Positions 1-39,064 of a DNA stretch of 39,064 nucleotides are shown here, piece after piece. Below the pieces are notes generated by a model. That model saw nothing but the letters and a program-made list of their open reading frames with translations. It was not told the origin of the DNA and did no database searches. Source of the DNA: Hydrogenispora sp. (GTDB lineage Bacteria; Bacillota; UBA4882; UBA10575); contig DUQQ01000040.1 in the NCBI GenBank assembly GCA_012837705.1, forward strand, positions 1-39,064, given 5' to 3'. The position numbers were made by a program, and so were the translations under genes. Numbering within the stretch: the first letter of the stretch is position 1; the number at the start of each line of letters is the position of its first letter.

Positions 1-789
1 CAAGATATGGAGTTGCCTGGGTGGATGTCGATTTTCAATGAGAACGTTGTAACAACCGCCCTAATTATGCTGGCTTTCTTTGGCTCAATCCTTTTATTCC
101 TGGGTAAGGAGTTCTTGGTTGCCGGCGGCTTCTTGAAGGCTAAAGATAATTTCTTCTTCTATATTCTCACTTTTGCTTTCAACTTTGCCGTCTACCTTAC
201 TATTTTACAGTTGGGAGTCCGGATGTTTGTTTCCGAGTTAACCCAATCCTTCCAAGGGATCTCTACTAAACTTTTACCTGGTGCTATTCCGGGAATCGAC
301 GTTCCTGCGGTGTATACTTTTGGTTCGCCGAATGCTATTACTTTCGGCTTTATCGCGGCCGCGATTGGCCAATTAGTTGCCATTTTGGGTTTGATCGTCT
401 TTAAGAGTCCCATCTTAATTGTGGCCGGGTTTGTTCCGATGTTTTTCGGCGATGGCACCCTGGCTGTATTCGCCAATCATAAGGGCGGAATTAAAGCGGC
501 ACTGGCGATTCCATTTATTACCGGGATCATCGCCGTCCTTGGGAGTGCAACCTTTGCCAGTTTCCTCGGTCTGGCTCAATATGGTGGCTTCAACGGTCTC
601 TTCGACTGGGTTACAGTTTGGCAAGGTTTTGCCTACTTGATGAAGTATGGTGGATATTTTGGCGTGGCGTTGATTGTCATCGGGCTTTTGGCGATACCGC
701 AGATCCAGTATGCCCGGAACAAAGATACCTATTTCTTAATTACCGACGATTTTGCCGCGTATAAGGAAAAAATGGAGAATAAAGCGTAA
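1..789 (+). CDS. ulaA: PTS ascorbate-type transporter subunit IIC, C-terminal part (5' truncated)
   Basis: This is the membrane channel subunit of a sugar phosphotransferase system of the ascorbate (SgaT/UlaA) family, which imports L-ascorbate or a related sugar acid while it is phosphorylated by the partner EIIB. The reading frame is open to the left edge, so the ATG at 7 is probably internal; about 260 residues remain, against roughly 420-465 for full-length members. Family features include the segment LPGAIPGIDVPAVYTFGSPNA, the stretch KSPILIVAGFVPMFFGDG, and a C-terminal hydrophobic helix ending in IPQIQYARNK. Several membrane helices are visible. The EIIB gene follows 37 bp downstream, so the two form one operon. 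The family assignment is firm; the exact substrate is inferred from family membership. Confidence 0.88.
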   Translation, partial: QDMELPGWMSIFNENVVTTALIMLAFFGSILLFLGKEFLVAGGFLKAKDNFFFYILTFAFNFAVYLTILQLGVRMFVSELTQSFQGISTKLLPGAIPGIDVPAVYTFGSPNAITFGFIAAAIGQLVAILGLIVFKSPILIVAGFVPMFFGDGTLAVFANHKGGIKAALAIPFITGIIAVLGSATFASFLGLAQYGGFNGLFDWVTVWQGFAYLMKYGGYFGVALIVIGLLAIPQIQYARNKDTYFLITDDFAAYKEKMENKA

Positions 790-826
790 TCCACCGCAGC
801 ATGATAAGTAAAGGAGGGATTGGTTT

Positions 827-1117
827 ATGCTCAAGATTGTCGTGGCGTGTGCCAATGGCGCCGGTTCGAGTCTGATGATCAAATTCAAAGTCGAAAAAAT
901 CATGAAAGATCTCGGCGTTGCGGCCACGGTTCACCATTGTGCTATCGCTGAAGCTAAAAGCATAGTTCCCCAATATGATGTGGTCGTTACAGCTTTAAAC
1001 TTCGTTAAGATGTTTGATTTCGCGAAAGATAAAGTTCACGTTATTGGAGTCAAAAATGTCTTGTCCGAGCAAGAGATTAAAGAGAAAATTCTCGAAAGCG
1101 GAGTCTGTGGTCAATAA
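827..1117 (+). CDS. ulaB: PTS ascorbate-type transporter subunit IIB
   Basis: This cytoplasmic phosphocarrier of 96 residues accepts phosphate from EIIA and passes it to the sugar held by EIIC. The N-terminus has the lactose/ascorbate EIIB fold signature, with a predicted phosphocysteine at Cys8 in the loop CANGAGSS. Length matches the family (about 95-100 residues). AAGGAGGG lies just upstream of the ATG. It follows the EIIC gene closely and ends about 20 bp before a hairpin, so it is probably the last gene of the PTS operon. No EIIA is visible; it may lie to the left of the window. Confidence 0.88.
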   Translation: MLKIVVACANGAGSSLMIKFKVEKIMKDLGVAATVHHCAIAEAKSIVPQYDVVVTALNFVKMFDFAKDKVHVIGVKNVLSEQEIKEKILESGVCGQ

Positions 1118-1136
1118 CGTTTAAAACAAAGGCGTG

Positions 1137-1200
1137 GCTTAAGGGTGGTTGCCAGAGGCGGCTGGACCGTCTTGAGCTTACCACCCTTAAAGCTCTTTTG
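1137..1200 (+). terminator. Hairpin terminator with large loop after the PTS operon
   Basis: The arms GCTTAAGGGTGGT (1137-1149) and ACCACCCTTAAAGC (1180-1193) pair with one bulged base and are followed by TCTTTTGTTG. The loop is about 30 nt and holds a smaller CCAG/CTGG hairpin. Its position just after the EIIB stop fits an intrinsic terminator. Confidence 0.65.
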
Positions 1201-1290
1201 TTGTTCGGTATAGAATGAGAAACTAACGGTAAAACGGTATTGATTGCGGAGACAAAGTTCAGCAAAACTATCTGATAGGGGGCGGCCGTT

Positions 1291-2139
1291 TTGAAGGTCA
1301 CTTTGTTGCAGGAGAACAATAGTCTGTTTGGTCGTTACTTAAGTGCGGAGCATGGTTATTCGGCCTGGATCGAGGATGGCTCAATAAAGGTATTATATGA
1401 TTGCGGATTTTCGGATAAGTTTATCCATAATGCGGAAGCTCTTGGAATTGACCTGCGTACCGCGGATTATGTTGTGTTGTCCCATGGTCATCGGGACCAT
1501 ACCGGCGGTTTAAAATATCTGATCAAATATTACCGGGAAATGTCGATGGCCCGAAAACCAATTATGTTGATCGCCCATGAAGATATCTTTTTGCGCAAAT
1601 ATAACTTCAAAAAGAACCATTCTTCTGGGTTAGATGTTAGCCGTGAAGTTCTGGAACAATATTTTGATCTGAGGATAACCCCCGAACCCTTATGGTTAAC
1701 CGAAAACCTCTGTTTTATGGGATTAACCGAAATAACCAACGATTATGAACGTAAAGTTCCTCAGGCTGCTAATAAGTTCAAGAATGGGGCATGGGTTGAT
1801 GATCTAGTTGATGAAGACACCCAATTTGCCTATAAACACAAAAACGGTGAGGAAGTTAGTGTTATCGCGGCATGTGCCCACTACGGGATCTGTAATATTA
1901 TGGAATACGCCAAAAAAATTACCGGCGCTTCAAAAATCCACACTTATCTTGGCGGTTCCCATCTGCGGATTGATGAAGTTCCCCAGTCGCAAGTCGATAA
2001 AACTTGTGAATATGTGAAGAAGCAAGGAATAAAGAATTTTTACATTTGTCATGATACGGATCTCCATTGTAAGCTTGCATTATGGAATACAACGCCGAGT
2101 AAAGAGGCTGGCGTTGGTTTGGTTGTAGAATGCGAATAA
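1291..2139 (+). CDS. Metallo-beta-lactamase-fold hydrolase (COG1237-like)
   Basis: This is a 282-residue metal-dependent hydrolase. The zinc motif HGHRDH (His65, His67, Asp69, His70) is clear, and a second His site lies in the CAHYGICN segment, followed by a YLGGSHL segment. This pattern resembles the COG1237 group, some members of which are annotated as dihydropterin-ribofuranosyl-aminobenzene phosphate synthases; that function is only established for archaeal relatives. The start is TTG at 1291, with a GATAGGGGG ribosome site about 8 bases upstream. It lies behind an ascorbate-type PTS but beyond a terminator, and has its own terminator, so it is probably a single-gene unit. It could act on a PTS-derived lactone as UlaG does, but it does not look like UlaG itself. 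The substrate is unknown. Confidence 0.8.
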   Translation: MKVTLLQENNSLFGRYLSAEHGYSAWIEDGSIKVLYDCGFSDKFIHNAEALGIDLRTADYVVLSHGHRDHTGGLKYLIKYYREMSMARKPIMLIAHEDIFLRKYNFKKNHSSGLDVSREVLEQYFDLRITPEPLWLTENLCFMGLTEITNDYERKVPQAANKFKNGAWVDDLVDEDTQFAYKHKNGEEVSVIAACAHYGICNIMEYAKKITGASKIHTYLGGSHLRIDEVPQSQVDKTCEYVKKQGIKNFYICHDTDLHCKLALWNTTPSKEAGVGLVVECE

Positions 2140-2169
2140 AGGATAAAATTTAATTAAAAATAAACAGTG

Positions 2170-2206
2170 AACAGCCTGCTCTTAAAAAAGCAGGCTGTTT
2201 TAATTT
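2170..2206 (+). terminator. Intrinsic terminator after the MBL-fold gene
   Basis: An 11-bp perfect stem, AACAGCCTGCT (2170-2180) with AGCAGGCTGTT (2189-2199), has an 8-nt loop and is followed by TTTAATTT. Confidence 0.92.
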
Positions 2207-2335
2207 AATGAATTTGAAAAACCATTTAAGATTTAGAATCTTTATGTTTTGAGAAAGGAAAAAGGATGAAGAGGCAAGAAACAATGAATAAACCCTTCTT
2301 AGCAGGATAAAGATGGGGATGAAAGGAATGACGGC

Positions 2336-3949
2336 ATGAGTACTTTCGATGAAAAACGGGATAATTACGGTTTTCCGTCGCCTTTGGCCGCCGTGATGCG
2401 GAGGAAAGGGATTGATCTAGAACTGACTAGAAATATTTTGACGCGGTACAATGCCGGTGAGTTTGACCGCTTTCAGCCGGTGCGGGCGACGGGGTTTCCG
2501 CGGATTGATGGGGAACGGGTTATCGATCTCACCGTTCCGCTAGAAGTGGCGGTTGATCTACCTACGGCGGAAGCCCGTTTTCAACGCTGGGGTCTCGCGC
2601 TTGATCTTTCTGCCTATTGCCGGGTGGAGGGGAAAACCGGTTATTTTGACCGGGAAGGGCTGGCGCAGATCGGCATTTTTCTCTACCCCTATGTGGGTTA
2701 TGGGGTTCTAAACGGCGGCTCAGCCAGTAGTTACTTTGATTATAAGAAAAATGTAGCGCTAAGTCCCGAAATATATGAAATATGCGCGGAACAATTCCAT
2801 TTCCTCGCGGAGCTTGGACGGAACAAAGCGAAAGCATTGGTTCCTGCGTATATTAACGAAGACGGAACACCCGGCGCTACTTTTATCGAGTTAAAAATGC
2901 GCGCTCTTTTGCTGGAAATCCTCCGCTACCAGCTTCGTACGGGAAGCAAAGCGAAACAGATCTTGCCCCTCTTTCAGATGGCGAGCATCTACAACTACCA
3001 AGAGCTGGAAGATGCTTACGAGAAACTGGGGGACAGTCCTTACTTGCGTGATTTAATGGCCGAGACCGGGGTAGCAATTAACAAAGAAGTGTTGACCGGG
3101 GTTCAACCAATGTTGGCGGCCTACACCCATAGTAGTTTAGGGCGGCCCAAGGAGGTGTTTGCCACTGCCTACGGTAAACCCAACAATCCCCTGCCGATGC
3201 CCGGTGGACATGGGCAGAACTTTCAGATCTTGAGCCGTTGTTACCGCGAACTTTTCGACCGGGGCATCAAGATGGTCTATTTAGGCAACGTTGATAACTT
3301 GGGCTTTACGGTAAATCCGGTGGCCGTTGCCCTCCTGGCCCTCCAAGGAAAGAACGGAGGCTTTGAATTTGCGTTCCGGACCGTGGTTGATACCAAGGGG
3401 GGAGTGCTCGTTCTGGATCAAGATGGCCGGTTGAACTGTGCCGATTTAGGGGTGGCGATTTCGCAAGAAGAGGTGTTGGCCGCGGAGAAAAGAGGGGAGC
3501 AGATCCTCTTCAACTGCGCGACCGGCCTCTTTGACTTGGAATACTTGGTAGCCCATTTGGAAGAGATCAGCACAAATCTGCCGGTGCGGTTCTCTGATCA
3601 GGATAAAGATGCCGGCCGTTACTCCCAGGCCGAGCAGGTGACCTGGGAAATCATCGGGATGCTGGAAGATTTTTATGTCTTTGGCATTGATAAATACGAT
3701 CGTTTTTTAGCGGCGAAAATTGTGCTTGAGACCTTACTCGCCAGTGGGGTGGGGTTGAACGATCCCCGGTTCCCACAGGTCGATGACCCGGCACAGGATC
3801 TAAAAAAGACTGCCACTAAGCTTCATGCCGGTTTACAGCGGAAGCTTGCGACGGTCTATGGATTGAAAAAAGTGGCGGGGTGTTGGACCCCGAAAACAAT
3901 TTCCGAACTAAAACAGGAGATGACCCCTGACCACCGATTATTTCCTTAA
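2336..3949 (+). CDS. UDP-sugar pyrophosphorylase of the eukaryotic UDPGP family
   Basis: This 537-residue nucleotidyltransferase probably makes a UDP-sugar (UDP-glucose or UDP-N-acetylhexosamine) and pyrophosphate from UTP and a sugar 1-phosphate. The UDPGP-family core (PF01704) is visible: PGGHGQNF (about residue 290), YLGNVDNLGFTVNP (the family's (S/N)-x-DNLG uridine-binding region) and VVDTKGGVLVLD, equivalent to the DVKGG segment of eukaryotic UGPases. Bacteria normally use the unrelated GalU, so this branch is notable. ATG at 2336 is chosen because two nearby upstream ATGs are out of frame and GAAAGG lies about 9 bases before it. It stands alone and its last 12 bp overlap the convergent flavin reductase gene. 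Sugar specificity cannot be read from the sequence. Confidence 0.8.
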   Translation: MSTFDEKRDNYGFPSPLAAVMRRKGIDLELTRNILTRYNAGEFDRFQPVRATGFPRIDGERVIDLTVPLEVAVDLPTAEARFQRWGLALDLSAYCRVEGKTGYFDREGLAQIGIFLYPYVGYGVLNGGSASSYFDYKKNVALSPEIYEICAEQFHFLAELGRNKAKALVPAYINEDGTPGATFIELKMRALLLEILRYQLRTGSKAKQILPLFQMASIYNYQELEDAYEKLGDSPYLRDLMAETGVAINKEVLTGVQPMLAAYTHSSLGRPKEVFATAYGKPNNPLPMPGGHGQNFQILSRCYRELFDRGIKMVYLGNVDNLGFTVNPVAVALLALQGKNGGFEFAFRTVVDTKGGVLVLDQDGRLNCADLGVAISQEEVLAAEKRGEQILFNCATGLFDLEYLVAHLEEISTNLPVRFSDQDKDAGRYSQAEQVTWEIIGMLEDFYVFGIDKYDRFLAAKIVLETLLASGVGLNDPRFPQVDDPAQDLKKTATKLHAGLQRKLATVYGLKKVAGCWTPKTISELKQEMTPDHRLFP

Positions 3950-4453
3950 GTAGCTAGCCAGGATTTCGCCGAAATAGAGGACATGATAGTCGGGGGTTTG
4001 GTAGCAATTCGTCCGCAACTCTTTGCTGAGCTGCCCGGGTTCCATGGCCTGTTGGTAGACGACCCGGCATTCGAAGTGTAAAGGACATTCTTTGATGATC
4101 GGCGTATCAATAGCCCTCCCTTTTTCCGGGGTGAAACCACACTCTTTAAACTTGTCGATGTCCCGGCCGGACTGGCGGCCGCAGATCATCAATTCATTGG
4201 TGCGGTCTTGGTGCAGGGGGATACTGACAGTGAATTCGCCGGCTTTTTCTAGTAAGCCATAGGTATGCCGCGAATACCGGACCATCACCATGAGGATGGG
4301 TTTCCGCCAGATATAACCGATGGTGCCCCAACCAATCGTCATGATGTTGGCGCGGTCTTGGTCGGGGTCTTTAACGGTTAAAAAGATCCCACCGTTAGCC
4401 AGGTGCGCGATGGCCTCATTGGCATATTCATGGTAAGCGATGTCTTTATGCAT
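3938..4453 (-). CDS. Flavin reductase-like, FMN-binding split-barrel protein
   Basis: This 171-residue protein belongs to the flavin reductase-like family (PF01613), whose members bind FMN in a split barrel and act as NAD(P)H:flavin reductases or flavoredoxins. Typical segments are NIMTIGWGTIGYIWRKPIL, followed by VRYSRHTYGLLEKAGEFTV and, after a GRxSGRDIDKF stretch, ECPLHFEC. The ATG at 4453 is preferred over a longer frame from 4546 because GGAGGAAGG lies just upstream and family similarity begins there. It follows the unknown gene at 4560-4976 on the same strand with a gap of about 105 bp. Its 3' end overlaps the UDPGP-family gene. The electron donor and acceptor are unknown. Confidence 0.85.
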   Translation of the reverse strand: MHKDIAYHEYANEAIAHLANGGIFLTVKDPDQDRANIMTIGWGTIGYIWRKPILMVMVRYSRHTYGLLEKAGEFTVSIPLHQDRTNELMICGRQSGRDIDKFKECGFTPEKGRAIDTPIIKECPLHFECRVVYQQAMEPGQLSKELRTNCYQTPDYHVLYFGEILASYLRK

Positions 4454-4559
4454 ATTCCTTCCTCCGATCTTTGTTCTCTTCTTTAAAAAGATTCTGTACG
4501 GATTGGCTGGTTCCTTCTGGTTGTGGAGCAACCGGGGTAGGGGCACTCCTGCTTTGGTA

Positions 4560-4976
4560 TTAATATGTAACCCGGCGCAGCCGGCGGTGAAGAAGGGGTA
4601 GTTTATAGGAGTTGGCGACCAGAAGGTTTCCGTCGGCGGTTTTTGCCTGAAAAACCAGGGTTTCTTTATAAAAATAGTATCTCGGTAACGTAATTAAACT
4701 AACCATCGGGCGGGGTACCGCCTTAATTATCACATAAAACCCCCGGTATTTTACTTCCAATGGTTCAAACCCACCGACCATAAGCAGAAGCAGGTCGGTA
4801 TTTTCTTTGAGTGCCGGCAGTTGCGCCCCGTAGTTTTTTGCGAGCGCTTCCTGCTGGGCGAAAATTTCCCGCCCGATAAGGATGAAAGGGCGGGATGAAC
4901 TGCTTTCGTGGCGAAAAAGAACCGTAAAGGCCAGTGGAATGTACTGGACGGCCGGGTAAGGATATAATGCACTCAT
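4560..4976 (-). CDS. Hypothetical protein, unknown function
   Basis: This is a 138-residue protein that I do not recognise. The start is secure: GGAGGTGG sits 7 bases before the ATG. It looks soluble and beta-rich, with alternating hydrophobic residues in LLLLMVGGFEPLEVKYRGF and in FYVIIKAVPRPMVSLITLP, and a basic C-terminus (LLHRRLRRVTY). There is no signal peptide and no cysteine cluster. The layout faintly recalls PrcB_C-type beta domains, but that is a guess. It lies 74 bp downstream of the anti-sigma gene on the same strand with no clear terminator between, so it may belong to the sigma factor operon. Confidence 0.6.
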   Translation of the reverse strand: MSALYPYPAVQYIPLAFTVLFRHESSSSRPFILIGREIFAQQEALAKNYGAQLPALKENTDLLLLMVGGFEPLEVKYRGFYVIIKAVPRPMVSLITLPRYYFYKETLVFQAKTADGNLLVANSYKLPLLHRRLRRVTY

Positions 4977-5050
4977 TTGGCGTCCACCTCCAAACTTTTA
5001 AGCGTTATTCTTATTGTATGCGGAGGCAGGTTAGGAGGTGCCGAAGTCCT

Positions 5051-5596
5051 TCAACGGGATGAAACCGGAATTCCGGGCAAAAGGGCTTTGTGCTGTGGGA
5101 GATAGAAATCATCGATCTTCTTTTTCTTTTTCTTCTTCTCTTCGGTCTCGTCCTCTTCCAGGAAAAAATTAACGTTGCTGTTTTGCTCGTTATTTACTAG
5201 CTGATAAGTGGTGAACTGATCATAGGTGTGATACTCGACCTCTTGGCCAGCAATACTCCGGTTAGTGTTGGTTACTGGGAACAAATGAAAGGAAGTGAGG
5301 AGGAAAAGAAAGATACAGGCAGCCGTTAAGGTTAACCTTTTGCACCACTCCCACGGATTGCTGTCAACCGCATCACTTATGTGTAATTTGTAGCTAAAAA
5401 AGTGATCGATCAGGTCGATCTGGGGCGGAGGCGGTTCCAACCCCCCTAAATATTTCTTGATCCGGGAAAGCTCTTCCAAACATTGGGCGCATACCGGACA
5501 GTTAAAGATGTGGTTTCGAATCAGGCGCCGTTCTTCGGAGGAGAGCTCCTGGTCGAGATAGGCTGAGAGTAGGCTTTGGACACGATGACAATTCAT
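5051..5596 (-). CDS. Anti-sigma factor with zinc-finger (ZAS/zf-HC2) domain
   Basis: This 181-residue membrane protein most likely holds the adjacent ECF sigma factor inactive until a signal releases it. The N-terminal ZAS zinc site is visible: His29-x3-Cys33-x2-Cys36, with Cys3 as the likely fourth ligand, as in RsiW. One membrane helix spans about residues 87-107. The outer or C-terminal part is not conserved: it holds the acidic stretch FFLEEDETEE followed by seven lysines (154-160). Its ATG overlaps the sigma gene stop as ATGA, a sign of translational coupling and matched stoichiometry. The partner assignment is inferred from this coupling. Confidence 0.88.
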   Translation of the reverse strand: MNCHRVQSLLSAYLDQELSSEERRLIRNHIFNCPVCAQCLEELSRIKKYLGGLEPPPPQIDLIDHFFSYKLHISDAVDSNPWEWCKRLTLTAACIFLFLLTSFHLFPVTNTNRSIAGQEVEYHTYDQFTTYQLVNNEQNSNVNFFLEEDETEEKKKKKKKIDDFYLPQHKALLPGIPVSSR

Positions 5597-6195
5597 TGTT
5601 TTTTTCCCCTTTCCCCGTTAAGGTATGGGTGTAAATGTTCGCGAAGTTGCCGCCGACCCCGGTGGATGCGGGAGCGCACCGTTCCGAGCGAACATTGGAG
5701 AATATTGCTGATCTCCTCATAGGAAAAGCCTTGGACGTCACAGAGGACAACGGCGGCACGGAACTCCTCCGGCAAACGCAGCAAGGCTTTTTGGATCGTC
5801 TCGCCGAGTTCGTGACGGAGGGCAAAATCTTCCGGCAGCTTGCTGTGGTCGGGCACCTCTTTCGGTTTTTCCTGGTCAAGATAGGGCGGAGATTCGTCTA
5901 AGGAGGCCACGAATGGACGCCGCCTTTTTTTACGGTATTGGTCGATGAACAAGCGATAAATAATCTGGTAAACCCAACGGTCAAAAGCCGTACCTGTTTT
6001 AAAGCGGTGGAAAGCACGATAGGCTTTGAGTAGCGCCTCCTGAGTTAAATCCTCGGCGTCGTCGTGATTGCCGGTTAAACGGTATGCAAAGTGATAAAAG
6101 GCCTTTTCGTAGGTTTTGACTTGTTTCTCAAATTCTTCAAGAACATCTGGTGCCGGCGCTGTGCGGACCAATGATAAGGTTTCCGTTTGCAGCAT
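5593..6195 (-). CDS. ECF-type RNA polymerase sigma factor (SigW-like)
   Basis: This 200-residue sigma-70 family factor has regions 2 and 4 only. Region 2 contains DAEDLTQEALLKAYRAFHRF, and region 4 contains LPEEFRAAVVLCDVQGFSYE followed by an HTH with TVRSRIHRGRRQL. A basic linker KKRRRP lies after region 2. The ATG at 6195 is preferred to an in-frame TTG at 6204 because AGAAAGGG is 10 bases from the ATG but only about one base from the TTG. It is followed by its overlapping anti-sigma gene. A near-consensus sigma-A promoter lies directly upstream, so basal expression does not seem to depend on autoregulation. The stress it answers is unknown; the upstream htrA suggests an envelope role, which is inference. 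Confidence 0.93.
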   Translation of the reverse strand: MLQTETLSLVRTAPAPDVLEEFEKQVKTYEKAFYHFAYRLTGNHDDAEDLTQEALLKAYRAFHRFKTGTAFDRWVYQIIYRLFIDQYRKKRRRPFVASLDESPPYLDQEKPKEVPDHSKLPEDFALRHELGETIQKALLRLPEEFRAAVVLCDVQGFSYEEISNILQCSLGTVRSRIHRGRRQLREHLHPYLNGERGKKQ

Positions 6196-6231
6196 AATAT
6201 CCAAACCCTTTCTCAGATAAGCTCTACCTGC

Positions 6232-6260
6232 ATTTTACCTTTTTACATTAGTTATGTCAA
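6232..6260 (-). promoter_or_regulatory. Sigma-A promoter for the ECF sigma/anti-sigma pair
   Basis: On the minus strand TTGACA (6260-6255) and TAAAAT (6237-6232) are separated by exactly 17 bp. The elements start right after the htrA stop codon. They are bracketed by inverted ACCTGC/GCAGGT copies at 6226-6231 and 6263-6268. Confidence 0.8.
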
Positions 6261-6269
6261 AAGCAGGTT

Positions 6270-7481
6270 TTACCTTTGGTCTTCCGGCTTTGCTTCGAGG
6301 ATGACATCGATCTTTTTAAACGCGTCGCTTCTCCAGACGAGGAGGGAGACGGTATCACCGATCTGCATTTTTTGGATCATAGCGGCCAAGTCTTCGCCGG
6401 ACTTAATCGTCTGCTGGTTTACCTGGGTAATAATATCTTGCGGGAGAATTCCGGCTTTGTCGGCGGGCGAATCCTTCACAACGCGGCCGACATAAACACC
6501 GGTCTTAAAGGGTAATTCGAAATATTCCGTCATGTCTTCGTTGACGTCTTGCATATAAATGCCCAGCCAGGGAACGGTGGATTCGGCATGGGTAATTTTG
6601 CCCTCGTTAATGAGAGCATCCAGATTATCTTTCAGTAGTTTAATTGGAATGGCAAAACCGATGTTTTGCGCGTTGGAGAGGATGGCTTCATTGATCCCAA
6701 TGACTTCCCCTTTCAGGTTCACCAGAGGACCACCGCTGTTGCCCGGGTTGATGGCGGCATCGGTCTGGATCAGGTAACCTTCCTCTTTACTATCGGCGAT
6801 CGAACGGTTCAAGGCGCTGATGATTCCGGTGGTTACTGTTTCGTGTAAACCGTAGGGGTTACCGACGGCCACGACCCACTGTCCGATCTGTAGACGGTCG
6901 GAGTCGCCCATCTCTAAGTAGGGAAGGTTTTTCGCCTTGATCTTCAGAATGGCCAAGTCGTATTTACGGTCCGACCCCACGACTTTGGCGTCGTATTTTT
7001 TACCGCCTTTCAAGTTGACGGTTATTTTGTCCGCGTTTTGGATCACATGATAGTTGGTGACGATGTAGCCATCCGGGCGAATTAGAAAACCGGATCCGGT
7101 TCCTTGTTGCTTGTATTCCCGTTGGCCATAGTAATCAAAGAAGCCCGGGCCGAAGAACTCCCGGAAAAACTCGGGAATCATTGGATTAGTCTTCACCGTC
7201 CGCTCGGTATCGATATAGACGACCGCGGGTGCCACTTTTTTATGCACATTAATAATCGCGTTTTCCCAGGAAGAAGCGCTATCATCCGAACCGAATTTAA
7301 AGGCGGCTTCCTGCACCGTAAACTGCTCTTCGCGTGCTACTTTGCTGGCGGGAGGAGGCGAGGACTTATCTTCCACGCCACTAAAAGCCAGAAAAACCGC
7401 GGAAGTAATAATAGAAGTAGCAATTACCACAAATAATAAGGTTAATAGTTTTTGGTAACGTTGAGAGAATCTTCCCATCAT
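6270..7481 (-). CDS. htrA: Membrane-anchored HtrA/DegP-type serine protease
   Basis: This is an envelope quality-control protease of about 403 residues that degrades misfolded proteins outside the membrane. An uncleaved N-terminal membrane anchor spans about residues 12-35. The trypsin-like triad is visible as His in TNYHVIQNADKI (about 145), Asp in RKYDLAILKI (about 175) and Ser in INPGNSGGPLVN (about 249). One PDZ domain follows (about 300-395), containing the segment SPADKAGILPQDII. GGAGG lies 5 bases before the ATG at 7481; a TTG one codon earlier and an ATG one codon later are possible. It is divergent from yicC and lies upstream of the ECF sigma operon, which has its own promoter. Confidence 0.95.
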   Translation of the reverse strand: MMGRFSQRYQKLLTLLFVVIATSIITSAVFLAFSGVEDKSSPPPASKVAREEQFTVQEAAFKFGSDDSASSWENAIINVHKKVAPAVVYIDTERTVKTNPMIPEFFREFFGPGFFDYYGQREYKQQGTGSGFLIRPDGYIVTNYHVIQNADKITVNLKGGKKYDAKVVGSDRKYDLAILKIKAKNLPYLEMGDSDRLQIGQWVVAVGNPYGLHETVTTGIISALNRSIADSKEEGYLIQTDAAINPGNSGGPLVNLKGEVIGINEAILSNAQNIGFAIPIKLLKDNLDALINEGKITHAESTVPWLGIYMQDVNEDMTEYFELPFKTGVYVGRVVKDSPADKAGILPQDIITQVNQQTIKSGEDLAAMIQKMQIGDTVSLLVWRSDAFKKIDVILEAKPEDQR

Positions 7482-7723
7482 CAATTCCTCCTTACGCGAA
7501 AGTTTGGACTGTAGAAATTTGGCTTATAGAAATATTATTGGTCTTGATTCTTTAATGGGTTAAAACGATGCCTTCAGTGAAAAGTTCCCCCTCACAAAAA
7601 TACAGAAATTTCTGGTTAAAAAGGAGGAGTTTCCTTCTCTAGGTGGAATTAAGTACGTGAATTAGCTTATTATTTCGGTCGGAGAGGAGCTTATTCGTTA
7701 GTCTTTTAAGGAGTTCTGATTCA

Positions 7724-8605
7724 ATGCCTTTTAGTATGACTGGCTACGGCAGGTTTAAATTAGAAGATGATCCCAACTATCTGGTTTCTGTTGAAGCTCG
7801 TAGCGTTAACCATCGCTTTTTTGATCTTACGGTCCGTTTACCGAAGAATTATTCCTGGTTGGAAGAGAGCATTAATAAACAGGTTCGACCGGTAATTCAG
7901 CGGGGGAAGCTTGATCTATATGTGGCCATTGAGGAGCGTCCGGAAAACCGCAGTTGCCGATTGGCCATCGACCGTAAGGTGCTCGCCGATTATTTGCACG
8001 AAGTGAACCAGGTCCGAAAAGAATTCCGGATTCCTGGTAAAATCGGGATCGAACAGATTCTGCAGATCCCCGATCTCTTCGTGAAAAAAGAAGAAGTAAA
8101 CGAAGAAGCGCTCGAAAAGGCGGTTGTTACTGCGGTGCAAGGTGCTGTTCAACAGTTGTTGGCGATGCGCCAAAGAGAAGGGGAGAACCTGGCCGCCGAC
8201 CTGAAGACACGTATTCAACGTTTAAGCCAAACGATCGAAGAGATCGAGCGCTTGGCTGCAACGTTACCCAACCTCTACCGGGAAAAGCTAACCAAGGCAG
8301 TTCATGATATATTGGCGGAAGTCGAATTTGACGAACACCGGTTAGCCATGGAGGTCCTTTTTTATGTTGAACGCTCGTCCATCACTGAAGAGCTGACCCG
8401 CTTTAAAAGCCATCTGGAGCAGTTTTTATCAACCCTGATGGTCACAGGTGCGATCGGAAAAAAACTTGACTTTATTTGCCAAGAATTGAACCGTGAGATT
8501 AACACGATTGCGGCTAAAACCAGTGAACTATCCATCTCCCGTTATATCGTGGAGGTTAAGAGTGAAATAGAGAACATTAGAGAACAAGTTCAAAATATTG
8601 AATAG
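7724..8605 (+). CDS. yicC: YicC/YloC family endoribonuclease
   Basis: This 293-residue protein starts with the family hallmark MPFSMTGYGR. The C-terminal DUF1732-type segment GKKLDFICQELNREINTIAA is also clear, ending in a helical stretch typical of the family. Members are endoribonucleases reported to act in small RNA turnover in E. coli. It opens the operon yicC-mIHF-remA-gmk-rpoZ, the usual Firmicutes place for yicC next to remA and gmk. A ribosome site AAGGAG precedes the ATG. The length is normal for the family. Confidence 0.95.
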   Translation: MPFSMTGYGRFKLEDDPNYLVSVEARSVNHRFFDLTVRLPKNYSWLEESINKQVRPVIQRGKLDLYVAIEERPENRSCRLAIDRKVLADYLHEVNQVRKEFRIPGKIGIEQILQIPDLFVKKEEVNEEALEKAVVTAVQGAVQQLLAMRQREGENLAADLKTRIQRLSQTIEEIERLAATLPNLYREKLTKAVHDILAEVEFDEHRLAMEVLFYVERSSITEELTRFKSHLEQFLSTLMVTGAIGKKLDFICQELNREINTIAAKTSELSISRYIVEVKSEIENIREQVQNIE

Positions 8606-8616
8606 GAGGTGAAAAA

Positions 8617-8931
8617 ATGCCGCTTCCAAAACTGACGTTAGAAGAGAAAAAACAAGCTTTAAAAAAGGCACAGCAGGTTCGGAGCGAACGGGCTAAAATT
8701 CGTCAGGACTTGAAAGCCGGACGGACCGGAATCCGGGAAATTCTGGAACAGGTGGACAATGACGTAGTCGCGAAGATGCGGGTGGCCTATTTGTTGGAGT
8801 CTTTACCGCGGATTGGTAAGGTTCGCACCCGTAAGATCATGACTGAGATCGGAATCGACGAAACCAGAAGAATCCAAGGTCTAGGCTCCCGGCAGAAGCA
8901 GGCTTTGCTAGAGCGTTTTGGTAACCAGTAA
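8617..8931 (+). CDS. mihF: Integration host factor, actinobacterial type (mIHF-like)
   Basis: This 104-residue basic DNA-binding protein resembles the mycobacterial/streptomycete integration host factor, which bends and condenses DNA and is unrelated to the IHF/HU fold. The first half is a charged helix (residues about 6-35). The second half has an H2TH-like DNA-binding signature: LLESLPRIGKVRTRKIMTEI, then ETRRIQGLGSRQKQALLERF. In actinobacteria this gene sits next to gmk; here it lies between yicC and remA with gmk just beyond, so the context agrees. It begins 11 bp after yicC with AGGAGGTG as ribosome site. The assignment is by motif and context; DNA binding is inferred. Confidence 0.85.
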   Translation: MPLPKLTLEEKKQALKKAQQVRSERAKIRQDLKAGRTGIREILEQVDNDVVAKMRVAYLLESLPRIGKVRTRKIMTEIGIDETRRIQGLGSRQKQALLERFGNQ

Positions 8932-8952
8932 AAAAGGGGGATTCCACTCCGT

Positions 8953-9222
8953 ATGGATATCAAATTGATCAACATAGGTTTTGGTAATATGGTTGCGGCC
9001 AACCGAATTGTGGCAATTGTCAGCCCCGAATCGGCTCCGATTAAACGGATTATCCAGGAGAGCCGCGAGCGTGGGACCTTGATTGATGCCACCTATGGTA
9101 GAAGGACTCGAGCCGTGATTATCGTGGATAGCCTTCACCTTATACTTTCAGCAGTACAACCAGAGACTGTTGCACATCGTTTAATTTCTAAGGAAGCGGC
9201 AAATAATGATCCAGAGGAGTAA
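8953..9222 (+). CDS. remA: Extracellular matrix regulator RemA (DUF370)
   Basis: This 89-residue protein matches RemA, a DNA-binding protein that in Bacillus subtilis activates biofilm matrix and osmoprotection genes. The family signature is strong: [20 protein letters not shown], then ESAPIKRII and [16 protein letters not shown]. It lies between mIHF and gmk, the conserved site of remA in Firmicutes. An AAAAAGGGGG stretch lies upstream of the ATG. In non-biofilm species the role is not well known. Confidence 0.93.
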
Positions 9223-9231
9223 TAATCGTCG

Positions 9232-9828
9232 ATGGAAGGCTTACTTTTTGTTCTTTCAGGTCCGTCCGGAGTGGGAAAAAATACGGTTTTAAAGGAAGTG
9301 CTGGCCAAGCGCACCGATCTGACCTACTCAATCTCGGCTACGACCCGTCCACCCCGTGGGCAGGAGATCGACGGGGTGAATTACTACTTTTTATCGGAAG
9401 AACAGTTTTTAGTGGAGCGTCGGAATAACGGCTTTTTAGAGTGGGCAGAGATTTATGGTCATTACTACGGTACGCCACGAAAACAGGTTCTAGCTCTGCT
9501 TCAGAAGGGACAACATGTAATTTTAGATGTGGATATTCAAGGGGCTGCTCAGATCCGCGAAAATTACGCCAATGCGGTCTTGATTTTCCTCTATCCACCC
9601 TCAATTGCCGAACTAACCCGGCGGTTGCAGGGGAGGAACACCGAAGATGAAGAGGCGATCAAGAAAAGACTGGCCTATATTGAAACGGAATTAGCTGCTG
9701 TTACACTCTATGATTATGTCGTCGTCAATGATCATTTAGAGGAAGCCTGTCGGCGGGTGGAAGCGATCATCAACGCCGAAGAGGTTAAAGTAACCCGCGG
9801 GTACTGGAAGCGATTGCTGAACCCTTGA
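9232..9828 (+). CDS. gmk: Guanylate kinase
   Basis: This enzyme converts GMP and ATP to GDP and ADP. The 198 residues are normal for the family. The P-loop is GPSGVGKNT (residues 10-18), with Asn where most relatives have Gly or Ser before Thr. The GMP-binding region STTRPPRGQEIDGVNYYF-like stretch (ATTRPPRGQE, GVNYYFLSEEQF) and the DVDIQGAAQI segment are present, followed by the lid region RRLQGRNTEDEEAIKKRL. The ribosome site GAGGAG is rather far from the ATG (about 12 bases). It is co-transcribed with remA upstream and probably with rpoZ downstream. Confidence 0.96.
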   Translation: MEGLLFVLSGPSGVGKNTVLKEVLAKRTDLTYSISATTRPPRGQEIDGVNYYFLSEEQFLVERRNNGFLEWAEIYGHYYGTPRKQVLALLQKGQHVILDVDIQGAAQIRENYANAVLIFLYPPSIAELTRRLQGRNTEDEEAIKKRLAYIETELAAVTLYDYVVVNDHLEEACRRVEAIINAEEVKVTRGYWKRLLNP

Positions 9829-9853
9829 CAAAACAGGAAAAACTGCTTATTGT
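9825..9853 (+). promoter_or_regulatory. Possible internal promoter before rpoZ
   Basis: TTGACA (9825-9830) overlaps the gmk stop codon and is followed after 17 bp by TATTGT (9848-9853). The -35 is perfect and the -10 matches four of six. It could give extra transcription of rpoZ. Confidence 0.4.
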
Positions 9854-9893
9854 TATTATAAGAGTATCGGTTTAGGGAGGCATTATTTCACCG

Positions 9894-10094
9894 ATGAATA
9901 CACCTTCGTTAGAAGAATTGTTGGCAAAGGTTGACAGCAGGTATACTCTTGTTGTAACCGCGGCCAAACGTGCCCGCCAGATTATTGATGAAAGCGACCC
10001 GAGTGAAGACGGGGCGATCGGAGCAGTTTCGACCGCTTTAGAAGAAATTCTGAAAGGGAAAATCCTTCCCGTACAGCAACCCTATAACAATTAG
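9894..10094 (+). CDS. rpoZ: RNA polymerase omega subunit
   Basis: This 66-residue protein is the omega subunit, which helps assemble and stabilise RNA polymerase. The family core is seen in SLEELLAKVDSRYTLVVTAAKRARQI, broken here at residues 5-30, followed by the helix AIGAVSTALEEILKGKI. It follows gmk, as in most Firmicutes, and is followed by a terminator. GGGAGG is the ribosome site. Confidence 0.93.
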   Translation: MNTPSLEELLAKVDSRYTLVVTAAKRARQIIDESDPSEDGAIGAVSTALEEILKGKILPVQQPYNN

Positions 10095-10112
10095 TAAAGG
10101 GTACACTTTTAC

Positions 10113-10142
10113 CCCGGCGCGTCTGGCGCCGGGTGTTTTGTT
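10113..10142 (+). terminator. Intrinsic terminator after rpoZ
   Basis: CCCGGCGC (10113-10120) pairs with GCGCCGGG (10126-10133) around a 5-nt loop, followed by TGTTTTGTTATTT. It separates rpoZ from priA, and it argues against a priA start as early as 10133. Confidence 0.8.
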
Positions 10143-10183
10143 ATTTACGGCCTTTTTCACCGAATAGAGCTTGGAGGATGAAG

Positions 10184-12643
10184 ATGAAAACCAGTCGCTA
10201 CATTCAAGTTTGTGTTAATCTACAGGAATTACCGGATGATCGTTTATATGATTACCAGGTCCCCGCCGACTGGCCGTTCGTCCCATCTCCGGGCAGCCGT
10301 GTTTTGGTGCCTTTTGCCGGACGCCGCGCGGAAGCGATTGTTTGGGATTGTCAAGAACCAACTTATTCGGAACGGATCAAAGAGGTACTTGCGGTTTTGG
10401 ATGATACGCCTTTGCTGACGCCGGATCAAATGTCGCTCATCGACTGGTTAGCCAGGCGTTACTTCTGTCGGCGGCAGGATCTCTTCCGCTTGTTTTTACC
10501 GCCCGGGTTGAAGGCTAAAACGGAGAAATGCTGGCGGTTGGCGGGGGAGCCTGGTCAGATGGTGGCGTTTATCAATCGCCTTCCGCTGCCAGCGGAGATC
10601 CGCCGGGATTTACTGAAAGCAATGGAAGGGATCAAAAAGGAATATACTTCCGTTCCTAAACTGCAACCTGAGTTGCAACCTTATTTATTAGAACTTATTG
10701 AACATGGTTTCGTCAAAATAAGCTGGCGGCCGCAAAAGCCGACGATCAACTTCAAAACTGTTCAGGCCTATGCTTTAGCCCCCGCGTTTCCCGGAGCTGA
10801 TGCTGCCCAGTTAACCGCGAAACAACAGAAAGTTACGGCTTTTTTGGCGGAGCAAACCACGCCGGTGGCCACGAAGGAAATCCTGGCTGCGACGGGGGTT
10901 ACGGCCAGTGTTTTAACGGCTTTGTGCCAAAAAGGGTACTTAACCAAAACAACCTTAACCGTGGAGCGGAATCCTTTCCAACAACCGGTGGTCCCCCAAC
11001 CAATTCCGGAGCTCAACGCCGAGCAGGAGCAGGCCTTTGCGCAGATTCGTACCGCCTTGCACCAACGGGAAACCGCCTCCTTTCTTTTACATGGGGTGAC
11101 GGGGAGTGGTAAGACTGAGGTTTATTTACAGGCGATTGCCGAAGCTCTCAGGCTTGGCCAGGGCGCTATTCTCTTGGTTCCGGAGATCGCGCTGACTCCA
11201 CAGACCGTGGAGCGGGTCCGGGCCAGGTTCGGCGAGACGGTTGCGGTCTTACACAGCAGTTTGTCCGATGGCGAGCGTTTTGACCAGTGGTGGAAGATCA
11301 AAAATGGTGAAGTCAAAGTGGTGGTGGGAGCCCGTTCGGCCGTATTTGCCCCCCTGCCCAACTTGCGCTTGATCATCATCGATGAGGAGCATGAGTTCAC
11401 CTATAAGCAAGACGAGGTGCCCCGTTATCACGCGAAAGAAGTTGCTTATGAGATCTGCCGCCGGAATAAGGGTGTGCTGGTACTGGGGAGCGCCACTCCT
11501 TCCTTGGAAAGTGTCTATGCCCGGCAAAAGGGGGAGTTAATCGGGTTAACCCTGACGCAGAGGATCTTTGGGCGGCCAATGCCCCAGGTCCATTTGGTCG
11601 ATTTACGCGAGGAGTTTAAGGCGCGGCGTTTTGCCGTTCTCTCTCCAGTCTTGAAAGAGGAGATTGACAAGCGGCTCCACCGTCAGGAACAGGTGATTAT
11701 TCTCTTGAACCGGAGGGGGTTTGCCACTTTTATTCTCTGCCGCGAATGCGGACAAGTTTTAAAGTGCTCAGCTTGTGATGTAACCCTCACCTATCACCGG
11801 AAACCGAATGTGCTCCGTTGTCATTACTGTGACTACCAAACGGTTCCGCCCGACCGTTGCCCCCACTGTAAAAGTCATTGTATCCGCTATTTTGGACACG
11901 GCACCCAACGGTTGGAAGAGGAATTAACGGCCGAATTTCCCAACGCCCGGGTGGCGCGGATGGATCTGGATACGACCAGCCGGAAAGGGAGCCACGAACG
12001 GATCTACCGGCAATTGGTCCGGGGGGAGATCGATATTTTATTAGGAACCCAAATGGTGGCGAAGGGCTTGGACCTGCCCAACGTCACCCTGGTGGGGATC
12101 ATCGCCGCCGATTCGGGGCTTAATCTTCCGGATTTTCGCGCGGCGGAGCGGACTTATCAGATCTTAACACAGGCGGCGGGCCGCGCCGGCCGGGGAGCCG
12201 AGGCCGGTTTAGTTGTAGTCCAGACCTATAATCCCGAACATTACAGTATTAAGGCCCTGGCGGAGCAGGAGGAGGAAGCCTTCTACCGGCAAGAGCTTGC
12301 TTACCGCGAAGCCGCCAACTATCCACCGTTTACCCATCTGATTCGGGTGGTCTTTTCTGGCCTCGACCAGCAAGCGGTGGAAAACGCCGCCCACCGGTTC
12401 ACTTCTCTTTTGCAGAAGGCGCTCACGAAATTGGCTTTACCACCCGGGGTAATGGAAGTAATTGGGCCGCAACCAGCGCTGATTGAAAAGATAAAAAACA
12501 AGTTTCGCTGGCATACTTTACTGAAAACCAAAGAACTGGTTCTGGCGGAGCGCTTGTTACCCCGTATTGTCCAGGCCCTGCACCGCGAACGGCGCCAGGG
12601 GGTCCGTATAATCATCGACGAAAATCCCTATTCCGTGTTATAA
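10184..12643 (+). CDS. priA: Primosomal replication restart helicase PriA
   Basis: PriA is a 3'-5' DNA helicase that recognises stalled forks and reloads the replisome. About 819 residues are encoded. The N-terminal DNA-binding region starts with YIQVCVNLQELPDDRLYDYQ. Walker A is GVTGSGKT (about 302-309) and the DEEH box of Walker B is at about 398-401. The zinc-binding region with paired cysteines (CRECG, CSACD, CHYCD, CPHCK) spans about 517-562, followed by helicase motifs GTQMVAKGLD and QAAGRAGRG. The ATG at 10184 is chosen because GGAGG lies 6 bases upstream; the ATG at 10178 touches that site. It leads the priA-def-fmt group. Confidence 0.96.
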   Translation: MKTSRYIQVCVNLQELPDDRLYDYQVPADWPFVPSPGSRVLVPFAGRRAEAIVWDCQEPTYSERIKEVLAVLDDTPLLTPDQMSLIDWLARRYFCRRQDLFRLFLPPGLKAKTEKCWRLAGEPGQMVAFINRLPLPAEIRRDLLKAMEGIKKEYTSVPKLQPELQPYLLELIEHGFVKISWRPQKPTINFKTVQAYALAPAFPGADAAQLTAKQQKVTAFLAEQTTPVATKEILAATGVTASVLTALCQKGYLTKTTLTVERNPFQQPVVPQPIPELNAEQEQAFAQIRTALHQRETASFLLHGVTGSGKTEVYLQAIAEALRLGQGAILLVPEIALTPQTVERVRARFGETVAVLHSSLSDGERFDQWWKIKNGEVKVVVGARSAVFAPLPNLRLIIIDEEHEFTYKQDEVPRYHAKEVAYEICRRNKGVLVLGSATPSLESVYARQKGELIGLTLTQRIFGRPMPQVHLVDLREEFKARRFAVLSPVLKEEIDKRLHRQEQVIILLNRRGFATFILCRECGQVLKCSACDVTLTYHRKPNVLRCHYCDYQTVPPDRCPHCKSHCIRYFGHGTQRLEEELTAEFPNARVARMDLDTTSRKGSHERIYRQLVRGEIDILLGTQMVAKGLDLPNVTLVGIIAADSGLNLPDFRAAERTYQILTQAAGRAGRGAEAGLVVVQTYNPEHYSIKALAEQEEEAFYRQELAYREAANYPPFTHLIRVVFSGLDQQAVENAAHRFTSLLQKALTKLALPPGVMEVIGPQPALIEKIKNKFRWHTLLKTKELVLAERLLPRIVQALHRERRQGVRIIIDENPYSVL

Positions 12644-12738
12644 TACTTTCATCAAGTATTTTCTGGTCTAAGTTGGCATAAATGAATCATGCAATTCTAT
12701 AAGTTATGCACATTGGATTGAAAGGAAGAGCTGTTATT

Positions 12739-13197
12739 ATGGTTTTACCGATTGTAACCGACCCTAATCCGCTTTTACGCCAAAAAGCCAAGCCGGTTAA
12801 GAAAGTCACGAAAAGGATAAAAAAATTGGCCCAAAACATGTTAGAGACGATGTATGCGGCAGATGGGGTTGGGCTAGCCGGGCCTCAGGTTGGTGTGGGT
12901 GAGCGGATCATCGTGATTGATGTGGGGGAAGGGCCAATTGTCTTGATCAATCCGGAGATTCTCAGCCGAACAGGGGAGGAACGGGATGTGGAAGGCTGTC
13001 TGAGTATCCCCGGCCGGAACGGTTATGTGACCAGAGCGGCCAGAGTAAAAGTGGCCGGTCTTAATCTAGAGGGACGCAAGGTCGAGCTGGAGGGAGAAGG
13101 GCTCCTCGCCCGGGCGTTTCAACATGAGATTGACCATTTGGAAGGAGTCTTGTTTATTGATTACCTACCGGCGGAAGCGGGGAGGGTGGACCGATGA
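12739..13197 (+). CDS. def: Peptide deformylase
   Basis: This metalloenzyme removes the formyl group from new proteins. The three family motifs are present: GVGLAGPQ (43-50, with Gly where many have Ala), EGCLS (85-89, metal ligand Cys87) and HEIDH (129-133, ligands His129 and His133, catalytic Glu130). The 152-residue length is normal. ATG at 12739 is preferred over 12706, which has no ribosome site and adds residues not found in relatives; AAGGAAG precedes 12739. Its stop overlaps the fmt start as ATGA. Confidence 0.95.
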   Translation: MVLPIVTDPNPLLRQKAKPVKKVTKRIKKLAQNMLETMYAADGVGLAGPQVGVGERIIVIDVGEGPIVLINPEILSRTGEERDVEGCLSIPGRNGYVTRAARVKVAGLNLEGRKVELEGEGLLARAFQHEIDHLEGVLFIDYLPAEAGRVDR

Positions 13198-14141
13198 GAT
13201 TGGTTTTTATGGGCACACCGGATTTTGCCGCGGTTTCACTCCGGAGTTTGCTGGCTGCCGGACACCAGGTGGTCGGGGTTGTTACCCAACCGGATCGCCC
13301 CCGCGGACGGGGAATGAAACTGACGCCATCCCCGGTGAAGAAGCTGGCCGTGGATCATGACCTTCCGGTTCTCCAACCGGGACGTCTCCCGGACGAAGAA
13401 GTAATGGCTTTGCTGGCTAAGACCCGTCCGGAAGTGATTGTGGTGGTCGCCTACGGTTTAAAGATCCCCCCGGCGATTTTGACTTATCCGCCGTACGGGT
13501 GTGTTAATGTCCATGCTTCTCTGCTGCCGAAATACCGGGGGGCATCCCCGATCCAGGCCGTCCTCTTAAACGGGGAAACAACAACTGGGATCACCACGAT
13601 GCGGATGGATGAAGGTTGGGATACGGGCGATGTGCTGCTGATGCGCCAGATTCCGATTGACCCAGCCGATAACTTTGGCACCCTTCATGACCGCTTGGCG
13701 GCACTGGGGGGAGAAGTCTTACTGGATACGTTGGCCGGTTTGACCGCAGGTACGGTAAAACCGGTACCCCAGAACCATGCGGAAGCGACCTATGTTCCAA
13801 AGTTAACCGAGGGAGATCTGGTTTTATCGTGGGCTGATACGACGGCTGCGCTCCATAACCGGATCCGGGCGTTCGCACCGGTTCCCGGTGCCCGCACCTA
13901 TTTGCATGGGGAAATTTTGAAGGTTTGGGCGGCAAGACCGGGGAAAGGATGGTATGGTTTGGAACAAGCCAAGCCGGGCACGATCGGAACGGTCACCAAG
14001 GAGGAGGGTGGAGGATTACCAGTCCGGACCGGGGACGGGGTCTTGTTACTGACGGAGATCCAAAGCCCGGGGAAGAAACGCCTTCCCATTCTTCAGTTTG
14101 TGGCCGGGAATCCGTTGGACGCTGGGATAATTCTAGGTTAA
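13194..14141 (+). CDS. fmt: Methionyl-tRNA formyltransferase
   Basis: This enzyme formylates initiator Met-tRNA using 10-formyltetrahydrofolate. The N-terminal transferase domain carries the catalytic Asn105, His107 and Asp143, in NVHASLLPKYRGASPIQ and MDEGWDTGDVLL. The C-terminal OB-fold tRNA-binding domain contains NRIRAFAPVPGA. Length (315) is normal. The start overlaps the def stop by 4 bp, so translation is coupled with peptide deformylase, the enzyme that later removes the formyl group. Confidence 0.96.
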   Translation: MRLVFMGTPDFAAVSLRSLLAAGHQVVGVVTQPDRPRGRGMKLTPSPVKKLAVDHDLPVLQPGRLPDEEVMALLAKTRPEVIVVVAYGLKIPPAILTYPPYGCVNVHASLLPKYRGASPIQAVLLNGETTTGITTMRMDEGWDTGDVLLMRQIPIDPADNFGTLHDRLAALGGEVLLDTLAGLTAGTVKPVPQNHAEATYVPKLTEGDLVLSWADTTAALHNRIRAFAPVPGARTYLHGEILKVWAARPGKGWYGLEQAKPGTIGTVTKEEGGGLPVRTGDGVLLLTEIQSPGKKRLPILQFVAGNPLDAGIILG

Positions 14142-14291
14142 ATTCAGTTTAAGAAGGAAACTTCTGAAGCAGGTGGGCGTTTTTTCTACTTAGAGATGGT
14201 CTTTCCGGAAAGACTAAGGGCCGTGGCCATGCGTGTTACCCTAGGGTCGACGGAGAAGCCATTACTGATGTGTGAAGGAGGATTTACACCG

Positions 14292-14993
14292 ATGTTTTTC
14301 CCATTTCTTGATCCCACTTATATTCTGCTTATTCCTGCGATTATTCTAGCCGTTTATGCGCAGATGAAAGTGCAAACAACTTTTGACCGCTATTCACGGG
14401 TAAGGGCCAGCTCTGGCGTGACTGGAGCCCAAGTGGCCCGAGATTTGCTGGACAAAAACAACCTGACCGATGTGGTGGTGGAGATTACACCGGGGCGGTT
14501 GACCGATCATTATGATCCGCGTACAAAACGGTTGCGTCTTTCGGCGGAAAATTACCACGGTACGTCGCTGGCCGCTTTAGGCGTAGCTGCTCACGAGACC
14601 GGCCATGCCATCCAGCACGCCCAGGAGTATATTCCCCTGAATATTCGTCATGCCATCTTCCCGGTGGCCAGCTTTGGTTCGAGTTTGGCTTTCCCCCTGT
14701 TCTTTATTGGTCTCGTGTTTGGCGGGGGTGGAACTTTCTTAATGGATCTGGGTATTCTCTTGTTTACCTTTGCCGTTCTCTTTCAAGTGGTCACCTTGCC
14801 GGTGGAATTCAACGCCAGCGGACGGGCCCTCCGGATGCTGGAAAGCGAAGGGTATTTGATGCGTGGCGGTGAAGTGGCTGGCGCCCGTAAAGTCTTAAGT
14901 GCTGCGGCTTTAACCTATTTAGCGGCTACGGCAATGGCTTTGCTCCAACTCTTACGCCTCGTTGTGCTTCGCGGGTACCGTCGAAATGACTAA
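14292..14993 (+). CDS. YugP-like membrane zinc metallopeptidase
   Basis: This 233-residue membrane protease belongs to the neutral zinc metallopeptidase family (PF04298, YugP). The zinc motif HETGH is at residues 101-105. Membrane helices lie at about 7-24 and two or three after residue 120, with a further one near the C-terminus. The YSRVRASSGVTGAQVAR segment after the first helix is typical. The ATG at 14292 has AAGGAGG about 10 bases upstream; the longer frame from 14196 lacks a ribosome site and starts inside a palindromic spacer. Its 3' end overlaps rsmB by 8 bp. Substrates of this family are not known. Confidence 0.9.
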   Translation: MFFPFLDPTYILLIPAIILAVYAQMKVQTTFDRYSRVRASSGVTGAQVARDLLDKNNLTDVVVEITPGRLTDHYDPRTKRLRLSAENYHGTSLAALGVAAHETGHAIQHAQEYIPLNIRHAIFPVASFGSSLAFPLFFIGLVFGGGGTFLMDLGILLFTFAVLFQVVTLPVEFNASGRALRMLESEGYLMRGGEVAGARKVLSAAALTYLAATAMALLQLLRLVVLRGYRRND

Positions 14994-16332
14994 AAAACGC
15001 TCCGGTCGAAGCCTCGCCCTCGACGCCTTGATTGCCATTGAGGAAGAGGGGGCTTATGCGAATCGGATATTGAACTCCCTGTTTGCCAAGGAGCAACCGG
15101 AGGAAAAGGAAAAGCGATTGGCTACAGAGTTAGTCTTTGGGACACTCCGTCACCGGAGTAGACTGGATTTTCTTCTGAACCAGTTGCTCACGAAGGAACT
15201 TTCCGCATTGCCCGCGGCAATCCGGGAAGTTCTTCGTTTATCCCTTTATCAGCTTATCTTTACGGTGCACCCGGCCTATGCGGTAGTCAATGAAGCGGTT
15301 GACTTAACGAAAAACGGTAAGTATCGGGGCTTATCTCGTCTCGTCAACGGGGTGCTCCGGAACTATCAGCGGCGGCGACAAGAATTGGAACAGACTTTGC
15401 CCGACTTTGCTCAGGACCCCGTGGGTCATCTGACGATTGTCCATTCCCACCCCCGCTGGTTGGTGCAGCGATGGATCCAACGTTGGGGAGAGGAAACCAC
15501 CCATCGTCTGGTCGAAGCCAATAATGCACCCGCCCCTTTAAGTGTGCGGACCAATACTCTCCGCATCAGCCGGGACGAGCTTTTAGGGGCGCTGGCCAAA
15601 GCTGGAATCGAGGCGGAGCCGGTGCCGACGATTCCGGAAGCGATCCGCTTAAAGAGTGGACGGGAGCTCACCAGTAATCCTTTGTGGGTGGAAGGATACT
15701 TTTATATTCAGGATGAAGCGTCGATGCTGGTTGCGCACCTTTTGGCCCCGGAACCCGGTGCCGTGATCGCCGATTTATGTGCGGCACCGGGGGGAAAGAC
15801 GACCCATCTGGCGCAATTAATGAACAATACGGGTCAAATTTACGCCTTGGATCAGTTTGAACATAAGACCAGCTTGATTGCGGAGAACGCCCAACGGCTC
15901 GGGATTGGGATCGTCGAGCCGCTCACGGGTGATGCCCGGCGTTGGCGCCCAGCCGCTCTGGTCGATGGTGTCCTCTTGGATGCACCTTGTACGGGAACGG
16001 GCGTTCTACGCCGCCGTCCGGACATTCGCTGGCGGCGCCAACCGGCCGACCTGGTGCAGTTGGTCGCCCTCCAGCAGGAGTTACTGAACCACGCGGCCTC
16101 CCTGTTGAAGCCGGGCGGGCGGCTGGTCTATAGTACCTGTTCTTTGGAGAGCGAAGAGAATGAGGAACAGATCCGCCGCTTTTTAGCAGATCATCCTAAT
16201 TTCCGGGTCGATCTCCCGGACAATTTTGCCGCAAACTTTTCGGCGGAACGCATGGCGGAGGGTTTTTTAACCATTCCCCGTGCGGACGGGCCCGACGGCT
16301 TTTTTATGACCCGTTTAGAAAAGTCAAGATAA
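14986..16332 (+). CDS. rsmB: 16S rRNA (cytosine967-C5)-methyltransferase RsmB
   Basis: This 448-residue enzyme methylates C967 of 16S rRNA with S-adenosylmethionine. A NusB-like RNA-binding domain covers about 1-140 (RSLALDALIAIEEEGAYANR at its start). The methyltransferase domain has the AdoMet loop LCAAPGGKTTHLAQ and two cysteines of the m5C family: Cys335 in DAPCTGTG and Cys385 in YSTCSLE. The ATG at 14986 overlaps the end of the YugP-like gene, and no clear ribosome site is seen, so coupling is likely. The longer frame from TTG 14962 is less likely. Confidence 0.95.
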   Translation: MTKKRSGRSLALDALIAIEEEGAYANRILNSLFAKEQPEEKEKRLATELVFGTLRHRSRLDFLLNQLLTKELSALPAAIREVLRLSLYQLIFTVHPAYAVVNEAVDLTKNGKYRGLSRLVNGVLRNYQRRRQELEQTLPDFAQDPVGHLTIVHSHPRWLVQRWIQRWGEETTHRLVEANNAPAPLSVRTNTLRISRDELLGALAKAGIEAEPVPTIPEAIRLKSGRELTSNPLWVEGYFYIQDEASMLVAHLLAPEPGAVIADLCAAPGGKTTHLAQLMNNTGQIYALDQFEHKTSLIAENAQRLGIGIVEPLTGDARRWRPAALVDGVLLDAPCTGTGVLRRRPDIRWRRQPADLVQLVALQQELLNHAASLLKPGGRLVYSTCSLESEENEEQIRRFLADHPNFRVDLPDNFAANFSAERMAEGFLTIPRADGPDGFFMTRLEKSR

Positions 16333-16369
16333 AACCGGTGTATTTTCCACGCTGCCTTCCTTGAGCCTG

Positions 16370-16398
16370 TTGTCCCCTCCGGTAATTTATGATAAAAT
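16370..16398 (+). promoter_or_regulatory. Probable sigma-A promoter for the aminotransferase gene
   Basis: TTGTCC (16370-16375) and TAAAAT (16393-16398) are 17 bp apart. A small hairpin CCGCA/TGCGG (16428-16440) lies between the promoter and the ribosome site. No T-box element fits in this short leader. Confidence 0.55.
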
Positions 16399-16466
16399 AA
16401 TGAAAATTCATTCATACAACTTTGTTCCGCATGGTGCGGTAGAAAAAATGAAGGGAGAGTTTAATT

Positions 16467-17339
16467 TTGGAGATCTATGTTGATGGCCAATTTTACCCGA
16501 AGGATCAAGCGAAAGTGTCCGTTTTTGACCACGGACTCCTTTATGGCGACGGAATCTTTGAAGGAACGCGCGCGTACAATGGGCGGGTTTTTGAATTCGA
16601 CGCCCATATCGACCGTCTGTATGATTCGGCAAAGGCGATTGCCCTCGAAATCCCGATGACAAAAGACGAGATGAAAGAGGCGCACCTGGAGACGTTAAGA
16701 AGAAACCAACTGACCGACGCCTATATTCGGACGGTCGTCACCCGTGGTGTAGGCGATCTTGGGTTAGATCCGCGTAAATGTGTGCGGCCAACAGTCATTA
16801 TTATCGCGGATCGGATCAGTCTGTACCCGGCGGAATATTACGAACAAGGGCTGAAAATTATCACGGTCCCCACGCGTCGTAATTTACCGGAAACAGTTAA
16901 CCCGATGATTAAATCCCTCAACTATCTCAATAATATCATGGCCAAGATCGAGGCCAATCTAGGCGGCGCGGCGGAAGCAATCATGCTCAACCAGGAAGGT
17001 TACGTTGCGGAGTGTACCGGAGATAATATTTTTCTGATCAAAGGGAAGATGTTGGCGACCCCACCGGCCTCCTTTGGTGCTTTGAAGGGGATTACCCGGG
17101 GTCGGGTTATGAAGTTGGCGGCCGAGATGGGGCTCGAAGTTGTAGAAACAGCGCTAACCCGTTACGATGTCTATGTGGCCGACGAGTGTTTCCTCACTGG
17201 GACGGCGGCGGAAGTGATCCCCGTTGTTGAGGTGGATGGACGAAAGATCGGTGACGGGAAACCGGGCGTCTATTCTAAACAACTGAAAGAGGCCTATCAT
17301 AAATATGCCATGGAGAATGGGACCCCGATCTATAAGTAA
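16467..17339 (+). CDS. ilvE: Class IV PLP aminotransferase (branched-chain amino acid type)
   Basis: This 290-residue enzyme transfers amino groups between branched-chain keto acids and glutamate. The fold type IV core is clear: SVFDHGLLYGDGIFEGTRAY near the N-terminus, the PLP-binding Lys149 in MIKSLNYLNN, and the AECTGDNIFLI and LTGTAAEVIPV segments that hold the cofactor phosphate. The pattern fits the short IlvE clade common in Firmicutes and archaea; a D-amino acid transaminase is a less likely alternative. The start is TTG at 16467, with AAGGGAGA about 8 bases before it. It probably forms one group with thrB downstream. Confidence 0.9.
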   Translation: MEIYVDGQFYPKDQAKVSVFDHGLLYGDGIFEGTRAYNGRVFEFDAHIDRLYDSAKAIALEIPMTKDEMKEAHLETLRRNQLTDAYIRTVVTRGVGDLGLDPRKCVRPTVIIIADRISLYPAEYYEQGLKIITVPTRRNLPETVNPMIKSLNYLNNIMAKIEANLGGAAEAIMLNQEGYVAECTGDNIFLIKGKMLATPPASFGALKGITRGRVMKLAAEMGLEVVETALTRYDVYVADECFLTGTAAEVIPVVEVDGRKIGDGKPGVYSKQLKEAYHKYAMENGTPIYK

Positions 17340-17453
17340 AAAAACGTTTCTTGAGGCGCTACTCGTCATCAGACGCGGCTTTTCGATGGTGGCGAGCGAT
17401 TTAGCACGGGAGAACATTTTACGGACAGATTAGTGGTCCGTGGAGGTTTTGAC

Positions 17454-18350
17454 ATGGTTAAAGTGATGGTACCAGCCACCAGCGCCAATTTAGGACCGGG
17501 GTTTGATTTTCTTGGCCTGGCCTTGGATCTATATAATACGGTGAGTTTTACACCCGCCGATGCGTGGCACGTAACGGCGGAAGGTTATGGGGCAGCGGCG
17601 CTCACGGGCCGTTCCGATTTGTTGGTTTGTAAAGCACTGAAACGGGTTTTTGTCGAGGTTGGCGAGGAACTTCGGGGTGGAGTCGTCCATTTGGAGAACC
17701 GAATTCCAGAGGCGGGCGGCTTAGGGACCAGTGCCGCGGCGATCGTCGGTGGCCTGGCAGCGGCCAATCAATTTCTTGGCGAACCTTTGAGCAGAGACGA
17801 CCTGTTGGCACTGGCTGTGGAGATTGAAGGGCATCCCGACAATGTGGCCCCCGCGGTGTTTGGCGGTTTGGTTGGCGTCGTGAAGACGGCTGCACAACCG
17901 TATACTTATTTAAAAATCCCCTTTCCGCCCGAACTCCACGTTGTGCTTGCCATTCCCGATCTGCGGGTACCGACCACGGAAGCACGGAATCTCCTCCCCC
18001 CAACGGTGCCCTTGACCGAAGCGGTCTTTAATCTCTCCCGTACGGGTCTCTTGGTTGGGGCCTGTTATGCCGGACGGGCCGATCTCTTCCGGCTGGCGAT
18101 GGAAGATGCCTTGCACCAGAACCGGCGGGCGGTTTTGATCCCCGGCTTTCACCAGGTTATTAATACAGCATACCAAAAAGGGGCTTTAGGCGTTGCCCTT
18201 AGTGGTGCCGGCCCGACGGTCATTGCCTTTGCACCAAAAAACAAACAGGAGGCAGTGGGCGCCGGGATGGTCGCTGTCTTTAACAAACAGGGGATTGAAG
18301 CACAGTGGTTGTCGGTTGCTGTTAACCTCGATGGTTTTCGTTTTGTTTAG
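17454..18350 (+). CDS. thrB: Homoserine kinase
   Basis: This GHMP kinase phosphorylates homoserine with ATP in threonine synthesis. The 298 residues carry the N-terminal PATSANLGPGFDFLGLALD, the phosphate-binding loop GLGTSAAAIVGGL, EGHPDNVAPAVFGG, and the C-terminal GALGVALSGAGPTVIAF. The ATG at 17454 is chosen because GGAGG lies 7 bases upstream; the longer frame adds only a few residues. It follows the class IV aminotransferase with a 114-bp gap and ends at a strong terminator. thrC and hom are not in the window. Confidence 0.95.
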   Translation: MVKVMVPATSANLGPGFDFLGLALDLYNTVSFTPADAWHVTAEGYGAAALTGRSDLLVCKALKRVFVEVGEELRGGVVHLENRIPEAGGLGTSAAAIVGGLAAANQFLGEPLSRDDLLALAVEIEGHPDNVAPAVFGGLVGVVKTAAQPYTYLKIPFPPELHVVLAIPDLRVPTTEARNLLPPTVPLTEAVFNLSRTGLLVGACYAGRADLFRLAMEDALHQNRRAVLIPGFHQVINTAYQKGALGVALSGAGPTVIAFAPKNKQEAVGAGMVAVFNKQGIEAQWLSVAVNLDGFRFV

Positions 18351-18376
18351 GAATGGTTCGGCACAAAAGGCGTTTT

Positions 18377-18410
18377 GACCTTGACCGCATTACGGTCAAG
18401 GTCTTTTTTT
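18377..18410 (+). terminator. Intrinsic terminator after thrB
   Basis: GACCTTGACCG (18377-18387) pairs perfectly with CGGTCAAGGTC (18393-18403) around a 5-nt loop, followed by eight T residues. Confidence 0.95.
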
Positions 18411-18606
18411 TACCCTTTTTACTCCGGGGGTAAACATTTGCCGCCATATGGCATAGGATAAAGCAAGTTGTGGTCGTTAGTAAAAATCATACGGTAAAAA
18501 ATTCTCTCCTTTGGCATAAATCTTTTCAGAACGGAACATAATAAAACTGAAATCCACCCTTTAGTTTACAAGGATGGAGAAGATTGAATTTAATGGAGGG
18601 AATATA

Positions 18607-19725
18607 ATGGCGAAAATGAATGAAATGGTGTCGAGTGTAGATTTTATGCCGAACAGCAGCAATCAAGTTGTGCGATCCAAACCGCGCTATTCGGAGAATG
18701 AAAACGAAATGATCTACGAAAACTGGTGGAATCCAAAATTGCGGAAAGAACTATCCCGCCGTTTTGGCCGTAAAATTTCGGCGCTGAGGAGCCAATTTTG
18801 CCGGATCCTGAAGGAAAAGGGGATTTCGAACACGGATTATTACAAGATGATGCGCGCCAAGTACCAGACGGCCACACCCAAAGAAATATTATCCGATGAC
18901 GAAGATCAGTTAATTCTGGAAATCTTCGCGAAACATCAGGTTTCAGGTGGGACCAGAAATGAAGCTTGTGCCGAGTTACAACGACTAATGCCGAAACCAA
19001 TCAGTGAAGCGGCTTTAAAACTCCGTTTTTATCGCTTGGTCCAAAAAAGAGGGTTAAGTGATGAAAAAATTAATAGTTTGGGTCGGGATGTTCTGAAACG
19101 ATCCGGGATCATCATTCCCGACGCCCCCCTCTTAAACGGAAAAGAGATTCCTCCGCTGGGGATAAAGAGCACGGAGCCGGAGATAGAAGGGGCAAACCAG
19201 AGCTTGCCGAAGGAAAAAAAGGCCCTGTCGGAAACAACGCTGGTCGATAATCTCGGGAAGAAGCCTGGTTACGTACATAGTATTACACCCGAGAGTGAGG
19301 AGCAAAAGTCTACTTTCCTGTATCAGCTGGCCCATCTACCGGAGACCATCCAAAAGCTAGAGGAGCGGGTTAATAAGCTGGAAGCAGCGCAAAAACGGCA
19401 GTTGGATCTGCGGGGGTTTATCGAACATCTCTTGGCTGTTGAACGGGATCTGAAACAAGAAGAAAAGTTTTTGGCGGAGATCGACCGTTTGGTGGCTGAG
19501 AACCAAAGCCTGACTGAGCAATTTGAGCGCGAACGGACACGGCTGGCGAAACGGGAAAAAGAATTGACCGAGATCTACGAACTACTCAATGGTGCGCTCA
19601 ATGATTTTATGCACTTAGAAAGTGTTGCGAAACTGGCCTCCCTGGGCGATTTTATTCATCGGATGGAGATTACTGTCGATCAATTTGGCAATGTGATGAA
19701 GAGCAGGCGAATTCAAGGTGCCTAA
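18607..19725 (+). CDS. SANT/Myb-like DNA-binding protein with C-terminal coiled coil
   Basis: This 372-residue protein has no close relative that I can name. Two Myb/SANT-like helical repeats are suggested: about 26-75 (YSENENEMIYENWWNPKLRK then SRRFGRKISALRSQFCRIL) and about 93-150 (LSDDEDQLILEIFAKH, then AALKLRFYRLVQKRG). The second resembles the repeat of the Bacillus prespore regulator RsfA. A variable linker follows, then a long charged coiled coil from about 245 to 345. The ATG at 18607 has GGAGGG 6 bases upstream; an earlier ATG at 18574 has the ribosome site too close. It is monocistronic, between the thrB terminator and a tRNA promoter. A sporulation-linked or nucoid role is possible but not shown. 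Confidence 0.7.
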   Translation: MAKMNEMVSSVDFMPNSSNQVVRSKPRYSENENEMIYENWWNPKLRKELSRRFGRKISALRSQFCRILKEKGISNTDYYKMMRAKYQTATPKEILSDDEDQLILEIFAKHQVSGGTRNEACAELQRLMPKPISEAALKLRFYRLVQKRGLSDEKINSLGRDVLKRSGIIIPDAPLLNGKEIPPLGIKSTEPEIEGANQSLPKEKKALSETTLVDNLGKKPGYVHSITPESEEQKSTFLYQLAHLPETIQKLEERVNKLEAAQKRQLDLRGFIEHLLAVERDLKQEEKFLAEIDRLVAENQSLTEQFERERTRLAKREKELTEIYELLNGALNDFMHLESVAKLASLGDFIHRMEITVDQFGNVMKSRRIQGA

Positions 19726-19787
19726 AAGAAGAACTTGCAAACAAAACTTTTTTGAACGGTAAAAGGCGGAATTTTAACGGCGATTCA

Positions 19788-19816
19788 TTGACACAAACAA
19801 AATACAATGCTATAAT
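19788..19816 (+). promoter_or_regulatory. Consensus promoter of tRNA-Pro
   Basis: TTGACA (19788-19793) and TATAAT (19811-19816) are perfect sigma-A elements with 17 bp between them, 20 bp before the tRNA gene. Confidence 0.92.
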
Positions 19817-19835
19817 AAAATCTGCCGTTAATAAT

Positions 19836-19912
<77 letters not shown>

Positions 19913-19926
19913 TCTACAAACCGAAC

Positions 19927-19960
19927 ACCGACGCAGGTTTCCTGACGCCGGTATTTTTTT
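19927..19960 (+). terminator. Probable terminator after tRNA-Pro
   Basis: ACCGACGCAGG (19927-19937) pairs imperfectly with CCTGACGCCGGT (19941-19952), followed by seven T residues. Confidence 0.65.
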
Positions 19961-20044
19961 GCCTATTTTCCTAGCACTACAACCCTTTCTCGAAACGGCT
20001 AACCAGCTGAAAGCCCAGCATTACACGGCAAGACATACTTGGCG

Positions 20045-20482
20045 ATGGTTCTTCATATAGATGAAATAAAGTTTTGGCTGGGGGTGGGGCTTTTGGTTAA
20101 ACAAGAGCGCCCGGCAGTAAATTTTCGCCTGGTATTGACCGCTGTTTTTACCGGTTTAAAGTATGTCTTTGCTTTACTTCTGATTACCATCTTTTTGTTG
20201 GCGCTAACTTACTGGCTGGGTTGGGATTGGAGCGCTTATGAGCAGACGATCTACACATATACGATTTATACTGCGGTCGTCCTCGGGGCGCTGGCGTCCG
20301 GTTATAAGGCAAGAACTAAGGGTTGGCTGATGGGGATTGTGCTCGCCGTCGCCGTCTGGTTAATCTTTTTCATCATCGGGAGAATATGTGGGCTGGCTCA
20401 ACAGATTAATGAAGGCTTAATTAACGGGGCCATTACTTTACTTCTCGGGATTGTGGGCGGGGTGATCGGAATCAATCTCTAA
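20045..20482 (+). CDS. Small integral membrane protein, TIGR04086-like
   Basis: This protein of about 145 residues has four predicted membrane helices (about 22-48, 67-83, 90-110 and 120-143). Its pattern, with ALASGYKARTKGWLMGI in the middle and a glycine-rich last helix (LLLGIVGGVIGINL), resembles the TIGR04086 family of Firmicutes membrane proteins of unknown function. The start is uncertain: ATG at 20045 and TTG at 20039 both lack a good ribosome site, and a start near 20094 would still keep all helices. It lies between two tRNA genes. Confidence 0.7.
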   Translation: MVLHIDEIKFWLGVGLLVKQERPAVNFRLVLTAVFTGLKYVFALLLITIFLLALTYWLGWDWSAYEQTIYTYTIYTAVVLGALASGYKARTKGWLMGIVLAVAVWLIFFIIGRICGLAQQINEGLINGAITLLLGIVGGVIGINL

Positions 20483-20532
20483 GTGAGGCGGACTGGGCCT
20501 GAGAAGAATGGTTGCTTTCTTTCGACTAAGAC

Positions 20533-20561
20533 TTGACATCAGGAAGAAATCTATATATAAT
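20533..20561 (+). promoter_or_regulatory. Consensus promoter of tRNA-Trp
   Basis: TTGACA (20533-20538) and TATAAT (20556-20561) are perfect and 17 bp apart, with the tRNA starting 19 bp later. Confidence 0.92.
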
Positions 20562-20579
20562 TTAAATTGTGGATTGTAC

Positions 20580-20655
20580 AGGGGAGTAGCTCAATTGGTA
20601 GAGCGTCGGTCTCCAAAACCGGTGGCTGCGGGTTCGAGTCCTGTCTCCCCTGCCA
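20580..20655 (+). tRNA. tRNA-Trp (anticodon CCA)
   Basis: This is a 76-nt cloverleaf with acceptor stem AGGGGAG/CTCCCCT, discriminator G and an encoded CCA end. The anticodon loop CTCCAAA carries CCA at 20613-20615. The D arm contains AGCTCAATTGGTAGAGC and the T arm GCGGG-TTCGAGT-CCTGT. Confidence 0.97.
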
Positions 20656-20668
20656 AAAAAACTTCACG

Positions 20669-20691
20669 AACCGGATTAGCCGGTTTTTTTT
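20669..20691 (+). terminator. Terminator after tRNA-Trp
   Basis: AACCGG (20669-20674) pairs with CCGGTT (20680-20685) around a 5-nt loop and runs into a tract of eight T residues. Confidence 0.85.
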
Positions 20692-20750
20692 CTCTCATTC
20701 CAATCCTAGTTGTCGTTCCAATTCGGATTCGAGAAAGGAGTACATAGAAA

Positions 20751-21326
20751 ATGTCGATCAAAGTACCGGTCGGAGTCTCAAACCGCCACGTTCATCTGTC
20801 GCAGGAAGATTTGGAAACCCTCTTTGGGAAAGGTGCCACTTTAACGGTGAAAAAGGATCTTTCCCAACCCGGTCAGTTTGCCGCAGAAGAGACTGTTAAC
20901 CTTATCGGACCGAAACGCTCAATTCCGAATGTACGGATTTTGGGGCCGGTGCGTCCGCAAACACAGGTTGAAATTTCGTTAACCGACTCTTTTACTTTGG
21001 GGATTACTGCTCCGGTCCGCGATTCGGGTAATCTGGAGAATACTCCCGGATTGATCATTGAAGGGCCGAAAGGCCGGATTGAGATCGAAGAAGGTGTAAT
21101 CGTCGCCCAGCGGCATCTGCATTTACATGATACCGAAGCCGCCGAGTTGGGGCTGAAAGACCAAGACTATATCCAAGTAAAAGTAGATGGACCCCGTGGT
21201 CTCATCTTTGATCAAGTTTTAGTCCGGGTTAGCCCGAAATTTAAAAAGGATTTGCATCTGGATATCGATGAAGCCAATGCAGCGGGCCTTAAAACCGGAG
21301 ACCTGGTCACCATCATCAAACCCTAA
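20751..21326 (+). CDS. pduL: PduL-type phosphate acyltransferase
   Basis: This 191-residue enzyme exchanges CoA and phosphate on a short acyl group (acetyl or propanoyl). The two zinc-binding halves are visible: SNRHVHLSQEDLETLFG (His13, His15) and VAQRHLHLHDTEAAELG (His122, His124, His126). There is no N-terminal extension of the kind that targets PduL into microcompartments, and no shell protein genes are nearby. It is therefore likely a housekeeping phosphotransacetylase that works with an acetate kinase encoded elsewhere. The ribosome site is GAAAGGAG. It follows the tRNA-Trp terminator, and the FmdB-like gene lies 43 bp downstream. Confidence 0.93.
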   Translation: MSIKVPVGVSNRHVHLSQEDLETLFGKGATLTVKKDLSQPGQFAAEETVNLIGPKRSIPNVRILGPVRPQTQVEISLTDSFTLGITAPVRDSGNLENTPGLIIEGPKGRIEIEEGVIVAQRHLHLHDTEAAELGLKDQDYIQVKVDGPRGLIFDQVLVRVSPKFKKDLHLDIDEANAAGLKTGDLVTIIKP

Positions 21327-21369
21327 CTATTTGGGAAAACAGGCAACACGGTTGAACCGAGGTGATTAG

Positions 21370-21579
21370 GTGCCGATTTATGAGTTTAGCTGTTCGCAAT
21401 GTGCGCATCAATTTGAAGAACTGTGTAAGAGCCATACGGAAGAGATTGCTTGCCCCAAATGTGGCTCAAAAGAGACAAACCGTCTTTTTTCGCCCTTTGC
21501 GGTCACCGGTGGTTCCAAGATATCCGGCTCTAGCAGCTGTGGTAGTTGCGCCGGAGGACACTGTTCGACTTGTCATTAG
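21370..21579 (+). CDS. FmdB family zinc-ribbon protein
   Basis: This 69-residue protein has the FmdB zinc ribbon: MPIYEFSCSQCAHQFEEL with the first CxxC, then CPKCGS as the second. The C-terminus is rich in Gly, Ser and Cys (CGSCAGGHCSTCH), as in many relatives. The start is GTG at 21370, with AGGTGATTA just before it. It is followed by a strong terminator. Function is unknown; the name comes from a regulator-like gene in a methylotroph. Confidence 0.9.
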   Translation: MPIYEFSCSQCAHQFEELCKSHTEEIACPKCGSKETNRLFSPFAVTGGSKISGSSSCGSCAGGHCSTCH

Positions 21580-21609
21580 CGCAGTGCAGGATATTGTACG
21601 CAAGAGAGA

Positions 21610-21643
21610 AGCCCCGTTATCGATTGATAGCGGGGCTTTTTCT
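21610..21643 (+). terminator. Intrinsic terminator after the FmdB-like gene
   Basis: AGCCCCGTTATC pairs with GATAGCGGGGCT, with one T bulge or mismatch, around a 3-5-nt loop, followed by TTTTTCTG. Confidence 0.9.
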
Positions 21644-21944
21644 GTGGATACCTAACTGATCAACAGTACTTATTAAAATTTCTTTAAAAGACCCCGGTTA
21701 GGAACGGACGAAGAGGAAAAAGGTACCGCCTTGTCGTATAAATAATAGTGCCAAAATATAAATTTCGTTTTCATAAGAACCAGAAAGCGGCTGTTCTAAA
21801 TTCCTGGCTTACTTAACCTATGAGCCCAAGACATAACAAAAATAAGTGATTTACCCACGAGACATCTTTGGTGGAAAGTGAAAATCTAAACATAAGTGGG
21901 TTCTTTTTATGAAAGCTAATGATTATAGAAGGAGTGTTAACGGA
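21644..21944 (+). other. Leader region before the phosphofructokinase gene
   Basis: About 300 bp without a gene. No perfect promoter is seen. Near its 3' end ACCCAC (about 21854) can pair with GTGGGT (about 21896), followed by TCTTTTTAT, or locally with GGTGG at about 21871, so two exclusive hairpins are possible. An ATG at 21909 is in frame with the kinase but has no ribosome site. Confidence 0.4.
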
Positions 21945-23204
21945 ATGAGTGAATTGAAAGGTGCGGCAATCTTTGGACAGTCCGGCGGACCGACGGCAGT
22001 AATTAACGCTAGCGCGGCGGGGGTATTTCAGGAAGCCTTAAGGCAAGAGGCGATTACTGCGGTTTACGGGGCGGCGCATGGGATCAGGGGGATCCTCGAG
22101 GAGAAATTTTACGATATTGGGAAGGAAGATCCCTATGAACTCGAGCTTTTGAAGACAACCCCTTCTTCGGCCCTTGGCTCTGTCCGTTATAAGCTAAAAG
22201 ATGCGGACGAGGATGAGACTGACTACAAACGGCTTTTAGAAGTCTTCAAGAAGTATAACATTAGATACTTCTTCTATAATGGTGGCAATGATTCAATGGA
22301 CACCTGTAATAAAGTAAGCAAGTATATGCAGAAGGTCGGCTATGAGTGTCGGGTCATGGGTGTGCCGAAAACCATCGACAACGATCTGTGGGGAACCGAC
22401 CACTGTCCTGGTTATGGTAGCGCTGCCCGGTATATTGCTACTTCAATTATGGAAGTATACCAAGACGCACATGTTTACGATCAAGGGCAGATCACCGTCC
22501 TCGAAATCATGGGCCGAAATGCAGGTTGGTTGACTGCTGCCTCTGCTTTAGCCAAGCATGCCGGGTACGGACCCGATCTGATCTACCTCCCGGAGCTTCC
22601 TTTTGATATGGAGAAGTTCCTCGACGAAGTAAACGATCTTTATAAGAAACAGAAAAACGTGATCATCGCCGTTTCCGAAGGGATCAAAGACAAGGACGGG
22701 AAATATATCTCCGAGTACGGTGCCGAACTGGCTTATAAGGATTCCTTCGGCCATGTCCAACTGGGTGGGCTTGCCAACACTTTGGTCAATTTCCTCCGGG
22801 AAAAAACCGATGCTAAAATCCGCGGTATCGAGTTCAGTCTTTTGCAAAGATGTGCGGCCCATTTAGGTTCTAAAACGGACGTTGACGAAGCGGCTTTAGC
22901 AGGTGAAATGGCGGTCAAGTACGCTGTTGAAGGGAAAACCGATTACATGGTGGCCTTTGAAAGAGCGGCTGGACCAGAGTATAAGTGCAATATTAAGCTT
23001 GTCAACCTTAGCGAAGTTGCGAACACGGAAAAGAAGGTACCCCGCGAATGGATCGACGAAAATGGTACCGGGTTGAAGCAAGAATTCATTGATTATGCCT
23101 TACCTTTGATTCAAGGGGAGTCGGCACCGCCGATGGTAAACAGCCTGCCACGGTTTGCCAAACTGAAGAAAGTCTTAGCGACCGAGCCGGCAATGTGTAA
23201 GTAA
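21945..23204 (+). CDS. pfp: 6-phosphofructokinase, predicted PPi-dependent
   Basis: This 419-residue glycolytic enzyme phosphorylates fructose 6-phosphate. The N-terminal phosphate-donor site GQSGGPTAVINAS is clear. Residues that decide the donor point to pyrophosphate: the GGDGS loop of ATP enzymes reads GGNDS (113-117), with Asp116 in the Gly104 position, and PKTIDND (141-147) has Lys142 in the Gly124 position. Both block ATP in known PPi enzymes. Asn115 replaces the usual Asp103. The MGRNAGWLTAASALA segment is also typical. The ATG at 21945 has AAGGAG 10 bases upstream. The reaction would be reversible. It is monocistronic with a strong terminator. Confidence 0.9.
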   Translation: MSELKGAAIFGQSGGPTAVINASAAGVFQEALRQEAITAVYGAAHGIRGILEEKFYDIGKEDPYELELLKTTPSSALGSVRYKLKDADEDETDYKRLLEVFKKYNIRYFFYNGGNDSMDTCNKVSKYMQKVGYECRVMGVPKTIDNDLWGTDHCPGYGSAARYIATSIMEVYQDAHVYDQGQITVLEIMGRNAGWLTAASALAKHAGYGPDLIYLPELPFDMEKFLDEVNDLYKKQKNVIIAVSEGIKDKDGKYISEYGAELAYKDSFGHVQLGGLANTLVNFLREKTDAKIRGIEFSLLQRCAAHLGSKTDVDEAALAGEMAVKYAVEGKTDYMVAFERAAGPEYKCNIKLVNLSEVANTEKKVPREWIDENGTGLKQEFIDYALPLIQGESAPPMVNSLPRFAKLKKVLATEPAMCK

Positions 23205-23269
23205 GTCGTCTCCGACTAGCAATACTTAAGTGGGATGAAAAGATAACCACACTTGGCGAGAGAGGCGAA

Positions 23270-23306
23270 AGACCCTGTTATCCGTTGGATAACAGGGTCT
23301 TCTTTC
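23270..23306 (+). terminator. Intrinsic terminator after the phosphofructokinase gene
   Basis: A 14-bp perfect stem pairs AGACCCTGTTATCC (23270-23283) with GGATAACAGGGTCT (23287-23300), with a 3-nt loop, followed by TCTTTCC. Confidence 0.9.
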
Positions 23307-23325
23307 CTCTCCATAGCAAGAAATG

Positions 23326-23353
23326 TAAACAAAATGTTAAAAAGGTTCGATAA
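23326..23353 (+). promoter_or_regulatory. Possible sigma-D (motility) promoter before the first cheY
   Basis: TAAA (23326-23329) and TTCGATAA (23346-23353) are 16 bp apart, resembling TAAA-N15-GCCGATAA. A second GTCGATAT lies at 23376-23383 without a good -35. This is a weak match. Confidence 0.3.
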
Positions 23354-23494
23354 CGGTTTATCAAATAAAAGAAACGTCGATATCTATTATGTCGAAATCT
23401 GTTGTCGAACAGTTAAAGGTTAGGACATGGGGCAATATATTCAGTTTTATTCAAGCAAGTAGGTACTAATAAGATAAGGGGGCAAACGGGTCTG

Positions 23495-23848
23495 ATGAAG
23501 AAGATCTTAATCGTGGATGACGCGGCTTTTATGCGGATGTCACTGAAGAAAATCATGGTTGAAAACGGTTTTGAGGTTATTGGCGAAGCCGAAAATGGAA
23601 GAGAAGCGGTGGAAAAGTATAATGAACTACAACCGGACATCGTCACGCTTGATATAACCATGCCGGAAATGGACGGGCTAACGGCGCTGAAAGCGATTAT
23701 AAAGATTGATCCAAATGCCAACGTGGTGATCGTATCAGCGATGGGGCAGGAAAGTTATGTTCGCGAAGCCGTGATGGCTGGGGCCAAAAACTTTATCGTG
23801 AAACCCTTCAATAAAGAACATGTCCTAAAGGTATTAAGCTCACTTTAA
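23495..23848 (+). CDS. cheY: CheY-like single-domain response regulator
   Basis: This 117-residue receiver domain has no output domain. The active site is complete: Asp8 and Asp9, phospho-acceptor Asp53 in TLDITMPEMDG, Ser81 in VSAMG and Lys103 in VKPF. In Firmicutes such proteins bind the flagellar switch or relay phosphate to others. ATG at 23495 follows a GGGGGC-like weak ribosome site. It is a single-gene unit closed by a terminator. Its closest neighbour in sequence is the second CheY 170 bp downstream, suggesting a tandem duplication. Confidence 0.9.
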   Translation: MKKILIVDDAAFMRMSLKKIMVENGFEVIGEAENGREAVEKYNELQPDIVTLDITMPEMDGLTALKAIIKIDPNANVVIVSAMGQESYVREAVMAGAKNFIVKPFNKEHVLKVLSSL

Positions 23849-23854
23849 AATGTC

Positions 23855-23885
23855 CACCATCCCAAAACGGGGATGGTGTTTTTTT
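23855..23885 (+). terminator. Intrinsic terminator after the first cheY
   Basis: CACCATCCC (23855-23863) pairs with GGGATGGTG (23870-23878), 6-nt loop, followed by seven T residues. Confidence 0.9.
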
Positions 23886-24014
23886 GCTTTAATGTCAATT
23901 ATTAATTCCATCCCTTTACCTCAAAGACCAGACTGAGTATAATAAGGATGTAAATCAGGATCGGCTCATGCTAACTTCTGTTCCAGATATTACATCCTAG
24001 TCGGGGGTGGGCTG

Positions 24015-24368
24015 TTGAAAAAGGCGCTAATTGTTGATGATTCGACTGTGATGAGAATGATGTTAAAGCGAATTTTACGGAATAATGGCTATGAAATAGT
24101 TGGTGAGGCCGATAACGGTTTGACGGGTCTAGAAAAATACCAAGAACTAAACCCGGATCTTGTTACGATGGATATCACTATGCCGGTGATGGACGGGATA
24201 ACCGCGCTTAAAGAGATCCTGAAGATTAACCGCGGGGCTAATGTGGTGATGGTTTCGGCCATGGGCCAACACTGGTATGTGAACGAAGCGCTCGAATATG
24301 GGGCGAAAGGCTTCCTGATCAAACCATTCGAGGAAGAAAATGTTCTTAAAGTCCTCAAGGCAATATAG
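24015..24368 (+). CDS. cheY: Second CheY-like single-domain response regulator
   Basis: This 117-residue receiver is clearly similar to the preceding CheY. It has Asp8, Asp9, Asp53 in TMDITMPVMDG, Ser81 in VSAMGQ and Lys103 in IKPF. The start is TTG at 24015 after CGGGGGTGGG. It lies 45 bp upstream of the histidine kinase gene with no terminator, so it is probably co-transcribed with the kinase and the NarL-type regulator. It may therefore serve that two-component system rather than the flagellar motor; this is inference. Confidence 0.88.
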   Translation: MKKALIVDDSTVMRMMLKRILRNNGYEIVGEADNGLTGLEKYQELNPDLVTMDITMPVMDGITALKEILKINRGANVVMVSAMGQHWYVNEALEYGAKGFLIKPFEEENVLKVLKAI

Positions 24369-24413
24369 AGAATCCAAGGCAGTATAGGATTTTGGCCAAG
24401 GTGGTGCAGGGGA

Positions 24414-26024
24414 TTGGAACAGTTCGTAACGGTGAAAAACAGGGCAAAGCGGAACAAACCAACCCTAAAAGAGCGTTTGCGTAAATATGAATTATTTTTT
24501 AATCAGGCGCGGGTTGGTTTGGTGATCGGTACAGCAGCGGGGAATCGGTTGGAGTTCATGAATCCCTATTTTGCGGAGTTACATGGCTATACAGTAAAAG
24601 AATTGACGGGACGCCCTTTCGCCGATCTATTGGCCCCCGAATACCGGCCTCAATTACCGGCAATTAATGAGGTTATCTACCAAACCGGATATTATTCGTA
24701 TGAATCCATGCATATGCGGAAAGACGGCTCCATTTTTCCGGTCCTGGTAACGGCATATATAGTCTATGATGAAGGCAATAAAGCTAAATACCGCGTGATC
24801 AATGTTGTTGACTTGACGGAACTGAAGCGAAAAGAGCACAAAATTCAGCGGCTTTATAACCAAGCAAGCACTTTAGCGCGGACGGCGTTGACGATTAATG
24901 CTGCTTTGGACCTGACCGAAGTGCTGGAAACGATCTGTTTCGAAGTCTCTACTCGACTGAAGGCCAGTTGTGTTACCATTCGGCTCTTAGATGCCAAGCG
25001 GCAAAACTACCAGTTGTATTATAGTTATGGGAAGGAGCCTGCTTTTTTTACGCCGTCGATTCCCGTTTCCTTATTCGAACGTTACTTTGGCGGTACCGAA
25101 CAGGTTACTGTGCTTGAGGATGTGGAGGCCATTACGGACCCTGCTTTCCAAAAGGTCTTTGGGCCACTCAAACTAAAGTCGTTGATTGGAATTAAGTTAT
25201 ATAACGGAAAAGAAGTAAGCGGCGCGATTTTGCTTTTCCGCATTGGTGAGGAATGGCCAGTTACCGAGGAAGAAAAGATGCTGATGCAGGGGTTGGCCGC
25301 CCAGGCGTCGTTGGCGATCCGGAATGCCCAACTTTACATGGAGATCCGAAACAATGAGCGAAAAATACACCAGCTTCACCATCAGGTGGTCCAAACGCTG
25401 GAAGAAGAGCGCCGACGCATCTCCTGGGAGCTCCATGATGAACTGGGCCAGGCCTTGACGGCGATCAAAATCAAATTAGAGCTGGTTGCCGATACAATTT
25501 GCCAGAATTGCATGTGCAAGCCGGAACTAACGAAGATAATCGACCTTACTGATGATGCTGTTGAAATGACCAGACATATTGCCTATAATCTTCGTCCGGC
25601 CGCTTTAGAGGCGGTGGGATTAATTCCGGCTCTTCGTAATTACTGTCGCACTTTTACCCAGCGCGTGGGGATCCCGGTTATTTTTACCTCCGCCAAAACC
25701 GAACTGCCCACGATCTCCGAAGTGGCCAGTATCACGCTTTATCGAGTATTACAAGAGGGGTTAACAAACGCCGCGAAGCATTCTCAAGCCTCACAGATCG
25801 AGGTCCTTTTACAAACCGATGCCGAGTTTATCACCTTAATCGTGCAAGATAACGGGGTTGGGCCAGACCCAGCGGAACTGTCGGCAGAGACCGGAGGAGG
25901 GGGCATTGGTCTCTTGGGCATGGGTGAAAGACTGTCGGCGCTGGGGGGGACATTGAAAACGAAGTTTCTTCCGGCGCAAGGGTTTACGCTAACGGCACAG
26001 GTTCCATGGGAGGGGATTAGATGA
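24414..26024 (+). CDS. Soluble PAS-GAF sensor histidine kinase (NarL/DesK type)
   Basis: This 536-residue kinase has no membrane helix, so it senses a cytoplasmic signal. A PAS domain covers about 25-140 (FMNPYFAELHGYTVKELTGR, MRKDGSIFPVLV). A GAF domain covers about 155-305. The HisKA_3 dimerisation region carries His341 in ISWELHDELGQALTAIK, and the ATPase domain follows with LYRVLQEGLTNAAKHSQA (N box) and the glycine-rich GIGLLGMGERL. The start is taken as TTG at 24414; the ribosome site is poorly spaced, and GTG at 24432 is an alternative. It overlaps the regulator gene by ATGA. A CMCKPE stretch after the H-box contains two cysteines (with a third just before), which could be redox-sensitive. 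Confidence 0.9.
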   Translation: MEQFVTVKNRAKRNKPTLKERLRKYELFFNQARVGLVIGTAAGNRLEFMNPYFAELHGYTVKELTGRPFADLLAPEYRPQLPAINEVIYQTGYYSYESMHMRKDGSIFPVLVTAYIVYDEGNKAKYRVINVVDLTELKRKEHKIQRLYNQASTLARTALTINAALDLTEVLETICFEVSTRLKASCVTIRLLDAKRQNYQLYYSYGKEPAFFTPSIPVSLFERYFGGTEQVTVLEDVEAITDPAFQKVFGPLKLKSLIGIKLYNGKEVSGAILLFRIGEEWPVTEEEKMLMQGLAAQASLAIRNAQLYMEIRNNERKIHQLHHQVVQTLEEERRRISWELHDELGQALTAIKIKLELVADTICQNCMCKPELTKIIDLTDDAVEMTRHIAYNLRPAALEAVGLIPALRNYCRTFTQRVGIPVIFTSAKTELPTISEVASITLYRVLQEGLTNAAKHSQASQIEVLLQTDAEFITLIVQDNGVGPDPAELSAETGGGGIGLLGMGERLSALGGTLKTKFLPAQGFTLTAQVPWEGIR

Positions 26025-26662
26025 TTCGGGTCGTTATTGCCGAGGATCATCATATTGTTCGTGAAGGGCTACGGGTTTTGCTGGAACGGACCGGAGAGAT
26101 CGAGATTGTCGGTGAAGCCGACGATGGGGACAAAGCTTTAAAGTTGATCAAAGATTTACAGCCGGATGTGGCTTTGATTGATATCGTCATGCCGACCTTT
26201 ACTGGTAATCAGTTACTGGTCAAACTGAAGGAATGTCGTTTATCGACGATTCCAATTGTCCTTTCGATGTGTTCCGAACCGGAGGTTGTACGGGAAGCTT
26301 TAAAAAACGGGGCCCGGGGCTATCTTTTAAAAAGTGGTGTCTTTCAAGAACTGATGATCGCCATTCGGGCTTGTTTAAATAATGAGATTTATTTGAGCCC
26401 GGCGATTTCCCAACTTTTGGTGGATGGTTATATCACGGAAAAAGATCATTATGGTCGGAACCTAACACCTCGCGAAGTCGAATTACTGCAGTTGATCGCG
26501 AAGGGTTATAAAAACCGGGAGATTGCCAAACAGATGATGATTGCCCTCAAAACGGTGGAGAACCACCGGGCCAATATCATGAAAAAACTGAATGTCACGA
26601 ATGCGGCCGAACTGATCGTTACGGCAGTCAAAGAAGGCATTGTGAAGCTTGACGAGCAATAG
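26021..26662 (+). CDS. NarL/FixJ-family response regulator
   Basis: This 213-residue transcription factor is the partner of the kinase just upstream, whose stop codon it overlaps by 4 bp. The receiver domain has Asp9, phospho-acceptor Asp54 in ALIDIVMP, a Ser in the switch position (VLSMC) and Lys in LLKSG. The C-terminal LuxR-type HTH is clear: LTPREVELLQLIAKGYKNRE followed by IAKQMMIALKTVENHRANIM. A terminator follows. Target genes are unknown; the neighbouring Spo0E-like and chemotaxis genes are candidates. Confidence 0.94.
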   Translation: MIRVVIAEDHHIVREGLRVLLERTGEIEIVGEADDGDKALKLIKDLQPDVALIDIVMPTFTGNQLLVKLKECRLSTIPIVLSMCSEPEVVREALKNGARGYLLKSGVFQELMIAIRACLNNEIYLSPAISQLLVDGYITEKDHYGRNLTPREVELLQLIAKGYKNREIAKQMMIALKTVENHRANIMKKLNVTNAAELIVTAVKEGIVKLDEQ

Positions 26663-27038
26663 GTTAAATTTAGCTGACAATAAGCAGTAAAGGCCTAGTG
26701 CATTAGCCCTGGACGCGGAAACGACTTCGAAGAAGAGGAGTGTTACCTGTCTTGAACAGTGAGTGGTAACACTCTTTTTTATTCCGTGCCTTGCGGAAAT
26801 AGAAAAAAGATCTAGGGGTTAATAACTAGACGAAAATGGGGAAAAGACCTTATGGTAAAAGTGGGAAAAAAAAGCGATAATAATAATACCGATATTTACC
26901 AAAGGAGTAACTACGGTTAACAGAAGGTTGCTACGACCATACTTACCGCACAACCCCAAATTAGTTGTGGAGAAAGATAGTTAAAGGCCCTTTAGGGGCT
27001 TTTGAGAATCAACAAATGCATGGAAAGGAAGATTTACG
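26663..27038 (+). other. Intergenic region between the NarL-type regulator and the spo0E-like gene
   Basis: About 375 bp. The first part holds the operon terminator (26738-26780). The rest is A-rich. A second hairpin, AAAGGCCC (26983-26990) with GGGCTTTT (26996-27003), lies 35 bp before the Spo0E-like start. I see no convincing gene or known riboswitch. Confidence 0.4.
26738..26780 (+). terminator. Intrinsic terminator after the two-component operon
   Basis: GAGTGTTACC (26738-26747) pairs perfectly with GGTAACACTC (26765-26774), 17-nt loop, followed by TTTTTTATT. Confidence 0.9.
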
Positions 27039-27236
27039 GTGTATTTACTTGAACTACGGAGATTGATTAATGAAAAGAAGCAAGAACTCTACCACTATTA
27101 TCGGGAACAAGGGATTAGCAGTGATGTCTTAAAGCTAAGCACGGATTTGGATAAATTGATCTATGAATACCACCTGTTAAACTCCCCCCTGTTTTTCCAA
27201 AATGAGATCTTCAAGAATAGTTGCCCACCCCAATAA
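27039..27236 (+). CDS. Spo0E-like aspartyl-phosphate phosphatase
   Basis: This 65-residue protein fits the Spo0E family, small helical hairpins that remove phosphate from Spo0A and so delay sporulation. The signature SxxLD is present as LSTDLDKLIYEY (Ser34, Leu37, Asp38), preceded by a helix LRRLINEKKQELYHYYREQG. The start is GTG at 27039, with GGAAAGGAAG upstream. The C-terminal tail, with FFQNEIFKNS, is not conserved. It lies between a two-component operon and a chemoreceptor. Which phospho-regulator it acts on is not known; Spo0A is the usual target. Confidence 0.82.
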   Translation: MYLLELRRLINEKKQELYHYYREQGISSDVLKLSTDLDKLIYEYHLLNSPLFFQNEIFKNSCPPQ

Positions 27237-27447
27237 GAACGCGCGCGCGGCGCATCTTTCCGCGAAAGCAAGGGGAAAAATTCCCCAGGAGGGTAAATGG
27301 GGTTTATTCGCTATGGGTGATTGGAAACCGCACTTTATGTTAAAGTTTAGGTTAAAAAGGTTATGTACAGCTTATTAACAATGGAAAAATGTCGATAAAT
27401 AGATTGGGATGTCGCAATACGTCGAGCAATGCAATGGAGGTATTACT
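27237..27447 (+). other. Structured leader of the chemoreceptor gene
   Basis: About 210 bp. It begins with alternating GC sequence, then CGCGG (27246-27250) with CCGCG (27260-27264), overlapped by CTTTC/GAAAG (27256-27268), then GGGGAA-AAA-TTCCCC (27272-27286). None is followed by a T tract. GTCGATAA at 27391-27398 resembles a sigma-D -10, but the -35 is poor. Confidence 0.4.
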
Positions 27448-29559
27448 TTGTTGAACCGACTGAAGCTAAAGCCGAAAATGATCACCCTACTTTTGTTAAT
27501 TGGGTTACTTCCGATGTTAATTGCGTTAGGAGTTTCTGTTTTTGTGGCGAATCGAACGCTACACGACCAGATCGAACGCGAGATTATGGTCTTTTATGAC
27601 CAACAACAGACGATTCTGCAGAATTGGTTTGAATCGCAGATGGCGGTGGGAGTGACCGTCGCTGCCGCCAGCGATCTGTATGAGAGTCTCAATTACTACA
27701 TTGATGATCAGAAACTCACCGCCGGCGGCTCTTATCTTTGGGATATTCGAAACACAGAAGTGTTGTTGCCTTTCCTTTCTAAAGTGTTGGCGGAGAATGA
27801 TTTTACGGAAATTGCCGTGACGAATCAAGATGGAGTAATAATTAGCTCAACGAATACCGCCTTACAAGGGATTAGTTTAGGCAGCCGCGATTATTTCCAG
27901 AAAGCCCTGGCGGGAGAGGTTAATAATACAGCCATCTTTTACTCCGATCTTGTTGATGCGGACGTGATGTTGGTCTCGGTCCCCATTTATCAGTATGGGA
28001 CGTCGGGAACAATAAATGGCGTCCTTGCTTTTATGATGAATGTTCCGCGCATCAGCGAAATGATTACGAGTGGCCTTGAAGCCATCGGCCAAAGCGCTGA
28101 TGCCTTTTTAGTTGATGCGAATCAGATCTTATTGACAATACCCCGGTTTCAGCAGGGCATGGAGGTTTTAAAGACCCGGATTACCACCGAGGCGGCGGCG
28201 GAAGCGGCACGGGCGGTTGCTGCCGGTAACCGGAATTACCAAAGGTTTTTTGTCTACAATGATCTACAGGGCAAGAAGGTAATTGGTAACGCCAGCACCA
28301 TTGCTTTAGGCGATCAATTGGTTGGTTTTAATCTCAAAATTAACTATGATGAAGCTTTTGCGGCCGTGAACCAATTACGTGGTTTTGCCTTTATCCTGGC
28401 GGCAGTGATCTGTGTTATCGTGATCTTCATTGGGCTTAGCTTCGCCCGTTCGGTCGCGGAACCAATTATGGGCTTTCATGAAAAATTAAAGCTCATCGCT
28501 GCGGGCGATTTTACGGTTAAATTTGCTACTGACCGGCAGGATGAGATCGGAGACATGGCGGTTCAACTCAACCTAACAGTTAAAGACTTACAGGAATCCT
28601 TCAGCGAGGTAGTGCATTCTTCCGAAAGCGTTCGGATGGCTTCGGCCCAAATTGCCGCGGGCAATCAAGAACTATCCCAACGTACTCAGGAACAAGCCTC
28701 TTCATTGGAAGAGATCTCGTCCACCGTTGAAGAGGTGACTTCTTCGATCCAAAGTGTGTCCAGCAATACCGAGCAAGCCAACCAAGTGGCGCAGACGACC
28801 CTCGAAGCTGTAACTGAGGGTGAAGAATCAATCGTTGAAACAATCAACGCGATGGAAGAGATTTCGCATAGCAGTAAACAGATCGCTGAGATTATCAAAG
28901 TTGTTAATGATATTGCCTTCCAAACCAACCTTCTGGCCTTGAACGCGGCGGTTGAAGCGGCACGCGCCGGAGAGCAAGGCCGGGGCTTTGCCGTGGTGGC
29001 GGCCGAGGTTAGAAATTTAGCGGGGCGGACGGCCGAATCCGCGAAGGAGATTGAAGAACTTATCGTCGAAAGCGTACGGCGGGTTGACCGTGGTAACGTG
29101 TTGATCCAAAAATCCTCCGAGATGCTGCAGCAGATTGTGGAGAACACGAAAAAAACCTCGGATATGATTGTGGAAGTCGCCGCGGCGATGCGGGAGCAAT
29201 CGGGAGCGGTGGAACAGATCCAGTCCTCCATTGAGCAGCTCAATCAGGTGACCCAGGAGAATGCCGCGATGGTGGAGGAGATCAACGCCACCAGCCAAGC
29301 TTTGGACGCGGCCGCTGCAAAATTACGGGATAATGTGGCCCGGTTTAAAGTGGATGAGCAGAAAGCGGACGAGCGTAAAGGAGACGATCGTAAAGAGGAT
29401 AATCGTAAAGTGTATAATCGGAAGCGTTCAGACCGGAGCATGGAAGCAAATAAAGCGCTCATGGGTAAACTGGGCCAGGAAAACAGCGTTAAAAAGCGTC
29501 CTCCGGTAAAAGGAAGCGAGGCCGTAAACTTTGACCATGACAGCCTGGACCGTTTTTAG
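27448..29559 (+). CDS. Methyl-accepting chemotaxis protein with extracellular dCache-type domain
   Basis: This chemoreceptor of about 703 residues has membrane helices at about 11-34 and 312-334 that flank a 280-residue outer domain of dCache type ([11 protein letters not shown]-like strand at [14 protein letters not shown]). A HAMP domain follows (about 335-388), then the signalling coiled coil with the tip [20 protein letters not shown] (about 489-508). The last 75 residues are a charged tail with repeated D-x-R-K units. The start is TTG at 27448 (or 27451), with GGAGG about 7-10 bases before; the ATG at 27409 has no ribosome site. cheW follows 17 bp later. Confidence 0.94.
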
Positions 29560-29576
29560 AAAGGAGGAGGCAAGCG

Positions 29577-30125
29577 ATGGCTAATGCAGAGCAGACCGGT
29601 AATATCGACAACACCCTCAACATTATGAATCTGCAGTTGAACGGGGCAGGGAAGGAAGAACAGCTGATCGTTTTTACGGTAGGAGATGAAGAGTTTGGGC
29701 TTAACGTTCTCCGGGTACAAGAAATTATTCGCTACGTTAAACCAACGAAAATTCCGCACGCACCCCCTTTTATGGAGGGAGTTATTGACTTTCGTGGTGA
29801 TGTAATTCCCGTTATAAATATGCGGGAACGGTTTGGGATTAGGGATGCCGACAACAAAGAGACCAGTGTGATTATTGTTATTGAGAATGCGGGCCGGATC
29901 TTTGGTCTAACGGTAGACGTTGTTTCTGATCTTTTGAGCCTGCCGCAGGATAAAATCCAGCAAAGAATCGAATTCACGGGCGAAGATAAAACCAAGTATC
30001 TACAGGCAATGGGTAAACTTGATGAACGCTTAATCTTGATTCTCGACTTGGATAAGATCATTGATTTCAATGAAGAAAAAAAGCTGGATGAAATGGTGCT
30101 CTCTTTAAAGGAAAACCAAGTTTAA
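29577..30125 (+). CDS. cheW: Chemotaxis coupling protein CheW
   Basis: CheW links chemoreceptors to the kinase CheA. This 182-residue version has the SH3-like fold pattern: EEQLIVFTVGDEEFGLNVLR, then VQEIIRYVKPTKIPHAPPFM, the GVIDFRGDVIPVINMRERFG segment and DERLILILDLDKII. An N-terminal extension of about 27 residues precedes the core. AAAGGAGGAGG is the ribosome site. It is co-transcribed with the receptor, so this pair probably feeds a CheA encoded elsewhere. Confidence 0.95.
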   Translation: MANAEQTGNIDNTLNIMNLQLNGAGKEEQLIVFTVGDEEFGLNVLRVQEIIRYVKPTKIPHAPPFMEGVIDFRGDVIPVINMRERFGIRDADNKETSVIIVIENAGRIFGLTVDVVSDLLSLPQDKIQQRIEFTGEDKTKYLQAMGKLDERLILILDLDKIIDFNEEKKLDEMVLSLKENQV

Positions 30126-30161
30126 GTTCGGGTTATTCAAGGCAAAATTGAAAAAAAGTAC

Positions 30162-30193
30162 CGCAGAAGGGACCGGCGACGGTCCCTTCTGCG
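30162..30193. terminator. Strong hairpin between cheW and potD
   Basis: CGCAGAAGGGACC (30162-30174) pairs perfectly with GGTCCCTTCTGCG (30181-30193). The T tract (TACTTTTTTTC) lies on the minus-strand side, so it acts best as a minus-strand terminator, though it also follows cheW. Confidence 0.6.
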
Positions 30194-30304
30194 ATCCTTG
30201 GCCCTGATTTCCAGGTGAAAGGCTGGGATAAAGAGCTGTCGTAAGCGTTCCCTTCGGAGCATCGAAGGAACGGAAGCGCTTTTAGAAAATTAACGTGTGA
30301 AATG

Positions 30305-30358
30305 GCAAAAAAAGAGACCGACCCTATCCTTCCTTTGTGTGGAGGGTGGGGTCGGCCA
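30305..30358 (-). terminator. Terminator of the pot operon
   Basis: On the minus strand GGCCGACCCCACCCTCC pairs with GGAAGGATAGGGTCGGTC with few mismatches and is followed by TCTTTTTTTGCC. It lies just after the potD stop codon. Confidence 0.88.
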
Positions 30359-30365
30359 ACTCGCC

Positions 30366-31412
30366 CTAGTGGGATTTAACTTCGGTCCAAATCCGGTCGT
30401 AGATCCTTAAATAATCGCCCAAATCTTTAAAGATATCGTAATTTACGAGGTCTTCATCATCAGGATAGGCCGCCTTATCTGCTACTAAATCAGGATCGAG
30501 CATTTTTACCACTTCCGTGTGGGGACTGGAGTACCCGATATAATCCGCATTTTTAAAGGCGATCTCCGGTTCACACATGAAGTTGATGAAAAGTTCGGCT
30601 TCGGCCTTCTTCTTACTGGTCTTGGGAATGACCATGGCGTCGAACCATAGATTGCTTCCCTCTTCGGGCAGGGCGTACTCCAGATCCGGGTTTTCCCATT
30701 TCATATAGACCGCATCTCCCGACCAAACTACAGCCAAAGCCGCTTCTCCCGCAATCATTTTGTCCTTGACATCATCACCGACGTAAGCCAGGACCAACGG
30801 CTTTTGTTGAATCAGCGCCTGTTTGGCCGCTTCCAACTCATCAAGATTCCGGGTGTTCATGTCGTAGCCCAGCATCTTCAGAGCGACGCCGATGGAATCC
30901 CTTTGGCTGTCAAGCATCAGGATCTGTTTGCTGTACTTTTCATCCCAGAGGATCCGCCAACTGGTGACCGGTTCTTCCACCATCGTTCGATTATAGAGAA
31001 TACCGACGGTTCCCCACATATAAGGGACGGAGTATTCATTTGCCGGATCATAATCAAGGTTCTTGAAGCGGTCGGCGATGTATTTATAGTTGGGAATATT
31101 GCTGAGATCCAGTTTGTGCAGCATGTCTTCCTTAATCATCCGTTCTATGGTGTAGTCGGAAGGGAAGAGAACGTCATAGTCCGCCCCGCCCGACTTGATC
31201 TTCACATACATATCTTCGTTGGTGCTAAAAGTATCGTAATTTACTCTAATGTTGTAAGTTTTTTCGAAAAGATCGATCACCTCTTCATCAATATAGTCGC
31301 CCCAGTTGTAGACGTTCAGGACTACCCGCTTGTCCTGACCGCAGGACGAAAGGGTTAGGATGACTGCCGCCAGGAGGACCGCCCCTAGCAGAATACGGTA
31401 TTTTTTCACCAT
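30366..31412 (-). CDS. potD: Spermidine/putrescine ABC transporter substrate-binding lipoprotein
   Basis: This 348-residue protein captures polyamines outside the cell. An N-terminal signal peptide ends in a lipobox, LTLSSC, with lipidated Cys24. The mature part has the PotD/F pattern: VLNVYNWGDYIDEEVIDLFE, then YDVLFPSDYTIERM, VPYMWGTVGILYN and a C-terminal FINFMCEPEIA. The ribosome site is GGAGTG. It is the last gene of the pot operon, 6 bp after potC, and a terminator follows. Confidence 0.94.
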   Translation of the reverse strand: MVKKYRILLGAVLLAAVILTLSSCGQDKRVVLNVYNWGDYIDEEVIDLFEKTYNIRVNYDTFSTNEDMYVKIKSGGADYDVLFPSDYTIERMIKEDMLHKLDLSNIPNYKYIADRFKNLDYDPANEYSVPYMWGTVGILYNRTMVEEPVTSWRILWDEKYSKQILMLDSQRDSIGVALKMLGYDMNTRNLDELEAAKQALIQQKPLVLAYVGDDVKDKMIAGEAALAVVWSGDAVYMKWENPDLEYALPEEGSNLWFDAMVIPKTSKKKAEAELFINFMCEPEIAFKNADYIGYSSPHTEVVKMLDPDLVADKAAYPDDEDLVNYDIFKDLGDYLRIYDRIWTEVKSH

Positions 31413-31418
31413 TTTTAT

Positions 31419-32198
31419 TCACTCCTTTTTTCTATGCTCACCGGAGGTTCGTATATTAACAATTACCAATAAAAGAAGGACCGTAATAAAGAGCAGGGTG
31501 GAGAGGGCATTAATCTTTGGATTTATCCCGCGCCGCGCCATCGAGTAAACAATGATCGACAGGGTGGAGACCCCGGAACCGGTGGTAAAGAAACTGATGA
31601 CGAAATCATCGATGGAGAGTGTAAACGCGAGCAGAAGTCCGGTGATCACCCCTGGCATGATCTCGGGCAGAATAACTTTTCTATAGGCGTAAAGGGGGGT
31701 GGCCCCCAGATCTAAAGCCGCTTCATAAAGGTTTTTGTCCAACTGTTTCAATTTGGGCAGAACGGAAAGGATCACATAGGGAATGTTAAAGGTAATATGG
31801 GCCAAAAGTAAAGAGATAAAACCAAGGCGAAAATTGGTGAAGATAAACAAGAGCATTAAAGATAAGCCGGTTACGATATCGGGATTGACTACTGGGATAT
31901 AGGTCAGGTTCATGACGATCTTGCGCTTCAGCTTCTTCATGTTGTGAATCCCAATGGCCGCTGCCGTCCCAATTACCGTGGCAATGGCGGAAGAGAGGAC
32001 AGCAATGATTACCGTATTATAGAGGGCCTTCATAATCTGCCGGTCTTGAAAGAGTTCCAGATACCATTTTAGGGTAAAGCCTGCCCAGATTCCCCTCGAC
32101 TTGGAAGCATTAAAGGAAAAGACCAGGAGAATAAGGATGGGCGCGTATAAGAACAGATAGATCAGCGCGGCGTAGCTTTTTTTTAGAAACCGGGTCAA
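31419..32198 (-). CDS. potC: Spermidine/putrescine ABC transporter permease PotC
   Basis: This 259-residue permease has about six membrane helices. The EAA loop that docks with the ATPase is EAALDLGATPLYAYRKVILP. The C-terminal segment ITGLLLAFTLSIDDFVISFF is typical of PotC. The start overlaps the potB stop by 4 bp (ATGA), so translation is coupled. With PotB it forms the membrane channel. Confidence 0.94.
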   Translation of the reverse strand: MTRFLKKSYAALIYLFLYAPILILLVFSFNASKSRGIWAGFTLKWYLELFQDRQIMKALYNTVIIAVLSSAIATVIGTAAAIGIHNMKKLKRKIVMNLTYIPVVNPDIVTGLSLMLLFIFTNFRLGFISLLLAHITFNIPYVILSVLPKLKQLDKNLYEAALDLGATPLYAYRKVILPEIMPGVITGLLLAFTLSIDDFVISFFTTGSGVSTLSIIVYSMARRGINPKINALSTLLFITVLLLLVIVNIRTSGEHRKKE

Positions 32199-33019
32199 AA
32201 GAGCCCACTCCCTTCATTTTCCTTTTCGTACTTAGACATAACCCCGATGCTCAAAAGGATGACCAGCATCATCACCATGGAAATGGCCGAACCGAAATTC
32301 CAATCGCCCACCAATAAGAACTGTTGCTCAATGAGATTTCCAATGAGCGTAAACTGTCCGCCGCCTAAAAGGCGAGAGATCACAAAGGTGGTTACGGCGG
32401 GCATGAAGACCATGGTGATTCCCGAAAGAACGCCGGGTAAGCTTAACGGAAAGATGACCTTCCGGAAAACCGTAACCCCATCGGCCCCCAAATCTTCGGC
32501 GGCTTCGATCAGGCTTTTATCGATCTTACTGAGCACCGAATAGATTGGGAGCACCATAAAGGGAAGAAAATTATAGACCATTCCTAATACAACGGCTTCT
32601 TCCGTATAGAGTAGATTTAACGGCGCCAAACCCAGCCACGAAAGGAAGGTGTTGAGGAGCCCCTTTCTTTCCAAAAGTGTCATCCAGGCGTAAGTGCGGA
32701 GCAGAAAATTCATCCACATTGGCACGACAAAGAGAAAGACCATGATCTGCTTCCGTTTAAAGCCGTTCCCGGCCAAAATCATGGCCATCGGGTAACCTAA
32801 GAGCAGGCAAATAACCGTGCTGATTAAGGCTAGTTTGACCGAACGGAGAAGTACTCGAAGATAGATCGGTTCCATAAACCGCTGAAAATGTTCGAACGTA
32901 AAGCGGATCCCATCCTCGGTCCGGGTGGTGACACTGTAAAAGAGTACCAGGAGGAGGGGGAGAAAGATAAAGAGCAACACCCAAACGAGATAGGGATAAC
33001 TGAGCCAGTTTTTCTTCAT
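32195..33019 (-). CDS. potB: Spermidine/putrescine ABC transporter permease PotB
   Basis: This 274-residue permease has six predicted membrane helices. The EAA loop is [20 protein letters not shown]. The ATG at 33019 is chosen because it overlaps the potA stop as ATGA and has AAGGTGG about 10 bases upstream; a longer frame to 33121 runs backward into potA and adds unrelated residues. It pairs with PotC. Confidence 0.94.
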
Positions 33020-34065
33020 TTTGTTGTGGCCACCTTTTTCATAATGTGAATGGCATCGGGGAGAATCTTCAGCCCGACTTTGGCGCCGACCGGCGCCATA
33101 ACCGTACTGTGGATCTTCCAACGGAAGGTAGTACTGTCAACCAGCATCTCATAGTGTACCCCTTTAAAAGTAACGGTTTTAACTTCCCCTTTTAGTGCAC
33201 TCTCTTCCTCGGCCACCACTTGAATGTCTTCCGGGCGAACGACCACATCAACGGGTTCCTTTTCGGCAAAACCATGATCGACACAGTTAAACTGCAACCC
33301 GGCAAACTCCACCAAATAATCGCGGAGCATAACACCGTCGATGATATTGCTTTCACCGATAAAGTCGGCGACAAAAGCGTTTTTCGGTTCATTATAGATG
33401 TCAATGGGGGTACCGATCTGTTGGATCGTTCCTTCTTTCATGACCACAACGGTGTCGGACATGGAAAGGGCTTCTTCCTGGTCATGGGTAACATAGACGA
33501 AAGTGATGCCCAGCCGTTGCTGCATATTCTTGAGTTCGATCTGCATCTCCTGACGCAACTTCAGGTCAAGGGCGCCCAAAGGCTCGTCAAGGAGCAAAAC
33601 CTCCGGTTCATTAACCAAGGCCCGGGCGATGGCTACCCTTTGTTGTTGGCCCCCGCTTAAAGAGCCAATCTCCCGCTGTTCGTAGCCGGCCAAGTTAACC
33701 ATGCTAAGAATGGTCCGGACTTTCTTTGCGATTGACTTTTTATCAATTTTTTTGATCTTCAACCCAAAGGCAACGTTTTCGAAGACGTTCAGATGGGGAA
33801 AGAGGGCGTATTTTTGAAAGACGGTATTGACCCGGCGCTTATAAGGGGGGAGATCATTGATTTTCACCCCGTTAAAAAGAAGGTCACCGCTGGTCGGTTC
33901 TTCAAACCCGCCAATAATCCGCAGGGTTGTTGTTTTCCCACAACCACTAGGCCCAAGCAGAGTCACAAATTCATTTTTACGGATATAAAGGTTGATGTTT
34001 TTTAGTGCTTCCGTTCCGTTATAATCCTTACTGATGTCGACCAGATGAATGATATTTTGCTGCAT
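33016..34065 (-). CDS. potA: Spermidine/putrescine ABC transporter ATP-binding protein PotA
   Basis: This 349-residue ATPase drives polyamine import. Walker A is GPSGCGKT (38-45), the ABC signature is [15 protein letters not shown], and Walker B is [12 protein letters not shown] followed by the switch His in [15 protein letters not shown]-terminal TOBE domain starts about residue 270 ([10 protein letters not shown]). It lies 52 bp after the regulator gene and leads the transporter genes in one operon. The ligand of the operon is inferred from PotD and from family context. Confidence 0.95.
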
Positions 34066-34117
34066 TCCACTGCCCCCCGCGTTTGTTAATTATTTCTTTC
34101 GCAATAAAAAACAGCCA

Positions 34118-34657
34118 TTAAAAACTGGGTGGAGTTGACACCCAAAGCAATTTCGCGTTGGTTGATCCTGGATTGGAGAGATAATGGCTGACTACCGCCT
34201 TGAAATAAAAGCTCTCATTTTTCCTGACCTTAAAAACCTCTTTGCCCAGATGAAGATTGAGGGAACCGGCTAAGACAAAACCAAATTCTTCGCCATCATG
34301 GGGGTCATCCATTTTGGTGGCTCCGCCGGGCTCGAGAATGATCAAGATGGGTTCCATCCGGTTTTTCTGTGAATTGGGCACAATCCAATGGATCTGGTGT
34401 TTTAGCTCCGGATCTTCACGAATAAAAATATCGTCTCTTTTAAAAACAATTTTTTCATCCACTGTTTCGTTAAAAAAATCCTTAATATTGGTTCCTAAAC
34501 ATTCCAGGATGTCAAGCAATGTCGTGATCGAGGGGGAGGTCAGATCCCGCTCTACTTGGGAAATAAAGCCTTTCGACAACTCACAACGATTAGCCAGTTC
34601 TTCTTGGGTTAGTTGGTTCCTAATCCGTAAACGCTTGATTTTTTCCCCGATTTTCAT
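34118..34657 (-). CDS. puuR: HTH-XRE/cupin regulator of the polyamine operon
   Basis: This 179-residue protein combines an N-terminal Xre-type helix-turn-helix (about 3-57: TQEELANRCELSKGFISQVE) with a C-terminal cupin domain (about 100-175: LEPGGATKMDDPHDGEEFGF then VLAGSLNLHLG), the architecture of PuuR-type regulators that sense polyamines or small ligands. The ATG at 34657 is preferred to 34666 because AAGGATG touches the earlier start. It is first in the operon before potA and is preceded by a consensus promoter and a palindrome. Autoregulation is inferred. Confidence 0.88.
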   Translation of the reverse strand: MKIGEKIKRLRIRNQLTQEELANRCELSKGFISQVERDLTSPSITTLLDILECLGTNIKDFFNETVDEKIVFKRDDIFIREDPELKHQIHWIVPNSQKNRMEPILIILEPGGATKMDDPHDGEEFGFVLAGSLNLHLGKEVFKVRKNESFYFKAVVSHYLSNPGSTNAKLLWVSTPPSF

Positions 34658-34688
34658 GCACTTCATCCTTGCCGTGTTTTAATTAAAT

Positions 34689-34703
34689 TAAACTCAAAGT
34701 TTA
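34689..34703. promoter_or_regulatory. Candidate operator palindrome of the pot operon
   Basis: TAAACT-CAA-AGTTTA is a perfect inverted repeat located between the -10 element and the regulator start. Its place fits repression by the Xre-cupin regulator. Binding is inferred. Confidence 0.55.
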
Positions 34704-34731
34704 CCATAGCTAAACCAAAACAACAAACATA

Positions 34732-34760
34732 ATTATAAGCAGATTGGTGGGAAGAGTCAA
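34732..34760 (-). promoter_or_regulatory. Sigma-A promoter of the regulator-potABCD operon
   Basis: On the minus strand TTGACT (34760-34755) and TATAAT (34737-34732) are 17 bp apart. Confidence 0.88.
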
Positions 34761-34940
34761 GGGCTTTTTCTGCTTTTCTTTGTACCGTAAATTGCAAGTT
34801 CAATTGCCTTAACAATTCTCGCTTCGGGACGGGGAAAAGGCGGTCTTTTTTTGGGAAAGGAATCAGCCTAAAAGAAGGTATAATTTGATCATGCGCGAAT
34901 TATTATTAACTAATAGGGAAGGGTATAAGGAGGGTATAAT

Positions 34941-35366
34941 ATGAAAGGTTCAGATCTACGTGGCCTGTTAGGTACGGTCTTATTCAGTGCTTTTGCCGTA
35001 ATTGCGGTTTTTTTCCTTTTGGATCCATTGGTCAAGGGCGGCACCGAAACATTGGTGATCAATACGCATAAAATCCATATTAACTTTGGTTGGATCAAGG
35101 AATATGGTGCTACGTTACTGGTTACTTTCGGTTTGATGATCTTCATCATGGATAAACGACAAGTGTGGCCGTTAGTTATTGGTTTGGTTTTGGGCTCGAT
35201 CCCCCTAATCGAGCAGTACCGGATGCCCGGCGTGGCCCAGGTGATGAATGTTTTCGGCCAGAGTACCACCAACAATATTCAAACCTACATTCCTCATTTG
35301 ACGGTACTCCTTGGTGCCCTTTTGGTTTTGGCGTTACTAAAGGTCACGAACCGGATATTTAAATAA
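34941..35366 (+). CDS. Membrane protein of unknown function
   Basis: This 141-residue protein has about four predicted membrane helices (about 8-27, 55-71, 74-92 and 117-136). Between the first two lies a short polar stretch with KIHINFGWIKEYG. I do not recognise the family. AAGGAGGG lies just before the ATG, so it is surely translated. It is a single-gene unit, divergent from the pot operon and closed by a bidirectional terminator. Confidence 0.7.
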   Translation: MKGSDLRGLLGTVLFSAFAVIAVFFLLDPLVKGGTETLVINTHKIHINFGWIKEYGATLLVTFGLMIFIMDKRQVWPLVIGLVLGSIPLIEQYRMPGVAQVMNVFGQSTTNNIQTYIPHLTVLLGALLVLALLKVTNRIFK

Positions 35367-35398
35367 CCCATTATTTGGGAATGAAATGATCCAGATAA

Positions 35399-35450
35399 AA
35401 AAAGAGGAGCGCTTTCCCTTAAGCTAATGAGGGTATGCTCTCCTCTTTCT
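35399..35450. terminator. Bidirectional terminator between convergent genes
   Basis: AAAGAGGAGCGC pairs with the distal TGCTCTCCTCTTT, with an inner CCCT/AGGG stem. T tracts lie on the plus side and A tracts (AAAAAAAG) on the other, so both convergent genes can use it. Confidence 0.85.
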
Positions 35451-35486
35451 GTATTAAAGAATGGGCCAAACCGGAACGGCTCCTGG

Positions 35487-36782
35487 TCATAAAACATTCC
35501 AGATTCCTGGGTCTTCGTAACCCAAACGCCAGATGGCGACGCCACGGAGATTGTATTTGTCAACCAATTCTAGTTTAGCCGCGGTACTCCGGCGGTTTTC
35601 ATACCAGACTTCGTGGCGGACGCCGCCTTCGGTGTAGGTGAAATAGGGTGTTTTATATTCTTCGTGCCATTTTGGGGCGACCTTGTGTTTATTGATTAAG
35701 GATTGAATAGCGGCGTAGTTTAAAGCCCGCCCGGAACGGTCGTTCCAGTCGTAACCGTAAGCAGCAATGCCCATGACCAGTTTTTGCGGGGCGAAAGAAC
35801 GGAGCGCGTAAGTCAAGACGCTGTCGACCCAAGCTTGAGAAGCAACGGGACCAGCCGGTCCTCCCGCATAATGTTGGTCATAAGTCATCAGGACCGCTAA
35901 ATCCAGATAGGGAGCGATCGCTTGATAGTCATAAGCGCCCGACCAAGCGGACCATTCTTCCGTGGCTGTTTTTGCGGGTAGGGCGGCGGTGACCAGTAAA
36001 TTATTGGCCCGTAAAGTGGCGGCCAGTTCCCGGAAGAAGGCGGTTAAATATGGCCGGTCGGCTGGTGGCACTCCTTCAAAGTCGATATTGACACCAGAAT
36101 AGCCGTTTTCCTTTAGGAGATTAAGGATTTCTCTGATCGCCGTACTCCGAGCGGTTTTATTCCTTAAAAGGGAGCTCACTGTCTGTTTGCTAAAGGTGGA
36201 AGAGGAATCAATGTTTGTGACGACCGCTAGGATCTTCACGCCTGTACTCTTTGCCGCCTGGATCAACTGGGGTTTGGTCTGGCCACTGACTTTTCCGTTT
36301 TGATCAACCCGGTAGAAAAAAGGCGCGATGGTCGTGATCGTACTGGTGTTTTGGGTGAAAGAATTTAAGGCGCGGGAATCACCCTTATAACTTTCCGCAT
36401 AGTAGCCAAAGACTTCCCGTTGTTGAAAGGTCGCTGGGACCGTAACATAACCGGGCTTTGCGGCCCATTTCACAATCCAGCCAGAATGGCCTTGCCCGTC
36501 GTTTACTTGGTACCAACCGTCCTTTTCATCCTCAACGGTAAGTACTGTTCCCTTATCGAGCTGGCGAATGACGTTTGCTTTGGTGGCGGGTTCCGCGCGC
36601 ATACTGACGACCTCCGCCGAGACCGCTACGGTTGAAGGTAAAGCGGTGGCCGTGGAGGGGGATTGCTGAAGGCCGGTGTTTGGTGAAAGGGGCGAATTCG
36701 TTCCTTCGCTTCCGCCCCCAAACAGAGCGGAAGAAAGGTAAACCAGTAGCGCCAGGACAGTGGTGAGAATGTTTTGCTCCAT
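35487..36782 (-). CDS. Secreted GH18 glycoside hydrolase with SH3 domain (YaaH/SleL-like)
   Basis: This 431-residue exported protein has an N-terminal hydrophobic segment (about 5-22) and a Ser/Thr/Pro-rich linker. A bacterial SH3 domain covers about 52-108 (VSMRAEPATKANVIRQLDKG, GHSGWIVKWA). The GH18 barrel covers about 122-431; the catalytic motif is GYSGVNIDFEGV, with Glu236 as acid/base and Asp234. YaaH/SleL-type enzymes of this family cut spore cortex peptidoglycan, and the organism seems to sporulate, so a role in germination is likely. A plain chitinase is less likely because the sequence lacks the long chitinase insert. The ribosome site is GAGGGAG. Confidence 0.88.
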   Translation of the reverse strand: MEQNILTTVLALLVYLSSALFGGGSEGTNSPLSPNTGLQQSPSTATALPSTVAVSAEVVSMRAEPATKANVIRQLDKGTVLTVEDEKDGWYQVNDGQGHSGWIVKWAAKPGYVTVPATFQQREVFGYYAESYKGDSRALNSFTQNTSTITTIAPFFYRVDQNGKVSGQTKPQLIQAAKSTGVKILAVVTNIDSSSTFSKQTVSSLLRNKTARSTAIREILNLLKENGYSGVNIDFEGVPPADRPYLTAFFRELAATLRANNLLVTAALPAKTATEEWSAWSGAYDYQAIAPYLDLAVLMTYDQHYAGGPAGPVASQAWVDSVLTYALRSFAPQKLVMGIAAYGYDWNDRSGRALNYAAIQSLINKHKVAPKWHEEYKTPYFTYTEGGVRHEVWYENRRSTAAKLELVDKYNLRGVAIWRLGYEDPGIWNVL

Positions 36783-37118
36783 TTATTTCTCCCTCGTGTT
36801 AACATAAATTAAATCGCCTTATTTACATTCGCGCTCCGTTGAGCAGAAACCTTTATGTAGATTAAACCAGATTAGTATAGGATTTCATATATTTATGGGG
36901 GAAAACGGTCCTTATGTTTAATGTTGTGTAAAGTAAAGGATTGATTGCAATTGTACGCAAAAGAAAGGGGTTTTCCATTCGGATCGCGAATAAAAACGGG
37001 TCCTTAGATCTTTAATCAGTTGGGCGAACCGCGCGGAAACAAAGGAAAAATAGGATGATTACGCCGCTGATTTATGGAGAATATGTTTATGAAGAATCAG
37101 GATGAGGAGATATTACAA
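36783..37118. other. Divergent promoter region between the GH18 and M16 genes
   Basis: About 335 bp. CTATACTAAT on the minus strand (around 36875) resembles a -10 element. An ATG at 37054 opens a 16-codon frame (37054-37104) ahead of the M16 gene with a weak AAGGAAAAATAGG site. No known RNA element is recognised. Confidence 0.4.
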
Positions 37119-38378
37119 ATGTCGAACCGAATAAAACTAGATAACGGCTTAACTCTCGTCTATGAACACATCCCGAACGTTCGTTCCGTGGCGATTGGTT
37201 TTTGGGTTGCTTGTGGTTCGCGGAACGAAGCCCCCGCGGAACAAGGTATTTCACACCTGCTCGAGCACATGCTCTTCAAGGGGACCGAGCTGCGGTCGGC
37301 CCGGAAGATCGCTGAAACGATTGATGCGGTCGGCGGACATTTAAATGCTTTTACCACAAAAGAATACACCTGTTATTACGTGAAAATCCTCGATCAGCAT
37401 CTTAGATTGGGCCTGGAACTGCTCGCCGATATGGTTATCAACCCCTTGATTGCCCCGGAAGAACTGGAAAAAGAGAAAAATGTCATCCTCGAAGAGGTGC
37501 GGATGTATGAGGACAATCCCGATGAACTCATTTACGACCTTTTGGTCCAAACCTTGCTGCAAGATCATCCGTTGGGCCATCCGATCCTCGGTACACCGGA
37601 GAGTATCTTACAGACCAGTCGCGCCGATTTAATTCGCTTTAAAGAACGGTTTTACACACCGGACAATTCCTGTCTGGCCATTGCGGGTAATTTTGAGGTT
37701 AGTCAGCTTTTAGAGGATTGCAATACTTTTTGGCGAAAACTACGGGGGAGTTATACTTCGGAGGAGAGTAGCCCGGTCCAGACCACCGGGACAACCTGTT
37801 TGCGGAAGAAGGATACCGAACAAGTTCACCTTTGTATTGGTGTCCCCGGTTTCCACCGGCAACACCAGGACCGCTATGCTTTATTGGTGCTCAACAATCT
37901 TTTTGGGGGTAGTTCCTCCTCCCGTTTATTCCAAGAGTTAAGGGAGGAGCGGGGACTCGTCTATTCCACCGGCGCTTATTACTCGGCTTTTCGTGATACC
38001 GGTTTGTTCTCTATCTACGCCGGGACCAGCCGGAAAAACTTTCCCCGGGTCCTCTCGCTAATCTGGAAAGAGTTGAAACGCCTCCAGGTCGAGCCGGTTC
38101 CAGCCGCCGAATTGAAGCGGGCGAAGGAACAGATCAAAGGAAACCTCTGGCTTAGTCTGGAAAACACGACTAACCGCATGAGCCGCCTGGCGAAGTCCGA
38201 ATTATTCTATGGCCGTTTTATTCCGCCCGAAGAGGTTCTGGCCGCGGTGGAACGGGTGACCGCGGAAGACTTAATCCGGATCGCCGGCGATCTTTTTCGC
38301 GAAGAACAGATTACCCTTGCGGCGCTAGGCCCCTTTGATGAAGAAGACGAAGCAATTGCCAAAGGATGGAAGAAATGA
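37119..38378 (+). CDS. M16 family zinc metallopeptidase (YmxG/MPP-like)
   Basis: This 419-residue peptidase is of the pitrilysin/mitochondrial processing peptidase type. The inverted zinc motif HLLEH is at residues 46-50, and the distal glutamate region is in [19 protein letters not shown]. The C-terminal lobe has the glycine-rich [22 protein letters not shown], split here at the helix start. The ATG at 37119 has GAGGAG about 9 bases upstream; the longer frame from 37074 lacks a ribosome site. Its stop overlaps dut as ATGA. In Bacillus the ymxG gene also lies near dut-like and dipicolinate genes. Confidence 0.93.
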
Positions 38379-38833
38379 TGTTATCCCAGATCGAGATCAG
38401 AGTTAAAAAGTTAGACCATGCCGGAGATCTTCCTTTACCGCAGTATATGACGGACGGTGCGGCGGGGATGGATCTTTTGGCCGCAGTGGAGGAGGAAGTT
38501 CTGCTTCCTGCCGGAGAGTACGCCCTAATCCCAACGGGGATTGCCATTGCGCTTCCGGTTGGCTTTGAAGCACAAATCCGGCCCCGTAGTGGTTTGGCGG
38601 CCAAGTTTGGGGTTACCGTTTTGAATGCACCGGGCACGATTGACCAAGATTACCGGGGTGAGATTAAAGTTTTATTGATTAACCATGGTCGGGACGGGTT
38701 TCAGATTAAACGGGGTGACCGCATCGCGCAGTTGGTGGTGGCGCCGGTTGTACGGAGTACCTGGCTCCCCTGTACCGACTTGGAAGAGACCGGACGCGGG
38801 GACGGCGGTTTTGGCCATACCGGGCGGAGTTGA
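38375..38833 (+). CDS. dut: Deoxyuridine 5'-triphosphate nucleotidohydrolase
   Basis: This trimeric enzyme hydrolyses dUTP to dUMP and pyrophosphate, keeping uracil out of DNA. The five dUTPase motifs are visible in 152 residues: [32 protein letters not shown] and the C-terminal [11 protein letters not shown]. The ATG at 38375 overlaps the M16 stop codon, so translation is coupled. Confidence 0.96.
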
Positions 38834-38852
38834 ACGGGGCGGCTCTTTTGCT

Positions 38853-39064
38853 TTATTTCAAGGTTACGGGAATAATAAGATCAATGAGACCGATGAGCAG
38901 CGCGGCTAGGAGCAAGCCTAACCAGGAAAAGTCGATCGCGGTAACCATTTTTAGACTGATTAACCCAAATAAAGAAAGGAAAAAACTAATTAAACCCTGG
39001 GTGAAGGGTAATACTTCTTTTTTTAAAATAATGGTTTCCACGAAGAAGTTGAGACCGGCAATGG
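38853..39064 (-). CDS. Small membrane protein, truncated at the window edge
   Basis: The frame is open to the right edge, so the GTG at 39041 may be internal. At least 70 residues with two long hydrophobic segments are seen (LISFFLSLFGLISLKMVTAI then WLGLLLAALLIGLIDLIIPV). The layout resembles the YvlD/phage holin 4_2-type membrane family, but the match is by eye and weak. It is convergent with dut. Confidence 0.55.
   Translation of the reverse strand, partial: IAGLNFFVETIILKKEVLPFTQGLISFFLSLFGLISLKMVTAIDFSWLGLLLAALLIGLIDLIIPVTLK

Follow-up and report, generated by a model that had tools for sequence, protein, structure and literature searches.

The locus and its neighborhood

The DNA analyzed here, which we refer to as the window, is a 39,064-nucleotide stretch from Hydrogenispora sp., a member of a less studied spore-forming class of the Bacillota. 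The gene of interest and the features next to it are as follows.

18607–19725, plus strand: gene for a double helix-turn-helix (HTH) protein with a predicted coiled coil; open reading frame for 372 amino acids plus stop
18595–18600, plus strand: Shine-Dalgarno-like GGAGGG preceding the 18607 start, in an arrangement that recurs in orthologs
19836–19912, plus strand: tRNA-Pro(ggg), a downstream neighbor kept in the class

An alternative in-frame ATG is found at 18574, ahead of the 18607 start. The gene is the single match in its own genome. Upstream of it are rsmB, ilvE and thrB. On the downstream side, a TIGR04086 membrane-protein gene and a pduL-type gene have the genes for tRNA-Pro(ggg) and tRNA-Trp(cca) (20580–20655 of the window) between them. 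This neighborhood is strikingly stable, with the two tRNA genes following the gene across much of the class. The tRNA-Pro(ggg) gene was downstream in 15 of the 19 ortholog loci scanned, and the membrane-protein gene was the next gene in 17 of 23 loci compared. The tRNA is probably not part of the system to which the window gene belongs. Three of the four loci lacking tRNA-Pro (L046, L049 and L051, in genomes G022, G019 and G014) are second copies that have diverged and lie away from the tRNA neighborhood.

Conservation and distribution

The open reading frame at 18607–19725 is a real, conserved gene, because it is present in 27 of 29 genomes of the class, 85 alignment columns are invariant, and its first repeat has accumulated no amino-acid change relative to three close relatives. 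All 17 genomes of the order carry it, and four genomes (G014, G019, G022 and G028) have two copies each. Our ortholog alignment (A1) contains 27 of 30 open reading frames (L035, L036 and L045 were excluded), with 44–90% identity to the window protein. Three others were set aside before this selection: L012 and L013, which share contigs with L046 and L051, and L003, which has a frame broken by a stop. The latter ortholog (1460–2575 of its locus, genome G003) is split by one in-frame TAG and is either a pseudogene or the product of a sequencing error.

Constraint differs markedly along the protein. In comparisons with the three close relatives (L002, L052 and L004), dN was 0 in repeat 1 at a dS of 0.41–0.50, and dN/dS was 0.04–0.08 in repeat 2, 0.04–0.06 in the C-terminal part, and 0.34–0.47 in the linker.

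The gene had been predicted to be lineage-specific, which proved too narrow. When the A1 profile was compared with 398 genomes sampled across the phylum, there were matches at E 0.001 or better in 48, comprising 16 in the class and 32, one of them weak, outside it. The match in G211 (E 6e-4), which lies inside a 1403-residue frame in a genome without SpoIVA, is probably false and was retained in these counts. Most relatives outside the class retain the C-terminal signature (LGDF...VD+FGNV), the N-terminal Myb-like domains, or both. We grouped 26 of them into three families, DBL (9), F53 (12) and F59 (5), and aligned each with A1 using hhalign (E 5.4e-37, 2.9e-29 and 8.1e-15, respectively).

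Domain organization and predicted structure

The protein can be divided into five parts, all encoded on the plus strand.

18670–18870, plus strand: repeat 1 (residues 22–88), Myb/SANT-like HTH by its predicted helices and its homology to repeat 2
18874–19104, plus strand: repeat 2 (residues 90–166), RsfA/GerR-like HTH by a below-cut-off NF010535 match and hhalign similarity to RsfA (E 0.0018)
19114–19293, plus strand: variable linker (residues ~170–229), probably disordered, with low pLDDT and relaxed dN/dS
19336–19614, plus strand: long modeled helix (residues 244–336), a probable dimerizing coiled coil
19615–19713, plus strand: invariant C-terminal motif LESV.KLASLGDF...E.TVDQFG.V (residues 337–369), from the alignment and common to out-of-class relatives

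The original prediction, made from the window sequence, had proposed two Myb/SANT repeats followed by a long coiled coil. Modeling agrees with it as to a long helix and to HTH-like repeats in the N-terminal half, whose absence would have counted against the proposal. An AlphaFold2 model built with A1 has eight helices in the N-terminal half, arranged as two HTH-like units at residues ~30–88 (helices 30–39, 43–53, 57–71 and 75–88) and 96–166 (helices 96–113, 117–127, 134–148 and 152–166), for which block pLDDT was mostly 85–95. Residues 178–229 are of low confidence, and two further helices span 244–336 and 341–371. The pTM of the whole model was 0.27, and therefore only its local structure was used. 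Modeled alone, the N-terminal part again gave eight helices at the same positions (mean pLDDT 84.4, pTM 0.48). The 93-residue helix is consistent with a coiled coil, as are many sub-threshold matches of the protein to coiled-coil profiles; searching PDB sequences with a profile of the orthologs gave one coiled-coil match (E 0.068). Profile alignment showed the two repeats to be homologs (hhalign E 7e-6; score 32.0, compared to 19.7 for the best of 100 column shuffles).

Structure comparison shows, for these models, a helix-turn-helix of some generic kind; it is the links between sequences that carry the Myb label. Foldseek searches with the full and N-terminal models returned nothing at E 0.001 or better. 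With VIA-align, repeat 2 was placed on TrpR, Reb1, MntR and Myb2, among others (Z 5.2–5.9; 5.2–5.7 for Myb2 and Reb1), and the top rows for repeat 1 were RcsB and NarL-type HTH domains (Z up to 6.9), all within the range that the tool itself rates uninformative.

The rows for repeat 1 raise the alternative that the N-terminal half is another helical DNA-binding fold, for example a NarL/GerE-type HTH or a tyrosine-recombinase core-binding domain. The latter would also account for the matches, with E of at most 0.1 (0.00048 for the best), to XerC in 13 and to XerD in 11 of the 27 orthologs. These matches, at about residues 43–124, run across both repeats without a catalytic domain behind them, and for these reasons we rejected a XerC/XerD identity. 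Because the Z values are uninformative and the second repeat of one relative passes a curated Myb cut-off (see below), we consider a different fold highly improbable.

Relationship to RsfA and GerR

Repeat 2 had been predicted to resemble RsfA. Profile searches bore out a weak similarity to GerR and RsfA, and failed at every curated cut-off. The best of these matches was to the GerR model (NCBIfam NF010535; E 0.0016, residues 88–150), with 18.4 bits against a cut-off of 257 bits. The RsfA model (TIGR02894) gave 11.9 bits against a curated cut-off of 126.45 bits. Alone, the window protein matched no Pfam, NCBIfam or PHROGs family above cut-off (E 0.01 for PHROGs). Pfam Myb was absent from its matches at E 10 and did not figure among the 25 families listed across 27 orthologs. 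RsfA-family proteins have a single N-terminal Myb-type HTH and the window protein has two homologous repeats. Since it falls short of both the RsfA and the GerR cut-offs, we treat it as a distant relative of these proteins and not as a member of either curated family.

Firmer links to RsfA were obtained through the out-of-class families. Against a reference of 16 RsfA-family proteins, hhalign gave E 1.3e-5 over 182 columns for DBL, 1.9e-5 for F59, and 0.0018 for A1, and none of 98 shuffles equaled any of these scores; F53 alone gave E 0.012. Among three F59 proteins scanned singly, L103 matched GerR (E 6.6e-6) and RsfA (1e-5), L104 matched RsfA (E 6.7e-5) and GerR (3e-4), and L105 matched neither at E 0.1. 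Repeat 2 of the DBL protein L102 passes the Pfam Myb_DNA-binding cut-off (35.3 bits against 24.4), the only one of 10 out-of-class relatives scanned to do so.

The C-terminal ends can also be compared. The DQFGNV motif that follows the long helix occupies the same place as the D-x-NGNLE-like motif at the C-terminus of RsfA. Aligned directly with RsfA, the C-terminal end of A1 gave E 0.37 and the motifs were not aligned; in the alignment of DBL with RsfA, the RsfA end FKMDxNGNLE aligns with the DKFGNV motif. Because the linking families DBL and F59 match RsfA, DBL from end to end with the C-terminus covered, the window protein belongs to a wider group that probably includes RsfA.

True RsfA, scoring above the TIGR02894 cut-off, was found in none of the 29 class genomes and in 11 of the 398 phylum genomes. 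There was no overlap between these 11 and the 48 carriers of the gene; with only about 1.3 overlaps expected, mutual exclusion of the two is not significant.

A putative forespore-type promoter element upstream of the gene

One further feature lies ahead of the gene.

18514–18543, plus strand: promoter-like GCATA-N18-CATAATA (−35 at 18514–18518, −10 at 18537–18543), following a pattern found in orthologs

Promoters recognized by sigma-G and sigma-F have a GYWTA-like −35 and a CANNHTA-like −10 separated by 18 bases, and the element resembles promoters of this class. In C. difficile, the sigma-G and sigma-F consensus types are reported to resemble one another closely, as well as their B. subtilis counterparts (PMC3789822).

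Our first, strict pattern matched upstream of 13 of 29 orthologs. It was loosened to GYWTA-N18-CANNHTR after inspection of distant orthologs, and this pattern matched in 28 of 29 (families f1, 14/14; f2, 1/1; f3, 1/1; f5, 12/13), compared to 7 of 2900 dinucleotide shuffles and 1 of 214 upstream regions of other open reading frames in the same loci. The 29 loci counted include L003 and L045 and exclude L035 and L036, for which a start was not assigned. In condensed form the ortholog element reads GYATA-N18-CANAATR. Because many f1 sequences are closely related, the weight of this result lies in f2, f3 and f5. Both the −35 and −10 sequences and the 18-base spacing fit the forespore class in these 28 orthologs, and recognition by a forespore sigma factor is predicted. 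Among the three diverged second copies, two keep the element. Folding of 29 ortholog leaders revealed no common 5'-leader hairpin.

Out of sample, the loosened pattern was present upstream of 8 of 23 out-of-class relatives, always with a spacing of 18 (shuffles, 20/2300). The 23 are from 31 fetched loci (L082–L112), with starts assigned by eye, and several of the eight that carry the pattern are closely related to one another.

Elsewhere, the pattern gave mixed results. It showed no genome-wide excess over the control in the window's own genome and no match in three sigG upstream regions. The relaxed pattern was found upstream of 8 of 13 genes of one small acid-soluble spore protein set (SASP-b; shuffles, 45/1300) and of none of 17 genes of another (SASP-a). 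Some forespore genes therefore lack the element. The SASP-a upstream regions (within L142–L158) have a long conserved stretch of their own (GTTTAT..., GGAAAACTAGTTTTA, GCTTGGGAAAG), unlike the pattern of the window gene. A match to the strict pattern was also seen at 1501–1530 of L139 (G000:C78:37232–37261), inside the preceding gene and about 34–63 bases upstream of a gene that is presumably YtfJ/GerW.

These results bear on a second alternative, that the protein, with its Myb-like repeats, regulates genes by binding DNA but has no particular link to the forespore, acting generally or in the mother cell from a promoter of another sigma factor. The lack of genome-wide enrichment and the absence of the element from all 17 SASP-a upstream regions would fit this, as would the mother-cell role, under sigma-E, of the RsfA relative GerR (PMC517825). 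Against it are the fit of the −35, −10 and spacing to the forespore type, and the SASP-b matches. A sigma-A reading was set aside: it would pair a TTGGCA box with CATAAT across a 20-base spacer, and the f5 orthologs lack that box. Since, in addition, nearly all carriers of the gene have SpoIVA (see below), we regard regulation outside the forespore as unlikely.

Association with sporulation genes

The window's own genome encodes SpoIVA (705.2 bits) and sigma-G (492.7 bits) and has four SASP matches. Across the phylum sample, SpoIVA was found in 46 of 48 carriers of the gene and 290 of 350 non-carriers (Fisher p 0.018, ignoring relatedness). The two carriers lacking a SpoIVA match are G211 and G017, the latter a fragmented assembly with a sigma-G match of 506.9 bits. 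Conversely, two class members lack the gene. G026 has sigma-G and no SpoIVA match in its 470 contigs. G018 has SpoIVA, with no sigma-G match above 232.9 bits, and is a real exception to the co-occurrence of the gene with SpoIVA.

The original prediction of a sporulation regulator gains support from the profile comparisons, the linking sequences and the conserved forespore-type element, through which we infer the function. A sigma-F promoter is reported to drive expression of RsfA, which together with sigma-F switches spoIIR off (PMC3416734); deletion of rsfA in B. subtilis is reported to reduce sporulation by about 30% (PMC13118988).

A proposed role in the forespore

We favor, as the probable explanation, that the window protein is a dimeric ancillary regulator of forespore transcription that acts like RsfA, in lineages without RsfA. 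Transcription would start from the promoter-like element of sigma-G or sigma-F type at 18514–18543, presumably in use in the forespore. The long C-terminal helix would dimerize the protein and place two double-HTH arms on DNA. By comparison with tandem Myb proteins, repeats 1 and 2 may jointly read an extended operator, with repeat 1, unchanged among the close relatives, probably making sequence-specific contacts. The invariant C-terminal motif may bind a partner that is itself conserved, possibly RNA polymerase or the sigma factor. This would create a feed-forward loop by which the protein, by analogy with RsfA, would tune the forespore program, activating or repressing part of it.

This proposal draws on the conservation of the gene and its domains, the homology of the HTH repeats, the relation to RsfA and GerR and the Myb match of L102, together with the promoter element in orthologs (28/29) and out-of-class relatives (8/23), the SpoIVA, sigma-G and SASP genes, and the presence of SpoIVA in 46 of 48 carriers. 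Counted against it are the lack of a genome-wide excess, the mixed SASP sets, the sigG regions without a match, G018, the failed cut-offs, and the loosening of the pattern after orthologs had been seen.

Much of this context would serve equally well for a protein that packages the spore chromosome, a nucleoid-associated protein with a double HTH binding widely and a coiled coil bridging DNA, and a long helix bearing two repeats of DNA-binding type would suit such a role. RsfA, the closest relative of known function, is described as a gene-specific regulator (PMC3416734), and the frozen repeat 1 indirectly suggests reading of specific bases, which makes packaging quite improbable. The related suggestion of a chromosome regulator found nothing in its favor beyond the DNA-binding domains.

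The regulator we propose, perhaps switched on in the developing spore, may also bear on how forespore control evolved. RsfA and GerR are described as lacking conservation in clostridia and as a Bacilli-specific amendment (PMC3416734), and as less conserved among spore-formers (PMC4383634). We suggest tentatively that they form the Bacilli arm of a larger superfamily, made up of spore regulators with Myb-type domains and coiled coils and distributed across deep Bacillota, and that its form in this class has a duplicated HTH together with a nearly invariant forespore promoter. If so, ancillary feed-forward control in the forespore is older than the Bacilli and is not an amendment specific to them. 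RsfA relatives under a conserved promoter of forespore type, in genomes where RsfA itself is missing, would date this layer of control to an earlier stage of spore evolution. No description of this group was found in the titles and opening abstracts of the open-licence papers searched. The gene offers a directly testable regulator in lineages known here from metagenome-assembled genomes alone.

Comparison with known systems

Jumbo phages such as phage G are reported to encode Myb-type HTH factors related to RsfA-like factors of firmicutes (PMC7824862); by this description they would resemble the window protein, which matched no PHROGs family at E 0.01. With tandem Myb/SANT domains (PF00249, PF13921) it would share tandem three-helix repeats, and L102 passes PF00249 in repeat 2, whereas no Pfam Myb family matches the window protein at E 10. 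GerR (YlbO; NF010535) is its best named profile match, over repeat 2, but GerR belongs to the mother cell and sigma-E, and the window protein scores far below the GerR cut-off.

The comparison with RsfA (TIGR02894) is the most extensive. RsfA has one HTH repeat where the window protein has two and a much longer invariant C-terminal region, and the gene and its relatives sit in genomes other than those holding RsfA. The predicted layout of the window protein, with an N-terminal Myb-type HTH, a probable coiled coil and a short C-terminal motif, follows the order seen in RsfA. There is profile similarity to RsfA in repeat 2 and, through the DBL group, over the full length, and the window gene, judged by its upstream sequence, is probably also expressed in the forespore.
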